64,000 bases of DNA from positions 310,001 to 374,000 of the forward strand of contig NZ_QURL01000002.1 of the NCBI RefSeq assembly GCF_003403015.1, in the 5' to 3' direction. Within the stretch, counting starts at the first letter, position 1, and every line of letters begins with the position of its first letter. This DNA comes from Fulvimarina endophytica. Lineage in GTDB: Bacteria; Pseudomonadota; Alphaproteobacteria; Rhizobiales; Rhizobiaceae. The position numbers were made by a program, and so were the translations under genes. Shown here in pieces: positions 1 to 64,000 of the stretch. A model generated the notes under the pieces. That model was not told the DNA's origin. It searched no databases and saw nothing but the letters and a program-made list of their open reading frames with translations.

Positions 1-552
1 AGCTTCCTGTCGATCAACTTCCTGCCCAACGCGGTCTACGAGCCTGCCGCCTGCCTGCGCGCGACGCTTTCGGCTGCCCGCAAGAGCCGGTTCCCGCTCA
101 CCTCGATCATGTTCGAATTCACCGAAGGCGAGCAGATGAACGATGTCGCTCATCTGCGCAGGATCATCGAGGAGTATCGGCGGAACGGCTTCACCACCGC
201 GCTTGACGATTTCGGGGCAGGCTATGCGGGTCTCGGCCTTCTGGCCGATTTCCAGCCCGATCTCATCAAGATCGACATGCATCTGATCCGTGGCATCGAC
301 ACCTCGCGGGCCCGCCAGGCGATCCTCTCGGCCATTCTCTACGTGGCGCGCGAACTGGATATCGTCGTCCTTGCCGAAGGCATCGAGACCCATGCCGAGG
401 CGACGACGCTGAGGGCTGCGGGCGTTCGCCTCATGCAGGGCTACCACTTCGCCAAACCCGCGATCGAGACCCTGCCGGGCGTCAATCCGGCCGCCTTCGA
501 AAGCTTCAGGTTCGATCTGGGCGACGCGGAAGCCTCGATCGCCGCCGCCTGA
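1..552 (+). CDS. EAL-domain c-di-GMP phosphodiesterase, C-terminal part
   Basis: The reading frame is open from the first base, so the gene starts outside the window; 183 residues are visible. They match the second half of an EAL domain, which hydrolyses cyclic di-GMP: the metal-binding FEFTE block, DDFGAGYAGL (usually DDFGTGYSSL), LIKID, AEGIET and the QGYHFAKP end motif are all present in order. The metal and catalytic residues in these blocks look intact, so the domain is probably active. About 30 residues without motif follow it. Upstream domains (GGDEF, PAS or a membrane sensor) cannot be seen. It converges on the regulator on the other strand with 43 bases between the stop codons. Confidence 0.88.
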   Translation, partial: SFLSINFLPNAVYEPAACLRATLSAARKSRFPLTSIMFEFTEGEQMNDVAHLRRIIEEYRRNGFTTALDDFGAGYAGLGLLADFQPDLIKIDMHLIRGIDTSRARQAILSAILYVARELDIVVLAEGIETHAEATTLRAAGVRLMQGYHFAKPAIETLPGVNPAAFESFRFDLGDAEASIAAA

Positions 553-595
553 CGCGGTCGGGTAACAAAGGCAGCCCCCGCGAGAACCGCCCCGG

Positions 596-1663
596 TCAAT
601 CGGCCGGCGCGGGCTCCTCGACCGGGATACGGCCCTTCGTGCGGGCGAGCTTGGGGGAGAGGCCGAAGGCCGCCCGGAAGCTCTGGGCGAAATGGGCGCC
701 GTCGCAAAAGCCGGTCTCGATGGCGATTTCCGTCACCGGCTTGGCGGTCGTCTCGAGAAGCCGCCTTGCGTGTTCGAGCCTGATCCGGCGATAGACGGCG
801 GCCGGTGCCTGCCCGAGCGTCGTGCGGAACAGGCGTTCGAGCTGCCGGCCCGACAGGTTCAGCCGGATCGCGATCGTATCGACGGCGAGCGGCTCGCTCA
901 CATGGGTTTCCATCATGAGGATCGCGCGGCGCACGCGCGAATCGGTTGCCGCCGGGCCGCCATGGGGCTGGGCGTCGTGGCCGCGCCGCGCATCCTGGAG
1001 CTGCAGCACGTGAAGGCTCTTCTTGGCGGCGTCCCTGCTGACATGGCGGGCGACGAGATAGGCCGCGAGATCGGCGACACCCCCGCCGCCGGCGCAGGTG
1101 ATCCGGTTTCCGTCGTCGATGAACAGCCGCTCGGCATCCGGCGTCTGATCGGGAAATTCGGCCGCGAAATCCTCCGCGTGAAACCATGAGACGCAGGTCT
1201 GCCGCCCCTTCATGAGCCCCGCCCGCGAGAGCACGAAGGAGCCCGTACACACGCCGATGAGCGTGATTCCGGCTGCATCGCACTGTTCCAGATAGCCCAG
1301 AACGCCGCGATCCACCTGTTCGCCGCCGTCGAGAAGGCCGCCGACGACGACCACGTAGTCGAAGTTTTCCGGGTCGACGAGACCGCAGGTCCGGGTGAGC
1401 GAGACCCCGCAGCTGGAGCGCAGCGGTTCGGGACGCGGTGCCATGATCGACCACGCGCACCGGATCTGGCGCGAGCGGTCGCGATCGTCGCTTGCAAGGC
1501 GCAGCGTGTCGATGAAGAGGGAGAGCGCCGTCAGCGTGAAGTTGTTGGCGAGGAGAAAGCCGACGCGAAGCTGGGGAACGGGGTGCAAGCCGGCCACCCG
1601 GCGCGGTCCGGTTTCGACCGCGCCCACGAAGGAGCCTACCCGTCTCGTCTCTTCGAGCGCCAT
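596..1663 (-). CDS. GlxA-family transcriptional regulator (DJ-1/PfpI-like domain plus AraC HTH)
   Basis: A 355-residue regulator. The N-terminal ~190 residues are a class I glutamine amidotransferase-like (DJ-1/PfpI) domain with VVVVGGLLDGG and the nucleophile-elbow region GVCTGSFVLS; in this family the domain is thought to sense a ligand rather than catalyse. The C-terminal ~100 residues are an AraC HTH pair, ending in the typical GFCDGAHFAQSFRAAFGLSP block. Close relatives control betaine, carnitine or amine catabolism, but no catabolic operon adjoins this one, so the ligand is unknown. I chose the ATG at 1663 (GGGAACG eight bases upstream). The frame stays open to 1768, but that extension is basic, low in hydrophobic pattern and would contain a perfect DNA dyad at 1750-1766. 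Confidence 0.85.
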   Translation of the reverse strand: MALEETRRVGSFVGAVETGPRRVAGLHPVPQLRVGFLLANNFTLTALSLFIDTLRLASDDRDRSRQIRCAWSIMAPRPEPLRSSCGVSLTRTCGLVDPENFDYVVVVGGLLDGGEQVDRGVLGYLEQCDAAGITLIGVCTGSFVLSRAGLMKGRQTCVSWFHAEDFAAEFPDQTPDAERLFIDDGNRITCAGGGGVADLAAYLVARHVSRDAAKKSLHVLQLQDARRGHDAQPHGGPAATDSRVRRAILMMETHVSEPLAVDTIAIRLNLSGRQLERLFRTTLGQAPAAVYRRIRLEHARRLLETTAKPVTEIAIETGFCDGAHFAQSFRAAFGLSPKLARTKGRIPVEEPAPAD

Positions 1664-1963
1664 CGTGAACGTTCCCGAACCTTGTCTGGAATCGATCAAA
1701 GACGAGGACCGTGCCGATATCAAGGCTTTCCCGTGGCAAGACCGGGATGGCGTGCATTTTGCACGCAAGATTTACCGCGGGCCGTCCGGTTCGTCGAGAC
1801 GGCCGTGTGTCGCAGCGCGTCCGGCGCTCGTTGCGCGCATGGGTGCCGGATGTCCTCCTCGCGCAAGGTTCGACCTGTTAAATGACTGACGCCGTTCGCG
1901 TTCCACCCGCATCGGCGTGTCGGCCCGAAGGGCCCGGATCATCGCGGCAAGAGGGTATTGCAC
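1664..1963. other. Divergent intergenic region with one dyad
   Basis: 300 bases between the start of the GlxA-type regulator and the carboxypeptidase gene. Apart from the dyad at 1750-1766 I see no gene or RNA here. Confidence 0.6.
1750..1766. promoter_or_regulatory. Perfect 17-bp dyad, candidate operator for the GlxA-type regulator
   Basis: Arms GCGTGCA and TGCACGC are perfect inverted repeats around a TTT spacer, about 87 bases upstream of the regulator's start. The position suits an autoregulatory site; no binding motif for this particular protein is known to me. Confidence 0.4.
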
Positions 1964-2863
1964 ATGGCGCGCTTCACTTCGGCAGGCCGCACCCACGGTC
2001 TCGTCGCGCGCCTCTGCGCAGTCGCGATGTCCATGGCGCTTCTCGCCGGCTGCCAGTCCTCGCAGCTGACGGCCGAAGGCCTGCTGCCGCCCACTGAGGC
2101 CCATGCTCCGATCGCCTACAGCCAGATCGAGCGCCGGGGCCATTCGGCCCTCGTCGTGGACTACCGGACGGGTCGCACGCTCTACGAAGACGAGGCGGAC
2201 GCGCTGCGCTATCCGGCCTCCCTCACGAAGATGATGACGCTCTACATGATCTTCGAGGCGCTTCGGAACGGCCAGATCTCCGAGGATACGCCGATCCAGA
2301 TCAGCGAGAACGCCGCTTCCAAGCCGCCGTCCAAGCTCGGTGCCAAACCCGGCCAGTCCATTCCCGTGCGCCTCGCCATGACCGCGCTCGCCGTGCGATC
2401 GGCCAACGACGTCGCGACCGCCGTCGCGGAAAATCTCGGTGGCAGCGAAGCCGCCTTCGCCGATGCCATGACGCGCAAGGCGCGCTCCCTCGGCATGAAC
2501 CACACCCAGTTCGTCAACGCCTCGGGGCTTCCGGACCCCCGCCAGGCCTCCAGCGCGCGCGACATGGCGATCCTCGGACGCGCGCTCTTGTCCCGCTTTC
2601 CCGAGCGCGCCTCGCTGTTCCAGATCCAGTCCTACGAATATGATGGGCGCACCTATCGCGCGACGAACAAGCTGCTCGGCAAGGTGCGCGGCGTCGACGG
2701 GATCAAGACCGGTTACATCAACGATGCGGGCTCCCACCTCGTCGCCTCCGTCAACCGCGACGGCCGCCGGCTCATCGTGGTCGTCCTCGGCGGCCCGTCC
2801 TCGCGCGAGCGCGACGCCGAGGTCAGCGATCTGATCGAGCGCTATGTGGGCGCCGGCAGCTGA
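1964..2863 (+). CDS. D-alanyl-D-alanine carboxypeptidase lipoprotein (PBP5/DacC-type)
   Basis: A 299-residue low-molecular-weight penicillin-binding protein that trims the terminal D-Ala from peptidoglycan stem peptides. The SxxK motif is SLTK (residues 86-89), SxN is SAN (146-148) and the third motif is KTG (248-250), so the S11 peptidase active site is complete. A signal peptide ends in the lipobox LLAGC (Cys30), so it should be an envelope lipoprotein rather than one held by a C-terminal amphipathic helix; the usual C-terminal beta-rich PBP5_C domain is absent. Start chosen at ATG 1964, with AAGAGGG about ten bases upstream; a TTG two codons earlier is possible. It stands alone, divergent from the regulator gene. 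Confidence 0.93.
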   Translation: MARFTSAGRTHGLVARLCAVAMSMALLAGCQSSQLTAEGLLPPTEAHAPIAYSQIERRGHSALVVDYRTGRTLYEDEADALRYPASLTKMMTLYMIFEALRNGQISEDTPIQISENAASKPPSKLGAKPGQSIPVRLAMTALAVRSANDVATAVAENLGGSEAAFADAMTRKARSLGMNHTQFVNASGLPDPRQASSARDMAILGRALLSRFPERASLFQIQSYEYDGRTYRATNKLLGKVRGVDGIKTGYINDAGSHLVASVNRDGRRLIVVVLGGPSSRERDAEVSDLIERYVGAGS

Positions 2864-2937
2864 GGTTTGATCCCGTGGCTCAAAGCGCGGGACGCGCGCC
2901 GTGGCCCGGGTGCGGAGGCGCCGGACGCGAACCGGTT

Positions 2938-4113
2938 TCACACCCGACCGCTCCGATTGCGTTCCGCGGACGAACCGGCGAAGCGATTGTAACGCTCGAC
3001 GAAGCGCCGGTCGTTCCAGTCCTTCCAGCGCCAGACCCATGCGCCTTCGAGGGAAATTCCCCATTTGTCGGCGACCGCCCGCCCGTCGCCGGTGGAAAGA
3101 AGGTTGAGCCAGTCGGACTGGGGACGGAAGGACCGCAAGGAGCCGCCGAGCGCCGCGGCCCTCAGATTACGCGCGAGGATCGGTCCTTCCCGTACCGCGA
3201 AGACGCCGGCCTTGGGACGCGGATCGGGGAGCGAGGCGACGTCGCCCGCTGCAAAGACGTTCGGATGGGAGAGGCTGCGAAGGGCCTTATCGACTTCAAC
3301 GAAGCCTCCGGCATCGAGGCTGAGGCCGGTCCGTTCGAGCCATGACGGCGCCCGGCTCGTCACGGCCCAGACGATCGTGTCGGCGACGATCTCGCGCCCG
3401 TTCGCAAGGATCAGGCGGCCGGCCTCGGCCCGCTCCACCCGCGATCCGATAACCGGCTCGATACCCTTGCTGCGAAGCGTTCGCGTCAGTCGGACCCGCG
3501 TGCGGGGCGAACGATCGGACAGGATTTCCTCCTCCTCGCCGATGAGCAGGATCTCGAATTGGCGCCCACCGAGTTCGCGTGGAAGCCGGGTGAGGAAGGC
3601 GAAGGCGAGTTCCACGCCGGCCGCGCCGGTTCCGACCACCGCGAGGCGAAACGGCCCGTTGCCCGAGCGCGCATCGGCGAGGATGCGATCGACCGTTTCG
3701 GTGAAGCGGTCGATCGGTTTGACGGGAATGCCGGGCTCACCCGCTCCACGCCCGGGCAGGGAGCCGATATCGAGGCTGAGGAGATCGTAGTCGAGCCTCT
3801 CGCCGCTCTCGGTCTCGAGCCGGCACACGTCTGGATCGAGACCCACGGCGCGCTCGAGATGGAGCCTCGCGCCCGCCCTTCGGGCAAGCCCCTTCGCATC
3901 GATCGTCATCTGCGACGCCGTGTAGAAGCCGGCGAGATAGCCGGGCAGGCTGCCTGAATAGGGCGTTCGCTCGTGCGGCGTCACGAGGGTGAGGGCGATG
4001 CCCGGCTCGGGGCGTTCGGCAAGGGCGCGAAGAACCTCCACGTGAGCGTGGCCCGCCCCCACGAGACAAAGCCGGACCGGCGGCCGGCTCTTGACCGAGG
4101 ATCGGTACTTCAA
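2938..4113 (-). CDS. FAD-dependent pyridine nucleotide-disulfide oxidoreductase (Nterm_to_SelD type)
   Basis: 391 residues of a two-dinucleotide-binding oxidoreductase. The N-terminal Rossmann motif reads LVGAGHAHVEVLR, the hallmark of the family found elsewhere as the N-terminal half of fusions to selenophosphate synthetase SelD. A second nucleotide fold begins at VVGTGAAGVELA near residue 160, and the FAD-closing ATG-like block is VFAAGDVASLP near residue 290. No SelD domain follows. The only start before the first Rossmann strand is TTG at 4113, with a poor ribosome binding site. The gene lies 34 bases upstream of nothing on its own strand except its neighbour at 4148, the MFS transporter, which reads towards it and may be cotranscribed. 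Substrate unknown; NADH dehydrogenase-like activity is an inference. Confidence 0.82.
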   Translation of the reverse strand: MKYRSSVKSRPPVRLCLVGAGHAHVEVLRALAERPEPGIALTLVTPHERTPYSGSLPGYLAGFYTASQMTIDAKGLARRAGARLHLERAVGLDPDVCRLETESGERLDYDLLSLDIGSLPGRGAGEPGIPVKPIDRFTETVDRILADARSGNGPFRLAVVGTGAAGVELAFAFLTRLPRELGGRQFEILLIGEEEEILSDRSPRTRVRLTRTLRSKGIEPVIGSRVERAEAGRLILANGREIVADTIVWAVTSRAPSWLERTGLSLDAGGFVEVDKALRSLSHPNVFAAGDVASLPDPRPKAGVFAVREGPILARNLRAAALGGSLRSFRPQSDWLNLLSTGDGRAVADKWGISLEGAWVWRWKDWNDRRFVERYNRFAGSSAERNRSGRV

Positions 4114-4147
4114 GATCTGCGCCCCGGCGCCCGCTTGTCCCCGCCCA

Positions 4148-5566
4148 TCAGCCGGCCGGTGTCCGGTCCTTCGGCTCCCCGGCCTTCCCGGCGTCCTCGC
4201 CTGCTTCGGGCGCGTCCGGCTCCGGCGTCGCCTTCGAAACGGTTGCGTCCGCCTCCGGCGCGCCGCCTTCCGTCACGTCCCCCTCCGGCACATCCTCGTC
4301 CACGGCATCCGGATCGGGTTCCTCGCCCGTGTCGAAACGCGGATCGAGCGAGAAGGTGACCGGCGTCTGGGTGCGGGCGAGCGGGATCGTCTGGAAGTCG
4401 GAGCGCTGCTCGGAGGAAGGCGCGACCCGGCGGAAGGTTCGGAAGAAGGCATAGGCCGCATAGAGGGCCGCTGCCGATCCCACCGACTGGAAGATGCCGA
4501 TCGGGCCGAAGAGGTCCATCAGATAGGCGGCATAGAGCGGTCCGATCATGGTTCCGACGCCGTAGAGAATCAGAAGGCCGCTCGAGATCTTGATGAAGTC
4601 GTTGGGGTCCGCGTAGTCGTTCGAATGGGCGACCGCGAGGGAATAGGACGGATAGACCACGCCGCCGACGACGAAGGCGCCGACGAGGAGGAGCGAGGCC
4701 CCGGATGCACCGATCTGGGCGCCGAGGGCGGCGATGACGATGCCGATCGCACCGATCCCGACCATCACATAGCGCCGGTCCACCTTGTCCGAGAGGCGGC
4801 CAAGGGGGATCTGGAAGACAATGCCGCCGGCCATCGCGACGACCGTCAGCGAAGCGATCTCGGTCGTGGACAGGCCGATCTGCTGTCCGAAGACCGGCGC
4901 CATGTTGTTCCATGCGCCGGACATGACGCCCGCCAGCAGGACGCCGACGGCGCCCACCGGCGAATTGCGGAACAGAAGCCCGACATCGATCCGCACATTG
5001 GAGAGCGGCGTCGGCGACTTGGCGCGCGAGAGAGCCGTCGGGATGACGCCCATGCAGAACATGATCGCGCAGAGCATGAACGCGCCGGCCATCGCCGGAT
5101 CGGCGAGGGGCATCACGAACTGGCCGCCCATCATCGCGGCCATGGTGACGACCATGTAGAGCGAGAAGATTGCGCCGCGCGTCTCGTTGGTCACCCGCTC
5201 GTTGAGCCAGCTTTCCACGATCATGTAGCAGCCGGCCAGCGCCAGGCCGCCCATGGCCCGGAACAGGATCCAGGCGATCGGATCGACGATCAGGGCGCAG
5301 AGCAGGATCGCGATGGCGAGAAGCGCCGAGAGCGAGGAGAAGGTGCGCACATGGCCGGCCGAACGCACCACGATCGGCATGATGACGCAGGCCCCCGTGA
5401 AGGCGATCGCGTAGCTCGTTCCCAGAAGACCGATCTCGTAGGCCGACCAGCCCTCGATCGCGCCACGGACCGGAAGAAGAATGCCCTGCAGCCCCGCTCC
5501 CGCCATCAGGAAGAAAGTCGAGAACAGAAGTGCGCCGATCGGAACGATTTGCCGGGTCAGGTGCAT
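4148..5566 (-). CDS. MFS transporter (YcaD-like)
   Basis: 472 residues with about 12 hydrophobic segments in the first ~400, of the major facilitator superfamily. The loop 2-3 region and the GRLSDKVDRR motif between the sixth and seventh segments (near residues 250-260) fit the YcaD/UMF1-like group of alphaproteobacterial MFS proteins, whose substrates are mostly unknown. The last ~75 residues form an acidic, Pro/Glu/Asp/Ala-rich cytoplasmic tail, which is unusual in length. Start ATG at 5566 has GAGG nine bases upstream. It is followed after 34 bases by the FAD oxidoreductase on the same strand, so the two may form an operon. Confidence 0.88.
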   Translation of the reverse strand: MHLTRQIVPIGALLFSTFFLMAGAGLQGILLPVRGAIEGWSAYEIGLLGTSYAIAFTGACVIMPIVVRSAGHVRTFSSLSALLAIAILLCALIVDPIAWILFRAMGGLALAGCYMIVESWLNERVTNETRGAIFSLYMVVTMAAMMGGQFVMPLADPAMAGAFMLCAIMFCMGVIPTALSRAKSPTPLSNVRIDVGLLFRNSPVGAVGVLLAGVMSGAWNNMAPVFGQQIGLSTTEIASLTVVAMAGGIVFQIPLGRLSDKVDRRYVMVGIGAIGIVIAALGAQIGASGASLLLVGAFVVGGVVYPSYSLAVAHSNDYADPNDFIKISSGLLILYGVGTMIGPLYAAYLMDLFGPIGIFQSVGSAAALYAAYAFFRTFRRVAPSSEQRSDFQTIPLARTQTPVTFSLDPRFDTGEEPDPDAVDEDVPEGDVTEGGAPEADATVSKATPEPDAPEAGEDAGKAGEPKDRTPAG

Positions 5567-5766
5567 GGGAACCTCGCATCAGGCCGGGTGCGATCCGCAC
5601 GCCCCGGCGGCGCGGCCTTAACCGCGAAATCGGGCGGAGGCGAGGGGCAATCGGGCAAACCTCGTTGCCTCAGCCGTGGACCGCCGTCTCGGAACGGACA
5701 TGGACCGCGATAAAGCGCCGTTCCAACGGTGCTTTCGCCGGATCTCGTACCGCACCGGCGGCGTGA

Positions 5767-6726
5767 TCACGAAGCCGTGAGCTCCGAAAGCTTCTGCTGA
5801 AGCGCCAGGAGATCGCGCCAGGCGAGGCGCTTCTGGATGGGATTGCGAAGCAGATAGGCGGGGTGGAGCATGGCGATGGCCGGGATCTGACCGCCCTCGC
5901 TCATATGCATCGTATAGCTCTTCCATTTGCCGCGCAGCCGCAGGATGCCTTCGTCGGCATCGAGAAGCGCCTTGGAGGCGGGATTGCCGAGGCAGACGAG
6001 AACCTTCGGGGAGACGAGTTCGATCTGGCGCTGGACGAAGGGAAGGCACATCGCCGTTTCCATCGGCGTCGGCGGCCGGTTGCCCGGCGGGCGCCAGGGA
6101 ACCGTGTTCGTGACGCGGACATCGGCCCGGTCGAGCCCGATCGCCTGCAGCATGCGATCGAGCAACCGGCCGGATCTGCCGACGAAGGGTTCGCCGGCGA
6201 GATCCTCCTCCCGGCCGGGTGCCTCGCCGACGAGCATCAGGTCGGCATCCTCGCGTCCGTTTCCGAAGACGCAGGTCTTGGCGGTGACGCGCAGGCCGCA
6301 TCCCTCGAAGGAGCGCAGCGCCTCCTGAAGTTCGGCAAGCGTTCGCGCGGACCGGGCGCGTTCGCGCCCATCCGCGATCAGCGCATCCTCCGAAAGGTTC
6401 AGGCCGATCTGCGGGGAGGAGCTCCCGGCATCGGTCCGCCTCGCCTCGCGGGCGGGGTCACCGGCGCCGCGCCGGTCGCTCTCGCCGGCTGAGGCTGACG
6501 GGGATGAGCCGGCGGAGGGGGGCGGGGCGGCCATGCGCGCGCGAGCCGGCATCCCGGCTTCCTGACCGCTGCCCGCCCCGCGGCGGCGTTCGACTTCGGC
6601 AAGCGTTTCGGCGAACCGGTCTCGGGGTGCCTCGTCCACGAAGATCTCGATCCCGGCTTCGCTATAGAAGCGCAGGAGAGAGATCGCCTCGCGGCGCCAG
6701 GAGAGATCGGCTTCGTCGTTCGTCAT
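5767..6726 (-). CDS. Uracil-DNA glycosylase superfamily protein (family 4-like, reduced Fe-S cysteines)
   Basis: 319 residues. The C-terminal ~200 carry the UDG family 4/5 fold: LVGEAPGREEDLAGEPFVGRSG (motif 1 and the downstream loop), the WRPPGNR block, VLVCLG and MLHPAYLLRNP (motif 3). The enzyme removes uracil from DNA to start base excision repair. Canonical family 4 enzymes hold a 4Fe-4S cluster with four cysteines; here the N-terminal pair is reduced to one in the expected position (FEGC, with a second nine residues later) and the third is Trp in WRPPGNR. Similar substitutions occur in alphaproteobacterial homologues as I recall them. A ~100-residue Pro/Ser/Ala-rich insert follows a helical N-terminus. 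Start at ATG 6726; the frame extends to 6855 without protein-like sequence. Confidence 0.85.
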   Translation of the reverse strand: MTNDEADLSWRREAISLLRFYSEAGIEIFVDEAPRDRFAETLAEVERRRGAGSGQEAGMPARARMAAPPPSAGSSPSASAGESDRRGAGDPAREARRTDAGSSSPQIGLNLSEDALIADGRERARSARTLAELQEALRSFEGCGLRVTAKTCVFGNGREDADLMLVGEAPGREEDLAGEPFVGRSGRLLDRMLQAIGLDRADVRVTNTVPWRPPGNRPPTPMETAMCLPFVQRQIELVSPKVLVCLGNPASKALLDADEGILRLRGKWKSYTMHMSEGGQIPAIAMLHPAYLLRNPIQKRLAWRDLLALQQKLSELTAS

Positions 6727-7036
6727 GCGGTTTTCTAGCCGAGGGGCGAGGCGGGCGAAAGGCGGGCGGCGATCCGCCGGCGACATCCCTGCGGACAAAG
6801 GCCGTTCGCGCCCGCGTCTCGCCTTGTCGGGCTCGTCACCACTCGAGGCCCGCACTCGCTCCGCCGCGTAAGGCCGGTCCGGTTCGAGGTCATATCGTAA
6901 CAGACGATAACGTACAGTTTACCCTGACATACGGAGCGGAAGGCGAGATGCCGCACCGTTAACATGCCAGTCAAGCTTGTCACCTAACCATCCGAGGGTC
7001 CGCGCCGTTCCGCGCCTTCCGATGTGTGTTTGTGTC
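6727..7036. other. Divergent intergenic region
   Basis: 310 bases between the glycosylase and the TadG-like gene. It holds a locally AT-richer stretch around 6895-6965 that probably contains the promoters. I see no gene or terminator. Confidence 0.5.
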
Positions 7037-7903
7037 ATGACGATCTTCGAAAAATTCCGCTCCGATCGGTCCGGAAACATGATCCTCGCATGCGCGCTCG
7101 CCATGCCGGTCATGGTGATGGCCATGGGCGGAGCCCTCAGTTACGGGATGGCCTATAGCGGGCGCAGCGATATCCAGAATGCCCTCGATACCGCCCTTCT
7201 CGGCGGTTACGGCGAGTCGGACGAGTTCGACGAAACCCGGGCAAGAATGCTGTTTGCGAACAATCTCAACGGCATCGAGGTATCGGAGCTGACCTTCTTC
7301 GAGAATGGCGAAGGCGGGATGGCCGGGCGGGCCGTCGCGGAACAGCCGGCGCTCATGTTGCAGATGTTCGGCATGGAGACGATCAAGTTCGGAGCGGTCG
7401 CAGCGGTCGAGCCGAGCATGGAGAAGAAGATCGTGTCCGCCACGTTCAAGCCGACGGCCGTGAGCGGCGCGTTCGACAAGGACATCTACTTCTTCACGCG
7501 GGATGCCTCCGGCAGGAAGACCCGGCGCGAATTGGTTCTCAGCTACGACGTTACGTCCAAGCACCCCCAGTTGGGATGGACGTCTGCGACCGTGAGGCCG
7601 GACCTCAACCGGACCCACACCATCAATGTCGGGGAGTATTCGAGTTACGGCTACGAGATGGTCGTCTACGAGGACGTGACACTCAAGGGGAACCGGAGCG
7701 GACCCGGCGTGACCGTCAAATCCTACGATTCCGACGGCCCAGACGTCGAAGACCGGATGCGCAGGGAAGGGGCATGCGGAAAGGCGAACGGCGAGGCCGT
7801 CAGTTGGGAGGATGGCGGCGACCGCAACTTTCAGGACTTTAAATACACGGTCACCTGCGACGAGAGGATGAAGAAGTCGGACACGATGCGCCTCGTCAAA
7901 TGA
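7037..7903 (+). CDS. TadE/TadG-like envelope protein, orphan
   Basis: 288 residues. The N-terminus (about residues 1-60) matches the TadG/Flp-pilus assembly pattern: a short basic cytoplasmic segment with RSGN, one hydrophobic helix (about residues 14-35) and the following DIQNALDTALL amphipathic block typical of pseudopilin-like minor subunits. The remaining ~220 residues are polar, rich in Lys/Asp/Glu/Thr and match nothing I recognise; there are two cysteines near the C-terminus (GACGK and VTCDE) that could form a disulfide. No tad, cpa or rcp pilus gene lies nearby. Start at ATG 7037 follows a Cys/Val-rich unlikely extension. It is probably exported or membrane-anchored; its function is unknown. 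Confidence 0.7.
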   Translation: MTIFEKFRSDRSGNMILACALAMPVMVMAMGGALSYGMAYSGRSDIQNALDTALLGGYGESDEFDETRARMLFANNLNGIEVSELTFFENGEGGMAGRAVAEQPALMLQMFGMETIKFGAVAAVEPSMEKKIVSATFKPTAVSGAFDKDIYFFTRDASGRKTRRELVLSYDVTSKHPQLGWTSATVRPDLNRTHTINVGEYSSYGYEMVVYEDVTLKGNRSGPGVTVKSYDSDGPDVEDRMRREGACGKANGEAVSWEDGGDRNFQDFKYTVTCDERMKKSDTMRLVK

Positions 7904-8113
7904 CGGGCCGTGTTCCTGCCTGACAGACGCGGCGACCGGATCGCGCCGGAGGCAGATCGTGCCCGGTGGCCGCGCAGGAGCGACCGGATGTCCGTCATCG
8001 TTGTTTGACGCCGTGCGAAGAGCCGTTAGAACCGGGAAAACGAGATTCATTCCAACCTGCGTCTCGCAGGCGGAATGACCGACATCCCAATCGCGAAGGC
8101 GTAGCATCCTCCC

Positions 8114-9775
8114 ATGGCCTCGACACCCGAACTCGAACCCCGCGAATCCATGGATTTCGACGTCGTCATCGTTGGTGCGGGGCCGGCGGGGCTCGCCGCC
8201 GCGATCCGCCTCAAGCAGATCGACGCGGATCTGTCCGTGGTGGTGCTGGAGAAGTCGGCCGAGGTGGGCGCGCATATCCTGTCGGGCAACGTGCTCGACC
8301 CGTCCGCCCTCGACGCGCTGCTTCCCGAATGGCGCGAGGAGGAGACGCCGATCCGGACCCCGGTCAGCGAGGACCGGTTCTATCTCTACGGCCCCCAGGG
8401 CGGCGTGCGCCTTCCCCATGTCATGATGCCCAAGCTGATGGACAACGAGGGCAATTTCGTCGTCTCGCTCGGGCTCGTCTGCCAGTGGCTCGCGGGCAAG
8501 GCCGAGGCGCTCGGCGTCGAGATCTATCCCGGATTTGCCGCGAGCGAGCTTCTCGTCGACGAAAACAATGCGGTTATCGGTGTCGCCACCGGTGACATGG
8601 GCATCACCCGAACCGGCGAGCCGGGTGCCCAGCACCAGCGCGGCATGGAACTGCGCGGCAAATACGTCTTCCTCGGCGAGGGCGTGCGAGGCTCGCTCTC
8701 CAAGCGGGCGATCGCCGATTACGGCCTCGATACGGGCCGCGAGCCGCAGAAGTTCGGCATCGGCATCAAGGAACTGTGGGAGATCGCGCCGGAGCGCTCG
8801 AAGCCCGGCCGCGTCGAGCACTCCTTCGGCTGGCCCCTCAAGGACGATACCGGCGGCGGCTCGTTCCTCTATCACCTGGAGGACAACAGGGTCTATGTGG
8901 GCTTCGTCACCCACCTCAACTACAAGAACCCGTATCTCTCTCCCTTCGAGGAGTTCCAGCGGTTCAAGACCCACCCGGACGTCGCCGAGCTGCTCCACGG
9001 CGGCAAGCGCATCGCCTATGGCGCGCGGGCGATCACCGAGGGCGGCTGGCAGTCCGTGCCGCGTCTCGACTTTCCGGGCGGCGTGCTGATCGGCTGTTCG
9101 GCGGGCTTCGTCAACGTGCCGCGCATCAAGGGCGCGCACAACGCCATGTGGTCGGGCATGCAGGCGGCGGAAGCTGCGGCGGAGGCCATCGGGGACGGCC
9201 GGGCCCATGACCGGCTGACGCGATACGAGGAAGGCTGGCGCGCCTCGCCCATCGGGCGCGACCTCAAGACCGTGCGCAACGTCAAGCCGCTCTGGTCGCG
9301 CCACGGCACGATGCTCGGCCTCGTCCTCGGCGGCATCGACATGTGGACACAGTCCCTCTTCGGTTTCTCCTTCTTCGGCACGCAGTCCCACGGCAAGCCC
9401 GATCACGCCTGCCTGGAGCCGGCCGAGAAGCATAAGCCGATCGCCTACGACAAGCCGGACGGCAAGCTGACCTTCGACAAGGCCTCCTCGGTGTTCCTGT
9501 CGAACACCAATCACGAGGAGGATCAGCCCGTGCATCTCCACGTGAAGGATGCCGGCCTGCAGCACAGCTCCGAACTCGCCGTCTATGCCGGGCCTTCCCA
9601 GCGCTACTGCCCGGCCGGCGTCTACGAATGGCGGACCGAGGGCGGCGAGGAGACCTTCGTCATCAACGGCCAGAACTGCGTCCACTGCAAGACTTGCGAC
9701 ATCAAGGACCCGAACCAGAACATCGAATGGGTCCCGCCCCAGGGCGGCGAGGGGCCGGTCTACCAGGAAATGTGA
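8114..9775 (+). CDS. Electron-transfer flavoprotein:ubiquinone oxidoreductase
   Basis: 553 residues, full length for ETF-QO. The enzyme passes electrons from reduced ETF, fed by acyl-CoA and dimethylglycine-type dehydrogenases, to ubiquinone in the membrane. The FAD-binding motif VIVGAGPAGLAAAIRL is at residues ~16-31 and the C-terminus carries the 4Fe-4S ligands in the spacing C-x(n)-CVHCKTCDIKDP, followed by the conserved NIEWVPPQGGEGP end. The start at 8114 adds about 12 residues before the fold; ATG at 8150 is an alternative. The nearby acyl-CoA ligases at 11-14 kb suggest a shared role in fatty or other organic acid oxidation, though no ETF genes are in the window. Confidence 0.97.
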   Translation: MASTPELEPRESMDFDVVIVGAGPAGLAAAIRLKQIDADLSVVVLEKSAEVGAHILSGNVLDPSALDALLPEWREEETPIRTPVSEDRFYLYGPQGGVRLPHVMMPKLMDNEGNFVVSLGLVCQWLAGKAEALGVEIYPGFAASELLVDENNAVIGVATGDMGITRTGEPGAQHQRGMELRGKYVFLGEGVRGSLSKRAIADYGLDTGREPQKFGIGIKELWEIAPERSKPGRVEHSFGWPLKDDTGGGSFLYHLEDNRVYVGFVTHLNYKNPYLSPFEEFQRFKTHPDVAELLHGGKRIAYGARAITEGGWQSVPRLDFPGGVLIGCSAGFVNVPRIKGAHNAMWSGMQAAEAAAEAIGDGRAHDRLTRYEEGWRASPIGRDLKTVRNVKPLWSRHGTMLGLVLGGIDMWTQSLFGFSFFGTQSHGKPDHACLEPAEKHKPIAYDKPDGKLTFDKASSVFLSNTNHEEDQPVHLHVKDAGLQHSSELAVYAGPSQRYCPAGVYEWRTEGGEETFVINGQNCVHCKTCDIKDPNQNIEWVPPQGGEGPVYQEM

Positions 9776-9811
9776 TCGGCGGCGCGGCGCGGCGGGTTGC
9801 GGACGCCGCGC

Positions 9812-9991
9812 TCAGGCGCTCCACCAGTGAATGAGGGCGCCGATGACCGTGGCGCCTCCGATCGGGGCGACGAACAGAAGCACGATGTTCGCCCCGATCA
9901 GCCAGCCGATGACCTTCTGTTCGCGCGGCGTCATCTGCCGGCGCTCGGGCCGCTCGGGCGGCTGCCATTCGTTCTTCTCGTCGAGATACAT
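9812..9991 (-). CDS. Small single-pass or hairpin membrane protein
   Basis: 59 residues: a charged N-terminus rich in Glu, Arg and Pro (about 28 residues) followed by a long hydrophobic C-terminal half that could cross the membrane once or twice. The ribosome binding site GGAGGAGA lies directly before ATG 9991 and is the best evidence that it is real. A TTGACA-like -35 sequence is about 65 bases further upstream. I do not recognise the family. It converges on the ETF-QO gene. Confidence 0.65.
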   Translation of the reverse strand: MYLDEKNEWQPPERPERRQMTPREQKVIGWLIGANIVLLFVAPIGGATVIGALIHWWSA

Positions 9992-10254
9992 GGATCTCCT
10001 CCCGGTCTCGTCCCGCCGTCCATCGCGCGCCGGAATGCCGATCTTGTCAACGCCTGCCCGTCGCCGGGCGCCGATGTCCGGGTCGAAGTCCCGGGCGTGT
10101 GCCCGGCGGTTCCGTTCCCGGACTATGGCCAAGTCGTGAGGCGGGAACGCATTCCGCTCGACCTTTGGAGCAACGAGGAAGGCGGCCGGATGTTTCGACC
10201 GTGAGAACGACGCGCCCTCGATGGAGCGCGCCGGATCACGAAAGGACATTCGAT

Positions 10255-11103
10255 ATGACAGCCGATATTCCCGCTCAGCACCAGGAGCGCACGCCCGGCC
10301 TCGAGGCCGACATGAACCCGGCCCCCGACTACGCGCCCCGTTACAAGGGATCCGACCGGGTGAAGGGCAAGGTGGCGATCGTCACCGGCGGCGACAGCGG
10401 CATCGGCCGCGCCTCCGCCGTTCTCCTCGCGCGCGAGGGTGCGAAGGTCGCGATCGTCTATCTCGACGAGAGCGAAGACGCCGAGGTGACTCGCAAGGCG
10501 GTGGAGGCGGAAGGCGGCGAATGCCTGCTGATCGCCGGCGACGTGCGTGACAAGTCGTTCTGCACCCGGGCCGTCGAGAAGACCGTGGAGCGGTTCGGCG
10601 GGCTCGACATTCTCGTGAACAATGCCGCCCACCAGGCGGTCGACGAGGATCTGCGGCAGCTTTCGCAGGAGTCCCTCGCCAAGCACTTCGAGACGAATGT
10701 CTATGGCTATGTCTACATGATGCAGGCGAGCCTCGATCATCTGAAGGAAGGCGCGGCGGTGATCAACGTCACCTCCGTCAACAGCTACAAGGGCAACGAC
10801 ACGCTGATCGCCTATTCCTCGACGAAGGGCGCGATCACGGCCTTCACACGCTCCATGGCCAGCAATCTCGTCGAGAAGAAGATCCGCGTGAATGGCGTTG
10901 CGCCCGGGCCGGTCTGGACGCCCTTCATCCCCATGTCCATGCCCGCCGAGATGGTCGAGGGCTTCGGCTCGGGCTCGCCGATGGGCCGTGCCGGACAGCC
11001 GAACGAGATCGCGCCGTCTGTCCTGTTCCTCGCCTGCGAGGACTCCTCCTTCATGACGGGCCAGGTGCTTCATCCGAACGGCGGCATGATCGTCGGCGCC
11101 TGA
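10255..11103 (+). CDS. SDR-family oxidoreductase (YghA-like)
   Basis: 282 residues of a classical short-chain dehydrogenase/reductase with the ~35-residue N-terminal extension of the YghA/YdaD group. The cofactor motif TGGDSGIG spans residues 44-51, NNAA follows near 125, the catalytic Ser precedes Tyr187 and Lys191 in YSSTK, and PG(P)V follows. Relatives are NADP(H)-dependent aldehyde or alcohol reductases and are often stress-induced; the substrate here is unknown. The start at 10255 is set by AAAGGA eight bases upstream. A GC-rich hairpin follows the stop codon. Confidence 0.9.
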   Translation: MTADIPAQHQERTPGLEADMNPAPDYAPRYKGSDRVKGKVAIVTGGDSGIGRASAVLLAREGAKVAIVYLDESEDAEVTRKAVEAEGGECLLIAGDVRDKSFCTRAVEKTVERFGGLDILVNNAAHQAVDEDLRQLSQESLAKHFETNVYGYVYMMQASLDHLKEGAAVINVTSVNSYKGNDTLIAYSSTKGAITAFTRSMASNLVEKKIRVNGVAPGPVWTPFIPMSMPAEMVEGFGSGSPMGRAGQPNEIAPSVLFLACEDSSFMTGQVLHPNGGMIVGA

Positions 11104-11123
11104 GGCGTCGGGACCCGCGAAAG

Positions 11124-11158
11124 GGTCCGGCGGCCCGCCTTCCGGGCGCCGCCGGACC
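11124..11158 (+). terminator. Hairpin after the SDR gene
   Basis: Perfect 11-bp stem GGTCCGGCGGC/GCCGCCGGACC around a 13-base loop, 20 bases after the stop codon. There is no clear run of T, so termination is only likely. Confidence 0.5.
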
Positions 11159-11248
11159 GCCCTCGCTTCTGCCGCTCCATCCTTGGAGGACGGCGACGTC
11201 CGATGTCGCCATCCACCTGGCGCCATGGACGCGCGACGCCTGGCCCTT

Positions 11249-11272
11249 AATGTTAGTCTAACGACGAACATT
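11249..11272. promoter_or_regulatory. Dyad upstream of the first acyl-CoA ligase
   Basis: AATGTT and AACATT form a perfect inverted repeat with 12 bases between, and GTTAG-T-CTAAC is nested inside at 11252-11262. It sits 16 bases before the start codon, where a TetR- or GntR-type repressor of fatty acid genes could bind. No regulator gene adjoins. Confidence 0.35.
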
Positions 11273-11288
11273 CTGGGAGGAGTGACGT

Positions 11289-12899
11289 ATGCAGGCCCTG
11301 ATGATGGACGTGCCCCTGCTCGTATCGAGCATCATCCGGCACGCGGCCCGCTATCACGGCGATACGGAGGTCGTATCCGCGGGCGAAGGGGGGCGCGTCA
11401 CGCGCAAGACCTATGACGACGTCGCGCGGCGTTCGGCCCAGCTCGCCCATGCGCTCGACGAATGGGGAATGGTCGAGGGGGACCGGATCGCAACGCTCGC
11501 CTGGAACTCCAACCGGCATCTGGAACTCTATTTCGGCGTCGGCGGCTCGGGCCGCGTCTGCCATACGATCAATCCACGGCTCTTTCCCGAGCAGATCGCC
11601 TATATCGTCGCTCACGCGGAGGATCGGGCGCTCTTCGTCGAGCCGATGTTCCTGCCTCTGCTTGAAAAGCTGAAGGAGGATCTGCCGAAGGCGATCCGGA
11701 TCGTTGTCCTGTGCGAGGCGGGCGACCTGCCGCATTCCGACGCCTTCCCCGATCTCATCGCCTACGAGGACCTGATCGCCGGCCGGCCGGAGGACTACGA
11801 CTGGCCGGAACTCGACGAGAACACGGCCTGCAGCCTCTGCTACACCTCCGGGACGACCGGCAATCCGAAGGGTGTGCTCTACTCGCACCGCTCCTCGGTG
11901 CTTCATGCGATGGCGATCGGCTGGGTGGATGCGATCGGCCTTTCGGGCAGCGATTGCGCCTGCCTCGTCGTGCCGATGTTCCACGTCAATGCCTGGGGGC
12001 TGCCTTATGCCTGCCCGATGATGGGGGCGAAGATGGTGATGCCGGGCCCGAACCTCGACGGGGCGAGCCTGCGCAGGCTCTTCGACGAGGAGGGCGTCAC
12101 CATGTCGGCGGGCGTTCCGACGATCTGGATGGGCCTGACCGCGCATATGGAGGACGAGGGCGCGCTCTTCCGGACCCTCGAACGGGTCGCGGTCGGCGGC
12201 TCGGCGATGCCGGCACCGCTCATCGAGCGCATGAACGCGCTCGGGGTCGCGGTTCGTCATGCCTGGGGCATGACCGAGACGAGCCCGGTGGGGCTCGCCA
12301 GCGCGCCCAAGCCCAAACACCGCGATCTTTCGAAGGAGCACCGGCTCGCTCTCACTGCCCTGCAAGGCCGGCCGCTCTTCGGCATGGATTTCCGCGTCGA
12401 AGGCGGCGATGGCGAGGAGGTGGCCCGGGACGGGAAGGCCTATGGCGCGCTGCTGGTCCGCGGCCCCTGGGTCGCCCAGCGCTATTTCGGTGCGGACAGC
12501 GACAGCCCGGCCTTTCGCGAGGACGGCTGGTTCGAGACCGGCGACGTGGTGACGATGGATGCCGACGGCTATGTGAAGATCGTCGACCGCACCAAGGACG
12601 TCATCAAGTCCGGCGGTGAGTGGATCTCCTCGATCGAGCTCGAGAACATCGCGACCGGCCATCCGGCGGTGAAGGAAGCGGCGGTTGTCGCGCGCCACGA
12701 CGAGAAATGGGGCGAGCGCCCGGTTCTCTTCATCGTTCCGAAGGCCGGCGGCGAGGCCCCCGGCGCCGAGGAGATGCGCGCCTTCTACGAGGGCAAGGTC
12801 GCCGGATGGTGCGTTCCCGACGATGTCCGCGTGGTGGACGACCTGCCCCACACGGCCACGGGCAAGCTGCGCAAGACCGATATCCGCAACATGCTTTGA
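11289..12899 (+). CDS. Acyl-CoA ligase (AMP-forming, DmdB/FadD-like)
   Basis: 536 residues of the ANL superfamily. It would activate a carboxylic acid to its CoA thioester through an acyl-adenylate. The P-loop [11 protein letters not shown] is near residues 185-195, the aromatic-Gly-Met block HAWGMTET near 320 and the hinge with the C-terminal catalytic Lys in [10 protein letters not shown] near 525. Overall sequence, including [10 protein letters not shown], is close to what is commonly annotated as 3-(methylthio)propionyl-CoA ligase or medium/long-chain fatty acid CoA ligase. GGGAGGAG lies just before ATG 11289. The second ligase follows after 75 bases, so they are probably cotranscribed. 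Confidence 0.92.
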
Positions 12900-12974
12900 C
12901 GAAGCGGCCCCACGCCCCGGGGAGGGCGGGGGGCACGATCGTCACGAACATCAGGGCCTTAAGGGACCACGCCA

Positions 12975-14612
12975 ATGGCTGCAAACATCTACGACACCGA
13001 ACTGCCGAAGACCCGGGCAAACCACGTCCAGCTGACGCCGATCAGTTTCATCGAGCGGGCGGCGATGGTCCACCCGGGGCATACGGCCGTCGTCCACGGA
13101 AAGGTCCGCCGCAACTGGGGCGAGACCTTCGAGCGGGTGCGGGCGATGGCGAGCGCCCTCGCCAAGCGCGGCATCGGGCCGGGAAAGACCGTTTCGGCGA
13201 TCCTCGCCAACACGCCGGAAATGTTCGAACTGCATTTCGCCGTGCCGATGACGGGCGGCGTCCTCAACACCATCAATACGCGTCTCGACGCAGCCACCAT
13301 CGGCTTCATCCTGAACCATGCCGAGAGCGACATCCTGATGGTCGATCCGGAATTCGCCGAGACGGCGAAAGGCGCGCTCGAGGCGTCCGGCCGGGACCTT
13401 CTGGTCGTCGACGTGCCGGACGCGATGTACGAGGGCGAGAGCGTAGCCGTCGGAGCCCTGACCTATGACGAGCTTCTGGCGGAGGGCGATCCGTTGGACG
13501 ACTACCGCAAGCCGCAGGACGAATGGGACGCGATCAGTCTCAACTATACCTCGGGCACCACGGGCGATCCGAAAGGCGTCGTCTATCACCATCGCGGCGC
13601 CTATCTGAACGCGCTGTCGAACGCCCATGACTGGGGAATCGCGCCGCATCCGGTCTATCTGTGGACGCTGCCGATGTTCCACTGCAACGGCTGGTGCTAT
13701 CCCTGGACGCTGGCAGCGCTCGCCGGAACCGCCGTGTGCCTGCGCGCGGTGCGCGAGAAGCCGATCCTCGACCTGATGCGTGCCGAGGGCGTGACCCATT
13801 TCTGCGGGGCGCCGATCGTTCTCAACACTCTCGCCAGCGCTCCGGACGAGCTGAAACAGGGCCTGCCTTCGCCCATGCACGCCATGACGGCGGCAGCCCC
13901 CCCGCCGGCCGCCATCATCAGCCGGGTGGAGGCGATGGGCATCACCGTGACCCATGCCTACGGCCTCACCGAGACCTATGGTCCCGCCGTCGTCTGCGCG
14001 TGGAAATTCGAATGGGACGACCTGCCCGCCGACGAGCGCGCCGCCAAGAAGGCCCGGCAGGGCGTGCGCTACACGGTTCTCGACGATCTGATGGTCGCCG
14101 ATCCCGAAACGCTCGAACCCGTTCCCGCCGACGGGGAGACCATCGGCGAGATCTTCATGCGCGGCAACAACGTGATGCGCGGCTATCTGAAGAATCCCGA
14201 AGCCAACGCCAAGGCGTTTCGCGGCGGCTGGTTCGCGTCCGGCGATCTCGCGGTGATGCACGAGGACCGTTACATCGAGATCAAGGACCGCTCCAAGGAC
14301 ATCATCATCTCCGGCGGCGAGAACATCTCCTCGATCGAGATCGAGGACGTGCTCTACCGGCATCCGAAGATCGCGGAGGCGGCCGTCGTCGCGCGGCCCG
14401 ACGAGAAATGGGGCGAGACACCCTGCGCCTTCGTGGTGCTGCGCAAGGGCGAGACCATGACCGAGGAGGAGGTCATCGCCTTCTGCAAGGAGAACATGGC
14501 GCGGTTCAAGGCGCCGAAAACGGTGATCTTCGACGATCTGCCGAAGACCTCCACCGGCAAGATCCAGAAATACGTCCTGCGCAAGAAGGCGGAGGACTTG
14601 TCGAACACATGA
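12975..14612 (+). CDS. Acyl-CoA ligase (AMP-forming), second of a tandem pair
   Basis: 545 residues, ANL superfamily. YTSGTTGDPKG lies near residue 191, the HAYGLTETYGP block near 325, GWFASGDLAVMHEDRY near 420 and the catalytic Lys in TSTGKIQKYVLR close to the C-terminus. The FHCNGWCYPW segment marks the group of acid-CoA ligases that act on short, medium or branched acids, often placed with the DmdB-like or AAE3-like enzymes. It differs enough from the preceding ligase that a recent duplication is unlikely, so the two probably have different substrates. AAGGGA lies 11 bases before ATG 12975. A palindromic repeat lies just after the stop codon. Confidence 0.92.
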   Translation: MAANIYDTELPKTRANHVQLTPISFIERAAMVHPGHTAVVHGKVRRNWGETFERVRAMASALAKRGIGPGKTVSAILANTPEMFELHFAVPMTGGVLNTINTRLDAATIGFILNHAESDILMVDPEFAETAKGALEASGRDLLVVDVPDAMYEGESVAVGALTYDELLAEGDPLDDYRKPQDEWDAISLNYTSGTTGDPKGVVYHHRGAYLNALSNAHDWGIAPHPVYLWTLPMFHCNGWCYPWTLAALAGTAVCLRAVREKPILDLMRAEGVTHFCGAPIVLNTLASAPDELKQGLPSPMHAMTAAAPPPAAIISRVEAMGITVTHAYGLTETYGPAVVCAWKFEWDDLPADERAAKKARQGVRYTVLDDLMVADPETLEPVPADGETIGEIFMRGNNVMRGYLKNPEANAKAFRGGWFASGDLAVMHEDRYIEIKDRSKDIIISGGENISSIEIEDVLYRHPKIAEAAVVARPDEKWGETPCAFVVLRKGETMTEEEVIAFCKENMARFKAPKTVIFDDLPKTSTGKIQKYVLRKKAEDLSNT

Positions 14613-14621
14613 CGCCCTACA

Positions 14622-14665
14622 GCATCGGACCGAAAAGTGGACCCGGTTTTCGGACCATCCGATGC
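14622..14665. repeat. Intergenic palindromic repeat, copy 1
   Basis: A 44-base imperfect palindrome with ends GCATCGG and CCGATGC and the inner arms CGAAAA/TTTTCG. It is the inverse of the copy at 33253 with a few differences and lies ten bases after the ligase stop codon. Confidence 0.75.
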
Positions 14666-14680
14666 GTCATGCAGAAACCG

Positions 14681-14717
14681 GAGCCTCGAGCCTGATTCCT
14701 GATCGGGTTCGAGGCTC
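14681..14717. terminator. Hairpin between convergent genes
   Basis: Arms GAGCCTCGA and TCGAGGCTC pair perfectly around a 19-base loop and reach the stop codon of the phosphatase gene on the other strand. No run of T, so its role in termination is an inference. Confidence 0.4.
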
Positions 14718-15763
14718 TAACTGCGTGCGGGCATTCCTGTCTCAGCTTTCGTCCCCGGTGTCGGGCTGCCGGGGAGGGTGAAGCGGACGAGGACCGGAAG
14801 GTGATCCGATCCGACCGGCGGAAGCGTCTGCGCCGAAAGGACGGCGACATCCGGCGAGACGAGGACATTGTCGATGAGGAGGCCGACCGAACTCTTCGCG
14901 ATATCGGGAAGAGCCCTCGGTGCAAAGCTCGGCCCGATCGAGGGGACCGGACGCGTGCCGCTCTTGGCTGCGAAGGTTCTCATCGCCGCGCTCCAGGGGG
15001 CGGCGTTGAAATCCCCGCCGACGATGAGCGGCGTGCCTCTTTCCTTGATCGCCCCGAGCGTCTTGGAAAGCTGAGCGATCTGCCGGTTCTGGCCGCGCGG
15101 CCAGGGCCAGAACAGGTGCTGGACCGCAACCGTCATGCGCCGTCCTTCACCGAGATCGACCTCGCGCGCCCCGAAGCGCTGATCGGGCATGCAGACGGCT
15201 TCACCGGTGAACGGGTATTTCGAAAGGATGACCACGCTCTCTCCCCCGCGATGCGCTCCGCATGCGGCGCGATGGGGATAGAGATCGGAGAGGGTTTCGA
15301 GAGCGGCCGGCCATCGCCAGGCGACCTCTTCCAGCGTTACGAAATCGGTATTGGCGCGCCGGATGGCGGCAAGACCTGCCGCGGGATCGCTGCTGTAGAG
15401 AACGTTCAACTGGAGAAGACTGAGTTCACGGGCTCGCGCGGCCTCGTCCGGCTCCGCGATCGGCGCGAAAACGGCGAAGCCGTGCAGCCGGTTCGTGAGG
15501 GAGGGCGACAGCACACCGAGGAAGGGCGCGACGGTGACCGCCGAGGCGATGCCAACGGCCATGGCTCCGAGGGCGACCCACCGCCCGAGGCCATGGCCGA
15601 GACACAGGCCGACAAAGCCGGCCACGATGGCGAGGACGGCCAGATAGGGGCGGAAGTGAGAGAAGGAATCGAGCGGAGCCGCAAGCCCGCCCATCAGCCC
15701 GGCAAGGAGCAGAAGCGCGCACAGCGTCGCCGCAAGTACCGCAAGCCGGCCGAAACGGGTCAT
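14717..15763 (-). CDS. Membrane-anchored endonuclease/exonuclease/phosphatase family protein
   Basis: 348 residues. Three hydrophobic segments occupy about residues 5-100, and an EEP domain (DNase I/APE1-like fold) fills the rest. Visible motifs are LQLNVLYS, the catalytic Glu in TLEEV, the GGDFNAAPWS block near residue 250, the LIDNVLVS Asp-Asn pair and the SDHLPVLVRF end. This arrangement is common in rhizobial proteins of unknown substrate; candidates are phosphodiesters of nucleic acids, sphingolipids or phosphoinositides. The catalytic domain would face the periplasm if the third segment ends outward, which I cannot settle. AMP nucleosidase lies 61 bases upstream on the same strand. Confidence 0.87.
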   Translation of the reverse strand: MTRFGRLAVLAATLCALLLLAGLMGGLAAPLDSFSHFRPYLAVLAIVAGFVGLCLGHGLGRWVALGAMAVGIASAVTVAPFLGVLSPSLTNRLHGFAVFAPIAEPDEAARARELSLLQLNVLYSSDPAAGLAAIRRANTDFVTLEEVAWRWPAALETLSDLYPHRAACGAHRGGESVVILSKYPFTGEAVCMPDQRFGAREVDLGEGRRMTVAVQHLFWPWPRGQNRQIAQLSKTLGAIKERGTPLIVGGDFNAAPWSAAMRTFAAKSGTRPVPSIGPSFAPRALPDIAKSSVGLLIDNVLVSPDVAVLSAQTLPPVGSDHLPVLVRFTLPGSPTPGTKAETGMPARS

Positions 15764-15824
15764 CGGCTGCGATACCGTCTCGCGAAGGCGGGTCCTGCGA
15801 CCTCGGTCATGGAGAATGGCCCGC

Positions 15825-17348
15825 CTACTGGAACGCGGTTTCGGTGAAGGAGCGGAGCTTTCGGGAATGAATGCGCTCGGGCGGCAGTTCGTTCATCAGT
15901 TCGAGCGCCCGCATGCCGATCTTCAGGTGCTGGGCGACCTGCCTTCGATAGAATTCGGTGGCCATGCCCGGCAGTTTCAACTCCCCGTGCAGCGGCTTGT
16001 CGGACACGCAGAGAAGCGTTCCGTAGGGCACCCGGAAGCGGAAGCCGTTGGCCGCGATCGTCGCCGACTCCATGTCGAGCCCGATCGCGCGCGACTGGGA
16101 CAGGCGCTCCACCGGTTCGCGGTGATCGCGAAGCTCCCAGTTCCGATTGTCGATGGTGGCGACCGTGCCCGTGCGCATGATCCGCTTCAACTCGTAGCCG
16201 GAGAGGCCCGTCACCTCCTCGACGGCCTGCTCGAGCGCGACCTGAACTTCCGCGAGCGCCGGGATCGGGACCCAGATCGGCAGATCGGCATCGAGAACAT
16301 GGTCCTCGCGCACATAGGCATGGGCAAGGACGTAATCGCCGAGTTCCTGGCTGGTGCGCAGGCCCGCGCAATGGCCGAGCATCAGCCAGGCATGGGGGCG
16401 CAGGACCGCCACGTGATCGGTGATCGTCTTGGCGTTGGACGGGCCGACGCCGATATTGATCATGGTCACGCCTTCGCCGTCCGGGCGCTTCAGGTGATAG
16501 GCCGGCATCTGGGGCAGGCGTTCGGGCGCGACGCCATCGGAGGGTTCGGTCTCGCCGGCCCGGGTCTCCACATTGCCCGGCTCGACGAAGGAGGAATATC
16601 CCCGGCCGCCCTCGGCCATCATCTGCCTGGCGAGGATGCAGAATTCGTCGATATAGAACTGGTAGTTCGTGAAGAGGACGAAGTTCTGAAAGTGCTCCGG
16701 CCGCGTCGCCGTGTAATGGCGCAGTCGATGCAGGGAATAGTCGATGCGCTGGCCGGTGAAGGGGGCGAGCGGCATGCCCTCGCCGGGAACCGGAGTATAG
16801 GTGCCGTTGACGATCCTGTCGTCGGTCGCCGCAAGATCCGGCACATCGAAGATATCGCGCAAGGGGGCCCCGAGGCGGTCGACCTTCTCGGCCTCCACAT
16901 AGGAGCCGTCGGGGATCGCGAAATGGAGCGGGATCGGCGTCGAACTGTCCGAGACGGTGACCGGAACGTCGTGATTCTGGATCAGGAGATCGATCTGGGC
17001 GATCAGATAGCGCTCGAAGAGATCCGGCCTCGTGATCGTCGTCTTGTAGCGACCCGGCTGGCTGACATGCCCGTAGGAGAGGCGCGAATCCACCCGCGCA
17101 TGGCTCGTCGTGGTGATCGAGACCTGAGGATAATAGGCCCGAATCCGCCGGGAGGCGTCGGCGGTCTCGATGGTCGCCTCGAACTGTTCGGCGAGAAATT
17201 CGATCGAGCGGCGGTAGAGCCGGGAGAGCTCGGCGACCGCCTCCTTCGCATCCCGGAAGCTGCGGCTTTCGGCAGGTTCCGGCGTCAGCATCCCGGTGGG
17301 GGTGCCGGGAGCGGTTGCGTTTGGGCGGGGGTCGGATGAGCGCGTCAT
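15825..17348 (-). CDS. amn: AMP nucleosidase
   Basis: 507 residues, the usual length of bacterial AMP nucleosidase, which splits AMP to adenine and ribose 5-phosphate and so controls adenylate levels. The N-terminal ~190 residues are the AMP-nucleosidase-specific alpha/beta domain and the C-terminal ~270 the purine nucleoside phosphorylase-like fold, with INIGVGPSNAKTITDH and the DMESATIAANGFRF block that contacts the ribose. The ATG at 17348 is preferred over a TTG three codons earlier; neither has a clear ribosome binding site. The phosphatase gene follows after 61 bases on the same strand. Confidence 0.95.
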   Translation of the reverse strand: MTRSSDPRPNATAPGTPTGMLTPEPAESRSFRDAKEAVAELSRLYRRSIEFLAEQFEATIETADASRRIRAYYPQVSITTTSHARVDSRLSYGHVSQPGRYKTTITRPDLFERYLIAQIDLLIQNHDVPVTVSDSSTPIPLHFAIPDGSYVEAEKVDRLGAPLRDIFDVPDLAATDDRIVNGTYTPVPGEGMPLAPFTGQRIDYSLHRLRHYTATRPEHFQNFVLFTNYQFYIDEFCILARQMMAEGGRGYSSFVEPGNVETRAGETEPSDGVAPERLPQMPAYHLKRPDGEGVTMINIGVGPSNAKTITDHVAVLRPHAWLMLGHCAGLRTSQELGDYVLAHAYVREDHVLDADLPIWVPIPALAEVQVALEQAVEEVTGLSGYELKRIMRTGTVATIDNRNWELRDHREPVERLSQSRAIGLDMESATIAANGFRFRVPYGTLLCVSDKPLHGELKLPGMATEFYRRQVAQHLKIGMRALELMNELPPERIHSRKLRSFTETAFQ

Positions 17349-17547
17349 GGCCGGCAAGTTAGCGGATGGCGCTCAAAGAGGAAGAGACCGAAGAGGGTCT
17401 GCCGGTGCGAGATGCCGGCGATGTCACATCCCGCTTCGATGGACCGTTGGCGATTTCGAGGACGCTGGCGAGGATGCGCAGTCGATTTTTTCGGGAACTT
17501 TCATTCCCGGAGCGGCTTTACGGATGCGAAACCGGTGTCGGATACCG

Positions 17548-17739
17548 TCAGAAACGCACGGTGGCGTTGAGCGGCGTGCGCTCGATATTGCAGACGATGC
17601 CCTGGGTGTAATCGCAACGGTCGCCGGAGACCGAGGCGAGGGCGCTGCCGGGACGCGAGACGGTATTCTGGGCAAGGGCACTCATTGCCATGCCGAAGAG
17701 CGCGATCAGAACCGTAACGAACGAAAGTCGCTGGATCAT
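17548..17739 (-). CDS. Small secreted protein of unknown function
   Basis: 63 residues. The first ~23 form a signal peptide (basic start, hydrophobic core, ALA cleavage site), leaving a mature peptide of about 40 residues with two cysteines (DRCDYTQGIVCNIE) that could form one disulfide. AGGGGG lies about 11 bases before ATG 17739. I do not recognise the family. It is separated from the AMP nucleosidase gene by 199 bases on the same strand. Confidence 0.6.
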   Translation of the reverse strand: MIQRLSFVTVLIALFGMAMSALAQNTVSRPGSALASVSGDRCDYTQGIVCNIERTPLNATVRF

Positions 17740-18229
17740 TGGGTATCATTCCCCCTGTTTTCTGCGGCCATCGTGACATTCCGACCTGTACCCAGGCTGA
17801 ACGGCACACCGGCATCTTTTCGATTTCGCGAACGCTGTGTCCCCGATCCCCGATCGGCGCCGTCCCCACTGACGCCTCATATGCGTCCATCACGCCACAG
17901 GAGCGTGGCTAAATTGCGCTGGAACTGTGACGGGAAGGTCCATTCGTGGAGATTCTCGTCCATTCCAGTGACGCATTTGAGACAATTCGCATCGAAAGGC
18001 AACCCCCGAGGGTCAAGCGGAGCGATTCGCCCGGCCTCTACTTTCGGCCGATCGCCGGTCGATCGAAATTTGCTGTGGTGTCCGAAGAGTTTGCGGGCCG
18101 GTATGCCGTAACGGCGAAGACGATCGGTCCGGCATGGGGGTATGCGCGACATGACGTCGATATGGCGGCCAGTGGACAGAGACAGAGGCTTCGGAGACAA
18201 CCCGTCCTTCAGACACAGGAAGGTCCCCG
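17740..18229. other. Divergent intergenic region without a recognised gene
   Basis: 490 bases between the small secreted protein and the tautomerase. Short open frames exist on both strands, but none has a convincing ribosome binding site or a domain I recognise. The best of them, starting at 17946, runs into the tautomerase gene in another frame. Promoters for both flanking genes must lie here. Confidence 0.5.
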
Positions 18230-18454
18230 ATGCCCCACGTCTCCATCAAGCATTTTCCCAAAGACCTGAGCCCCGAACAGACCCGGGCGCTCTCCGACGA
18301 GATCACGGCCGCCATCCAGAAGGCCTTCGCAAGCCGCGACGGGGCGATCTCGATTGCGGTCGAGCCCGTCGAGAAGGAGCGTTGGCAGAGTGATGTCTAC
18401 GAGCCCGAGATCGTGGGTAAGTCCGGCCGGCTGATCAAGCGGCCGGACTACTGA
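18230..18454 (+). CDS. Tautomerase-family protein (4-OT/PptA-like)
   Basis: 74 residues with the catalytic N-terminal Pro directly after the initiator Met (MPHVSIKHFPK), as in 4-oxalocrotonate tautomerase and E. coli PptA, which work as small oligomers with Pro1 as the general base. The beta-alpha-beta pattern and the conserved VEPVEKERW segment, found in PptA-like members, are present. The physiological substrate is unknown. GGAAGG lies eight bases before the start. It converges on the next gene. Confidence 0.88.
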   Translation: MPHVSIKHFPKDLSPEQTRALSDEITAAIQKAFASRDGAISIAVEPVEKERWQSDVYEPEIVGKSGRLIKRPDY

Positions 18455-18481
18455 GCGCGCGGGTCTGGAGGGCCCGGCGCG

Positions 18482-18844
18482 TTACTTGCTCAGGCGCTTG
18501 CGGTTGGATGTGACCTTCGAGCTGTAGGGCCTGAGTGCGGCCGTCGCGATCGTATCCATGGCCGCGGTCATCGGCGTTCCGCGCATCATCGCCAGCGGCA
18601 GTTCCATCGAGGCCTTGATCATCGCCTGGTTGAAGGCGAGCGCGGACTGCTGGGAGGCGGCGATCTTCTCGGCCACCATCTTGTGGTTCTCGCGCTGGTC
18701 CTTGGCGCTCGGATTGCTGCCGGCGAGCGCCATCTGCGTGAGGCGCATTCCGATCACGAAGGGGGCGCCCATCATGATGGCGCTCGCTTCGGCCATCGAC
18801 TTCTGAAAGGGAGCGGACGGCGTATTGCTGCGCTTGCGTGCCAT
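18482..18844 (-). CDS. Phasin-like helical protein of unknown function
   Basis: 120 residues, basic, almost entirely predicted amphipathic helix with many Met and Ala residues, starting MARKRSNTPS. The helical block around residues 55-95 (MVAEKIAASQQSALAF and following) resembles phasins, small proteins on polyhydroxyalkanoate granules, but I cannot prove membership. No PHA gene lies nearby. ATG 18844 is preferred because the 18-residue extension to 18898 has no protein character. Confidence 0.65.
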   Translation of the reverse strand: MARKRSNTPSAPFQKSMAEASAIMMGAPFVIGMRLTQMALAGSNPSAKDQRENHKMVAEKIAASQQSALAFNQAMIKASMELPLAMMRGTPMTAAMDTIATAALRPYSSKVTSNRKRLSK

Positions 18845-18932
18845 GGAAGATCTCGTGATTCGGTTCTTCGGATCAGAGTGCAACGCGCGAGACGGCATTC
18901 GGTGGCATCGCCGGCCCGTAATGCTTCTTCGG

Positions 18933-18955
18933 GCGCGCGATCAAATTTCGCGCGC
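18933..18955. terminator. Hairpin downstream of exoD
   Basis: Perfect 8-bp stem GCGCGCGA/TCGCGCGC with a seven-base loop, nine bases after the exoD stop codon. It has no T run. Confidence 0.35.
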
Positions 18956-18963
18956 GGGACCGA

Positions 18964-19626
18964 TCAGAACATGTTGAGGAGCGCGAGGATCGCGCCGCCA
19001 TAGACGCCGACGAGGAAGAGAACCGAGGCGATGCCCAGGATCGCCGCCGCGATCAGCCAGAGGCCGTCGCGGGCCGTGATCGCGATCCCGGCGATCGCAA
19101 TGGCGACGCCCGGCGCCATGTTCGTGAGCGGGAAGGGGATCGTCACGATGATCGCGAGGAACAGGCAGAACCAGCCCGTCAGGCTGAGCAGCATCGCCTC
19201 GGGCTGCAGCCAGTAGCGGTGACGCGCGAGCCGCTCGGCCCTGCGGATGAACGGTCCGATCTTCCGCATCAACGTGGCGATCGTCTCGGGCTTGAGGCTG
19301 ATCCGGCGAAACCTCGCCGGCAGCCAGACCTTGTGACGACCGATGGCGAGCTGAAGCGAGAAGAGGATCAGCGGCATTCCGAAGATCGTCGAGGCACCCG
19401 GCGGCAGGGGCACGAGGTTCAGGCCGCCGAAGAGGATGAAGAATGCGCCGAACGCACGCGTGTCGAAGGCGAGGGAAAGCTCCTCGAGCGTCGGGTCGTC
19501 CGATGTCCTCGGATTGGAGAAGGCGCGCAGGATCGCCGATATGCGGCGCTGACGCTTGCCTTTCTGCCGACGAAATTCGCGCCGCATGCGTGAGAAGACG
19601 AGAGGCGACACGGAAACTTCTTTCAT
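18964..19626 (-). CDS. exoD: ExoD-family exopolysaccharide synthesis protein
   Basis: 220 residues of the ExoD family, first described in Sinorhizobium meliloti, where the gene affects exopolysaccharide production, alkali sensitivity and nodule invasion; the biochemical role is unknown. The family core is seen in GGLNLVPLPPGASTIFGMPLILFSLQLAIGR... split here as GGLNLVPLPPG near residue 70 and FGMPLILFS shortly after, with three or four membrane segments in the C-terminal half. A basic RRQKGKRQRR stretch lies near the N-terminus. The start at 19626 is chosen; the open frame reaches 19689. Confidence 0.85.
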   Translation of the reverse strand: MKEVSVSPLVFSRMRREFRRQKGKRQRRISAILRAFSNPRTSDDPTLEELSLAFDTRAFGAFFILFGGLNLVPLPPGASTIFGMPLILFSLQLAIGRHKVWLPARFRRISLKPETIATLMRKIGPFIRRAERLARHRYWLQPEAMLLSLTGWFCLFLAIIVTIPFPLTNMAPGVAIAIAGIAITARDGLWLIAAAILGIASVLFLVGVYGGAILALLNMF

Positions 19627-19928
19627 CCTCGGATCAGTGGTCGGTGCGGGCCATGCTCGCGCCGCGAAGCCTTGGACCCGGTCTAGCATCCGGATCTTAC
19701 GCTCCGGTTTCGAAGGTTTGGCATCGGATGGTCCGAAAACCGGCGCGCCTTGCCGTCCGATCGCCGAGCCTCCGATCAGTCCGTAGCGAGATCATGTCGC
19801 GAAACGAAGACATCGGAGGATCGGATCGCTCTTAAAGCGCCATCCGGGCCAAGTCGAGGCTCGCCGGGCCTTTGCCGGTGAGGCGAGAGGGCGGCCGTTC
19901 GTCGCTCGGTGGGGGTGGATCGGAGCCT
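19627..19928. other. Intergenic region with a degenerate repeat copy
   Basis: 302 bases between exoD and the patatin gene, both on the minus strand. It holds the repeat at 19721 and otherwise nothing I recognise. Confidence 0.5.
19721..19762. repeat. Intergenic palindromic repeat, copy 3 (degenerate)
   Basis: The left half (GCATCGGATGGTCCGAAAAC) matches the other copies, while the right half keeps only GTCCGATC after a changed centre. It is probably a decayed copy of the same element. Confidence 0.55.
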
Positions 19929-21098
19929 TTACCGGGTCTTCTTCCGCGTCTCCTGTTCGCCGCGGGTCAGATCCAGCACCTCGACGGCGAGTTCGGGCTT
20001 CTTGCGATTGACGAAATCGGGATGGGTGAGGGTGCACATCGCATCCTGGTAGCCGTCGCTCCAGCGCTCGTCCACGGAATGCCGAGAGAACTCGTAATCC
20101 TTGGAATCGCGGCTGTATTCGCGCACCCGGTCGATGAGGTGGATGATCGTCACGCAGGCATCGTTCTCGCGCTCGCGCAGGAACCGCACATCGGGATCGT
20201 CCTTCAACTCGTCGGGCAGTTTTTCCAGAAGGCGATGGACTGCCCGCCGCTCGCGCTGGCGCTCCTTGATGAGGTCGGTCCCGAGCCGGGTTCGGCTCGA
20301 GAAGCGGATGTCCTTCTCGCGCTGCGAGACCTCCTCCATCGAGGTCGGAAGCGCGCCGCGGGAGGGAAAGAGATCGATCTGGAAGGCGACCATGTCGTGG
20401 TCGTAGTCTCGCTCGAGAACGTATTTGAGCGGCGTGTTGGAGACGATGCCGCCGTCCCAGTACCACTCGCCGTCGATTTCGACCGGCGGGAAGCCGGGCG
20501 GCAGGGCGCCGCTCGCCATCACGTGTTCGGGGCCGAGCCGGGTGTCCTCGCTGTCGAAATAGCAGAAATTGCCGGTCCTCACATTCACCGCGCCCAGACT
20601 GACGCGGGGCCCCTGCGCGTTGAGATAGTCGAAATCGCAGAACCGCAGCAGCGTCTCGCGCAGCGGCGAGGTGTCGTAATAGCTGAGCCGTCCGGGCGAG
20701 GACGACTTGCCGAGATAGGTCGGGGGAAAGCGCGGGGCGAAGAAGCCGGGAATTCCGAACAGCGCCGACGCGGTCGCGCTCGCCTCGTTGAACAACGATC
20801 GTGCGACGACGCCGGGAACGGGCGGATCGAAGACGACGAGCGAGGAGATCGTGTGCCAGAAGCTGCGAAGCGCCGCGACGCGGTCCTCGGGCCGGTTGCC
20901 GGCGATCAGGACCGCGTTGATCGAGCCGATGGAGATGCCGGCGATCCAGTCGGGCATCGCCTCGTATTCGGCGAGCGCCTCGAAGACGCCGGCCTGATAG
21001 GAGCCGAGCGCCCCGCCACCCTGAAGAACCAGGACGAGAAGTTCGTCGGGCCGCGTGATCGTCGTGTCTCGGGAGGGATGTGGCGTCAGCATGTCCAT
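19929..21098 (-). CDS. Patatin-like phospholipase
   Basis: 389 residues. The oxyanion-hole motif GGGALGSYQAGV lies near residue 30, the nucleophile elbow GISIG near 58 and the second member of the Ser-Asp dyad in DGGIVSNTP near 215, so the patatin hydrolase site is complete. The long C-terminal part (from about residue 255) contains a DUF3734-like region seen in alpha- and betaproteobacterial patatins. It should hydrolyse acyl esters of phospholipids or related lipids, inside the cell as no signal peptide is visible. ATG 21098 is preferred; a TTG at 21122 is possible. Confidence 0.88.
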   Translation of the reverse strand: MDMLTPHPSRDTTITRPDELLVLVLQGGGALGSYQAGVFEALAEYEAMPDWIAGISIGSINAVLIAGNRPEDRVAALRSFWHTISSLVVFDPPVPGVVARSLFNEASATASALFGIPGFFAPRFPPTYLGKSSSPGRLSYYDTSPLRETLLRFCDFDYLNAQGPRVSLGAVNVRTGNFCYFDSEDTRLGPEHVMASGALPPGFPPVEIDGEWYWDGGIVSNTPLKYVLERDYDHDMVAFQIDLFPSRGALPTSMEEVSQREKDIRFSSRTRLGTDLIKERQRERRAVHRLLEKLPDELKDDPDVRFLRERENDACVTIIHLIDRVREYSRDSKDYEFSRHSVDERWSDGYQDAMCTLTHPDFVNRKKPELAVEVLDLTRGEQETRKKTR

Positions 21099-21294
21099 TC
21101 TGGTGGTCGTCCTTTTCGTCAAGATCCTCGTACTGTCCGCCTGCTAAGCCTCGCCTGTCCGCGTTGCGTCCCGCATGCGGCGCGGCGAGCCCCGTGAGCG
21201 CGAATGTCGGCATCCGTGGAGGCTTTGTCCACCGGCGGATCGATCGAAACGCGGAGCCCCGGTGATCGGAAGCACACTCTGGCTTCACGTGACT

Positions 21295-21319
21295 GGAACC
21301 TTCGCGTGATCTGCGAGTT
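21295..21319 (+). promoter_or_regulatory. Near-match EcfG (general stress sigma factor) promoter
   Basis: GGAAC-N16-AGTT, one base off the GGAAC-N16/17-CGTT consensus of alphaproteobacterial EcfG, about 60 bases before the entericidin-like gene. Entericidin-type lipoproteins are frequent members of the general stress response. Confidence 0.4.
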
Positions 21320-21379
21320 TCGACGTCACTGGCCGTGAACGGTCCGGCCCGGTACCTTTCGATCCATGGGAGCCCTTCA

Positions 21380-21526
21380 ATGAATCATCGTCTGACGACA
21401 GCCATCGTTCTCATGGCCGGTCTTCTCTCGCTCGGCGCCTGCGCCAATACGGTCCGCGGTGTCGGCGCCGATGTGGGCAACACCGTGGATGCAGGCGAGG
21501 CGGCGGCCGCCGACATCGTTCGCTGA
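21380..21526 (+). CDS. Entericidin A/B-family lipoprotein
   Basis: 48 residues. Signal peptide with lipobox LGAC (Cys at residue 22), followed by NTVRGVGADVGNTVDAGEAA, the glycine-rich helical pattern of entericidins. In E. coli the EcnA/EcnB pair is a toxin-antidote lipoprotein system; in alphaproteobacteria single copies are common and their role is unclear. GGGAGC lies eight bases before the ATG. A strong terminator follows. Confidence 0.85.
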   Translation: MNHRLTTAIVLMAGLLSLGACANTVRGVGADVGNTVDAGEAAAADIVR

Positions 21527-21529
21527 TCC

Positions 21530-22030
21530 TCATCTGACGGGCAAACGGTGCCGTTTCGATTCGAAGGGCGCCCGGCACCGGCCGGGCGTCCTTTTTTCAT
21601 GCACCGGGCTCGGCTCTCCGGCGTCTGCCGGCCCTCCCGCTCCATCCGCGGTCCGGATCGCGGCGGAGAGGCGCGCGAGCGCCGCATGGCGGTTGATGTC
21701 GTATCGCTGATCGCGGTTTCGCGCGCGCCGCCGCAGGGTCGCCAGTTCGCGGGCCGTCCTCGATCTCAGGCGTTCCAGCTGTTCGGAACCGAGCCCCATG
21801 ACGATCGCCTCCAGATCGCCGACTTCGCTCTGCGTCCGGCAGGCGCGCAACCGGCCCCTTCTTGCGGTCTCCCGGCGCTCGACGGGCAGCACCTCGTCGA
21901 TCAGGGCTTCGCGGGCAAGAAGCGCGACGATCTCGCTCGTCTGTAAGGGAAGGGCGGCAGCCGTTCTTCGCCGCTGAGCATATGCGTTCGCAGCCGCTTC
22001 GAGCGCCGCGCCGAATTTCGAAAGATCCAT
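21530..22030 (-). CDS. Hypothetical helical protein
   Basis: 166 residues, rich in Arg, Ala and Leu, mostly predicted helix with a likely coiled coil in residues 75-125 (the LERLRSRTARELATLRRRAR stretch). No domain is recognised. No ribosome binding site is clear before ATG 22030. Its last ~20 codons run through the rho-independent terminator of the entericidin gene on the opposite strand and end four bases from that gene, so the true C-terminus or even its coding status is uncertain. Its position beside the DnaA-like HTH gene makes a conserved rhizobial gene plausible. Confidence 0.45.
   Translation of the reverse strand: MDLSKFGAALEAAANAYAQRRRTAAALPLQTSEIVALLAREALIDEVLPVERRETARRGRLRACRTQSEVGDLEAIVMGLGSEQLERLRSRTARELATLRRRARNRDQRYDINRHAALARLSAAIRTADGAGGPADAGEPSPVHEKRTPGRCRAPFESKRHRLPVR
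21566..21597 (+). terminator. Rho-independent terminator of the entericidin gene
   Basis: 11-bp stem GGGCGCCCGGC/GCCGGGCGTCC (one G-T pair), four-base loop, followed by six T. Confidence 0.9.
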
Positions 22031-22262
22031 GAAAGACAGGGGTCCGGGCAGTGGATAACGGCCCCAGTCTTGTCCATCTCGGCGAAGGAGAGGAAAAAAT
22101 ACCTATAAATTGGTTGCTGGAATCGCTATCTCTCTTCTCGAAGCAGCGGTTTGTCATTGTCGGACGCAGATTCCGATGCGATGAGCGGGAATCATCATAG
22201 GAACTTATCCCCGGTGGCCGGTCTGCGGCTTGAATAGGCGAGTCGAAGCAGGAGAGGACATC

Positions 22263-22706
22263 ATGCAGACCCTGATCCATCAACCACGAAGCGGGCCGGC
22301 CCGAACCTTTTCCCCGATGGCCTCGAGCGGCTCCCGGCCCTTCGCGCAAGGCAAGGACAGGCGGACCGATGCTCGCGCCTGCCGCCTGGCGATTGCCATC
22401 GCGGGGGCGCTCTGCGATGTGGAGATCGAGGATATCGCGGCTCCGAACCGTTCCTCCGCGCATGTCTGCGAGGCCCGGCATATCGCCATGTATCTGGCGC
22501 ATGTGGTGTTTCAGGTGTCGCTGATCCGTTCGGGAGCCGCCTTCGGCCGGGACCGGACCAGCGTTTCCCATGCCGTGCGACGGATCGAGGATGGGCGGGA
22601 CGATCCGCGCTTCGATGCGCGGATCGAGCGGCTGGAGACGCTCGCCCGTTCGGTCGGCCACGCGCTCGCCGTGGACGAGACCGGCGAGGGGAGGGCGCGT
22701 TCATGA
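22263..22706 (+). CDS. Small protein with a DnaA domain IV-like DNA-binding domain
   Basis: 147 residues. Residues ~70-112 match the C-terminal DNA-binding domain of DnaA: the EARHIAMYLAH helix, then AFGRDRTSVSHAVRRIED, which parallels the DnaA signature GRDHTTVLHAVRKIE. There is no AAA+ ATPase domain, so this is a solo DnaA-box-type binder and probably a transcription factor. GGAGAGG lies seven bases before the ATG at 22263. Its stop overlaps the start of the following DUF6456 gene by four bases (ATGA), implying translational coupling and joint function. The neighbourhood with sufE is conserved in Hyphomicrobiales to my recollection. Confidence 0.8.
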   Translation: MQTLIHQPRSGPARTFSPMASSGSRPFAQGKDRRTDARACRLAIAIAGALCDVEIEDIAAPNRSSAHVCEARHIAMYLAHVVFQVSLIRSGAAFGRDRTSVSHAVRRIEDGRDDPRFDARIERLETLARSVGHALAVDETGEGRARS

Positions 22707-23194
22707 GCTTCCGGTCCGAAAGCGATTGGGCGATCGCACGCCTGTCCAGGGCACGAGGTCGCGACGCCCCGTTCCTCACGCGCCCCGAATACGAGGCGGG
22801 GGAGCGCCTGCGAATGGATTTCGAGCGCGGACGGATGGCGCCGTCAGTGACCCAACGCTGGGATACCCAGCCGACCGCGAAAGGCGGCGCGCGTCAGGGC
22901 GCAGACCTGTCGGACACCGCGATCGACGCCAGGGCGCGCCTTGCGGCCGCGATCGAGGCAGCGGGCCCGGAACTGAAGGAACTGCTCCTCGACGTCGTCT
23001 GCCACCTGAAGGGGCTGGAAGAGGTTGAGCGCGAGCGGCGCTGGCCTGCCCGCAGCGCGAAGATGCTGCTGAAGGTGGGCCTCGCCATCCTCGCGCGCCA
23101 TTACGGCCTTGCCGAAAGACCGGCCGGTCGGGCTGGAGCCCTGCGGTCTTGGCGCGACACGGATGCGCGCCCGGCGATCGGCGGCGGACGATAA
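22703..23194 (+). CDS. DUF6456-domain protein
   Basis: 163 residues. The C-terminal half carries the DUF6456 pattern: AIEAAGPELKELLLDVVCHLKGLEEVERERRWPARSAK, then a helix reading LLKVGLAILARHYG (quoted as separate pieces of the motif around residues 85-140). The family is found in alphaproteobacteria, often next to HTH proteins, and its function is not known. The N-terminal half is charged and less conserved. Coupled by a four-base overlap to the DnaA-like HTH gene, with which it may act in gene regulation. Converges on sufE with 23 bases between stop codons. Confidence 0.78.
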   Translation: MSFRSESDWAIARLSRARGRDAPFLTRPEYEAGERLRMDFERGRMAPSVTQRWDTQPTAKGGARQGADLSDTAIDARARLAAAIEAAGPELKELLLDVVCHLKGLEEVERERRWPARSAKMLLKVGLAILARHYGLAERPAGRAGALRSWRDTDARPAIGGGR

Positions 23195-23217
23195 AGCCGC
23201 CGGAGTGAGGTGAGTGT

Positions 23218-23640
23218 TCAGGCGTTCTGGAGCGCCGCACCCGCATCCTTCTTGATCCGGTCGACCATGGCGCGCAGTCCGTTGGAGCGCTGCGGCGTCA
23301 GGTGCTCCTGAAGCCCGATCGTCTCGAATGTCGAGGAGGCGTCGGTCGCGGCGATCTCCGGCGCGGTCTTGCCGGAAAAGAGCGCGAGGGTGATGGCCAC
23401 CAGTCCGCGCACGATATGGGCGTCGGACTCGCCGCGAAAGGTCAGGCGCGGCGGATCGGCATCGTCGCTCTCGCTGACGAGCCAGACCTGGCTCACGCAG
23501 CCTTGAACCCTCGTGGCATCGGTCATCTCGTCCGGCTCCATCGGGGGCAGGGAGCGTCCGAGTTCGATCAGGTAGCGATAGCGGTCTTCCCAGTCGTCCA
23601 GGAACTGGAAATCGGAGATGATGTCCTCGATCGACTGCAA
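23218..23640 (-). CDS. sufE: Cysteine desulfuration protein SufE
   Basis: 140 residues. SufE takes persulfide sulfur from the cysteine desulfurase SufS for Fe-S cluster assembly. The acceptor Cys48 sits in VQGCVSQVWL and the N-terminal DFQFLDDWEDRYRYLIELG block is typical of the family. No ATG lies at the right place; TTG at 23640, with GGGAGAG seven bases upstream, gives the usual SufE length, and the longer open frame to 23796 adds ~50 residues of unlikely sequence. The suf operon itself is not in the window. Confidence 0.93.
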   Translation of the reverse strand: MQSIEDIISDFQFLDDWEDRYRYLIELGRSLPPMEPDEMTDATRVQGCVSQVWLVSESDDADPPRLTFRGESDAHIVRGLVAITLALFSGKTAPEIAATDASSTFETIGLQEHLTPQRSNGLRAMVDRIKKDAGAALQNA

Positions 23641-23704
23641 GGCGTCTCTCCCATGCTGTGGCTTTGCGTGACGGTGCCCGGCATATAGACCCGATCGCCC
23701 GCTT

Positions 23705-24325
23705 TTACAGGCCGGGACGAGGGCTCGGGATCGGCACGCGCGCGACACCCGGCCCGAGTTCGGCTCCTGCCGCAACCGCCGGGTTCGCCGCCGCAACCGG
23801 CAAGGCTTCGACGAACGGCTCCACGGGAGCGCTCTCGGGGCCGGCGCCTCTGGTCGCCAGTCGCGCAGCCGCCCGCACCGCCGCCACGACCTCGGGCGAG
23901 GCGGCGAGGGCTTTTACGTCGTCTTCGCCACCCGAGGCATAGAGCGCGGCGAGAAGTCCGGCATCGATCCCGTTCCAGTCGGTCGTGTCCCGGGCGCCAT
24001 CCAGAGGCCGGTCGTCGGGTTTTGGGGAAGACGCGATGCCGGGTTCGGCCGATGCCGGGTGCGAGGGGGAGGGCGCCGACGATGCCAGCGCCAGCGCGAG
24101 CCCGCTCTCCACCTGTTCGCGCGCGAAGGCGGACAGCCGGGCGCCCGCTTCGCAGGCCTCCGGCGCGCGGCTGCAGAAGCCGGCGACGTCCTCCACCGCC
24201 GCCCGCAGGCCCGCAAGGCTCTGGAACGCATCGAAGGGCTGCGCCTCGTCGTCCGGTCCGGAAGCCGGAAGGACGAGGGAGACGGCCCAGAGCGCCAGTA
24301 CGGTCTTGAGAGCGAAGCGGATCAT
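23705..24325 (-). CDS. DUF5330-type protein with N-terminal membrane helix
   Basis: 206 residues starting with MIRFALKTVLALWAVSLVLP, a signal anchor. Residues ~30-75 hold the short conserved DUF5330 pattern (AFQSLAGLRAAVEDVAGFC with a second Cys ten residues later), and the rest is Ala/Pro/Ser-rich and poorly conserved. Family members occur beside sufE in rhizobia as I recall; the function is unknown. The long C-terminal extension here is larger than usual. 64 bases separate it from sufE downstream on the same strand. Confidence 0.72.
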   Translation of the reverse strand: MIRFALKTVLALWAVSLVLPASGPDDEAQPFDAFQSLAGLRAAVEDVAGFCSRAPEACEAGARLSAFAREQVESGLALALASSAPSPSHPASAEPGIASSPKPDDRPLDGARDTTDWNGIDAGLLAALYASGGEDDVKALAASPEVVAAVRAAARLATRGAGPESAPVEPFVEALPVAAANPAVAAGAELGPGVARVPIPSPRPGL

Positions 24326-24491
24326 CGCGGGATCTGGCTCATTCCTCGTGGCGGCCGCAAACCGGCTCGGATCGGCGCATTCAAGCGCCGTGACACCGGA
24401 CTGAAGGTTTCTGCCTAGCGGGGAGTTCCAAAGATTTGGTTGTCCGGCGGGCCTTTGCCGTACCTCTCACGAATTCGTGGTGCGGCTGTCG

Positions 24492-25385
24492 TCAGTCCGC
24501 GACACTCGCGCCGCTCGCCATGGCGAGATCGAGCGCTGCGTAGAAGTCCTCGATGAAGCGGCGGTTCTGGCCGAAATCGATCGGTGCGCCCGGCGAGGCG
24601 GACCGGATGTCGACGACCGTCGCGCTGCCTTCGAGTTCGATGGCGATGGTGACGGTGCTCGGCAGGCCGAGCAGCCAGTCGGCCGCGACCGCCTGGATGC
24701 GGTAGTCGTCCCGCGCGGGAAGATCGCCGATCGTCGCGCCGCCGGCAGATTGTGGCGCCGAACGAGAGAACGGAAGCGGGATCGCGCCCGAATCGCGAAA
24801 GACGCCGAGAGGATTGTCCGCTTCGTCCGGCCCGTCCTGCGACCCGCCGGCGGCGATCTCCTCGATCGTGAAGCCCGCCTCGCGCGCGGCGGTCTCGACG
24901 GCTTCGGCCACCACCACAGGCTGGGCGGCGTATCGGCGCGCCGGCAGGGCGGCGATGACGTCGTCGACGGCAAGCGAACCTGCGTTCGCATTCGCCGTCT
25001 CCGCCCTGGCCGGCAGGCCGATCGTGTAGGCGACGTTGGTCGGCGGATTTTCCGCCGCCAGAATGCCGCCGATCGCAAAGGGGATGAGGCCGATCGAGGC
25101 GAGGGCCGCCGCGCCGAACGCCTTCGATCCCCCTCGCGCGGCCTGGACCCAGGCGCGCACGAGGCCCGCCGAGGCGATGACGAGAGCCGTGAAGAGAAGG
25201 AGGAAGGACAGGCTGAGACTTGCAAAGAGCGCCGGCAGCGTCACGCCGCCGAGCCGGAAGGCGAGGACGGAGACCGGAAAGAGCAGGATGCCGAACCAGG
25301 CCATGCGCAGGGCCGGGCGGGCAAGGCCGAGGCGCGGCCGCACGAAATGACCCTGGGGCGGGAGGGAAAAGGCGGCTCGGCTCAT
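24492..25385 (-). CDS. DUF1499-domain membrane protein
   Basis: 297 residues. Three hydrophobic segments span about residues 25-115, and the C-terminal ~130 residues match DUF1499, a small domain that ends here in DYRIQAVAADWLLGL, then a strand with VTIAIELEGSATVVDIRSASPG split across residues 230-260 and an RRFIEDFYAALD helix. DUF1499 proteins are widespread in proteobacteria and plants, mostly uncharacterised. ATG 25385 is chosen; the open frame continues to 25463. No operon partner is evident. Confidence 0.78.
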   Translation of the reverse strand: MSRAAFSLPPQGHFVRPRLGLARPALRMAWFGILLFPVSVLAFRLGGVTLPALFASLSLSFLLLFTALVIASAGLVRAWVQAARGGSKAFGAAALASIGLIPFAIGGILAAENPPTNVAYTIGLPARAETANANAGSLAVDDVIAALPARRYAAQPVVVAEAVETAAREAGFTIEEIAAGGSQDGPDEADNPLGVFRDSGAIPLPFSRSAPQSAGGATIGDLPARDDYRIQAVAADWLLGLPSTVTIAIELEGSATVVDIRSASPGAPIDFGQNRRFIEDFYAALDLAMASGASVAD

Positions 25386-25664
25386 TGATATCCGGCGGAA
25401 AGCGGTTGTCCGTGGGAGCGGCGGGGCCTGCCCGCCGCGATGATGATGAGGCTTCGCCCGCACGAGTGCAAGTCGGGCGATCGGGTTAGCGAACCGGCGA
25501 GGGCTCCGTCCCTTTCGCCCGATGCCGGACCCGGCCGCCCCGACAGGCCGGGATCGGGGAAAGACGCGGGCCCGGCACCGCGTTGCGAAACCGGGGCCGA
25601 TGGCTTAGAGGAATGCCAACCTCCAAACCCCGCATTTCGATCCATACGGAGACGGTCGCGCGCC

Positions 25665-27314
25665 ATGGCACGCCAGTTCATCTATCACATGTCCGGACTT
25701 TCGAAGGCCTACGGCAACAAGAAGGTCCTCGACAACATTCACCTGTCCTTCTACCCCGATGCCAAGATCGGCATTCTCGGCCCGAACGGCGCGGGTAAGT
25801 CGACCCTCCTGAAGATCATGGCGGGCGTCGACACGGAATATACCGGCGAGGCCTGGGCCGCCGAGGGCGCGCGGGTCGGCTACCTTGCGCAGGAGCCGAA
25901 GCTCGACGAGACCAAGACGGTGTTCGAGAACGTGATGGAAGGCGTCGCCGACAAGAAGGCGATCCTCGAGCGTTACAACGAACTGATGATGAACTATTCC
26001 GACGAGACCGCCGACGAGGGCGCGAAACTCCAGGACATCATCGACAGCCAGGATCTCTGGGACCTGGAAAATCAGGTCGAGATGGCGATGAACGCCCTTC
26101 GCTGCCCCGCGCCCGACGCCGAGATCGCCCCGCTCTCGGGCGGTGAGAAGCGCCGCGTCGCCCTGTGCCAGCTGCTTCTGTCCAAGCCCGACATCCTGCT
26201 CCTCGACGAGCCCACCAACCATCTCGACGCCGAGACCATTCTCTGGCTCGAAAAGCACCTGCGCGAGTACGAGGGCTCCGTCCTGATGGTGACCCACGAT
26301 CGCTATTTCCTCGACAACGTCACCGGATGGATTCTCGAACTCGATCGCGGGCACGGCGTGCCCTACGAGGGCAATTATTCGATCTATCTGGAAAAGAAGC
26401 AGAAGCGCATGGCCCAGGAGGGCCGCGAGGACGATGCGCGCATGCGGGCCATCACCCGCGAGCGCGAGTGGATCCAGCAGGGCGCGAAGGCCCGCCAGAC
26501 CAAGTCCAAGGCCCGCATCAAGGCCTATAACGAACTCGTCGAGGCGGCCGAGAACCGCAAGCCCGCCGACGGCAAGATCGTCATCCCGACCGGCGAGCGC
26601 CTCGGCAACAAGGTCATCGAGGTCGAGAACCTGACGAAGAGCTACGGCGACCGGGTGCTGATCGACAATCTGTCGTTCAAGCTTCCGGCCGGCGGCATCG
26701 TCGGCATCATCGGACCGAACGGCGCCGGCAAGTCCACGCTCTTCAAGATGATCACCGGCCAGGAGAAGCCCGATTCCGGCAAGATCGAGATCGGTGAAAC
26801 CGTCGACCTCGGCTATGTCGACCAGAGCCGCGACGACCTCGATGCCTCCAAGAACGTCTGGGAGGAGATCTCGGGCGGCGTCGACATCATGAAGCTCGGC
26901 AAGTACGAGATGAACTCGCGCGCCTATGTCGGCAACTTCAACTTCAAGGGCCCGAACCAGCAGCAGAAGGTCGGCACGCTTTCGGGCGGCCAGCGCAACC
27001 GCGTGCATCTGGCCAAGATGCTGAAGTCCGGCTCCAACGTCATCCTCCTCGACGAGCCGACCAACGATCTCGACACCGAGACGCTGACGGCGCTGGAGGA
27101 TGCGCTGGAGGAGTATGCAGGCTGCGCCGTGGTGATCAGCCATGATCGCATGTTCCTCGACAGGCTCGCCACCCACATCCTCGCCTTCGAGGGCGACAGC
27201 CATGTGGAATGGTTCGAGGGCAATTTCGAGGATTACGAGCAGGACAAGATCCGTCGTCTCGGACCCGAATCCGTCAACCCGAAGCGTCCGACCTACAAGC
27301 GCCTGACGCGCTAG
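25665..27314 (+). CDS. ettA: Energy-dependent translational throttle protein EttA (ABC-F ATPase)
   Basis: 549 residues, matching EttA in length. Two ABC ATPase domains are seen: Walker A GPNGAGKST near residues 39-47 and again near 357-365, signature motifs LSGGEKRR and LSGGQRNR, and Walker B LLLDEPTNHLD and ILLDEPTNDLD. The inter-domain linker with the EREWIQQGAKARQTKSKAR segment is the P-site tRNA interaction motif region. EttA binds the ribosomal E site and gates the first peptide bond according to the ADP/ATP ratio. The ATG at 25665 gives the standard MARQFIYHM start; a longer frame from 25440 is not supported. A hairpin follows. Confidence 0.97.
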   Translation: MARQFIYHMSGLSKAYGNKKVLDNIHLSFYPDAKIGILGPNGAGKSTLLKIMAGVDTEYTGEAWAAEGARVGYLAQEPKLDETKTVFENVMEGVADKKAILERYNELMMNYSDETADEGAKLQDIIDSQDLWDLENQVEMAMNALRCPAPDAEIAPLSGGEKRRVALCQLLLSKPDILLLDEPTNHLDAETILWLEKHLREYEGSVLMVTHDRYFLDNVTGWILELDRGHGVPYEGNYSIYLEKKQKRMAQEGREDDARMRAITREREWIQQGAKARQTKSKARIKAYNELVEAAENRKPADGKIVIPTGERLGNKVIEVENLTKSYGDRVLIDNLSFKLPAGGIVGIIGPNGAGKSTLFKMITGQEKPDSGKIEIGETVDLGYVDQSRDDLDASKNVWEEISGGVDIMKLGKYEMNSRAYVGNFNFKGPNQQQKVGTLSGGQRNRVHLAKMLKSGSNVILLDEPTNDLDTETLTALEDALEEYAGCAVVISHDRMFLDRLATHILAFEGDSHVEWFEGNFEDYEQDKIRRLGPESVNPKRPTYKRLTR

Positions 27315-27336
27315 CATTTCGCGACGATCCGCAGAA

Positions 27337-27364
27337 CCGCCCGGCTTCGAACGAAGCCGGGCGG
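27337..27364 (+). terminator. Hairpin after ettA
   Basis: Perfect 13-bp stem CCGCCCGGCTTCG/CGAAGCCGGGCGG with a two-base centre, 22 bases after the stop. A T-rich stretch comes only 30 bases later, so it may be a processing or rho-assisted site. Confidence 0.6.
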
Positions 27365-27433
27365 AATGGGTCCGGCGCCGGTCTCGCCGTCTTTTGATTG
27401 TCTGATCTGCGCGTTCCCTGATAAGCAGGCCGA

Positions 27434-28918
27434 ATGACGTCCTTCGATTTCGCGAGACAGTTCGAGATCCTGCCGCAACCGCACGCGATCTTCTGCCGCG
27501 ATCTGAGGTTCGTCGCGGTCAACAAGGCGTTCGAGGCCTCCGCCGGCATGACGGCCGCTGCCCTGATCGGCCGAAAGCTCTTCGACATGTTTCCGGGCGA
27601 AGGAATGTCGCGCGAACGCCTGCGCGCCTCGCTCGATCGCGTGATCGAGACCGGCGAGCGTTCTTCGATCGCCTTCCTGCGCTACGACATTCCAGATCCG
27701 AACGGAGTACCGGGCACGTTCGTGACGCGGTTCTGGAGCCTGACCTACTCGCCGATGCTCGACGAGGCGGGCAATACGGAGTTCATCGTCGCAACGATCG
27801 TCGACGTGACGCAGATCGCCGAGGACAACGCGCGCAGCGCCGAAGAGGGGCTCGAGCCGCAGGAGATCGAGGCGATCGAGGCGAGGCGGGAGCAGCCGGC
27901 GCCTCTGGGTATCGCTGCGAGCAGCGAAGTCAGGACCTTCCGTCGCCTGTTTCGCGAGGCCCCTGGGCTTTTCGCCGTATTGGAGGGAGCCGATCTCCGC
28001 TTCAGTTTCGTCAACGAGGCCCTGTCCGAGTTCGCGTCGGACCGCTTCCTCTTCGGCCGTGCCTTCTTCGATGCGTTGCCGGAACTGAAGGAGCAGGGCG
28101 TCGCGGAACTGGCGAGCCAGGCCCTTGCGGGCCGATATGCCGTGATCGGAGAGACGGTTCGCATCCAGTCGGAACGCTCGGCAGAAGGCGAGCCGGTCGC
28201 GGACCGCTTCTTCGATTTCACCTTCAGCCCGCTGACGGACAACGAGGGCAAGGTGGTCGGCCTGTTCTTCCAGGGCGTCGACCGAACCCAGTCCATGCGT
28301 GCAACGACGCGCCATCGCATCCTCGTCGACGAGTTGAACCACCGGGTGAAGAACACCCTCTCCACGGTCCAGGCAATGGCGCGGCAGAGCTTCCGTTCGG
28401 CCGGCGATCCGGAGGATGCGCGGGACGCGTTCGAAGCCCGCATCATGGCGCTCAGCCAGACGCACAACATCCTTTCGGCCAGCCGCTGGGAGTCGGCGAG
28501 CCTCGCGACGCTGATCCATCAGCGGCTTGCGGGCCTTCCCAGGGCGCGTCTCTCGGTCCGCGGGCCGCTCGTCCTCCTGAGCCCCAAACCGGCGATCGCG
28601 CTCGCCCTCGCGCTTCACGAACTCGCCTCCAACGCCTCCCGCCACGGGGCGTTCGCGCAAGCCGGTGGGACCTTGGCGGTCTCGTGGACCTGCCGAGCCT
28701 GCGCGGGCGGTCAGATGCTGAGCCTCGAATGGACCGAGACGGCGCCCGTCCCCATCGAGGAGAGCCTCCGCCCCGGCTACGGCATCCGCATCGTCAGGCG
28801 GATCGTCGAGGGGGAACTCGATGGCGATCTCGTAATGGATCTCGGCACCGAGGGATTTTCCTGCCGGCTGGACGTCCTGCTTTCCGAGGTTGGGTATGTT
28901 GAAACGTCAGTCGCCTAG
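27434..28918 (+). CDS. PAS-domain HWE-family sensor histidine kinase
   Basis: 494 residues with no membrane segment, so cytoplasmic. Two PAS domains (about residues 8-125 and 170-285) precede an HWE kinase core: the phospho-acceptor His is near residue 303 in ELNHRVKNTLSTVQ, the N box is LHELASNASRHGA near 400 and the diagnostic W-x-E triplet is in LSLEWTET. HWE kinases are typical of alphaproteobacteria and often sense light, redox or general stress inputs. PAS ligand unknown; no LOV-type GRNCRFLQ motif is present, so flavin-based blue light sensing is unlikely. Its 3' end overlaps the next gene, a single-domain receiver, by 23 bases. Confidence 0.9.
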   Translation: MTSFDFARQFEILPQPHAIFCRDLRFVAVNKAFEASAGMTAAALIGRKLFDMFPGEGMSRERLRASLDRVIETGERSSIAFLRYDIPDPNGVPGTFVTRFWSLTYSPMLDEAGNTEFIVATIVDVTQIAEDNARSAEEGLEPQEIEAIEARREQPAPLGIAASSEVRTFRRLFREAPGLFAVLEGADLRFSFVNEALSEFASDRFLFGRAFFDALPELKEQGVAELASQALAGRYAVIGETVRIQSERSAEGEPVADRFFDFTFSPLTDNEGKVVGLFFQGVDRTQSMRATTRHRILVDELNHRVKNTLSTVQAMARQSFRSAGDPEDARDAFEARIMALSQTHNILSASRWESASLATLIHQRLAGLPRARLSVRGPLVLLSPKPAIALALALHELASNASRHGAFAQAGGTLAVSWTCRACAGGQMLSLEWTETAPVPIEESLRPGYGIRIVRRIVEGELDGDLVMDLGTEGFSCRLDVLLSEVGYVETSVA

Positions 28919-29342
28919 CGCCGCCCGATCGCTGAACGGGCTTTCGGTCGTCGTCGTCGAGGACGAGACCATCATCGCGATGCAGCTGGAAGACATGCTC
29001 GAGGATGCCGGATGCCGGATCGTGGCGACGGCGATGCGCCTGCGTCAGGCCATGGCGCTTCTCGACGAGGACAAGGCTGCCGGTGCCGCCGTGCTCGACG
29101 TCAATCTCGGCGATGCGACGGTGTTTCCGTTCGCCGAGGGGCTGCAGGCCGCAGGCATTCCCATCGTCTTCGCCACCGGCTACGGCACCGCCGGCGTCCC
29201 GGACGAGTGGAGACGCTATCCGATCCTCCAGAAGCCCTACACCTCTGCCCAGATCGAGGCAGCGCTCCTGCGGGTGGTCTTCGACGAGCGCCGCGAGGAT
29301 GCCGGCCAAGTGGCGGCGATCCGTGCCGATCGGGCCGACTGA
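28896..29342 (+). CDS. Single-domain response regulator
   Basis: 148 residues consisting of one receiver domain with the acidic pair VVEDE, the phospho-acceptor Asp in AVLDVNLGDA, the switch Thr/Ser region FATGYG and the conserved Lys in ILQKPY. There is no output domain. ATG 28896 lies inside the kinase gene and GAGG is about eight bases upstream, so the pair is translated together and it is the kinase's likely phosphorylation partner. Such receivers feed phosphorelays in rhizobia or compete for phosphate; a link to the PhyR/EcfG stress response is possible but not shown. Confidence 0.88.
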   Translation: MLKRQSPSAARSLNGLSVVVVEDETIIAMQLEDMLEDAGCRIVATAMRLRQAMALLDEDKAAGAAVLDVNLGDATVFPFAEGLQAAGIPIVFATGYGTAGVPDEWRRYPILQKPYTSAQIEAALLRVVFDERREDAGQVAAIRADRAD

Positions 29343-29540
29343 CTGGACCTCCTGACCGGATCGACGTCGCCCGGCCTTCGGACGAGGTCTGTCGGTCCGC
29401 TTACGAAAACGATGGGACGAGCTTGAATTCAAGCGGTCGTGATCTCTCTAGCGTCAAGCGGCGGGGGATCCCCCTGGGCCTGCGATCGAGGCGATCGATC
29501 CCGCTCGGCATCTTTGGACAGAACCACACGGCAGATCCTC

Positions 29541-30185
29541 ATGGACATCTTCGTCAACACGCTGATGGAAACGCTCGGGCCGTTCGGGATCGCCCTCCTG
29601 ATGTTCCTCGAGAACATCTTTCCCCCGATCCCCTCCGAACTGATCATGCCCCTCGCCGGTTTCGAGGCCGCGAGGGGATCGATGAGCCTCTTCGCGGTCA
29701 TCCTCTCCGGCACCATCGGCTCGCTTCTCGGCGTCGTGCCCTGGTACTATGCGGGCCACTGGATGGGACTGCGCCGCACGAAGAAGCTCGCCGCGCGGCA
29801 CGGGCGATGGCTCACAATGGGGCCGCAGGATGTGGAGAGGGCCAATGACTGGTTCGCCCGCCATGGATCGGAAGCGGTCCTGTTCGGCCGTCTGGTGCCG
29901 ACGGTGCGCACGCTGATCTCCGTGCCGGCCGGCATCGCCCATATGCCAATCTGGAAGTTCCTCCTCTATTCGGCCATCGGCAGCGCCATATGGACGAGCC
30001 TTCTGGCATTCGCCGGCTATCTTCTCGGATCGCAATATGCCGAGGTCCAGAATTACATCGGACCGGTGTCCAATACGGTGCTGGTCGTGCTCGTGCTCGC
30101 CTATGCCTACCGGGTGTGGACGTTCTCGCCACATCCCGAGGAGACCCGAGACGAGATCGGGGACGAAAGCCGAGGCGAGCGCTGA
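29541..30185 (+). CDS. DedA-family membrane protein
   Basis: 214 residues of the DedA (SNARE-associated) superfamily, polytopic inner-membrane proteins linked to undecaprenyl phosphate recycling, membrane potential and antimicrobial peptide resistance. The family motif region ENIFPPIPSELIMPLAGF is at residues ~25-42, and FGRLVPTVRTLISVPAGIAHM near 115-135 carries the conserved Arg and Pro-Ala-Gly residues. About five hydrophobic segments. No clear ribosome binding site precedes ATG 29541. It converges on the DUF2293 gene with four bases between stops. Confidence 0.9.
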   Translation: MDIFVNTLMETLGPFGIALLMFLENIFPPIPSELIMPLAGFEAARGSMSLFAVILSGTIGSLLGVVPWYYAGHWMGLRRTKKLAARHGRWLTMGPQDVERANDWFARHGSEAVLFGRLVPTVRTLISVPAGIAHMPIWKFLLYSAIGSAIWTSLLAFAGYLLGSQYAEVQNYIGPVSNTVLVVLVLAYAYRVWTFSPHPEETRDEIGDESRGER

Positions 30186-30189
30186 CCCG

Positions 30190-30561
30190 TCAACCGATGT
30201 GGTCTTCGCTTTCCGGCGTCTCGCCGCTTGCGTCGTCGGCGAAGCCCGTCCCATCCTCCTCCACCGCGTCCGGATCGAGAAGGCGCGTCGCACCCCAGCT
30301 GTCGAGAACGCGATTGGTGTCGTCCACCACGAAGAAGCGCGCCGCATCCTTGTCGTAGCCATCGTCCATGAGCGCGTCGTAATCGGTGTGCTGATGGCGG
30401 ATATGGGCGATCGCGGCGAGCCATACCGCCGCATCCGGTCGCAGCCCGCGCATATGCCGCGCCTTCGCGGCATCGCGAATGGTTTCGGCATCGAGGAAAG
30501 GTGCTCGCGGGACCAGTGCGGTAAGGGCCTCGGCAACGAGGCGTTGCCGGCGTGTCGTCAT
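30190..30561 (-). CDS. DUF2293-domain protein
   Basis: 123 residues. The pattern LTALVPRAPFLDAETIRDAA, KARHMRGLRPDAAVWLAA and HIRHQHTDYDALMDDGYDKD (three adjoining pieces) is the DUF2293 core, common in Hyphomicrobiales; the His-rich HIRHQHTDYD stretch could bind metal, but no activity is known. The ATG at 30561 overlaps the stop of trmO by four bases, so it is translationally coupled to it and may act on tRNA or translation. Confidence 0.82.
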   Translation of the reverse strand: MTTRRQRLVAEALTALVPRAPFLDAETIRDAAKARHMRGLRPDAAVWLAAIAHIRHQHTDYDALMDDGYDKDAARFFVVDDTNRVLDSWGATRLLDPDAVEEDGTGFADDASGETPESEDHIG

Positions 30562-31055
30562 CCTGACGCAAGTCCTGCGCCCGGTCGGTCGACGCTTTCG
30601 AAATAAGGCTTGATGTCGAGGAGCGGCGTGCCGTCGAGAACGTCGATGGCATCGATGGAGAGCAGGCCGTTTTCCCTGTCGACGGCCACCAGTTCGACGA
30701 GGTGGAGACCGATCGGGTTGGGGCGGACCGGAGAGCGCAGAGAGAAGGTTCCGCGCGCACTGTCGGCATGGCGCGGCATCTGGAGTGCGAGATCGCGCCG
30801 GGCACGGTCGAGGAATGTGAAGAGGAAGATGGGCGAGCCGGCCTCGAGCCCGGCGAGAGCCTCCTGATAGGGCGGAAAGAGTTCGACCCGCGCCGCTTGC
30901 CCGCGCTCGCGCGCCTGACGCATGTTCTTCGGGCAGGCGGAACGCTCCGTCCATGGCGAGACGATTCGTCCGATGAAGCGCAGGCCCGCGTCGAAGGGGG
31001 CGGCATCGGGCAGGGAAAAGACCCGTTCTCCCTCACGCCTGGTCTCGTCGCTCAT
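30558..31055 (-). CDS. trmO: tRNA (N6-threonylcarbamoyladenosine37-N6)-methyltransferase TrmO
   Basis: 165 residues of the TsaA/TrmO beta-barrel family, which methylates t6A37 of threonine tRNAs with S-adenosylmethionine. Visible family blocks are IGRIVSPWTERSACPKN near residue 28, ARVELFPPYQEAL, IFLFTFLDRA and the SPVRPNPIGLHLVEL block near 108, followed by GTPLLDIKPYF. GGGGAGCG nine bases before ATG 31055 sets the start. Coupled downstream to the DUF2293 gene and divergent from the SAM-cycle regulator, which is fitting for a SAM user though not proof of a link. Confidence 0.92.
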   Translation of the reverse strand: MSDETRREGERVFSLPDAAPFDAGLRFIGRIVSPWTERSACPKNMRQARERGQAARVELFPPYQEALAGLEAGSPIFLFTFLDRARRDLALQMPRHADSARGTFSLRSPVRPNPIGLHLVELVAVDRENGLLSIDAIDVLDGTPLLDIKPYFESVDRPGAGLASG

Positions 31056-31194
31056 CCGTTTTCGCTCCCCTGGCCGCTGACACGAACGCCGCCGCCGAAC
31101 GTCCGGTCCATCCCGCAATCGGCGCGGTCCTGACGGATGATCGCATGAAGGGCAAGCGCGGATCGTTCCAACGCTTGCAGTCGCGTGGAAATCC

Positions 31195-31214
31195 ATATAA
31201 ACATATCTTTATGT
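31195..31214. promoter_or_regulatory. SahR-type operator overlapping the sahR-metF promoter
   Basis: An imperfect 20-bp palindrome with arms ATATAAA and TTTATGT (one mismatch) around CATATC. It overlaps a possible -10 TATAAA, with TTGCAG at 31175-31180 as -35. The arms match the ATATAAAGATATCTTTATAT-type motif of SahR in alphaproteobacteria as I remember it. Confidence 0.65.
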
Positions 31215-31232
31215 CCACATGGGAGACTGTGC

Positions 31233-32246
31233 ATGGCCTCGGCCCAACCCCTTGATTTCGAGCGCGTCGTCGACGTTCTCAAAGCCCTGGCGGAACCAAC
31301 GCGCCTGCGCCTCGCACTGGTGCTGAAGTCGTGCGATCTCACCGTCAGCGAGCTGACCGTGATTCTCGGCCAATCCCAGCCGCGCATCTCCCGTCACCTC
31401 AAGCTCATGTCGGAATGTGGGGTTCTGGAGCGGTATCAGGAGGGGGCCTACGCCTATTTTCGCGTCTCCGACCGGCACCCGGCCGGTCTCCTTGCGCGCT
31501 CGCTCGAGGCGACGCTCGATGCCGACGACACGGTTCTGCGCAAGGACCAGGAGCGGCTGGAAGCCGTGCGGGCCGAGCGGACGCGCCGGGCGGCCGACTA
31601 TTTCGCGGCCAATGCCGAGGACTGGGACGCGATCCGCGCCCTCCATGTGCCCGATGCCGAGATCGCGTCGGCGCTCGAGCGAATGCTCGGCAAGCGCCGC
31701 ATCGGTTCGATGCTCGACATCGGCACGGGAACCGGGCGCATGCTGGAACTCCTCTCCTCGCGCTGCGAGCGCATGCTCGGCGTCGATGCCTCCCGCGAGA
31801 TGATCTCCGCCGCGCGCGCCAAGCTCGACGACGCCCAGATCCGCAACGCGCAGGTTCGTCTCGGCGATGCCTACAACCTGCCGGCGACCGGCGAGACCTA
31901 CGACCTCGTCGTCCTCCATCAGGTTCTCCATTATCTCGACGATCCCATGCGCGCCGTGCGCGAAGCCTCCTCGATGCTCGCGCCGGGCGGCCGTCTGCTG
32001 ATCGTCGATTTCGCGCCGCACGAGATGGAATTCCTGCGCACGGACCACGCCCATCTGAGGCTCGGCTTCTCCGAGACGAGCCTCGTCTCCTTCATGGAGA
32101 GCTGCGATCTCGACATGCGGGCTCTCGAACATCTGGAATCGGGCGCGGCCGAAACCGGAGGCCTGACCGTCACCATCTGCATCGGCCAGGATCGCCGCAT
32201 GCTGATGGCCCCGAACGCCGAGGCGGCCTCCCTGGCCTACGCCTGA
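31233..32246 (+). CDS. sahR: ArsR-family regulator fused to a SAM methyltransferase-like domain (SahR type)
   Basis: 337 residues. Residues 1-95 are an ArsR winged helix (LKALAEPTRLRLALVL, then LGQSQPRISRHLKLM as the recognition helix) without the Cys metal sites of ArsR sensors. Residues ~115-300 are a class I methyltransferase fold with motif I DIGTGTGRML near 157 and motif II VDAS. This architecture and the adjacency to metF fit SahR, which represses methionine-cycle genes and responds to S-adenosylhomocysteine; whether the domain still methylates anything is unknown. GGGAGA lies seven bases before ATG 31233, and the probable operator is just upstream, implying autoregulation. Confidence 0.88.
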   Translation: MASAQPLDFERVVDVLKALAEPTRLRLALVLKSCDLTVSELTVILGQSQPRISRHLKLMSECGVLERYQEGAYAYFRVSDRHPAGLLARSLEATLDADDTVLRKDQERLEAVRAERTRRAADYFAANAEDWDAIRALHVPDAEIASALERMLGKRRIGSMLDIGTGTGRMLELLSSRCERMLGVDASREMISAARAKLDDAQIRNAQVRLGDAYNLPATGETYDLVVLHQVLHYLDDPMRAVREASSMLAPGGRLLIVDFAPHEMEFLRTDHAHLRLGFSETSLVSFMESCDLDMRALEHLESGAAETGGLTVTICIGQDRRMLMAPNAEAASLAYA

Positions 32247-32310
32247 CGGCAATCTTTTCGCCCTGCACGTCTTCGAGCCGGCCATCCGGCCCCCTCAAGG
32301 AGTTTTCACC

Positions 32311-33225
32311 ATGCTCAAGCCTCGCCCCACCTCCCAGCCGATCCGGGTGTCCTTCGAGTTCTTCCCCCCGAAGACCGAAAAGATGGAGGAGACGCTGTGG
32401 CAGTCGATCGAGCGCCTGGCGCCGCTCGCCCCTGAATTCGTTTCGGTCACCTATGGTGCCGGCGGATCGACCCGCGAGCGCACGCACCAGACCATCCAGC
32501 GCATCCTGCGCGACACCGCGCTGGTTCCTGCCGCCCATCTGACCTGCGTCGATGCCTCGCGCGAGGAGGTGGACGAGGTGGTCCGCCAGTACCGCGAGAC
32601 GGGCGTGCGCCACTTCGTGGCGCTTCGCGGCGACAGCCAGCTCGGCGTCGGCGAGGAATGGCAGGGCCGGTCCGACGGCTACCGCAACGGCGCGGAACTG
32701 ACGGAAGGCCTGAAGCGCATCGATCCCGATTTCGAGATCTCGGTCTCCGCCTATCCCGAAAAGCATCCCGAGAGCCCGGACCTCACGACGGATATCGATC
32801 TCCTGAAGCGCAAGGTCGATGCCGGCGCGACGCGGGCGATCACCCAGTTCTTCTTCGACAACGATCTCTTCGAGCGCTATGTCGAGCGCGTGCGGCGGGC
32901 CGGGATCTACATCCCGATCGTGCCCGGCATCGCGCCGGTCCACAACTTCACGAAGATCGCGAACTTCGCGGCCAAGGCCGGTGCCTCGATCCCGGACTGG
33001 GTGCGCACGCGCTTCGAGGGCCTCGAGGACGATCCGCTGACGCACAGCCATGTCGCGGCGGCGTGCTGCGCCGAGCAGGTGCTGGACCTCACCGAGCGCG
33101 GCTTCTCCGACTTCCATTTCTACACGATGAACAAGGCCGATCTCGTCTATTCGATCTGCCACATCCTCGGCCTTCGCGGCGCCTCGGCCGACGTGCCACC
33201 GGCGCTCCAGTCCGCGGCGGCCTGA
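32311..33225 (+). CDS. metF: 5,10-methylenetetrahydrofolate reductase
   Basis: 304 residues of the MetF family: reduces 5,10-methylene-THF to 5-methyl-THF with NADH and FAD, feeding methionine synthase. The SFEFFPPKT N-terminal motif with the catalytic Glu, VTYGAGGSTRERT, the FVALRGD block and ITQFFFDNDLFERYVERV are all present. AAGGAG lies eight bases before ATG 32311. It lies 64 bases after the SahR-type gene and probably shares its promoter. A strong two-way terminator lies downstream. Confidence 0.97.
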   Translation: MLKPRPTSQPIRVSFEFFPPKTEKMEETLWQSIERLAPLAPEFVSVTYGAGGSTRERTHQTIQRILRDTALVPAAHLTCVDASREEVDEVVRQYRETGVRHFVALRGDSQLGVGEEWQGRSDGYRNGAELTEGLKRIDPDFEISVSAYPEKHPESPDLTTDIDLLKRKVDAGATRAITQFFFDNDLFERYVERVRRAGIYIPIVPGIAPVHNFTKIANFAAKAGASIPDWVRTRFEGLEDDPLTHSHVAAACCAEQVLDLTERGFSDFHFYTMNKADLVYSICHILGLRGASADVPPALQSAAA

Positions 33226-33252
33226 GGGACGAGGCTCCTTTTTCTCGCTGAC

Positions 33253-33296
33253 GCATCGGATGGCCCGAAAACCGGGCCCACTTCCCGGTCCGATGC
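33253..33296. repeat. Intergenic palindromic repeat, copy 2
   Basis: 44 bases that match the reverse complement of copy 1 (14622) except for a few bases, including the flanking TGAC. Lies between the metF stop and its terminator. Confidence 0.75.
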
Positions 33297-33318
33297 CGAA
33301 GGCCTGCAACCAATGCAA

Positions 33319-33354
33319 AAAAGGGCCCCGGTTCGGACGAACCGGGGCCCTTTT
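33319..33354. terminator. Bidirectional terminator between metF and the OmpA-family gene
   Basis: A perfect 16-bp stem (arms 33319-33334 and 33339-33354, four-base loop) with four A at its left end and four T at its right end, serving the convergent genes from both sides. Confidence 0.92.
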
Positions 33355-33421
33355 CATGTCGGCTTCGACCGCGCAGCCGCGCCTTGGCTGAAGGCGCGGG
33401 GCTTTGCAGGCCAATCCTCGG

Positions 33422-35665
33422 CTAGCGCGCCGAGGAGGTCTGGACGGGCTTGACGAGGGGCGTGATCCGGCGAACCGTGACGCGCCGGTTCTCCGCGTTC
33501 TGCTCCTGCGTATTCACCTTCAGGAACTGCTCGCCATAACCTTGCGTGACGAGGTTCTCCGGCGGCACGTCGAAATAGGTCGTCAGCGCCGCCGCCACCG
33601 TCTCGGCTCGCCGATCCGAGAGCTTCAGATTGGCGATGTCCGAGCCGACCGCGTCCGTGTGGCCCTCGATCAGGAAGGTCTCGTCGGGATTCTGGTCGAC
33701 GACCTCAGAGATCGCCTGGGCGAGGGCTTCGAGATTGCCGACCTGTTCCTGCGCGATGTCGGCCGAGCCGAAGGCGAAGTTGATCGTGTTGAGATCGATG
33801 CGGCGCACCTTGTCGCGGATACGCTCCGAACGACGCACTTCGTCGATCGAATAGATCCGCTCCACGGTCTCGACCGGCGGGGCGACGATGGTGTCGTAGT
33901 AGAGTTCGCGATCGGGCTGCGCCACGTCGACGATATAGGCCGAACGCGGAATGGTCAGATCCACCGGCGGCAGGTCCGCGCCGACGTCGTAGTAGTACTG
34001 CGGCGCGTCCTGGTCATCCGCGTAAGGATCGTAGAACAGCACGACTTCGCGGCCGTCCGGCAGGATGCGCGAACGCTGGATCGTCTCGCCGTAGCGGTTC
34101 GAGATCGTGACGACCTGGACGCCGTTCTCGCGAACGATGGTCTCGCGGACCCGTCCGTCGCCTAGGCGTTCGTAATACTGGTCCTGCGAGTCGACCGCCA
34201 GACGGCTCGAATCGTCGCTGCGGATGAAGTAGGCGGCCGCAGCACCGGCCGCCGCGCCGGCCAGCCCCGAGCCGAGAATCGTCAGGATCTCGCGGCCGTC
34301 ATTGTCGTCGCGCTCCACCACTTCGACGCCGGGCGGGATCTCGGGCTGGGGTCCGCGCACGACCGTGGTGTTGTTGACGGTGGTGTTGTTGACGGTGCTC
34401 GAATTGTTGGTGACCGACGAGTTGTTGGTGGTCGACGTGTTGTTCGTCGTGGTCGAGTTGTTCGTGGTCGTGTTGTTGTTGATCGTCGTCGTCTCGATCC
34501 GCTCACCCTGTTCGGCCATGGCCGAGGGAATGGCGTCGACCGGCTGAGCCAGGGTCTGAACGCGGGCATCGCTCGCGGCGACGCCGCCTTCGGGCACAGG
34601 TTCGGTCTGGATCTCCTCGGCGACGGGCTGCGGTGCTTCCTCGGCCGGGGCAGGGGCCGCGGCAGCGGGCGCGGCGTCTGCGGCCGGCGGCGTCGATGCG
34701 TCCGGAGCCGGCTCGCCCGCGGCGGGCGCGGCCGGAGCCTGTCCCTCGACCGCGCCAGCCGGCTGTTCGCTCGTTGCAGGGGGCTGCGCGCCCGGCTCGG
34801 CCGCCGCAGGAGTTTCGGGCGCGGCTGCGCCGTCACCCGTTGCGGGGGAAGCCTCGGGGGCGGGCTCGGCGGCCGTGTCAGCATTTGCCGGCGCACCCTC
34901 TTCGCCGGTTTCGCCCGGCGCTGCGTCCACCGGCGGCTGTGGTGACGCGGAGGGATCGGCCGGGGTCTCGGCCGGCGCAGGCTCAGCTTCGCCCTGCGGC
35001 TCCTGCGCCGCCGGTGCGCTCTCGGCGGCATCGGGTGTGGCGGGTGCCTCGGCGGCAGGCTGCTCCGCAGGCGCGGGATCGGCCGGTGCGGCTTCCTCGG
35101 GCGCCGGGGTCTCGGCGGCCGGTGCCTCTTCGCTCACGGCCGGTGCCTCTTCGGGCGCAGCTTCGGCGGCGGGGGCTTCGGCCGGCACGTCGCTCGCGGC
35201 AGGCTCCGGCGCGGGCTCGGGTGCCGGCTCGGGTGCAGGTTCCGGCTGCGGAGCGGGTTCGGGTTCGGGTGCCGGCTCGGGCTGCGGCTCCGGCGCGGCT
35301 TCGGGCGGCGGTGCTTCGGCCTCGGGAGGCGCCGGCGGGGCGTCGGGTGCCGGGGGCGGGGCCTCGCTCACCGGCGGCTCGACCGGCGCAGGCTCGGGTT
35401 CGGGCGCAGGGGCCGGCTCCGGTGCGGGTTCCGGCTGGGGTGCGGGTTCGGGAGCGGCCTCGACGGGGGGAGCCGCCTCTTCCACGATCGGCTCCGCATT
35501 CTCGATCAGCTGCTCTTCGGCCGGGGTCGGCTCGCCGGTCTCGGCCTGCGCGAGGCGCATCTCGGCCGTATCGGCGGCATAGGCCGAAAGCGGCCCGGCC
35601 AGGGCAGTGGACGCGGCCAGCGTCGCGACGCCCGCGAATCGTCCGGCTCTCTTGATGTCGAACAT
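33422..35665 (-). CDS. OmpA-family outer membrane protein with a long Pro/Ala/Glu-rich region
   Basis: 747 residues. A signal peptide (cleavage after LSAYA near residue 29) is followed by ~330 residues of PEPAPEP- and APAE-type low complexity, an Asn/Thr tract near residues 390-440, a short Gly/Ala helix (AGAAAGAAAAYF) that may insert in the membrane, a ~150-residue beta-rich segment and a C-terminal OmpA domain (FAFGSADIAQEQ, then FLIEGHTDAVGSDIANLKLS and RRAETVAAAL) that should bind peptidoglycan. The linker likely spans the periplasm or reaches outwards. No OmpA N-terminal barrel is recognised. ATG 35665 is preferred over ATG 35680. Confidence 0.88.
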   Translation of the reverse strand: MFDIKRAGRFAGVATLAASTALAGPLSAYAADTAEMRLAQAETGEPTPAEEQLIENAEPIVEEAAPPVEAAPEPAPQPEPAPEPAPAPEPEPAPVEPPVSEAPPPAPDAPPAPPEAEAPPPEAAPEPQPEPAPEPEPAPQPEPAPEPAPEPAPEPAASDVPAEAPAAEAAPEEAPAVSEEAPAAETPAPEEAAPADPAPAEQPAAEAPATPDAAESAPAAQEPQGEAEPAPAETPADPSASPQPPVDAAPGETGEEGAPANADTAAEPAPEASPATGDGAAAPETPAAAEPGAQPPATSEQPAGAVEGQAPAAPAAGEPAPDASTPPAADAAPAAAAPAPAEEAPQPVAEEIQTEPVPEGGVAASDARVQTLAQPVDAIPSAMAEQGERIETTTINNNTTTNNSTTTNNTSTTNNSSVTNNSSTVNNTTVNNTTVVRGPQPEIPPGVEVVERDDNDGREILTILGSGLAGAAAGAAAAYFIRSDDSSRLAVDSQDQYYERLGDGRVRETIVRENGVQVVTISNRYGETIQRSRILPDGREVVLFYDPYADDQDAPQYYYDVGADLPPVDLTIPRSAYIVDVAQPDRELYYDTIVAPPVETVERIYSIDEVRRSERIRDKVRRIDLNTINFAFGSADIAQEQVGNLEALAQAISEVVDQNPDETFLIEGHTDAVGSDIANLKLSDRRAETVAAALTTYFDVPPENLVTQGYGEQFLKVNTQEQNAENRRVTVRRITPLVKPVQTSSAR

Positions 35666-35780
35666 GAGTGTCACTCTCATCCTGTTGCATCCGGCCGCGC
35701 GCATTCCGACGGAACATCGGCAGGCCGATTTACTGTGAGATAAGAAGCGGCAGATGAATGGAAGCTGACTGGAAGCAAAT

Positions 35781-36977
35781 TCACGCAGCGCCGGGCGGGG
35801 TCCAGTCGTAGAGCCAGCCCAGCTGGTCGCGGAGCCGGGCTTTGGGCGTTGCCGCCATCACCGCGTCGCGGGCGAGCGAGAAGGGGCGCGGCAAGTGATA
35901 GACGAACCGGTGGAAGGAGGCGCGCTTGCGCACCCGGTCGATCCGGCCCCGGCGCGCCCGTTCGAAGGCGGGACCCACCGTCAGGAGGTCGCTTGCCGAG
36001 GCGATGATCCCGGCAAGCACATATCCGTCCTCCAGCGCCATGGCGGCGCCTTGCGCGGCATAGGGAAGCAGGGCGTGAGCGGCATCACCGATCAGGAGGG
36101 TTCGCCCGTCCCCGAGCACCCAGCGCCGCTCGCTCGGCGTGACCTTCAGGGGCCAGGGGGTCAGATCGTTAGCATTCGCGATCAGCGATGCGAGATCGGG
36201 CGCCCAGTCGCGATAGGCATCGAGGGTCCGCTGCCGGTTCGCATCATCCGGCGATCGAACCTTTTCGGCGAGGACGAGATTGACGACCTCACCGGATCTG
36301 ATCGGATAGGCGACCGCGTGACGGCGCGGCCCGAGCCAGGCGGTGATTCCCCGGGCTCGGCCCGAAAACTCCCGGGCGAGGGGCCCCGAGACCTGTCCGC
36401 GCCAGGCCACCGCATCGGCGAACCGGGCGGGCTTCTCGTCGTGATGATCGGCGACGAAGCTGTTGACGCCGTCCGCCGCGATCAGGAGATCGCAGGCATG
36501 CACGCGCTCCTCGCGTCCGCTCCAGCTGTGGAGGACGACGCCATCCGCTGTCTCGTCGATCCCGAGACAGGCTTCGCCGAGCTCGAGCTCGATCAGCGGC
36601 TCGCGTCTCACGGCATCGGCGAGGACGGCCTGCAGATCGGCGCGGTGGACCGAGAGATAGGCGGCGACGTCATCGCCCGAGCCGACGGGAACCGCCGCGA
36701 GGAGCCGGCCGGTCCTGCCGTCGCGAAGCTCGACGGCGGAAGCCGCGACGGCGCGCTCGGACACCGCTTCGAGGCAGTCCAGCCGGTCGAGGATCCGAAG
36801 CGCGTTGGGGGAGAGCTGAAGGCCCGCGCCGACCTCGTCGAGCGTCTCGGCGCGTTCGACGATGGTGGAGGGAATCGCATGGCGCGCCAGCGCCAGCGCC
36901 GTCGTCAGCCCGGCAAGGCCCGCGCCGAGGATGACGATGCGTCCCGTCCGCGTGCCCGTCGGCTTTCCCTTCGCCAC
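35781..36977 (-). CDS. FAD-dependent monooxygenase (salicylate hydroxylase-like)
   Basis: 398 residues, class A flavin monooxygenase. FAD motif VILGAGLAGLTTALAL at residues ~13-28, the DG motif LLIAADGVNSFV near 165 and the GDAAHALLPYAAQGAAMALED block near 295 are intact. Such enzymes hydroxylate aromatic rings with NAD(P)H and O2, but the substrate cannot be read from the sequence. No ATG fits; GTG 36977, with AGGA about eight bases upstream, starts just before the FAD fold. It lies eight bases after the zinc-finger gene on the same strand, so the two are one operon. Confidence 0.86.
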   Translation of the reverse strand: MAKGKPTGTRTGRIVILGAGLAGLTTALALARHAIPSTIVERAETLDEVGAGLQLSPNALRILDRLDCLEAVSERAVAASAVELRDGRTGRLLAAVPVGSGDDVAAYLSVHRADLQAVLADAVRREPLIELELGEACLGIDETADGVVLHSWSGREERVHACDLLIAADGVNSFVADHHDEKPARFADAVAWRGQVSGPLAREFSGRARGITAWLGPRRHAVAYPIRSGEVVNLVLAEKVRSPDDANRQRTLDAYRDWAPDLASLIANANDLTPWPLKVTPSERRWVLGDGRTLLIGDAAHALLPYAAQGAAMALEDGYVLAGIIASASDLLTVGPAFERARRGRIDRVRKRASFHRFVYHLPRPFSLARDAVMAATPKARLRDQLGWLYDWTPPGAA

Positions 36978-36985
36978 GAGGCGTC

Positions 36986-37222
36986 CTACCCTTCGTAGAG
37001 GCAGCCCGCCGGCTTCGTCTCGTTCGGCTTCAGGGCGTCGGAGTAGCGATAGAGAGTGGAGCAGTAGGAACAGATCTTCTCGCGCTCGTCGCCCATGTCG
37101 AGGAAGACATGCGGATGATCGTGGGGAGGATTGGCCCCGCAACACATGAATTCGGTGACGCCGATCTCGATCACGTCGTGACCCGCATCGTTCTGGAAGT
37201 GGGGAATGGAATGTCCGGCCAT
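36986..37222 (-). CDS. Zinc-finger CHCC-domain protein (NDUFS6-like)
   Basis: 78 residues. The C-x7-H-x-H...C-x2-C pattern (Cys28, His36/His38, Cys51, Cys54, with ICSYCSTLY) is the zf-CHCC domain, as in the NDUFS6/13-kDa accessory subunit of respiratory complex I that alphaproteobacteria share with mitochondria. It may be a complex I assembly or accessory subunit. GAGG ten bases before ATG 37222. Eight bases upstream of the monooxygenase gene, a pairing often seen in rhizobia. Confidence 0.85.
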   Translation of the reverse strand: MAGHSIPHFQNDAGHDVIEIGVTEFMCCGANPPHDHPHVFLDMGDEREKICSYCSTLYRYSDALKPNETKPAGCLYEG

Positions 37223-37363
37223 GACAGGCGCCTCGTCTCGACGGTCGTTTGCGTTGCGGCGGACCATATTCAGCCGGTTTGCCGATTGCCAGTCATCGGG
37301 CGAGGAAATTCGATGTCGCGGGCTCCGTGCGTCCCGTTTCGTCTCGCGATCGAGACCCGCCAA

Positions 37364-37390
37364 CGAAAAACGGGCCCTTTCGGACCCGTT
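37364..37390 (-). terminator. Terminator of the papain-like lipoprotein gene
   Basis: Stem AACGGGTCC/GGGCCCGTT with one mismatch and, on the minus strand, a T5 run directly after it, 62 bases past the stop codon. Confidence 0.7.
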
Positions 37391-37451
37391 TCGAAATCGT
37401 GGTAGCAGCTCGAGCCGGATCGCCGGCCCATGCAGCGCAGGGGACGCTCGG

Positions 37452-38132
37452 TCAGCCGACGATGTCGACGCCCGGAATGGTCTCGTAGCCGGGATTGGCC
37501 TTCTTGAAGGCCGCAACCCAGTTGCGCGGGAACAGCATGTGGTTGACGCCGCGCATTCCGAGGAACTCCGCCACATCGTTGTTGAACGACGAGCAGTTGT
37601 AGGCAACCGCGCTCCAGAGCGTCAGTCCGCGCTGCTTCTCGTGGATATAGGCGCTGACCCGCTGATACTGGTCGGCCGTCAGCGGAATGGTCATCTCGTT
37701 CTGGAGATAGGCGATCTCGGTGTCGCCATCGGTCGCGCCGGTGCCGGCCGGGACCGGGACGAAGTGGCCCATCGAGTAGAGGCCCGGACCGCCTTCGGGC
37801 CAGAAGCCCGCGATCTCGACCATGGACGGGACGAGAACGCCCGAACGGTCGTAGGGAACGCGGCCGTTGGAATCGAGCTGGCCGAGGGCGATGAACGAGT
37901 GCCCGTAGCTCTCCGCGTTTCTGGCGCGGAAGGAAATGAAATAGGGTTTGTCGAGAATGCCGACGGCGCTGCGGCCGCTATAGGGGGTGAAGTGCACCTG
38001 CCCCGTCTCTTCGGCGTAGCTCGTTGCGGCGGAGCCGGACCCGAACCCGTTGGAAGAGGAAGTCGACGAGCAGCCCGCAAGCGAGGCTGCAACCAGCGCG
38101 ATCGCGCCGAGTTTCAAGAAAGCATTTGCCAT
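37452..38132 (-). CDS. Lipoprotein with permuted papain-like (NlpC/P60-superfamily) pattern
   Basis: 226 residues. Lipobox LAGC (Cys21). His78 in SYGHSFIALG and Cys180 in YNCSSFNNDVAEFLG lie in His-before-Cys order, the circularly permuted papain-like arrangement seen in YebB/LRAT-type members of the NlpC/P60 superfamily. That would make it an envelope hydrolase or acyltransferase; this is an inference from the two motifs and not a confirmed family match. It stands alone between the zinc-finger gene and a small lipoprotein, ending in a terminator. Confidence 0.7.
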   Translation of the reverse strand: MANAFLKLGAIALVAASLAGCSSTSSSNGFGSGSAATSYAEETGQVHFTPYSGRSAVGILDKPYFISFRARNAESYGHSFIALGQLDSNGRVPYDRSGVLVPSMVEIAGFWPEGGPGLYSMGHFVPVPAGTGATDGDTEIAYLQNEMTIPLTADQYQRVSAYIHEKQRGLTLWSAVAYNCSSFNNDVAEFLGMRGVNHMLFPRNWVAAFKKANPGYETIPGVDIVG

Positions 38133-38242
38133 ATCGGCCGATCCAGAACGTTACGCATGATCTGACCAATAGGCTGATCGTATTGCGATTTCGTTGTTAT
38201 CAGAAAGGGAACCCGGCGGGCTCTAAAGGCCGAATAAGGCCG

Positions 38243-38276
38243 AATTGGGGGAGCGGCTGTGCCGGCCCCCCCAATT
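38243..38276 (-). terminator. Hairpin after the small lipoprotein gene
   Basis: AATTGGGGG pairs with CCCCCAATT across a GC-rich loop, 12 bases past the stop codon. No T run. Confidence 0.4.
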
Positions 38277-38287
38277 TCTGAAGGGGA

Positions 38288-38443
38288 TTAGCCCTTGGTG
38301 ACGTAGGTCTCTTCGTAGACCGGAGCCGGAGCAGCAACGGGAGCCTTGCCCTTGCCCTTGCCCTTGCCGATGCCGTCGCTCATGCAGCCGGCGAGCGAAG
38401 CGACTGCGAAGGCCGCGACCGAAGCGATGATGATCTTCTTCAT
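38288..38443 (-). CDS. Small lipoprotein
   Basis: 51 residues: a signal peptide with lipobox LAGC (Cys20), then SDGIGKGKGKGKAPVAAPAP, a Lys-Gly repeat and Pro/Ala stretch, and a short YEETYVTKG tail. The Lys-rich mature part suggests contact with anionic polymers such as peptidoglycan or polysaccharide, but this is a guess. AGG lies about nine bases before ATG 38443. Family not recognised. Confidence 0.7.
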   Translation of the reverse strand: MKKIIIASVAAFAVASLAGCMSDGIGKGKGKGKAPVAAPAPVYEETYVTKG

Positions 38444-38601
38444 AATTTTACCTATCAGTGCCTGACGGATGATGCCGCAGTTAAGGTCCGGTCGCGTTGA
38501 CCGATACCTGCCTGCAAACTGTTGCGGTTTGGCGATAGGAGCAAGTGCGAAATCGCAACACTTGCCGTCCATCGCGTTTACTTAAACCCCGGCCGCTTAA
38601 T

Positions 38602-38616
38602 TTGCGGTTACCGCAA
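38602..38616. promoter_or_regulatory. Perfect 15-bp dyad
   Basis: TTGCGG-TTA-CCGCAA, 159 bases before the small lipoprotein gene. Candidate operator of unknown regulator. Confidence 0.35.
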
Positions 38617-38857
38617 CCGCGATGGGTTGGGTCAGGGGTGTGCAAACCCTTTATAAGCAAGGCTTTCGCAGTTCAAGCAGGGTCTTGCGCGAAGTGGTGC
38701 GCCGCCGCATCACGTCTTTTGAAACAACGAAATTCTTCGCGAGAATCGGCCCGTTTCGACCCCTCGCAAAGGCCCTGGAACGGGTGCTGGGAGGCGGTTC
38801 GTCACGATCTCGCCACGAACTGCGGCCGGCCGGCCTGCGCCGCGGATGCTGCGATGC

Positions 38858-38890
38858 AAAAAGGCCCCCGGGCGCAAGCGACCGGGGGCC
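38858..38890 (-). terminator. Terminator of the dctPQM operon
   Basis: Stem GGCCCCCGG/CCGGGGGCC followed on the minus strand by five T, 23 bases after the dctM stop codon. Confidence 0.9.
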
Positions 38891-38913
38891 TCGTGGCAGT
38901 CTGTGTCAGAACC

Positions 38914-40530
38914 CTATCGCGTGACGATCTCGGGTCCCATCAGCGCCGTCGGTATCCAGGTGGAGAGCACTGGTACATAGGTGACGATGATCAGGAAGAT
39001 GAAGAGAACCCCGACGAAGGGCATCGCCGCCTTCACCACCTTCACGAGACTCATGCCGGTGATGCCCGAGGTCACGAAGAGGTTGAGACCGATCGGCGGC
39101 GTGATCATGCCGATCTCCATGTTCACCACCATGATGATGCCGAGGTGGATGGGGTCGATGCCGAGTTCCATCGCGATCGGGAACACCACGGGTGCGACGA
39201 TCAGGAGAAGACCGGACGGCTCCATGAACTGCCCGCCGATGAGCAGCAGGACGTTTACGGCGATGAGGAAGGTCCACCAGTTGAAGCCGTAGTCCAGCAT
39301 CACCGAGGTGATCGCGTCGGGAATGCGCTCGGAGGTGAGGACATGGGCGAAGAGCAGCGCGTTGACGATGATGAACATCAGCATCACCGTCGTCTTCGAG
39401 GCATCGACCATGACCTTGCGGGTCTCGTCGTGAACGAAGGCGCCGAGGAGGTTGCGTCCCATGAGCTTGAGATTGCGGCCCCAGATCGGCAGGCCCGCGA
39501 TGAGCGTGCCCGGAACCGCGGTGATGCCGCCGCCGGCCCGCCAGGCGGAATAGGCGACGAGGATGAAAGCGCCGATGAGGAGGCCGATGACGGCCCGGCT
39601 CTCTGCGAAGCCCGTTCCGAACGAGCGTTCGAAGAAGAAGGCCAGCATGAACCAGACGAAGAGGAAGGAGAGCGCGTAGGCATAGGCCTTGAAGCCGATG
39701 ATGGCGCGGCTCTTGTCGGTCGGAAGCGTCCAGGGATTGCCCTTCATCGGACCCATGTCGCGGTAGATGAAGAGGGCGACGAGGCAGGAATAGACCGCCG
39801 CGACCGCCGCGGCCTCGGTCGGCGTGAAGGCGCCGCCATAGATGCCGCCGAGGATGATGACGATGAGCAGCAGGCCGAAGGCCGCCTGCTTGCCGCCGGC
39901 GATCACCTCGCCGAAGCCCTTCCACTCCTCGGCCGGCAGGTTCTTGCGCCGGGCCTGGATGTAGATCGCGCCCATCAGCATCAGGCCCGCGAGGAGACCC
40001 GGGATGATGCCGGCAAGGAACATGCGGCCGACCGAGACGTTCGTCGCGGCCGCATAGACGACCATGACGATCGACGGAGGGATCAGAATGCCGAGCGTGC
40101 CGGCATTGGCGATGATGCCCGCGGCGAACTCCTTGGTGTAGCCCACCTGGCGCATGCCCGCGATGGCGATGGTGCCGATCGCGACCACGGTTGCGGGCGA
40201 GGAGCCCGAAAGGGCCGCGAACATCATGCAGGCGAGCACGCTCGCCATTGCCAGACCGCCGCGAAGGTGGCCGATCGAGGCGATGGCGAAGTGAATGATT
40301 CGCTTGGCGACGCCGCCCGTCGACATGAAGGCGGAGGCGAGGATGAAGAACGGAATCGCAAGAAGCGTGTAGTTCTGGGAGGCGGTGAAGAGCTGCAGGG
40401 CGACCGAACTCATGGAGTCGGAGGAGAGCAGCGCGATGACGAGCACCGAGGCGAGACCGAGGGAGATCGCGACCGGAACGCCGAGAAAGAGAAGCCCGAT
40501 GACCAGGCAGAAGAGAACCGTGGTTTCCAT
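38914..40530 (-). CDS. dctM: TRAP transporter large permease DctM
   Basis: 538 residues with about 12-14 hydrophobic segments, the ion-coupled translocating subunit of a TRAP transporter. The N-terminal LLFLGVPVAISLGLASV and the internal GTLGILIPPSIVMVVYA and MEIGMITPPIGLNLFV repeats are typical DctM motifs of its two inverted halves. It is longer than the usual ~430 residues because of a ~100-residue insertion between the halves, as in some dicarboxylate TRAP systems. It starts five bases after dctQ ends, and its terminator closes the operon. Confidence 0.95.
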   Translation of the reverse strand: METTVLFCLVIGLLFLGVPVAISLGLASVLVIALLSSDSMSSVALQLFTASQNYTLLAIPFFILASAFMSTGGVAKRIIHFAIASIGHLRGGLAMASVLACMMFAALSGSSPATVVAIGTIAIAGMRQVGYTKEFAAGIIANAGTLGILIPPSIVMVVYAAATNVSVGRMFLAGIIPGLLAGLMLMGAIYIQARRKNLPAEEWKGFGEVIAGGKQAAFGLLLIVIILGGIYGGAFTPTEAAAVAAVYSCLVALFIYRDMGPMKGNPWTLPTDKSRAIIGFKAYAYALSFLFVWFMLAFFFERSFGTGFAESRAVIGLLIGAFILVAYSAWRAGGGITAVPGTLIAGLPIWGRNLKLMGRNLLGAFVHDETRKVMVDASKTTVMLMFIIVNALLFAHVLTSERIPDAITSVMLDYGFNWWTFLIAVNVLLLIGGQFMEPSGLLLIVAPVVFPIAMELGIDPIHLGIIMVVNMEIGMITPPIGLNLFVTSGITGMSLVKVVKAAMPFVGVLFIFLIIVTYVPVLSTWIPTALMGPEIVTR

Positions 40531-40535
40531 GGGGC

Positions 40536-41231
40536 TTAGTCCTTGACGGCGTTCTTGTTCTCGGCGACGAGGTCTTCCGCCTCGTGGCCGGCGACGATCA
40601 GCTCACGCTTGCCGGATGCGATGTCGGCAATGCCCTGAAGCGAACGGAATGCGAGAAGGGCGAGGCCGATCGGCAGCATGATGTAGGCCACCCAGCGCTG
40701 CACGCGCTCCTGCAGGCCGAAGCTGTTGATCGCCCAGTCGGGATATCTCAGATCGTCGAGACCGGTGCCGCGGTCGAACATGAAGGCCCAGTAGCCGATT
40801 GCGCCGCTCTGGCGCCAATTGCCGCCCGTGCCGTTACCGACGATGGCGAGCACGCCGCCGTGGAGCAGGATGATCGCATAGGCGAGGGTGCAGAACGCGC
40901 CGAAGATCGCGGCGGCCTTGAACAGGGGCTTCGGGAACAGCCGGATCAGCGCGTCGACGCCGAGATGGATGCCGGTCTTCACGCCATAGCCCATGCCGAA
41001 CAGGATCAGCCAGGCGAACAGGATGCGCGTGGCTTCGAGCGAACCGGTCCAGCCGGAGTTGAAGCCGTAGCGTGCGACGACCTGGGAGAAGGAGATGAGG
41101 GTGATGGCGGCGAGAAGGATGGCGATGATGTTCTCTTCCAGGCGCGCGATTCCGTCGGGCCACCGACGTTCCGCAAGGAAGAGAATCACGACGAGCAGGA
41201 TCAAGCCGGCGATGGGCCAGATGAGTTCCAC
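40536..41231 (-). CDS. dctQ: TRAP transporter small permease DctQ
   Basis: 231 residues with four hydrophobic segments, the small membrane subunit that complexes with DctM. VARYGFNSGWTGSLEATRILFAWL (seen in two adjoining pieces near residues 50-72) and GYGVKTGIHLGVDALI are the conserved DctQ blocks with the Glu and Arg residues typical of the family. The length, greater than the usual ~170, matches the ~227-residue DctQ of the Rhodobacter C4-dicarboxylate system. Five bases separate it from dctM; a large hairpin lies between it and dctP. Confidence 0.92.
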   Translation of the reverse strand: MELIWPIAGLILLVVILFLAERRWPDGIARLEENIIAILLAAITLISFSQVVARYGFNSGWTGSLEATRILFAWLILFGMGYGVKTGIHLGVDALIRLFPKPLFKAAAIFGAFCTLAYAIILLHGGVLAIVGNGTGGNWRQSGAIGYWAFMFDRGTGLDDLRYPDWAINSFGLQERVQRWVAYIMLPIGLALLAFRSLQGIADIASGKRELIVAGHEAEDLVAENKNAVKD

Positions 41232-41426
41232 GGCGTAACTCCCGAAGAATTTGGATGATCGATGGGTGAGGATTTCGCTGCGTCCGGGGCCGCGCGGGAA
41301 GGCGCGCCCGGATGACGGACCGCCGCCGAAACGCTGGGCCTGCCGGCTTCAGCGCTTGGGGGCGGCCGTCCGCGATGCCCCGGCCGGCCGCGATCTAGCG
41401 AATCGCGGTGTGCCGATAGGCGTGCA

Positions 41427-41454
41427 GGCCGGGCCGGGTTCGTCCGGCCCGGCC
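41427..41454 (-). promoter_or_regulatory. Large hairpin between dctP and dctQ
   Basis: Perfect 11-bp GC stem GGCCGGGCCGG/CCGGCCCGGCC with loop GTTCGT, 15 bases after the dctP stop and ~195 before dctQ. With no T run it is better read as a partial terminator or RNA-stabilising structure that lets the binding protein be made in excess. Confidence 0.6.
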
Positions 41455-41468
41455 CGATCTGCCGTTCG

Positions 41469-42548
41469 TCAGTTCGCGGTGGTCGAGGCGGAGCCCGATG
41501 CGCCGGTGGCTGCGGCCGCGTCGGTGGACTGGGTGTCGGCCGTGCCGTTCATGACGACGGCGGCATCGATCACGTCGGCACCGATATCGTTGCGGAACTG
41601 ATCCCAGACCGGCTTCATGACCGTGACCCAGGCTTCACGCTGCTCGGGCGTAAGCTTGCGGATCTCGGAGCCGGCATTGGCGATCTGCGTGCGGCATTCG
41701 TCTTCCTGCTGGGCGACCTTGTTGTTGGCGTCCGCCAGGGTCTCGTTGACGATCGTCAGGAACTGCTCGCGCACATCGTCGTCGAGGCTGTCGAGGAAGT
41801 CCTGGCTGGTGATTAGCGCGTAGGCGAGCAGCTGGTGGTTGGTCTCGGTGATGCCGTCCTGCACCTCGAAGAACTTCTGGGTGTAGGTGTTGCACCAGCT
41901 GTTCTCCTGGCCGTCCACGACGCCCTGCTGGAGCGCACCGTAGACTTCCTTGAAGGCGAGCTTCTGGGCCGAGGCCTTCAGGGCCTCGATCATCGCGACC
42001 GCGACGTCGGAGGTCTGGACGCGGAACTTCAGGCCCGCGGCGTCCTCGGGCATCACCAGCGGCTTGTTGGCCGAGAACTGCTTCAGGCCCGAGCTGATAT
42101 AGCCGAGACCCTCATAGCCCTCGTCCTGGAGAACCGAGAGGAGATCCTTGGCGTTGTCGGAGGCGAGATAGTGGTTCGCATCCGCAAGGGTCGGGAAGAG
42201 GAAGGGCAGATCGTAGAGGCGCAGCTTGCTCGTATAGGCCTCGAACTTCGAGAGCGAGGGGGCGGCGAGCTGGACGTCGCCGAGGAGCAGGGACTCCATC
42301 ACCTTGTCGTCGTCGTAGAGCGTGGAATTCGGGAAGACCTGCATGCAGAGCTTGCCGTCCATCTCCTCGTTCACGCGGTCCGCCAGAAGCTGGGCGGCCT
42401 CGCCTTTCGGATGGCCCTGCGCCGCGACGACGTGGCTGAACTTGACGATGGTCTCGCCGCTTCCGCACGGATCGTCCTGAGCCTGCGCAGCGCCCGCCGC
42501 AAGGGTGAGAGCGAGGCCGGAGATCGTGCCGAGCAAGAGATTCTTCAT
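41469..42548 (-). CDS. dctP: TRAP transporter substrate-binding protein DctP
   Basis: 359 residues. A signal peptide (to AQA near residue 23) precedes the periplasmic binding fold; VKFSHVVAAQGHPKGEAAQ is the N-terminal motif, and the conserved Arg that clamps the substrate carboxylate lies in LKFRVQTSD near residue 165, with the GVVDGQENSWCNTYTQKF block at ~225. With DctBD next door, C4-dicarboxylates such as succinate, malate or fumarate are the probable ligands. The ~30-residue Ala/Thr/Ser-rich C-terminal tail is unusual. GGAGG nine bases before ATG 42548. Confidence 0.94.
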   Translation of the reverse strand: MKNLLLGTISGLALTLAAGAAQAQDDPCGSGETIVKFSHVVAAQGHPKGEAAQLLADRVNEEMDGKLCMQVFPNSTLYDDDKVMESLLLGDVQLAAPSLSKFEAYTSKLRLYDLPFLFPTLADANHYLASDNAKDLLSVLQDEGYEGLGYISSGLKQFSANKPLVMPEDAAGLKFRVQTSDVAVAMIEALKASAQKLAFKEVYGALQQGVVDGQENSWCNTYTQKFFEVQDGITETNHQLLAYALITSQDFLDSLDDDVREQFLTIVNETLADANNKVAQQEDECRTQIANAGSEIRKLTPEQREAWVTVMKPVWDQFRNDIGADVIDAAVVMNGTADTQSTDAAAATGASGSASTTAN

Positions 42549-42740
42549 ATGATTATCCTCCCGATGAGCGGTGACGAGCCGCCCGAAACGTCTGGTTGTC
42601 CGCACCGCGAACCGTAGATCGGCCGCAGAGCATGAGATCGGCATGTGGGGGAGGTCGGTGCCGGGCGCCTCGGACCCGCTTTGTCCAAGCGGATCAGTTC
42701 GCCTCGCAATGCCTCCCGTCACTGCGACAGAAGACAACTG

Positions 42741-42755
42741 GCAAGGCGCATGCCA
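42741..42755 (-). promoter_or_regulatory. Sigma-54 promoter of dctPQM
   Basis: TGGCATGCGCCTTGC on the minus strand: the -24 GG and -12 GC are exactly ten bases apart, and 9 of the 10 key consensus positions (TGGCACG-N4-TTGC) match. Predicted start near 42729, leaving a leader of ~180 bases before dctP. Confidence 0.8.
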
Positions 42756-42882
42756 AACGCGCCGGGAGGGGTGAGGAACCGCTTAAGGTTTTGGAAAGAT
42801 TGGGTAACGTCCCGCCGGCGACGAGATCGCGAAGGCACGGAGTAATCGAGCGGGAAGCTGGCTACTCGTCCTGGCGATGCCG

Positions 42883-42902
42883 ATGTGTCGGACGCTACAC
42901 AT
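42883..42902. promoter_or_regulatory. Candidate DctD upstream activator site
   Basis: ATGTGT and ACACAT form a perfect dyad with an eight-base spacer, about 130 bases upstream of the -24 element. The distance suits a sigma-54 enhancer; the sequence is not proven as a DctD site. Confidence 0.45.
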
Positions 42903-42934
42903 GCCGAGACGAACGGAGCTTCCAACGACGTCGG

Positions 42935-44323
42935 TCAAGCCTCGCCGCGTTCGTCCTCGGTCTCGCCGGTCTCGATCCCGAGACGCTTGATCTTGTCGTA
43001 GAGACCCTTCCGGGAGATCTGAAGAGCCTCGTATGTAGGCTTCAAAGCGCCCTGGTGCCGGGAAAGTTCCGTCTCGATCACGAATTTTTCGTAGAGCGTC
43101 ATCCGATCGGCGAGCGAGGCGTTCAGGGGCGCGGCCGGGGCATGGGAGGGATCGCTCGCAGATCCGTTCTCGAAGCCCGACCAGAGCCCCAGCACGAAAC
43201 GATCGGCATAGTTGCGCAGCTCGCGCACATTGCCGGGCCAAGGGGCGGCGACGAGATGGCGTTCGAATTCGTGGTCGAAGGGCGGGATCTCGCGCCGGAA
43301 CCTCGCGCGGGCCTCGCGGGCGAGATGGAAGAAGAGGATCGGAATATCCTCGGGCCGCTCGCGAAGGGGAGGGATCGTCAGGGTGACGACGTTCAGCCGG
43401 TAATAGAGATCGGAGCGGAACTGGCCGGCCTCGCCGGCCCGGGCAAGATCGGTCTTCGTCGCTGCCACGAAGCGCACGTCGAGGGGAATCGGCTTGTTCG
43501 AACCGAGCCGCTCAATCACCCGTGTCTCGATCGCCCGCAGAAGCTTGGCCTGGAGATCGAGGGGCATGGACTCGATCTCGTCGAGGAAGACGGTTCCGCC
43601 ATCGGCATGTTCGAGCTTGCCGATCCGCTGGCGCTGGGCGCCGGTGAAGGCGCCGGCCTCGTGGCCGAAGAGCTCCGACTCGATGATATCTGCGGGGAGC
43701 GCGGCGCAATTGATGGCGACGAAATTCTTCTTCGAGCGCTGCCCGAAATCGTGCAGCGCGCGCGCGACGACCTCCTTGCCGGCGCCCGTTTCCCCACGGA
43801 TCAGGACGTCCACATCGGTATCGGCCAGCGCCCTGATCTGCTGGCGCAGGCGCTCGATGGCGGGGGTGCGGCCGACGAGACGAGCCGAGAGTTCGCCTCC
43901 GCTGTCGTCGAGCCGCGAGCGCAGCAACCGGTTTTCCAGAACGAGGCGGCGCTTCTCCAGCGCCCGCTCGACCACGGTCTGGAGGCGGGAGATCGGAAAC
44001 GGCTTCTCGATGAAGTCGTAGGCGCCGATGCGCATGGCATCGACCGCCATCTGCACGTCGCCATGGCCGGTGATGAGAATGACGGGCATCGTCGGGTCGA
44101 TCGAGAGCGCGCGCTTCAGAACCTCCAGCCCGTCGATCCCCTTCATGCGGATATCGCTGATCACGACCGCATGGGCGTCCTGGCTGAGCTGGGAGAGAAG
44201 GCCGGCCGCGTCCTCGTGCGACCGGATCGGCAGCCCCTCCAGCTCGAGGCCCTGGGCGAGGGCATCGCGAAGATCTTCGTCGTCGTCGACGAGATGGACG
44301 ATGGACGGGCCGAATTCGGGCAT
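42935..44323 (-). CDS. dctD: Sigma-54-dependent response regulator DctD
   Basis: 462 residues: receiver domain (VDDDE, phospho-Asp in VISDIRM near residue 54, KPF), AAA+ domain with Walker A GETGAGKE and the GAFTGA loop that contacts sigma-54, Walker B FLDEI, and a C-terminal Fis-type HTH (YEALQISRKGLYDKIKRLG). In rhizobia and pseudomonads DctD, phosphorylated by DctB, switches on C4-dicarboxylate uptake. ATG 44323 is 19 bases after the dctB stop codon, so they form an operon, and the dctPQM sigma-54 promoter lies directly downstream. Confidence 0.95.
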   Translation of the reverse strand: MPEFGPSIVHLVDDDEDLRDALAQGLELEGLPIRSHEDAAGLLSQLSQDAHAVVISDIRMKGIDGLEVLKRALSIDPTMPVILITGHGDVQMAVDAMRIGAYDFIEKPFPISRLQTVVERALEKRRLVLENRLLRSRLDDSGGELSARLVGRTPAIERLRQQIRALADTDVDVLIRGETGAGKEVVARALHDFGQRSKKNFVAINCAALPADIIESELFGHEAGAFTGAQRQRIGKLEHADGGTVFLDEIESMPLDLQAKLLRAIETRVIERLGSNKPIPLDVRFVAATKTDLARAGEAGQFRSDLYYRLNVVTLTIPPLRERPEDIPILFFHLAREARARFRREIPPFDHEFERHLVAAPWPGNVRELRNYADRFVLGLWSGFENGSASDPSHAPAAPLNASLADRMTLYEKFVIETELSRHQGALKPTYEALQISRKGLYDKIKRLGIETGETEDERGEA

Positions 44324-44342
44324 GGACGAGACCTCGGGGGGA

Positions 44343-46112
44343 CTATTCTGCGGCGATCGACTGGCTATCGGCATTCCGAAGCGTGATTGCAAACACCGTT
44401 CCCTCCGGGCCGGTTCGCAGAAGGCGGATGCCGCCGCCGAAATCGGCCAGGATGTTGGAGACGATCGAGAGGCCGATGCCGATGCCTTCGCCGCTCGATT
44501 TGGTCGTGACGAACGGCTCGAAGATCTGCCGGGCTATGTCTTCGGGAATGCCGGGCCCGTCGTCGGCGACCTCGATCGTCAGGTCGTCACCTCCCGCGCT
44601 CTGTCCGATCGCGATCTCGATCCGGCCGCCGGAAAGGTGGCTCATCGCGTCGGCGGCGTTGTTGATGAGGTTGATGAACACCTGGCTCAGCCGGACCTTT
44701 CCGCCCAGAACCGTATGCTCGCGCAAGGCCGGATCGATGACGAGGTCGATCTCCGCCTTGCGAAGACGTGGGCGCACGAGGATCATCGCCTCGTCGAGAA
44801 CCGGGCCAAGGCCGATGATCTCCGTCGTCGTTCTGGGCTTTCGGGCAAAGGCCAGCAGCGTCTTCGACAATTCCGCCATCCGCTCCGTCATCGCCGCGAT
44901 GCGCGACAGATTGTGCTCGGCCTTGCGGGGCTCCTCGCGCGCGATCAGCCGGGCCGCGTTGTCGGCATAGGTCCGGATGGCCGCGATCGGCTGGTTGAAC
45001 TCGTGCCCGAGGGCGGCGGCCATCTGCCCGAGCCCGGCGAGCCGTGCGGTATGCACCAGATCGGACTGGGCCTGCCGCAGCTTCTCCTCGGCGATCCGGC
45101 GTTCCTCGACCTCGGCCGCAAGGCTGCCGTTCACCTCGCTCAGCGCCTTGGTGCGGGTGCGCACGCGCCGCTCGAGGGACAGCGCGATCGCCCTGTCCCG
45201 GCGCTCGCGCAGGATGACCTGCTCGCTGCGGCGGATGAGGAGAGCCGTGGCGACGGCCAGGAGGAGGACGAAGAGAAGTGCGGACACCGTCGCCCAGGTC
45301 ACGGCGAGCGCGATGGGGCGCGTATCGGCGAGAACGTGGACTTCCCATTCCAGAAGCGGAAAGCTGCGCGACAATTCGATGAACGTCTCGCCCGTCCCGT
45401 TGACGAGATCGCCCGAAAGGGCCGCGGGCGCGAGAGAGGCGATCTCGCCGGTCGGCCGGTTGGTGAGGAGGATCTCGCCGTTCCGATCGGTCACGAAGAT
45501 CGGCTTCTTCGACAGGGCCCAGGTGGATTCGACGCTCTCGAAGCCGACGAGGATCGCGATATAGCCGAGCACCTTGCCCTGGCGGCGAACCTGCGAGGCG
45601 AAGAGATAGGCCTTCTCGCCATCTGCGAGCTTCAGGCTCTGGCGACCGAGCCGGCCCTGGCGAGCGGCCGCGAGAGCCGCGTCGAGCGCACTCGCGGAGG
45701 GCTGGAAACGGCCCCGGGCACTGGCGACGAGTTCACCCGACGGTGAAAAGAGCGCGGCGTCGAGCGCGCCCGACATCGCCGTGACCTGACCGACCGCCCG
45801 CGCGGCGTCGCGGGCATTGACCGCGATGAGCGGCGAGCCCGGCGGGGCGAGGATCGAGGCGATCTCCCGCGTTCCCGAGAGGAGGGGGGTCAGGAGGCGA
45901 TATTTGTCGAGGATGCCTTCGAGAACTGCGGCCTGCACGTTCAGCGTCTCGGCGGCGTCCCTCGTGACGGAGAGACGAACCGAGTGTCCGGTCAGGCGTC
46001 CCGCGAGCGTCGCCGCAAGAACCGCGACGGCGAGAAGAAGGATCGCCGCGGCGCCGCGAATGATCCAGAACCTGCGCTCGACGGCGTGGCGACCGGTCCG
46101 CCGCATGGCCAT
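44343..46112 (-). CDS. dctB: C4-dicarboxylate sensor histidine kinase DctB
   Basis: 589 residues. Two membrane segments (about residues 15-40 and 285-310) enclose a ~240-residue periplasmic double-PAS-like sensor that binds C4-dicarboxylates in known DctB proteins. A coiled coil follows, with GLGQMAAALGHEFNQPIAAIRTYADNA (quoted in pieces; phospho-His near residue 370), then the N box LINNAADAM, G1 DDGPGIPED and G2 GIGIGLSIV. The GHEFNQP form is the DctB/HisKA hallmark. ATG 46112 is preferred; ATG 46106 is possible. Confidence 0.94.
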   Translation of the reverse strand: MAMRRTGRHAVERRFWIIRGAAAILLLAVAVLAATLAGRLTGHSVRLSVTRDAAETLNVQAAVLEGILDKYRLLTPLLSGTREIASILAPPGSPLIAVNARDAARAVGQVTAMSGALDAALFSPSGELVASARGRFQPSASALDAALAAARQGRLGRQSLKLADGEKAYLFASQVRRQGKVLGYIAILVGFESVESTWALSKKPIFVTDRNGEILLTNRPTGEIASLAPAALSGDLVNGTGETFIELSRSFPLLEWEVHVLADTRPIALAVTWATVSALLFVLLLAVATALLIRRSEQVILRERRDRAIALSLERRVRTRTKALSEVNGSLAAEVEERRIAEEKLRQAQSDLVHTARLAGLGQMAAALGHEFNQPIAAIRTYADNAARLIAREEPRKAEHNLSRIAAMTERMAELSKTLLAFARKPRTTTEIIGLGPVLDEAMILVRPRLRKAEIDLVIDPALREHTVLGGKVRLSQVFINLINNAADAMSHLSGGRIEIAIGQSAGGDDLTIEVADDGPGIPEDIARQIFEPFVTTKSSGEGIGIGLSIVSNILADFGGGIRLLRTGPEGTVFAITLRNADSQSIAAE

Positions 46113-46207
46113 CGTCGATCTACCCGGCAAAGCTCGTCTCCCAGCGATACGCGTCCGGCGGGGTGTCCGCCGGGCGCGTTCGACGCTCGAAGACTATCCC
46201 AGCTTCG

Positions 46208-47509
46208 TCAGAGAATGAACCGCGACAGATCCGTATCCCCGGCGATGCCGTCGAGGGCCTTGTGGACGTAGTCGCCGTCGATCCGGTAGGTCTCGCCGCC
46301 CTTGTCCGGCGCCTCGAACGAGATCTCGTCCAGCACCCGTTCCATCACGGTCTGCAGCCGGCGCGCGCCGATGTTCTCGACCGAGCCGTTGAGCTTGACC
46401 GCCGTGTCGGCGAGCGCGTCGATGGCATCTTCCGTGATCTCGAGGGTCACGTCCTCGGTCTTCATGAGGGCGATATACTGCTTGATCAGCGAGGCCTCGG
46501 TCTCGGTGAGGATGCGCCGGAAGTCCTCGCGGGTCAGCGCCCGCAATTCCACTCGGATCGGCAGGCGGCCCTGGAGTTCGGGGAGGAGATCCGAGGGCTT
46601 GGAGACGTGGAAGGCGCCGGAGGCGATGAAGAGGATGTGATCGGTCTTCACCGGGCCGTGCTTTGTGGCGACCGTCGTGCCCTCGACGAGGGGCAGGAGA
46701 TCGCGCTGCACGCCTTCGCGCGAAACGCCGGCCGAATGTCCGTCCTTGTTGGCGACCTTGTCGATCTCGTCGAGGAAGACGATGCCGTTGTTCTGGACCG
46801 CGTCGATCGCCTCGCGCGTGACCTCGCCCTGGTCGAGGAGCTTGTCGGATTCCTCGCCGATCAGGAGATCGTAGGAGTCGCGAACCGTGGTGCGGACCTG
46901 CTTGGTCCGGTTCATCGCCTTGCCGAACATCTCCGACAGATTGAGAACGCCGATATTGGCGCCCGGCATGCCCGGAATGTCCATGCCGCCCGCAGGGCCG
47001 GAGGTGTCGGAGACCTCGATATCGATCTCCTTGTCGTCGAGTTCGCCCGAGCGCAGCTTCTTGCGGAAGGAGTCCTTGGTGGCCGGGGAGGCGGACTTGC
47101 CGACGAGCGCTTCGAGGACGCGGTCTTCCGCGCCCTTGTGCGCCCGAGCCTTCACCTCCTCGCGCTTCTTCTCGCGCACGAGCCCGATGCCGATCTCCAC
47201 GAGATCGCGGATGATCTGCTCCACGTCGCGGCCGACATAGCCGACCTCGGTGAACTTGGTCGCCTCGATCTTGATGAACGGGGCACCGGCGAGTTTTGCA
47301 AGGCGGCGCGAGATCTCCGTCTTGCCGACCCCCGTCGGTCCGATCATCAGGATGTTCTTCGGCATGACCTCTTCCCGAAGGCCCTTTTCGAGCTGCTGCC
47401 GGCGCCAGCGATTGCGCAGCGCGACCGCGACGGCTCGCTTGGCATCCTTCTGCCCGATGATGTGGCGGTCGAGTTCGGAAACGATCTCGCGGGGGGAAAA
47501 ATCAGTCAT
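46208..47509 (-). CDS. hslU: ATP-dependent protease ATPase subunit HslU
   Basis: 433 residues, standard length. AAA+ unfoldase of the HslUV protease: Walker A GPTGVGKT at residues 57-64, the GYVGRD pore loop near 90, the intermediate I domain, Walker [10 protein letters not shown] and sensor 2 [14 protein letters not shown]. The C-terminus LSRFIL keeps the tail that docks into HslV, so a partner is expected. Yet hslV is neither upstream nor anywhere in the window, whereas in most Hyphomicrobiales the two lie close together. The gene upstream here encodes a DUF4396 membrane protein. Confidence 0.97.
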
Positions 47510-47682
47510 GGCTCGTCTTGGCTGGCGCCGCCGATCCTGCGGCTCTCTTCGTCTGCGCCGGGCCTCGATGGAGCGATCCGACGCGTTCCTGCGGCTACAT
47601 GGGATCGACCGGAGAGCTTCGCCAGAGCGAGGACGGGAAGTGGCCTTTGCCGAGGCATCCGGAATGGCCGTTTCACACCCGC

Positions 47683-48420
47683 CTACATGCGCTCCTTCAG
47701 ACCCTTGCGGATCAGCCAGCGATTGACCGGAAAGGCGGTGGCGAAACCGCAGATCATCGCGATCTGCATCGAGGCCCAGAACTCCGGCATGGACGGGTCG
47801 ATCGATACACCGAGAAGCGATGCGAAGACGATGAAATGAGCGACCGCAATGGAGCCGTACATGCCGATCTGCCAGGCGGTGAGGGAGAGAACGTCCGCCT
47901 TGATCGCGGATTTCAGGGCCTCGACCCTCGTCATTTCGGGGTTCATCGGCTTCAGCGAGGCATATTGGAAGGCGATGCCGATGAGGAGCGCGAGGACATA
48001 GTCGAAGATCCAGACGGCGAAGATTTTCTCGGCGAACAAGATCTTGTAACCGAAGAGGACCGCGACGACCGGAAACAGGTAGGCGACCGTCTCGGCGATG
48101 ATGTCCGCGATGGTGCAGCCCGCTCCGCAATGGGTCGCTCCCTTGCCGACGGATGCCCAGAACGGGGTCCGTTCCTTGTGCGGCATCGGCTCGCCGCGCT
48201 CCATCGCCGCCCTCGCGATGTCGTCGCGGGCGAGCGAGCCGTATCGATAATAGCCCCACAAGGCGAGGGGACCGGCATAAAGGCCCGTCACGGGCCAGAC
48301 CACGTTCATGATTGCCATGTGCTGCGGCCGGTAGATCACCGTGACGAGAAGCAGGGTGAAGGATGTCACACCCGAAAGGATCATGACGATCGCGAGAAGA
48401 TGCAGCCAGTCGGGGATCAT
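47683..48420 (-). CDS. DUF4396-domain membrane protein
   Basis: 245 residues with about six hydrophobic segments. The conserved [14 protein letters not shown] block near residue 100 (His and two Cys in HCGAGC) defines DUF4396; these residues could bind copper, haem or another metal, but no function is known. A twin repeat of the motif is absent. The start at 48420 begins [11 protein letters not shown], the normal family start, although no ribosome binding site is seen; ATG 48507 would add 29 Pro/Asp-rich residues. hslU follows 173 bases downstream on the same strand. Confidence 0.8.
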
Positions 48421-48765
48421 CGGGGAAGGTCCGTCGGGTGATCGATCCGGCGGGCGAGGCGCCGGATCCGTTTCGAGAAAGCTCGAATGAAAGTCGCTGG
48501 CTGCCATCGCGTTCCGTGTCGTCCTGGTTCGAGAGGCGGCAAAGCATCTCGGAACACAAGTGCCACCGTCCCGTTGTCTGGCTGAAGCAAACGAAGATCA
48601 CGATGGGACGACCGTGCTCCTCGTCTCGAGGCGAGCCGCCGCTGGGGCGGCCGGATCGAGGTCGTTCCATTCTCCTTTCCGGCGATCGTGACAGTCGGCA
48701 GCTCCGGCCGGCCGATTGTCGTGACTGCCGGAAAGGCGTGATCCTGCAAGCAAAGGACGAACACC
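48421..48765. other. Divergent intergenic region
   Basis: 345 bases between the DUF4396 gene and pfpI. It holds a perfect EcfG-type promoter for pfpI at 48551. A possible GC hairpin with arms CGGCAG and CTGCCG lies near 48690-48730 in the leader. No gene recognised. Confidence 0.55.
48551..48575 (+). promoter_or_regulatory. EcfG-type general stress promoter of pfpI
   Basis: GGAAC-N16-CGTT, an exact match to the alphaproteobacterial EcfG consensus, reading towards pfpI with a leader of about 180 bases. Confidence 0.65.
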
Positions 48766-49329
48766 ATGACGAAGATTACCGAAGCGAAGATCGCGATTCT
48801 CGCCACCGACGGGTTCGAGCAGGTCGAGCTCACCGAGCCGCTCGCCAAGCTCAAGGAGGCCGGGGCCGAAGTTCACGTGATCTCGACAAAGAGCGGTTCG
48901 ATCAAGGGCTGGGATCAGGATCACTGGGACAAGGAGATCCCGGTCGACAAGCAGCTCTCAGAGGTTCGCGTCGCGGACTACGACGCCCTCGTGCTTCCGG
49001 GCGGACAGATCAATCCCGACGTGCTGCGCACCGACGCGAAGGCCGTGTCCTTCGTGCGCGAGTTCTTCAACTCGAAGAAGCCGCTCGCAGCCATCTGTCA
49101 CGCGCCCTGGCTCCTGATCGAGGCGGACGTGGTGCGTGGACGCGACATCACCTCCTACAAGTCCATCAAGACCGATGTGAAGAACGCCGGCGGCAACTGG
49201 GTGGACCGCGAAGTGGTCGTGCACGAGGGGCTGATCACCTCGCGCAATCCGGACGACCTGCCGGCCTTCATCGGCAAGATCATCGAGGAGGTCGAGGAAG
49301 GCCGTCACGAGGACCGCAAGGTCGCCTGA
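48766..49329 (+). CDS. PfpI/YhbO-type class I glutamine amidotransferase-like protein (deglycase family)
   Basis: 187 residues of the DJ-1/PfpI superfamily, subfamily YhbO/PfpI. The nucleophile Cys111 followed by His112 in [10 protein letters not shown] and the conserved Glu in DGFEQVEL near residue 18 complete the active site. Members are reported as glyoxalase III or protein/nucleotide deglycases that protect against methylglyoxal and as stress proteins. AAGGA lies ~10 bases before the ATG. An exact EcfG promoter motif upstream supports general stress control, as YhbO in E. coli is under sigma-S. A strong terminator follows. Confidence 0.92.
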
Positions 49330-49365
49330 CCGCCGAACGATCGATCGGAACCAGAATCCATCTCG

Positions 49366-49394
49366 AAGGGGCCGGCCGGACGCCGGCCCCTTTT
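49366..49394 (+). terminator. Terminator of pfpI
   Basis: Stem AAGGGGCCGGC/GCCGGCCCCTT with five-base loop and T4 after it. Confidence 0.9.
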
Positions 49395-49497
49395 CCTTGC
49401 GATGACTTCGCCGTTCGAACCATTTCGCCGGACGTTGCCAGCGAAGAAATTTCTCGTGTATGTCGAGACCTTCATCTCGTTCTCGAAAGGCGACCCG

Positions 49498-49722
49498 ATG
49501 GCAGGCGAAATCAACTACGACGTCCAGACGTCGGCGGATATGGACTATCCCGAACACGAGCGGACCTATGCCCGGTTCCTGGCGATGTTCAAATGGGGTG
49601 CCGTGTTCGTGGTCGCCCTACTCGTCGGCATGGCCGTCGGACTGCTCGGCGCCGGCAGCGTGCTGGGCGGCATCGGCGCGTTCGTCGTCGTCTTGGCCAT
49701 CGCCTATTTCATCTTCCGATAA
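49498..49722 (+). CDS. aa3-type cytochrome c oxidase subunit IV
   Basis: 74 residues. A hydrophilic start (MDYPEHERTYARFLAMFKWG) followed by two hydrophobic segments is the pattern of the alphaproteobacterial aa3-type oxidase subunit IV, a small structural subunit of the terminal oxidase. The remaining cox genes are not nearby. AAAGG nine bases before ATG 49498. The family is confined to alphaproteobacteria, so it helps place the organism. Confidence 0.88.
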   Translation: MAGEINYDVQTSADMDYPEHERTYARFLAMFKWGAVFVVALLVGMAVGLLGAGSVLGGIGAFVVVLAIAYFIFR

Positions 49723-49880
49723 TGTCGGGTCCGGTCTCGCGGAATGCCGGACCGGATGTCGGAGCCGCGAGAGCGACGGCTCGCCGGCGGCGGGCGGAAA
49801 CAATGCCCGTCCGCTCCTGCGCTCGCGCCCGCGTCGAGGTGTCTCTTGCCGCCCGTCGGAAACTGCCGATCTGACGGGGT

Positions 49881-50690
49881 ATGAACGACCTCTTTCCGCC
49901 CGCACCCACGATGCCCGGCCTCTTCGATAGCCCGGTTTCCCCGATGGTGCGGATCATCGATACGGAAACGGCGGGACAGAAGCTCGCCGAGGATGCGGTG
50001 ATCGAGATCGGATCGGTCGATCTCGATCTTTCGACCGGCGCGATTTCCAATCCCATGCAGACCTTCTGCGACCCGGCCGGCGTGCCGATCAGCCCGGGCG
50101 CACGCAAGGTGCATCACATCACCGACGAGATGCTCGCCGGGGCGCCGCCCTTCGCCGAGGCCGTCCGCCCTTTCGCCACCGAGACCTATGCAGCCCAGCG
50201 CGCCGACTTCGACCGCTCGCGCCTGCGCCTCACCGGCCGCTGGCTCTGCACCTACAAGCTCGCCCTTCGCGCCTTTCCCGATGTGCGCGCACACGGTCTC
50301 CAGAGCCTCGTGAAATACGTTCCGCTCGACCTGTCGAGCGTCGACGGGATGCTGGCGGGCCTTCATCCGCATCGCGCGCTCTTCGACGCGGTCTGCACCG
50401 CCGTTCTCCTGCGCCGGATCGCCGATGAGCTGATGCCGCGATGCCATGACCTGCGAGACTTTCTGGAGCGAGCCGAACGAGCCTCGAACGAACCCGCTTT
50501 GCTGGCCAAGCTGCGGTTCGGGCGCCACAAGGGCGTGCCTATCGCGGAGGTTCCGTCGGACTATCTGGAATGGCTCGTCGCCGAGCCGGAGATGAGTGCC
50601 GATGCCGTGTTCACGGCGCGCCGCCAGCTCGCCCTGCGCCGGGTGAGGGGAGAGCGCGCATTGCCGCAGGCGGCCCGCACGGCGCTCTGA
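49881..50690 (+). CDS. DnaQ-like 3'-5' exonuclease with a C-terminal DUF3820-like domain
   Basis: 269 residues. The exonuclease domain has DEDDh motifs: IDTET at residues 26-30, the VHHITDEML block near 78, CTYKLALRAFP, and the HRALFDAVCTAVLL motif with catalytic His and Asp near 155-160. The C-terminal segment from ~212 (FGRHKGVPIAEVPSDYLEWL) matches the short DUF3820-type motif found after some DnaQ-like nucleases. It probably degrades or proofreads single-stranded DNA or RNA. The ATP-dependent DNA ligase begins 83 bases downstream on the same strand, which suggests joint work in DNA repair. Confidence 0.87.
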   Translation: MNDLFPPAPTMPGLFDSPVSPMVRIIDTETAGQKLAEDAVIEIGSVDLDLSTGAISNPMQTFCDPAGVPISPGARKVHHITDEMLAGAPPFAEAVRPFATETYAAQRADFDRSRLRLTGRWLCTYKLALRAFPDVRAHGLQSLVKYVPLDLSSVDGMLAGLHPHRALFDAVCTAVLLRRIADELMPRCHDLRDFLERAERASNEPALLAKLRFGRHKGVPIAEVPSDYLEWLVAEPEMSADAVFTARRQLALRRVRGERALPQAARTAL

Positions 50691-50773
50691 CCGCTCCGCC
50701 GTTCCGCCCGTGCTTCTCGCAGGGGGCGAAATCGCTCTCGCCACGGCCGTCGATCTGTCTAGATTTTCGCGGG

Positions 50774-52438
50774 ATGAAAGCCTTCGCCGACCTGATCGAT
50801 GCCCTGACCCTGACGCCTTCGCGCAACGGGAAGCTGCGTCTTCTGGTGGACCATTTCGCGAGCCAGCCCGATCCCGAACGCGGCCTCGCGCTCGCGGCGA
50901 TCACCCGCGATCTCGACATCAAGTCGGTCAAGCCCGCGATGTTGCGCGAACTGATGACGGACCGGATGGACCCGGTCCTGTTCGGCTATTCCTACGACTA
51001 TGTGGGCGATCTGGCGGAGACGATCTCCCTCGTCTGGCCGTCCGGCAGCGAAACGGAAGGCGCGGAAGCATCGTCCGGACCGCGATTGTCGGAGGTGGTC
51101 GAGCAGCTGAACGCGGCCAACCGCCGCGAGGGCCCCAAGCTCGTCGAGACATGGCTCGACCAGCTGGACTCCTCCGGGCGCTACGCCCTCCTCAAGCTCG
51201 TGACCGGCTCGATGCGCATCGGCGTCTCGGCCCGTCTCGCCAAGCAGGCGCTCGCCGATTTCGGCAAAAAGGACGTCGCCGAGATCGAGGAGCTCTGGCA
51301 CGGTCTCGACGTGCCCTATGAACAGCTCTTCGCCTGGCTGGAAGACCGGGCGGACAAGCCGGTTTCGGCGGCCAAGGCACCGTTCCGCCCGGTGATGCTC
51401 TCGACGCCGCTCGAAGAGCCCGATTACGGGATCATCCGGGCAGAAGACTATGCGGCGGAATGGAAATGGGACGGCATTCGCGTCCAGGCGAGCGCGGAAG
51501 GGGGTGTCGCCCGGCTCTATTCGCGCACCGGCGACGACATCTCCGGCGCCTTTCCCGATCTCATGGACTTCATGACCTTCGAGGGAACGCTCGACGGCGA
51601 ATTGCTGGTCGCCAAGCCCACGGCGAAGCGTTCGGGCAAGCCGGCGGTCGCCGGCCGCAACGCGCCGCGTGCCGCCGACATCGTGGTCGGCACCTTCTCC
51701 GACCTCCAGCAGAGACTGAACAGAAAGACGGTTTCGGCGGCGATGCTGAAGTCCCATCCCGTCTTCCTTCGGGCTTACGATCTTCTCGTGGAGGAGGGCG
51801 TCGACCTGCGTCCCCTGCCGTTCGCCGAGCGGCGCGAGCGCCTTGCCGCATTCGCGGCACGGCTCGAGCCGACGCGCTTCGATATCTCGCCTCTCGTCGC
51901 CTATGAGAGCTTCGAGGATCTCGCGGCCCTGAGGCGCGAGCCGCCCCATGCGGTGATCGAGGGGCTGATGCTGAAGCGGTGGGATTCGGCCTATGTGCCC
52001 GGCCGTCCCAAGGGACCGTGGTTCAAGTGGAAGCAGGACCCCCACCTCGTGGACGCCGTTCTCATGTATGCCCAGCGCGGGCACGGCAAGCGCTCGAGCT
52101 TCTATTCGGACTATACCTTCGGCGTGTGGACGGGCGAGGAGGACGCGCCCGAGCTCGTTCCGGTCGGCAAGGCCTATTTCGGCTTCACGGACGAGGAGCT
52201 GAAGCAGATCGACAAATATGTCCGCGACAACACGATCGAGCGCTTCGGGCCGGTGCGTTCGGTGCGCGCCGAGCCCGGGCACGGGCTCGTCATCGAGGTC
52301 GCCTTCGAAGGTCTGCAGCGCTCCGCCCGCCACAAATCGGGCGTTGCCATGCGCTTTCCGCGCGTCAACCGGCTGCGCTGGGACAAGCCGGCATCCGAGG
52401 CCGACCGGCTGGAGACGCTTCAGGCGATGCTGGATTGA
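50774..52438 (+). CDS. ATP-dependent DNA ligase (LigB/LigC-type, Lhr-associated class)
   Basis: 554 residues. A helical N-terminal DNA-binding domain (~1-200) precedes the nucleotidyltransferase core with motif I EWKWDGIR (adenylated Lys near residue 231), LYSRTGDDIS (motif Ia), LDGELL (motif III), VIEGLMLKR (motif IV) and WFKWK (motif V), then an OB-fold. This size class usually sits with an Lhr helicase and a metallo-beta-lactamase nuclease; here the neighbour is a DnaQ-like nuclease. NAD-dependent LigA would be the replicative ligase, so this one likely serves repair. ATG 50774 fits the family start MKAFADLIDAL. Confidence 0.93.
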   Translation: MKAFADLIDALTLTPSRNGKLRLLVDHFASQPDPERGLALAAITRDLDIKSVKPAMLRELMTDRMDPVLFGYSYDYVGDLAETISLVWPSGSETEGAEASSGPRLSEVVEQLNAANRREGPKLVETWLDQLDSSGRYALLKLVTGSMRIGVSARLAKQALADFGKKDVAEIEELWHGLDVPYEQLFAWLEDRADKPVSAAKAPFRPVMLSTPLEEPDYGIIRAEDYAAEWKWDGIRVQASAEGGVARLYSRTGDDISGAFPDLMDFMTFEGTLDGELLVAKPTAKRSGKPAVAGRNAPRAADIVVGTFSDLQQRLNRKTVSAAMLKSHPVFLRAYDLLVEEGVDLRPLPFAERRERLAAFAARLEPTRFDISPLVAYESFEDLAALRREPPHAVIEGLMLKRWDSAYVPGRPKGPWFKWKQDPHLVDAVLMYAQRGHGKRSSFYSDYTFGVWTGEEDAPELVPVGKAYFGFTDEELKQIDKYVRDNTIERFGPVRSVRAEPGHGLVIEVAFEGLQRSARHKSGVAMRFPRVNRLRWDKPASEADRLETLQAMLD

Positions 52439-52511
52439 GGTTGCGTTCCAGCGCGGCGCGCTCGTGGCCGGGCCATGAGCGAAAACGTTTAATTGCCTGC
52501 CCAAACAAAAC

Positions 52512-52533
52512 TGGCCCGGTTTTCACCGGGCCA
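52512..52533 (-). terminator. Terminator of ftsK
   Basis: Perfect 9-bp stem TGGCCCGGT/ACCGGGCCA with four-base loop; on the minus strand it is followed by GTTTTGTTT. It may also serve the convergent ligase gene. Confidence 0.8.
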
Positions 52534-52564
52534 GAGCTCTTCTCATAGCGATGACTGCTGCCGC

Positions 52565-55500
52565 CTACAGATTGTCCTCTTCGGTCGGCACGAGGATGTC
52601 GCGCTTGCCCGCATGGTTGGCCGGGCCGACGACGCCCTCGTTCTCCATCTTCTCGATGATCGAGGCGGCGCGGTTGTAGCCGATGCCGAGCCTGCGCTGG
52701 ATGTAGGAGGTGGATGCCTTGCCGTCGCGCAGCACCACCGCCACGGCCTGGTCGTAGAGATCGGCGCTCTCGTCGAGCTCGTCCTCGATCGGGGCTGCGT
52801 TCTTGCCCGCTCCGCCGGCCTTGGCGCCCTTGGCGGGAGCCTCGTCCTCCTCGTCGTCCTCCAGAACGGCATCGAGATAGTCCGGCACGCCCTGCGCCTT
52901 CAGATGGCTGACGATGCCTTCGACCTCGGCATCGTCGACGAAGGGGCCGTGGACGCGCTGGATGCGCCCGCCGCCGGTCATGAACAGCATGTCGCCCATG
53001 CCGAGCAGCTGTTCGGCGCCGCTCTCGCCGAGCATCACCCGGCTGTCGATCTTCGACGTCACCTGGAAGGAGATGCGGGTCGGGAAGTTCGCCTTGATCG
53101 TGCCGGTGATGACGTCGGTCGAGGGACGCTGGGTCGCCATGATGACGTGGATGCCGGCGGCGCGCGCCATCTGCGCGAGACGCTGGACGGCGCCTTCGAT
53201 CTCCTTGCCCGCCACCATCATCAGGTCGGCCATCTCGTCGATGATCACGACGATGTAGGGCAGCGGCGAGAGGTCGAATTCCTCCGTCTCGAAGATCGGC
53301 TCGCCGGTGTTGCGGTCGAAGCCGGTCTGCACGGTGCGCGACAGGACCTCGCCCTTGGCCTGGGCCGCCTTCACCCGCTGGTTGAACCCGTCGATATTGC
53401 GCACGCCCACCTTGGACATCTTGCGATACCGGTCTTCCATCTCGCGCACGGTCCATTTCAGCGCGACCACCGCCTTCTTCGGATCGGTGACGACCGGCGA
53501 GAGGAGATGCGGGATGCCGTCGTAGATCGACAGTTCCAGCATCTTCGGGTCGATCATGATCAGGCGGCATTCGGCCGGCGAATGGCGATAGAGGAGGGAG
53601 GCGATCATGGTGTTGATCGCCACCGACTTGCCCGAGCCGGTGGTGCCGGCGACGAGGAGATGCGGCATCTTGGCGAGATCGGCGATCACCGGCTCTCCGC
53701 CGATGGTCTTGCCGAGGGTGAGCGGCAGCTTGCCCTTGTGACCGCTGAAGGCCTCGTTGGCGATCATCTCGCGCAGATAGACGGTCTCGCGGGACGGGTT
53801 CGGCAGTTCGATGCCGATGGCGTTCTTGCCGGGGATCACCGCGACGCGGGCGGCGATCGCACTCATCGAGCGGGCGATGTCGTCGGCAAGGCCGATGACG
53901 CGGCTCGACTTGATGCCGGGCGCGGGCTCGAGTTCGTAGAGCGTGACGACCGGGCCGGGCCGCACCTCCATGATCTCGCCCTTGACGCCGAAGTCTTGGA
54001 GAACGCTTTCGAGAAGGCGCGCATTGTCGGCGAGCGCGGCCTCGGAAATCGACTCGTCGAAGGCCTGGGGCGGCGGCGGCGTCAGATATTCGACCGAGGG
54101 CAGCTCGAACGTCTCGGGATCGGGAAGTTCGAGGCGGGGCTTCATCGCGAGCGCCTTGCCCGAGCCGGTGCGAAGCCGGTTCTGGTCACCGGTGATCGTG
54201 CGGGTTCCCGGCACCGGCCGCCCGAGCGGCATATCCTGCGAGGACGGCGAGGGGGGAACCTGTCCGGTCGGCTGGCCGGCCACATGGGCGCGCGGCATAT
54301 GCCGGGGCGCCGGTTCCTCGTGCATGTCCGGCCGTGCCTGGGGAGCCGGGCTCGCCGCCTCCATCGCCGGCTCGCGGCGCGCCTGTTCGGGTGCCTGGGG
54401 CTTCGGACGGCGGCCGGGGAAGGCGACGATATTGGCTGGCAGAAGCCCGCGCCAGCCAGCCTCGCTCGGCGCGGCCTCGCCCGGATAGGGTGCCTGCGGC
54501 GCCTCGGGAGCCTCCGCATAGTCCGGCTCCTCGTCGTAATAGGACTCGTCCTCGTATTCGGGCTCCATGGGGGCCTCGAACCGGCTCTCGTCCTCTGGCT
54601 GACGCATGGCACCGCCATCGCGATACCAGGCATTGTTTGCGAAGGGCTCGGCCGCGGCCGGCTCGCGAACGGGGGCCTGATAGGCCGTGTCGAAGCGCCC
54701 CGTGGGCTGGGGAAGACCGTAGGGGTCCGCGACCGGAGGCTGCGGCGCAAGGGTCTGGGCAGGGGCCGGCTGGGCCCAGTCGTCCTCGTCCATCTGATCG
54801 GCGAACGGATCGACATAGGCCGAGGCCGGGGCCTGATTGGGCATGTGGACCCGCACGGTGCGCTCGGCCGGTGCCTCGGGCGCGGCCGGTGCCGGAGCAT
54901 AGGCCGGCGCGGACTGGCGACGCGGGGCCTGGGGCGCGTAGCCTTGTGCGGGCGCTGCGAGCGGCGGCATGGGATCGAGGCGCGGCTCGGGCGCGAACAG
55001 GGCGGGATCGCGCACGGCCGGCGCCGTATCGGCGTAATCGCTCCACTCGTCGAACCGGTCGCCGAATTCGCGCTTCCTCTCGGCCCGCTTGCTGCGGACG
55101 CGGTCGATCGCCGAGCGCGCCGAGAAGACGGTATGGGCAAGGGCTCCCATGGCCAGGGAGAAATAGCCCTCCTGGCCGTCGAGTTCCGGCTGGTTCGAAC
55201 GCATGGCCGGACGATGGGCGAGTTCGGCGGTCCCAGTTGTGCGGCTCGGCGCACGCTTCATCTCCCAGAGGCCCGTGCCGCCGAGCATCAGGCGTGCGCC
55301 GGGCAGGAGCATCAGGACGCCGACGATGACGGCCGCGATGCCGGACGGATAGCCGCCGATGAAGAGGGCCGGAACCTTGAGCACGATGTCGCCGAGGACG
55401 CCGCCGAGGCCGATCGGCAGCGGCCAGCTCTCGCTCGACGGGAGGCAGCCGATGGCCGCGCAGACGAGCGCGATACCGCCGACCGCGAGCCAGCCCTTGC

Positions 55501-55807
55501 GGGCGAGCCGGTCCAGCGGGCGACCCATGAGATAGAAGATGCCCCAGATCAGCGGCCAGACGACGACGAGTGCCGCTCCGAGACCCAGAACCTGCATCAA
55601 GAGGTCGGCGGTGATCGCACCGGAGGCCCCGGCGGCGTTCTCGACCGCCTGGCGATTGGCCTGGCTCCAGGACGGATCGGCGACGTTCCAGGTCGCGATG
55701 GAAACTGCGAAAAAGGCCGAAAGGCCGATCATCCCGAGCCCGATGGCGAGTTCCGCCTGCCGTCTCAGATTCATGCGTTTGCCGCGTCCGTCTGCCGTCA
55801 TCGTCAT
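52565..55807 (-). CDS. ftsK: DNA translocase FtsK
   Basis: 1080 residues. Four N-terminal membrane segments (about 20-190), a ~370-residue Pro/Gln/Ala-rich linker with PQ and PEPEY-type stretches, then the RecA-like motor with Walker A GTTGSGKS near residue 720 and Walker [13 protein letters not shown], and the C-terminal gamma winged helix ([21 protein letters not shown]) that reads KOPS sequences. It pumps chromosome ends through the septum and activates XerCD at dif. ATG 55807 is the furthest upstream start; a second ATG two codons later is possible. A CtrA-type box lies 94 bases upstream. Confidence 0.97.
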
Positions 55808-55900
55808 CTTTTCTGCCCGTCGAAAAGCTGGTTTCTCTTGCGGCCGCCCCCGTTCGGACAGCGGCCGGAATCGTTCTGGGAGACCATAAGGCCCGGGTGG

Positions 55901-55915
55901 TTAAGCCGCCTTTAA
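55901..55915. promoter_or_regulatory. CtrA-type binding site upstream of ftsK
   Basis: TTAA-N7-TTAA, an exact match to the CtrA consensus, 94 bases before the ftsK start. A ten-base palindrome TTAAGCTTAA overlaps its right half (55912-55921). CtrA control of division genes is established in alphaproteobacteria; this site is an inference. Confidence 0.55.
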
Positions 55916-56026
55916 GCTTAAGGGCCTGTTACCGGCCTGAGCGCCCGAGAGCGGCACGGAACCTGCACGCGCCCAAGCCGCTTTGGTGATCGGACGAACC
56001 AACGACCCGACGGGGAGGGACGACGA

Positions 56027-56305
56027 ATGGAAATCCGACACGAGGCCGGAGAGTATGGCGGGCGATTTGCGACGAGCGACGGCTCGTGCGAGCTGACCTA
56101 TCGGCGGGCGGGATCGCAGACCGTCGTCTTCGACCACACCTTCGTGCCGCCGGAGATGCGCAGCCAGGGGCTCGCCCGCAAGCTGGTCGATGCGGGTGTC
56201 GCCTGGGCGCGCGAGGAGAAGCTGAAGGTCGTGCCGGAATGCCCCTATGTGGACGTTCTCTTCAGGCGGGAACCGGCGCTCTACGCGGATATCGCCGCTC
56301 GCTGA
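56027..56305 (+). CDS. YjdJ-type GNAT N-acetyltransferase
   Basis: 92 residues of the small GNAT group (YjdJ, human NATD1/GTLF3-like). FDHTFVPPEMRSQGLARKLV carries the acetyl-CoA pyrophosphate loop Q/RxxGxA/G (RSQGLA), and CPYVDVLFRREPALY is the conserved C-terminal block. Substrate unknown. GGAGGGA directly before ATG 56027. It stands alone between ftsK and the amt terminator. Confidence 0.88.
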   Translation: MEIRHEAGEYGGRFATSDGSCELTYRRAGSQTVVFDHTFVPPEMRSQGLARKLVDAGVAWAREEKLKVVPECPYVDVLFRREPALYADIAAR

Positions 56306-56377
56306 CGGCCGGATGGCCTGAGGGCCGGATCGGGCTTCGCCTTTTCCTGGGCGAAAGGTGACGCGCTTCCGGACACG

Positions 56378-56409
56378 AAAAAAGGGGATGTCCGTTCCCG
56401 GACATCCCC
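56378..56409 (-). terminator. Terminator of the first amt gene
   Basis: Perfect 11-bp stem GGGGATGTCCG/CGGACATCCCC, four-base loop, six T on the minus strand, 69 bases past the amt stop codon. Confidence 0.92.
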
Positions 56410-56477
56410 GCGTTCTTCGTCGGCTGGCAGGATGCGGAGCCGCCGAGCGGCCCCGTTGCCGGTCGATCGCGGACCGA

Positions 56478-57866
56478 TCAGCTGTGATAGGCGGCCTCGC
56501 CGTGATAGCTGAGGTCGAGACCCTGGCGCTCGTCGTCCGCGCTGGGCCTCAGGCCGATCGCGAGATCGACGATCTTGTAGGCGACGAGCGAAACGACGCC
56601 GCTCCAGACGATCGTGATCGCGACGCCCACGACCTGCGCCCAGACCTGGGAACTCATCGTCACGCCATCGGCATAGCCGACGCCGCCCAGCGCGCTCGAG
56701 GTCAGGATGCCGGTGGCGATCGCACCGACGATGCCGCCGACACCGTGAATGCCGAAGACGTCGAGGCTGTCGTCATATTGAAGCTTGTGCTTCACGACAT
56801 CCACGAAGAAGTAGCAGACGGCGCTTGCGACGGCGCCGAGCACGATCGCGCCGACCGGGCCGATCGTGCCGCAGGCTGGGGTGACCGCGACGAGACCCGC
56901 GACGATACCCGAAGCGCCGCCCAGCATCGAGGCCTTGCCGCGCATCGCCGCCTCGATGGCGCACCAGGCGACGAGGGCTCCGGCGGTGGCGGTGAAGGTG
57001 TTGATCATCGCGAGGACGGCGGCGGCCGTCGATTCGAGGTTCGATCCGGCATTGAAGCCGAACCAGCCGACCCAGAGGATGGAGGCGCCGACCATCGTGA
57101 GCGTCATGGAATGGGGCGCCATGTTGTCGCGGCCGAGGCCCAGGCGCTTGCCCACGAGGAGCGAGCCGACGAGCGCCGCGATGCCCGCATTGATGTGAAC
57201 GACCGTGCCGCCGGCGAAATCGATCGCCGCGACGCCGCCCGCAAGGGCACCGGTGAAGATCAGGCCCGAGGCGTCCCAGACCATGTGGGCGACGGGGTAG
57301 TAGGAGAAGGTGGTCCAGAGAAGCACGAAGGCGACGACCGCCGAGAACTTGATGCGCTCGGCGAAGCCACCGACGATCAGTGCCGGGGTGATGACGGCGA
57401 AGGTCATCTGGAAGGCGATGAAGAGATATTCGGGCAGGACCACGCCATCGGTGAAGGTCGCCGCGGTCGAATCGACGGTGACGCCCGAGAGGAACACCTT
57501 GCCGAGACCGCCCCAGAAATAGCTGGTGCTGCCGCCGAAGGCGAAGGAGTAGCCGTAAACGACCCAGGCGATGATCATCACGCCGCAGATCATGGTGCAC
57601 TGCATGAGAACCGAGAGCATGTTCTTGGCGCGCACGAGTCCGCCATAGAACAGGGCAAGGCCCGGCATGGTCATGAAGAGAACGAGGAGGGTCGCGGTCA
57701 TCATCCAGGCGACGTCGCCCTTGTCGACCGTCGGCGCCACCGTTTCCGCGATGCCGGCCCCGCCGGAGGCGAGGGTGTCCTGCGCGAACGCGGCGCCTGC
57801 ATTGAATGCGAGGGCTAAGCCGGCCAAAGCCGCCGAAACCCGCTTGAGATCGACCTGTGCCGTCAT
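56478..57866 (-). CDS. amt: Ammonium transporter (Amt), not linked directly to a PII gene
   Basis: 462 residues. After a signal-like N-terminus (AGAAFA) come 11 membrane segments of the Amt/MEP/Rh family; ALFYGGLVRAKNMLSVLMQ, NIATGDLA-type channel segment equivalents and the IWVGWFGFNAGSNLES-type block (here ILWVGWFGFNAGSN near residue 265) are present, as is VVHINAGIAALVGSLLVGKR, whose His belongs to the channel pair. It imports NH4+/NH3. A terminator and 290 bases separate it from amtB-glnK, and a sigma-54 promoter precedes it, so it is transcribed on its own under nitrogen control. Confidence 0.95.
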   Translation of the reverse strand: MTAQVDLKRVSAALAGLALAFNAGAAFAQDTLASGGAGIAETVAPTVDKGDVAWMMTATLLVLFMTMPGLALFYGGLVRAKNMLSVLMQCTMICGVMIIAWVVYGYSFAFGGSTSYFWGGLGKVFLSGVTVDSTAATFTDGVVLPEYLFIAFQMTFAVITPALIVGGFAERIKFSAVVAFVLLWTTFSYYPVAHMVWDASGLIFTGALAGGVAAIDFAGGTVVHINAGIAALVGSLLVGKRLGLGRDNMAPHSMTLTMVGASILWVGWFGFNAGSNLESTAAAVLAMINTFTATAGALVAWCAIEAAMRGKASMLGGASGIVAGLVAVTPACGTIGPVGAIVLGAVASAVCYFFVDVVKHKLQYDDSLDVFGIHGVGGIVGAIATGILTSSALGGVGYADGVTMSSQVWAQVVGVAITIVWSGVVSLVAYKIVDLAIGLRPSADDERQGLDLSYHGEAAYHS

Positions 57867-57948
57867 CTGGAGACGTCCCTCATATCACTTCTTGTCACGA
57901 TCAGAGCGCGTGGCGTCTTTCCAGCCGATGCGCATCGAGCGGGACCTA

Positions 57949-57963
57949 TCAAAAACCGTGCCA
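57949..57963 (-). promoter_or_regulatory. Sigma-54 promoter of amt
   Basis: TGGCACG-GTTT-TTGA on the minus strand: exact -24 half and GG-N10-GA spacing, with A in place of the usual C at -12. Predicted start near 57937, ~70 bases before the ATG. A dyad CGGGA-ACG-TCCCG lies at 58003-58015, 40 bases further upstream. Confidence 0.65.
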
Positions 57964-58095
57964 ATTCCCTCGATGGCGGCGGCAGGCCGGATCGGGCCGG
58001 CACGGGAACGTCCCGATTGCCCAAGGATGAGGCAGGTGCCCGCGAAAGGTTCAGGCCATGGAGAGGTGCAGAGATCGCGCCCGCGGCGACAAACG

Positions 58096-58120
58096 AAAAA
58101 GGCCTGCCGCGAGGCAGGCC
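58096..58120 (-). terminator. Terminator of the glnK-amtB operon
   Basis: Perfect 8-bp stem GGCCTGCC/GGCAGGCC with a four-base loop and five T on the minus strand, 37 bases past the amtB stop codon. Confidence 0.92.
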
Positions 58121-58156
58121 TTCTCCATGAGATCCGATGGGATCGATGCTGCGCGA

Positions 58157-59527
58157 TCAGCGCTGGCCGGTGGCGAACTCCGGATAGGCCTCGACGCCGA
58201 CCTCGGTACGGTCGAGACCCAGCGCCTCTTCTTCCTCGGAGACGCGGATGCCCATGACCGCCTTGAGGATGGCCCAGATGATCAGGCTGGCCGCGAAGGT
58301 GAAGACACCATAGGCGGCGATGCCGATGAGCTGGGTGCCGTAGCTCGCGTCGCCATTGGTCGCCGGAACGATCATGGTGCCCCAGATGCCGGCGAGAAGG
58401 TGCACGGGGATCGCGCCCACCACGTCGTCGATCTTCAGCTTGTCGAGCAGAGGCACGGCGAAGACCACGATGACGCCGCCGACGCCGCCGATGAGGATCG
58501 CCTGCCAGGCTTCCGGTGCGAGCGGCTCGGCCGTGATCGAGACGAGGCCCGCAAGGGCGCCGTTGAGGACCATGGTCACGTCGACGCGGCCGTAGATCGC
58601 CTGAAGCAGGATCAGGGTGACGACGACGCCGCCTGCGGCCGCGAGGTTGGTGTTGGCGAAGATGCGGCTGATATCCGTCGCGTCGCCGATCGTGCCCATC
58701 GCGAGCTGGGAGGCACCGTTGAAGCCGAACCAGCCGAGCCACAGGATGAAGGTGCCGAGGGTCGCGAGCGGGATCGAGGAACCCGGCATGGCAACGCCCT
58801 GGCCGTCCCTGGCGAAGCGGCCCTTGCGTGCGCCGACGAGCAGGGCACCGGCGAGCGCCGCCCAGCCGCCGACCGAGTGGACGACCGTCGAACCGGCGAA
58901 GTCGGAGAAGCCCATTTCGGAGAGCCAGCCGGCGCCCCACTGCCACGAGCCGCTGATCGGATAGAGAATGCCCGTCAGGATGGCGGTGAAGATCAGGAAC
59001 GGCCAGAGCTTGGTGCGCTCGGCGATGGTGCCGGAGACGATCGAGGCGGTGGCCGCGACGAAGGCCATCTGGAAGAACCAGTCGGATGCCGTCGAATAGC
59101 CGGTGTCGAGGGCGTTTCCGCCGACGGCATCGAAGGAATAGGCCGCGAAGGTGCCGATATAGCCGCCGTTCACGTCCGTATACATCAGGCTGTAGCCGAC
59201 GACCCAGAACATGATGCCGGCGATCGAATAGATCGCGATATTCTTCAGGCACTGCATCGAGACGTTCTTCGAACGCACGAGGCCCGCCTCGAGCATCGCG
59301 AAGCCGGCGGCCATGAACATCACGAGGAAGCCGCCCATCAGGAAGAGCAGCGTGTTGAAGATGTATTGCGTGGAGACCGGCGGTGCGCTCGCGGCTGCGT
59401 CCGCAGCCGGAGCTGCCGCGGCGGTCGCGGCATCGGCCGCCGGCGCGGCGGCGTCCTGGGCGAAGGCGGCGGTCGCCGCGAGGCCCGCTCCAAGCGCGGT
59501 GAAGAAGATCAGCTTCCCGTAGTTCAT
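58157..59527 (-). CDS. amtB: Ammonium transporter AmtB, in operon with glnK
   Basis: 456 residues: a cleavable N-terminal signal (AAFA), an Ala/Pro-rich stretch and 11 membrane segments. The pore blocks AMLEAGLVRSKNVSMQCLKN near residue 85, DFAGSTVVHSVGGWAALAGA with one channel His near 225 and LAGIWGTM with the second near 375 are present. It sits 20 bases after glnK, the usual glnK-amtB order in which the PII protein plugs the channel when nitrogen is plentiful. GAGGGG nine bases before ATG 59527 sets the start. It shares the family but only moderate similarity with the second amt gene. Confidence 0.96.
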   Translation of the reverse strand: MNYGKLIFFTALGAGLAATAAFAQDAAAPAADAATAAAAPAADAAASAPPVSTQYIFNTLLFLMGGFLVMFMAAGFAMLEAGLVRSKNVSMQCLKNIAIYSIAGIMFWVVGYSLMYTDVNGGYIGTFAAYSFDAVGGNALDTGYSTASDWFFQMAFVAATASIVSGTIAERTKLWPFLIFTAILTGILYPISGSWQWGAGWLSEMGFSDFAGSTVVHSVGGWAALAGALLVGARKGRFARDGQGVAMPGSSIPLATLGTFILWLGWFGFNGASQLAMGTIGDATDISRIFANTNLAAAGGVVVTLILLQAIYGRVDVTMVLNGALAGLVSITAEPLAPEAWQAILIGGVGGVIVVFAVPLLDKLKIDDVVGAIPVHLLAGIWGTMIVPATNGDASYGTQLIGIAAYGVFTFAASLIIWAILKAVMGIRVSEEEEALGLDRTEVGVEAYPEFATGQR

Positions 59528-59547
59528 GCGTTCGTCCCCTCTTGCGA

Positions 59548-60250
<703 letters not shown>

Positions 60251-61108
60251 TCAGCGGCGCGGCCGGATCAGCCCTTCCTGGGCGACCGAGGCGACCAGAA
60301 CGCCGGCCTGATCGTAGAGGCTGCCGCGCGTCAGCCCGCGCCCGCCGGAGGATGAGGGGCTCTCCTGCGCGTAAAGCAGCCATTCGGAGGCGCGGATCGG
60401 CCGGTGGAACCACATGGAATGATCGAGGCTCGCGGCTTGCACCCGTTCGTCGAAGACGGACAGGCCGTGTGCGAAGAGCGAGGTGTCGAGGAGCGTCATG
60501 TCCGACAGATAGGCGAGGACGGCAGCGTTGAGATGCGGGTCGTCGCCGATCTCGCCATTGCAGCGCACCCAGACCCTCTGGACCGGGTCGAGCTTGTTCT
60601 CGGTCAGGTAGTGGTCGAGCATGACCGGCCGGAACTCGATCGGGCGCGGGCGCTGCCAGTAGCGCTTCACGGCCGCCGGCGCATGCTCGAGGATTTTCTC
60701 CTTCAGCGCGTCGCCATGGGGAATGTCGTCGGGTCCCGGAACGTCGGGCATATCGACCTGATGATCGAATCCGTCCTCGTGCTTCTGGAAGGATGCCGAA
60801 AGCGAGAAGATCGCCTGTCCGTTCTGGATCGCGACGACCCGGCGCGTCGTGAAGGAGCCGCCGTCGCGGATGCGGTCCACGTCGTATAGGATCGGGCGGG
60901 AGGGATCGCCGCCGCGCAGGAAATAGCCGTGCAGGGAGTGGCATTCGCGCTCGGCCGGCACTGTGCGCTGGGCCGCGACGAGCGCCTGCGCCACCACCTG
61001 GCCCCCGAAGACCCGCTGCCAGGTCCTGTCGGCGGTGATGCCCCGGAACAGGTTCTCCTCGATCCGTTCGAGATCGAGAATGGTCAGGAGGTCGGCGGCA
61101 TCTTTCAT
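60251..61108 (-). CDS. tesB: Acyl-CoA thioesterase II (TesB)
   Basis: 285 residues, the length of E. coli TesB, a double-hotdog enzyme that cleaves acyl-CoA to free acid and CoA. GGQVVAQALVAAQRTV near residue 35, HSLHGYFLRGGDPSRPI near 58, SFTTRRVVAIQNGQ with the conserved helix residues, and SLDHSMWFHRP with the catalytic Asp near 205 are seen. AAGGA nine bases before ATG 61108 fixes the start, 15 codons inside the longest frame. Divergent from the UbiH-type gene. Confidence 0.95.
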   Translation of the reverse strand: MKDAADLLTILDLERIEENLFRGITADRTWQRVFGGQVVAQALVAAQRTVPAERECHSLHGYFLRGGDPSRPILYDVDRIRDGGSFTTRRVVAIQNGQAIFSLSASFQKHEDGFDHQVDMPDVPGPDDIPHGDALKEKILEHAPAAVKRYWQRPRPIEFRPVMLDHYLTENKLDPVQRVWVRCNGEIGDDPHLNAAVLAYLSDMTLLDTSLFAHGLSVFDERVQAASLDHSMWFHRPIRASEWLLYAQESPSSSGGRGLTRGSLYDQAGVLVASVAQEGLIRPRR

Positions 61109-61252
61109 CGGCGGGTCCTTCGCGGCGCTCGGAACGGTTCGAAAACGGGCCATCCGTCGCGGGGGCTCTGGCGCTCTTCGATGGGCAAACCATATGCCAC
61201 GTCATGCGTTCGTCCACTGCGAACGCGCGAATTTGCGGCATGGAGAGCTGGA

Positions 61253-62515
61253 ATGGCCGAACCCGAGACGACAGCACGGGGCGCGAGCGCGCCCATCGAG
61301 CGCACGGATATCGTGATCGCCGGTGCCGGCTATGTCGGGTTGACCCTCGCGATCGCCATCAAGTCGGCGGCGCCATCGCTTGACGTCAGGCTGGTCGACA
61401 TCGCGCCGGACGGCGCCTGGAAGCGGGACGAGCGCGCCTCCGCCATCGCCGCGGCGGCGATTCGCATGCTCGAACATCTGGAGATCTGGCAGTCGGTGAG
61501 GGACGAAGCCCAGCCGATTACCGAGATGATCGTGACCGATTCGCGCACGAACGATCCGGTGCGGCCGGTCTTCCTCACCTTCGGCGGCGAGGCCGAGCCC
61601 GGCGAGCCGTTCGCCCACATGCTGAGCAATCAGGTCCTGAACGGTGCGCTGCGCGAAAAGGCCGAGGCCCTCGGCGTCACGCTCTCCCAGGGCGTCGGGG
61701 TCTCCGGCATCGCGCGCAAGTCGGCGCGGATCGACGTCTCGCTGACCGACGGACGCGAACTCGCCGCCCGTCTCCTCGTCGCCTGCGACGGCGTCAACTC
61801 GAAGATCCGCGGCATGGCCGGCATCCAGACGGTCAGGAAGCAGTACGACCAGTCCGGCATCGTTGCGACCGTCTCCCACGAGCGCCCCCATCACGGGCGC
61901 GCCGAGGAGCATTTCCTGCCCTCCGGCCCGTTCGCGATCCTCCCGTTGAAGGGCAACCGCTCCTCGCTCGTCTGGACGGAGAGCACCCGGCAGGCGAAGG
62001 ATCTCGTCGAGGGCGACGAGATGATGTTCGAACTCGAATTGGAGCAGCGATTCGGCCACAAGCTCGGCGCGCTGCGCCTCGAAGGCGGACGCAGGGCCTT
62101 CCCGCTCGGACTGACGCTGGCGCGCAGTTTCGTGACCGATCGCGTTGCGCTTGCGGGCGATGCGGCCCATGGCATCCATCCGATCGCGGGGCAGGGCCTC
62201 AATCTCGGCTTCAAGGACGCGGCCGCGCTCGCCCAGGTCATCGTGGAAGCCGAACGCGGTGGGCTCGATATCGGAGCCGTCGACGTTCTGGAGGAGTATC
62301 AGCGCTGGCGCCGATTCGACACGGTGCAGATGGGCGTGACGACGGACATCCTCAACCGGCTGTTCTCCAACGACAATTCGATGCTGCGCGCGGTTCGCTC
62401 CTTCGGGCTCTCCCTCGTCGACCGGGCGCCGGCAGTGAAGGAGTTCTTCATCTCCCAGGCCGCGGGGCTCAATCGCGGCCCGGCCCCCCGGCTCCTGCGC
62501 GGCGAGCCGATCTGA
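61253..62515 (+). CDS. UbiH/UbiF/COQ6-family ubiquinone biosynthesis hydroxylase
   Basis: 420 residues, FAD-dependent monooxygenase. FAD motif IVIAGAGYVGLTLAIAI near residues 20-36, the DG motif LLVACDGVNSKIRG near 180, and DRVALAGDAAHGIHPIAGQGLNLGFKDA (in pieces around 300) which is the UbiH/F signature. It hydroxylates the quinone ring during ubiquinone synthesis; alphaproteobacteria use variable sets of such enzymes (UbiH, UbiF, UbiL, UbiM), and I cannot tell the position it modifies. GGAGAG nine bases before ATG 61253. Confidence 0.92.
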   Translation: MAEPETTARGASAPIERTDIVIAGAGYVGLTLAIAIKSAAPSLDVRLVDIAPDGAWKRDERASAIAAAAIRMLEHLEIWQSVRDEAQPITEMIVTDSRTNDPVRPVFLTFGGEAEPGEPFAHMLSNQVLNGALREKAEALGVTLSQGVGVSGIARKSARIDVSLTDGRELAARLLVACDGVNSKIRGMAGIQTVRKQYDQSGIVATVSHERPHHGRAEEHFLPSGPFAILPLKGNRSSLVWTESTRQAKDLVEGDEMMFELELEQRFGHKLGALRLEGGRRAFPLGLTLARSFVTDRVALAGDAAHGIHPIAGQGLNLGFKDAAALAQVIVEAERGGLDIGAVDVLEEYQRWRRFDTVQMGVTTDILNRLFSNDNSMLRAVRSFGLSLVDRAPAVKEFFISQAAGLNRGPAPRLLRGEPI

Positions 62516-62675
62516 GAAGTCGTTGGGCGTTGCGGAAGGAGCGCTTTGGGGGCGGTGGTCGATTGCGGTTCCCGCCCGGTGAGGTTACGACACGTTCCGA
62601 AACGAAAGGGCCGTCCGCAAGTCGCCATCGCGGCTTGTCGCCGGTCCACCTCTCACTGGTCGGAGCCTTCAGCGC

Positions 62676-62834
62676 ATGACGTTCAGCGGTATTCTCTTCA
62701 TTCTCCTCGTGATCGCGTTCGTCGCCGTTTTGCCGATCTGGTCCTATTCCCGCCGGTTCACGATCGGCCCGCTGATGATCGTCGCGCTCCTCATCGTGCT
62801 GGTGATGGTCCTCGCTCTGATCGGTCTCATCTGA
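62676..62834 (+). CDS. Small DUF3309-like membrane peptide
   Basis: 52 residues with two hydrophobic segments flanking a short polar turn, LPIWSYSRRFTIGP, which resembles the LPtWpYSrgWGygP core of DUF3309. Such peptides are abundant in rhizobia and often stress-linked; function unknown. CGGAGCC lies ten bases before ATG 62676. A terminator hairpin follows about 70 bases on. Confidence 0.7.
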   Translation: MTFSGILFILLVIAFVAVLPIWSYSRRFTIGPLMIVALLIVLVMVLALIGLI

Positions 62835-62906
62835 CGGGCATGTCCGGAATTCGGACGCCGCGAACGCTCCGAACCTCCACAAATTCCTCATGACCGAAAC
62901 GAGAAA

Positions 62907-62930
62907 GGCGCCCGGATCGCTCCGGGCGCC
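62907..62930. terminator. Terminator between the DUF3309-like gene and folD
   Basis: Perfect 10-bp stem GGCGCCCGGA/TCCGGGCGCC, four-base loop; T-rich on both sides (TGCTTTG on plus, TTTCTC on minus). Confidence 0.82.
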
Positions 62931-62959
62931 TGCTTTGTCGTGTTCCGGCTTTTCGATGA

Positions 62960-63880
62960 TCAGAATTTCGGCGCCTCACGGCCGGCGGCCCGGTAGGCCG
63001 AGCGCAGGGTATTGGCCATCAGCATGCCGATGGTCATGGGCCCGACGCCGCCCGGAACGGGCGTGATCGCCCTGGCCTTGGCCGCTGCCTCGTCATAGGC
63101 GACATCGCCGACGAGGCGCGTCTTGGGCGAGCCGTCCGCGTTGGCGCCCTTGTCCGCCGCCTCGACGCGGTTGATGCCGACGTCCACGACCACGGCCCCG
63201 TCCTTCACGAAGTCGCCGGTGATCATCTCCGGACGCCCGACGGCGGCAACGAGAATGTCCGCCTTCGCGCAGACGGATGCGAGATCGCGGGTGCGGGAAT
63301 GGGCGATGGTGACGGTGGCATTGGCCGCGAGCAGAAGCTGCGCCATCGGCTTGCCGACGATGTTGGACCGTCCCACGATCACGGCGTTGAGGCCGGAGAG
63401 ATCGTCCCCCAGAACGTCGCGAATCATCACCATGCAGCCGGCGGGCGTGCAGGGCACGAACGCCTCGTCGGCAGCGCCCGTCGCGATCCGGCCGACGTTC
63501 ACGAGGTGGAAGCCGTCCACGTCCTTGTCGGCGTCGATCGCCTGGATCACCTTCGCGTCGTCGATCTGTTTGGGCAAGGGGAGCTGGACGAGAATACCGT
63601 GAATGGTGTCGTCCCGATTCAAGGCGTCGACGACCTTGAGGAGTTCGTCCTCGCTCGTATCCTCGGTGAGTTCGTGCTTGACGGATTTGAAGCCGCATTC
63701 CTCGGCGCGCTTCGCTTTCGAGCCCACATAGACCTGGCTCGCCGGATCGGATCCCACGATGACGACCGCAAGGCCGGGCTGGACGCCGGTTTCGTCCCGG
63801 AGCCGCCGTGTCGCCGCCGTCACCTCCTCGATGATCGACTTGGACCGGGCCTTGCCGTCCATGATGATCGGATCGCTCAT
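62960..63880 (-). CDS. folD: Bifunctional methylenetetrahydrofolate dehydrogenase/cyclohydrolase FolD
   Basis: 306 residues. FolD interconverts 5,10-methylene-THF and 10-formyl-THF. [22 protein letters not shown] holds the catalytic Tyr and Lys near residue 52-56 (quoted as the block [14 protein letters not shown]), followed by [20 protein letters not shown], the NADP-binding [18 protein letters not shown], and [14 protein letters not shown] near the C-terminus. GGAGGAGAG before ATG 63880 sets the start. The final 120 bases of the window upstream hold its promoter region and nothing else I recognise. Confidence 0.97.
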
Positions 63881-64000
63881 CTCAACTCTCCTCCGTTGGG
63901 ATCGCTCCCATGTCTGGCGCACGGGTGCTCGAATCGAGGGGACTATAAGGCGAGACGGCGGGGATGCGCGACACGCGGGCCGCCCCGATCGGGTCAAAAA

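Follow-up and report, generated by a model that had tools for sequence, protein, structure and literature searches.

A predicted DctB-DctD circuit acting on a C4-dicarboxylate TRAP operon through a conserved sigma-54 promoter with a structured leader in Fulvimarina endophytica

A 64,000-nucleotide stretch of the Fulvimarina endophytica genome (contig NZ_QURL01000002.1 of assembly GCF_003403015.1, positions 310,001 to 374,000; hereafter the window) encodes a DctB-DctD two-component system that very probably (probability of about 0.9, judged from sequence comparisons) activates the adjacent dctPQM TRAP transporter operon directly through a sigma-54 promoter. In the proposed mechanism, DctB would sense periplasmic C4-dicarboxylates and phosphorylate DctD, as expected from their families, and DctD would bind an 18-bp inverted repeat at 42884-42901, perhaps together with a weak second copy 33 bp nearer the promoter. 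DctD would then loop to the sigma-54 RNA polymerase at 42741-42755, where its GAFTGA loop would drive open-complex formation as in other members of the family. Transcription is predicted to start near 42729, which would place a structured leader of about 181 nt before dctP. The likely role of the switch is to turn on a pump that takes up succinate-type acids. The first-pass annotation of this DNA had proposed the same circuit, and its reading is supported by the presence of rpoN, the lack of a detectable dctA, a DctD-type operator with a pattern found once in the genome, and conservation of the promoter in 52 of 53 and in 30 of 30 loci. What goes beyond that annotation is the predicted DctD-type operator and the apparent conservation and structure of the long leader.

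The five genes dctB, dctD, dctP, dctQ, and dctM are consecutive in this order of transcription on the minus strand (Table 1), so the sensor, activator, promoter, and transporter are contiguous, as had been claimed. Residues 62 to 237 of DctB match the DctB sensor entry 2zbb (E value of 1.8e-7), and the GAFTGA motif earlier ascribed to DctD was found. The C terminus of DctD matches no helix-turn-helix model at an E value of 0.001, yet it aligns in this region with relatives, one of which (L126) matches PF02954. The best solved relative of DctP is 4o94 (E value of 1.3e-85), and its best named relatives among the matches listed belong to Jiella and Notoacmeibacter. A Ser/Thr/Ala-rich tail of about 25 residues lies at the C terminus of DctP (window 41469-41550); it is missing from the nine relatives aligned (L003 is cut short there) and is covered by the alignment in a few other matches, e.g., L059 and L068.

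Table 1. Predicted features of the dctBD-dctPQM locus (window coordinates)
Feature	Position	Strand	Basis or remarks
dctB, sensor histidine kinase	44343..46130	-	PF00512, PF02518
dctD, NtrC-type response regulator	42935..44392	-	PF00072 (receiver), PF00158 (AAA+); GAFTGA at residue 247
Main DctD operator (predicted), TGTGTAGCGTCCGACACA	42884..42901	-	18-bp inverted repeat, N4 spacer; 128 bp upstream of promoter
Possible degenerate second operator, CGAGTAGCCAGCTTCCCG	42851..42868	-	10/14, weak alone; 33 bp closer to promoter
Sigma-54 -24/-12 promoter, TGGCATG-N4-TTGC	42741..42755	-	Exact match and conservation; predicted start near 42729
5' leader hairpin, TCGCAGTG-acGGGAGG-CATTGCGA	42704..42727	-	Starts at about +3; GGGAGG (42712-42717) in loop
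Hairpin before ribosome-binding site, GGGCGG-ctcgtca-CCGCTC	42566..42584	-	Long-leader conservation
dctP Shine-Dalgarno, GGGAGGA	42556..42562	-	Sequence
dctP, C4-dicarboxylate TRAP solute-binding protein	41469..42548	-	TIGR00787, 228.7 bits (cutoff, 175.05); PF03480
dctQ, TRAP small permease	40536..41231	-	PF04290
dctM, TRAP large permease	38914..40530	-	TIGR00786, PF06808

Read on the minus strand from 42755 to 42741, the promoter TGGCATGCGCCTTGC has no mismatches to TGGCAYRNNNNTTGC and keeps the exact GG-N10-GC spacing, in agreement with the first-pass annotation, and it lies 3' of the dctD stop codon (42935) and 5' of the dctP ATG (42548). The predicted start was set 12 nt past the -12 GC, and the leader length obtained from it by arithmetic bears out the earlier description of a long leader of about 180 bases. 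By itself, the motif is weak evidence and is near chance in this genome. Exact promoter motifs number 12 genome-wide versus 7 for the reversed control pattern, counts that are unusable as evidence, and the window contains 48 matches with up to two mismatches versus 37.25 expected, a number reached in 5 of 100 shuffles. A second exact motif in the window (61185-61199, minus strand) lies 5' of a thioesterase-like open reading frame (ORF) identified by eye and is possibly a chance match, and an exact site in the genome (G000:C11:500800-500814, L033) lies 5' of a type II glutamine synthetase gene, also identified by eye, which is a plausible NtrC target.

Conservation of the promoter was assessed in 88 loci with a DctD homologue, comprising 58 of 80 named loci, 10 additional loci, and 20 larger regions. 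The named loci were the best 80 of at least 573 relatives, of which 21 had no DctD match and one (L085) was dropped for a weak, misplaced match. A locus was counted as TRAP if dctD precedes dctP on the same strand; the two need not be adjacent, and gaps reach 2.3 kb. The GAFTGA loops were taken from an alignment. Among TRAP loci whose DctD keeps the threonine that contacts sigma-54 (GxFTxA), the site was found with at most one mismatch in 52 of 53 (49 exact and 3 with one mismatch), and the sole exception, L110, is a 3-kb contig from a metagenome bin. The corresponding count was 2 of 15 for TRAP loci without the threonine (replaced, loop deleted, or, in L098, unreadable), neither site being exact and both lying 304 to 314 nt from the predicted start codon. 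The site was absent from all 11 loci of the GAFPGA/GAFAGA class and present in all 9 divergent GxFTxA loci, 8 of which adjoin dctA (7 exact). No dctA match was found in the genome of the ninth (L141). In addition, a close DctD was present in 61 of 394 genomes of the family, and the 54 not yet used were taken as a further set. Five of these had no forward dctP in the stretch fetched (1.9 to 2.1 kb), and the other 49 all have the site. Removal of 19 near-duplicates left 30 distinct loci, and all 30 carry the site, 22 as exact matches and 8 with a single mismatch, a count that leaves loop state aside.

These data bear on the possibility that the site is a chance GC-rich motif and that dctP transcripts arise at a sigma-70 promoter or through continued transcription from dctBD. 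The genome motif counts would accommodate such an explanation, which is nevertheless extremely improbable given the 52 of 53 conserved sites versus 0 of 88 antisense-strand regions and 0 of 88 regions searched with the reversed pattern, together with the 30 further loci. The promoter is therefore judged real because of its position and conservation, not because of the motif count, although read-through from dctBD may add basal dctP expression. On a DctD tree built by a quick method, with the loop columns and L098 omitted, the window's DctD clusters with those of a same-genus genome and of Jiella sp. LLJ827; taken with the DctP relatives, this probably places the source in or near Aurantimonadaceae. 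On this tree, the threonine state changes only twice versus five changes of promoter state. An independent-pairs test of loop state against promoter could reach no significance because it had only these two independent changes.

The predicted operator emerged from the k-mers ATGGGT, ACACAT, and CTACCC, which are enriched between dctD and the promoter and compose an 18-bp inverted repeat with the half-site TG[TG]G[TC]NG and a 4-bp spacer. The window's site (42901-42884) matches the half-site model at 14 of 14 positions, and the 33-bp distance to the second copy falls within the 31- to 34-bp tandem spacing of relatives, in which paired sites are mostly 32 to 33 bp apart. With a score of at least 12/14 required, an operator was detected in 42 of the 52 TRAP loci that have the promoter (shuffles, 2.15), and the other 10 had none. 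The same search was positive for 10 of the 15 TRAP loci lacking the threonine (shuffles, 1.24), for 9 of the 11 GAFPGA/GAFAGA-class loci (shuffles, 1.26), and for 8 of the 9 divergent loci (shuffles, 0.33). These counts are descriptive because the loci counted also supplied the half-site. The pattern TGKGTMGNNNNCKACMCA was composed once the site had been seen; it occurs a single time in the genome, at the window's operator, and its reversed control does not occur.

The operator also bears on whether another enhancer-binding protein, such as NtrC, is the main activator at a genuine sigma-54 site while DctD acts elsewhere. Three loci (L061, L083, and L086) have dctP with an exact sigma-54 promoter and no dctD detected within 5 kb upstream, which would fit an activator of this type and suggests that the regulator pair moved and the promoter stayed. 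In addition, the DctD AAA+ domain alone can activate many sigma-54 promoters, according to the available portion of one report (PMC3844500), which means that the promoter itself does not confer specificity. Against this, the region upstream of the promoter contains a DctD-type operator with a pattern not found at any other place in the genome, and the presence of the promoter tracks the DctD loop state. Control mainly by another enhancer-binding protein is thus very unlikely, and direct activation by DctD is the preferred reading.

The letters of the operator vary among relatives with the transporter that is regulated, and the DNA-binding helix varies too. The helix is mostly PRKTFYDK, with operators near TGTGCGG, in dctA-linked and loop-deleted DctDs (a few of the rows were read by eye), and TRAP-linked DctDs have SRKGLYDK or SRKALYEK and operators of the form TG[TG]GT[AC]G; we take the PRKTFYDK/SRKGLYDK residues to be the recognition helix of DctD. 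A Rhizobium meliloti DctD site is quoted as TGTGCGgnnntCCGCACA in the accessible text of PMC11077940, which places two sites upstream of dctA. The window's operator shares with it the 18-bp geometry and the outer TGTG...CACA, and 9 of its 13 capital letters match by hand count; the inner letters differ, as in TRAP-linked relatives. So far as that text describes it, the rhizobial DctBD-dctA system has the 18-bp inverted repeat and the -24/-12 promoter in common with the window (PMC11077940). Its tandem copies have a possible counterpart in the window's weak second site (10/14), and 8 of the 9 divergent loci carry a tandem pair of DctD-type sites. The window differs in that its target is a TRAP operon, its genes are co-directional, its half-site is TG[TG]GT[AC]G rather than TGTGCGG, and its helix is SRKGLYDK rather than PRKTFYDK.

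The genome (4.37 Mb, 99.1% complete) encodes rpoN (PF04552; E value of 3.1e-63). No DctA-family gene (PF00375) was found in it by a search that was positive in 7 of 14 control genomes, and because no dctA was found, the DctBD-dctPQM circuit probably takes the place of the classical DctBD-dctA one. Of 19 DctP-family genes in the genome, 15 were examined in the 700 nt that precede the DctP domain, and a sigma-54 site with at most one mismatch was present only at the window's dctP (0 of 14 others). A second DctD-like regulator (G000:C11:321221-322519; 49% identical, with the loop GAFTDA) is followed by an exact sigma-54 site (C11:320868-320882, L032) and then by a gene for a TAXI-type TRAP receptor identified by eye. 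This locus repeats the architecture of the window, and the best window-type operator there scores only 11/14.

Some relatives appear to have left sigma-54. Eight DctDs of the Rhodobacterales type (L111, L114, L116, L117, and L119 to L122, with L121 titled only Pseudomonadota) lack the GAFTGA loop. Seven of their genomes were searched for rpoN (completeness not given); it was not found in 6, among them that of Roseovarius tolerans, and Roseovarius pacificus has two copies. All eight loop-deleted loci carry a tandem operator-like pair near TGTGCGG-N4-CCGCACA upstream of dctP. None has a sigma-54 promoter that matches exactly, and a site with one mismatch is present in L122; the DctDs of these loci may act at a sigma-70 promoter. 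A parallel is offered by the loop-less NtrC of Rhodobacterales and Caulobacter, which acts at sigma-70 promoters, as stated in the part of PMC10274813 that was available; the parallel is with the loop-deleted relatives, whereas the window's DctD keeps GAFTGA. In the GAFPGA/GAFAGA class, 4 of 11 loci were checked for a link to a tripartite tricarboxylate transporter, which was indicated by Pfam in L126 and by ORF reading in L125, L135, and L139, and the GAFPGA DctBD-like pairs beside these transporter genes mostly keep the operators and have no sigma-54 promoter. Loss of sigma-54 does not account for the GAFPGA change, because rpoN is present in 3 of 3 genomes searched (L125, L126, and L135). 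About 110 enhancer-binding-protein homologues with a deviant GAFTGA, in which the change from Thr to Pro is preferred, are mentioned in the accessible part of PMC3162934. No title or abstract opening among the literature matches listed deals with a DctD that has left sigma-54. Together, loci having GAFTGA with the promoter and those having GAFPGA or a deleted loop without the promoter, the latter loci mostly keeping their operators, form a natural series in which one can ask how an enhancer-binding protein leaves sigma-54.

The leaders were compared by length, counted from the -24 T to the ATG, and were divided into long (at least 139 nt) and short (below 139 nt) by a cut chosen after the lengths had been seen; L092 and L122 were omitted, and L061, L083, and L086, which have a promoter and no linked dctD, were retained. 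A GGGAGG-like element near the start occurs in 46 of 49 long leaders versus 7.7 ± 2.6 in shuffles, in 1 of 36 short leaders versus 1.5, and in 20 of 22 further long leaders. A hairpin encloses the GGGAGG or ends no more than 8 nt before it in 44 of 46 leaders (14.4 ± 2.7 in shuffles). Upstream of promoter-less dctP genes, the element is near chance (4 of 30 versus 2.4 ± 1.5). Upstream of the other DctP genes of this genome, it is somewhat raised (5 of 14 versus 1.9 ± 1.2; elements 45 to 120 nt upstream of the start in L145, L146, L148, L155, and L156), so the GGGAGG is not exclusive to the dctP leader and was rejected as a mark of sigma-54 dctP leaders alone. A leader peptide was also rejected, since no conserved start codon follows the GGGAGG in a list read by eye.

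The second hairpin was defined as having at least 5 bp and ending no more than 7 nt before the Shine-Dalgarno sequence. It was found in 25 of 27 long leaders versus 4.4 ± 2.0 in shuffles, and it was at chance in short leaders (4 of 28 versus 4.1), promoter-less dctP genes (5 of 30 versus 4.8), and the other DctP genes of this genome (2 of 14 versus 2.2). Because the pattern had been seen before this first test, it was retested on the further loci, in which 14 of 22 long leaders (3.5 ± 1.6 in shuffles, with a maximum of 9 in 200 shuffles) and 2 of 8 short leaders (1.4) have the hairpin. At a threshold of 4 bp, it occurs in 46 of 49 long leaders with 30 distinct stems, and each of the six innermost pairs shows changes on both sides (covariation). 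The pairing is complete by construction and falls to 0.58 when the 3' arms are redealt. The covarying hairpin sits 0 to 7 nt, mostly 4 nt, before the dctP ribosome-binding site. All of these shuffle comparisons overstate independence because the leaders are related by descent.

RNAalifold found no structure on a MAFFT alignment of 27 long leaders; the sequences looked misaligned, and position-anchored hairpin tests were therefore used instead. Whole-leader folding energy is only mildly low in both long (mean z score of -1.26) and short (-1.16) leaders and is thus no evidence of a special fold. The values for the window's leader (-0.65) and its pre-Shine-Dalgarno stretch (-0.89) are not individually significant. 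The covariance models of Rfam 15 gave no match at an E value of 1 or below in 42300-43000 and none at the gathering score in 10 loci with related leaders. CsrA is a reader of GGA loops, and the leader was ruled out as a CsrA target because a search of this genome found no CsrA.

The two hairpins probably form a post-transcriptional layer that would act on mRNA stability or on ribosome or small-RNA access. We tentatively suggest, at somewhat less than even odds, that the long leader of sigma-54-driven dctPQM operons is an undescribed cis-regulatory RNA that gates expression after DctD-activated transcription. It would comprise the 5'-proximal hairpin, which presents or adjoins a Shine-Dalgarno-like GGGAGG, and the covarying hairpin before the ribosome-binding site, and the gate could work through ribosome standby, through protection of the 5' end, or through an AbcR-like small RNA that docks at both GGGAGG copies. 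A literature search found no description of this leader, which is weak evidence of absence given its thin coverage of subscription papers.

A more specific proposal is that an AbcR/ar15-like small RNA carrying two CCUCCCA motifs would dock at both the GGGAGG and the dctP Shine-Dalgarno sequence and provide off-control of dctPQM; this is possible but rather doubtful. The genome contains an ar15/AbcR-like locus (G000:C21:561373-561483, L217) that has two CCTCCCA motifs followed in the description by a hairpin resembling a terminator; its ar15 match, at 29.9 bits, is below the 40-bit cutoff. No match to the ar35 small RNA was found in the genome. AbcR motif M1 is given as CUCCCA in the accessible text of PMC5461406, and CCUCCCA-type motifs pair with any Shine-Dalgarno sequence. 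The raised frequency of GGGAGG at other DctP genes of the genome and the failure to find CsrA, the alternative reader, favor such docking. It was also considered that the GGGAGG pairs with a downstream CCTCCC as an anti-anti-Shine-Dalgarno switch. This pairing appears in several minimum-energy folds, including that of the window, but only 4 of 46 leaders have a complementarity above that of shuffles at a P value of <0.05 (mean score of 9.63 versus 8.48), which leaves the switch unsupported and improbable.

A circuit of this kind is already known. In Pseudomonas aeruginosa, DctD with RpoN drives dctA and dctPQM, according to the available portion of PMC7962211, and the comparison with Pseudomonas made by the first-pass annotation holds to that extent: a DctBD-type system, sigma-54, and a TRAP dctPQM target are common to both, while in the window's genome no dctA was found and the sensor, regulator, and transporter genes are contiguous. 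In Rhizobium phaseoli, DctPQM with DctB/DctD is activated by maize exudate, so the same pairing exists in a rhizobium, where the accessible part of PMC8581550 presents it from expression only. The window differs from the known cases in its contiguous genes, the lack of a detectable dctA, the changed operator letters, and the conserved structured leader. The locus offers a complete testable circuit for dicarboxylate uptake, with sensor, activator, operator, promoter, and transporter, in a genome in which dctA was not found, and its conserved leader is a concrete target for asking why transporter mRNAs here carry long structured 5' ends.
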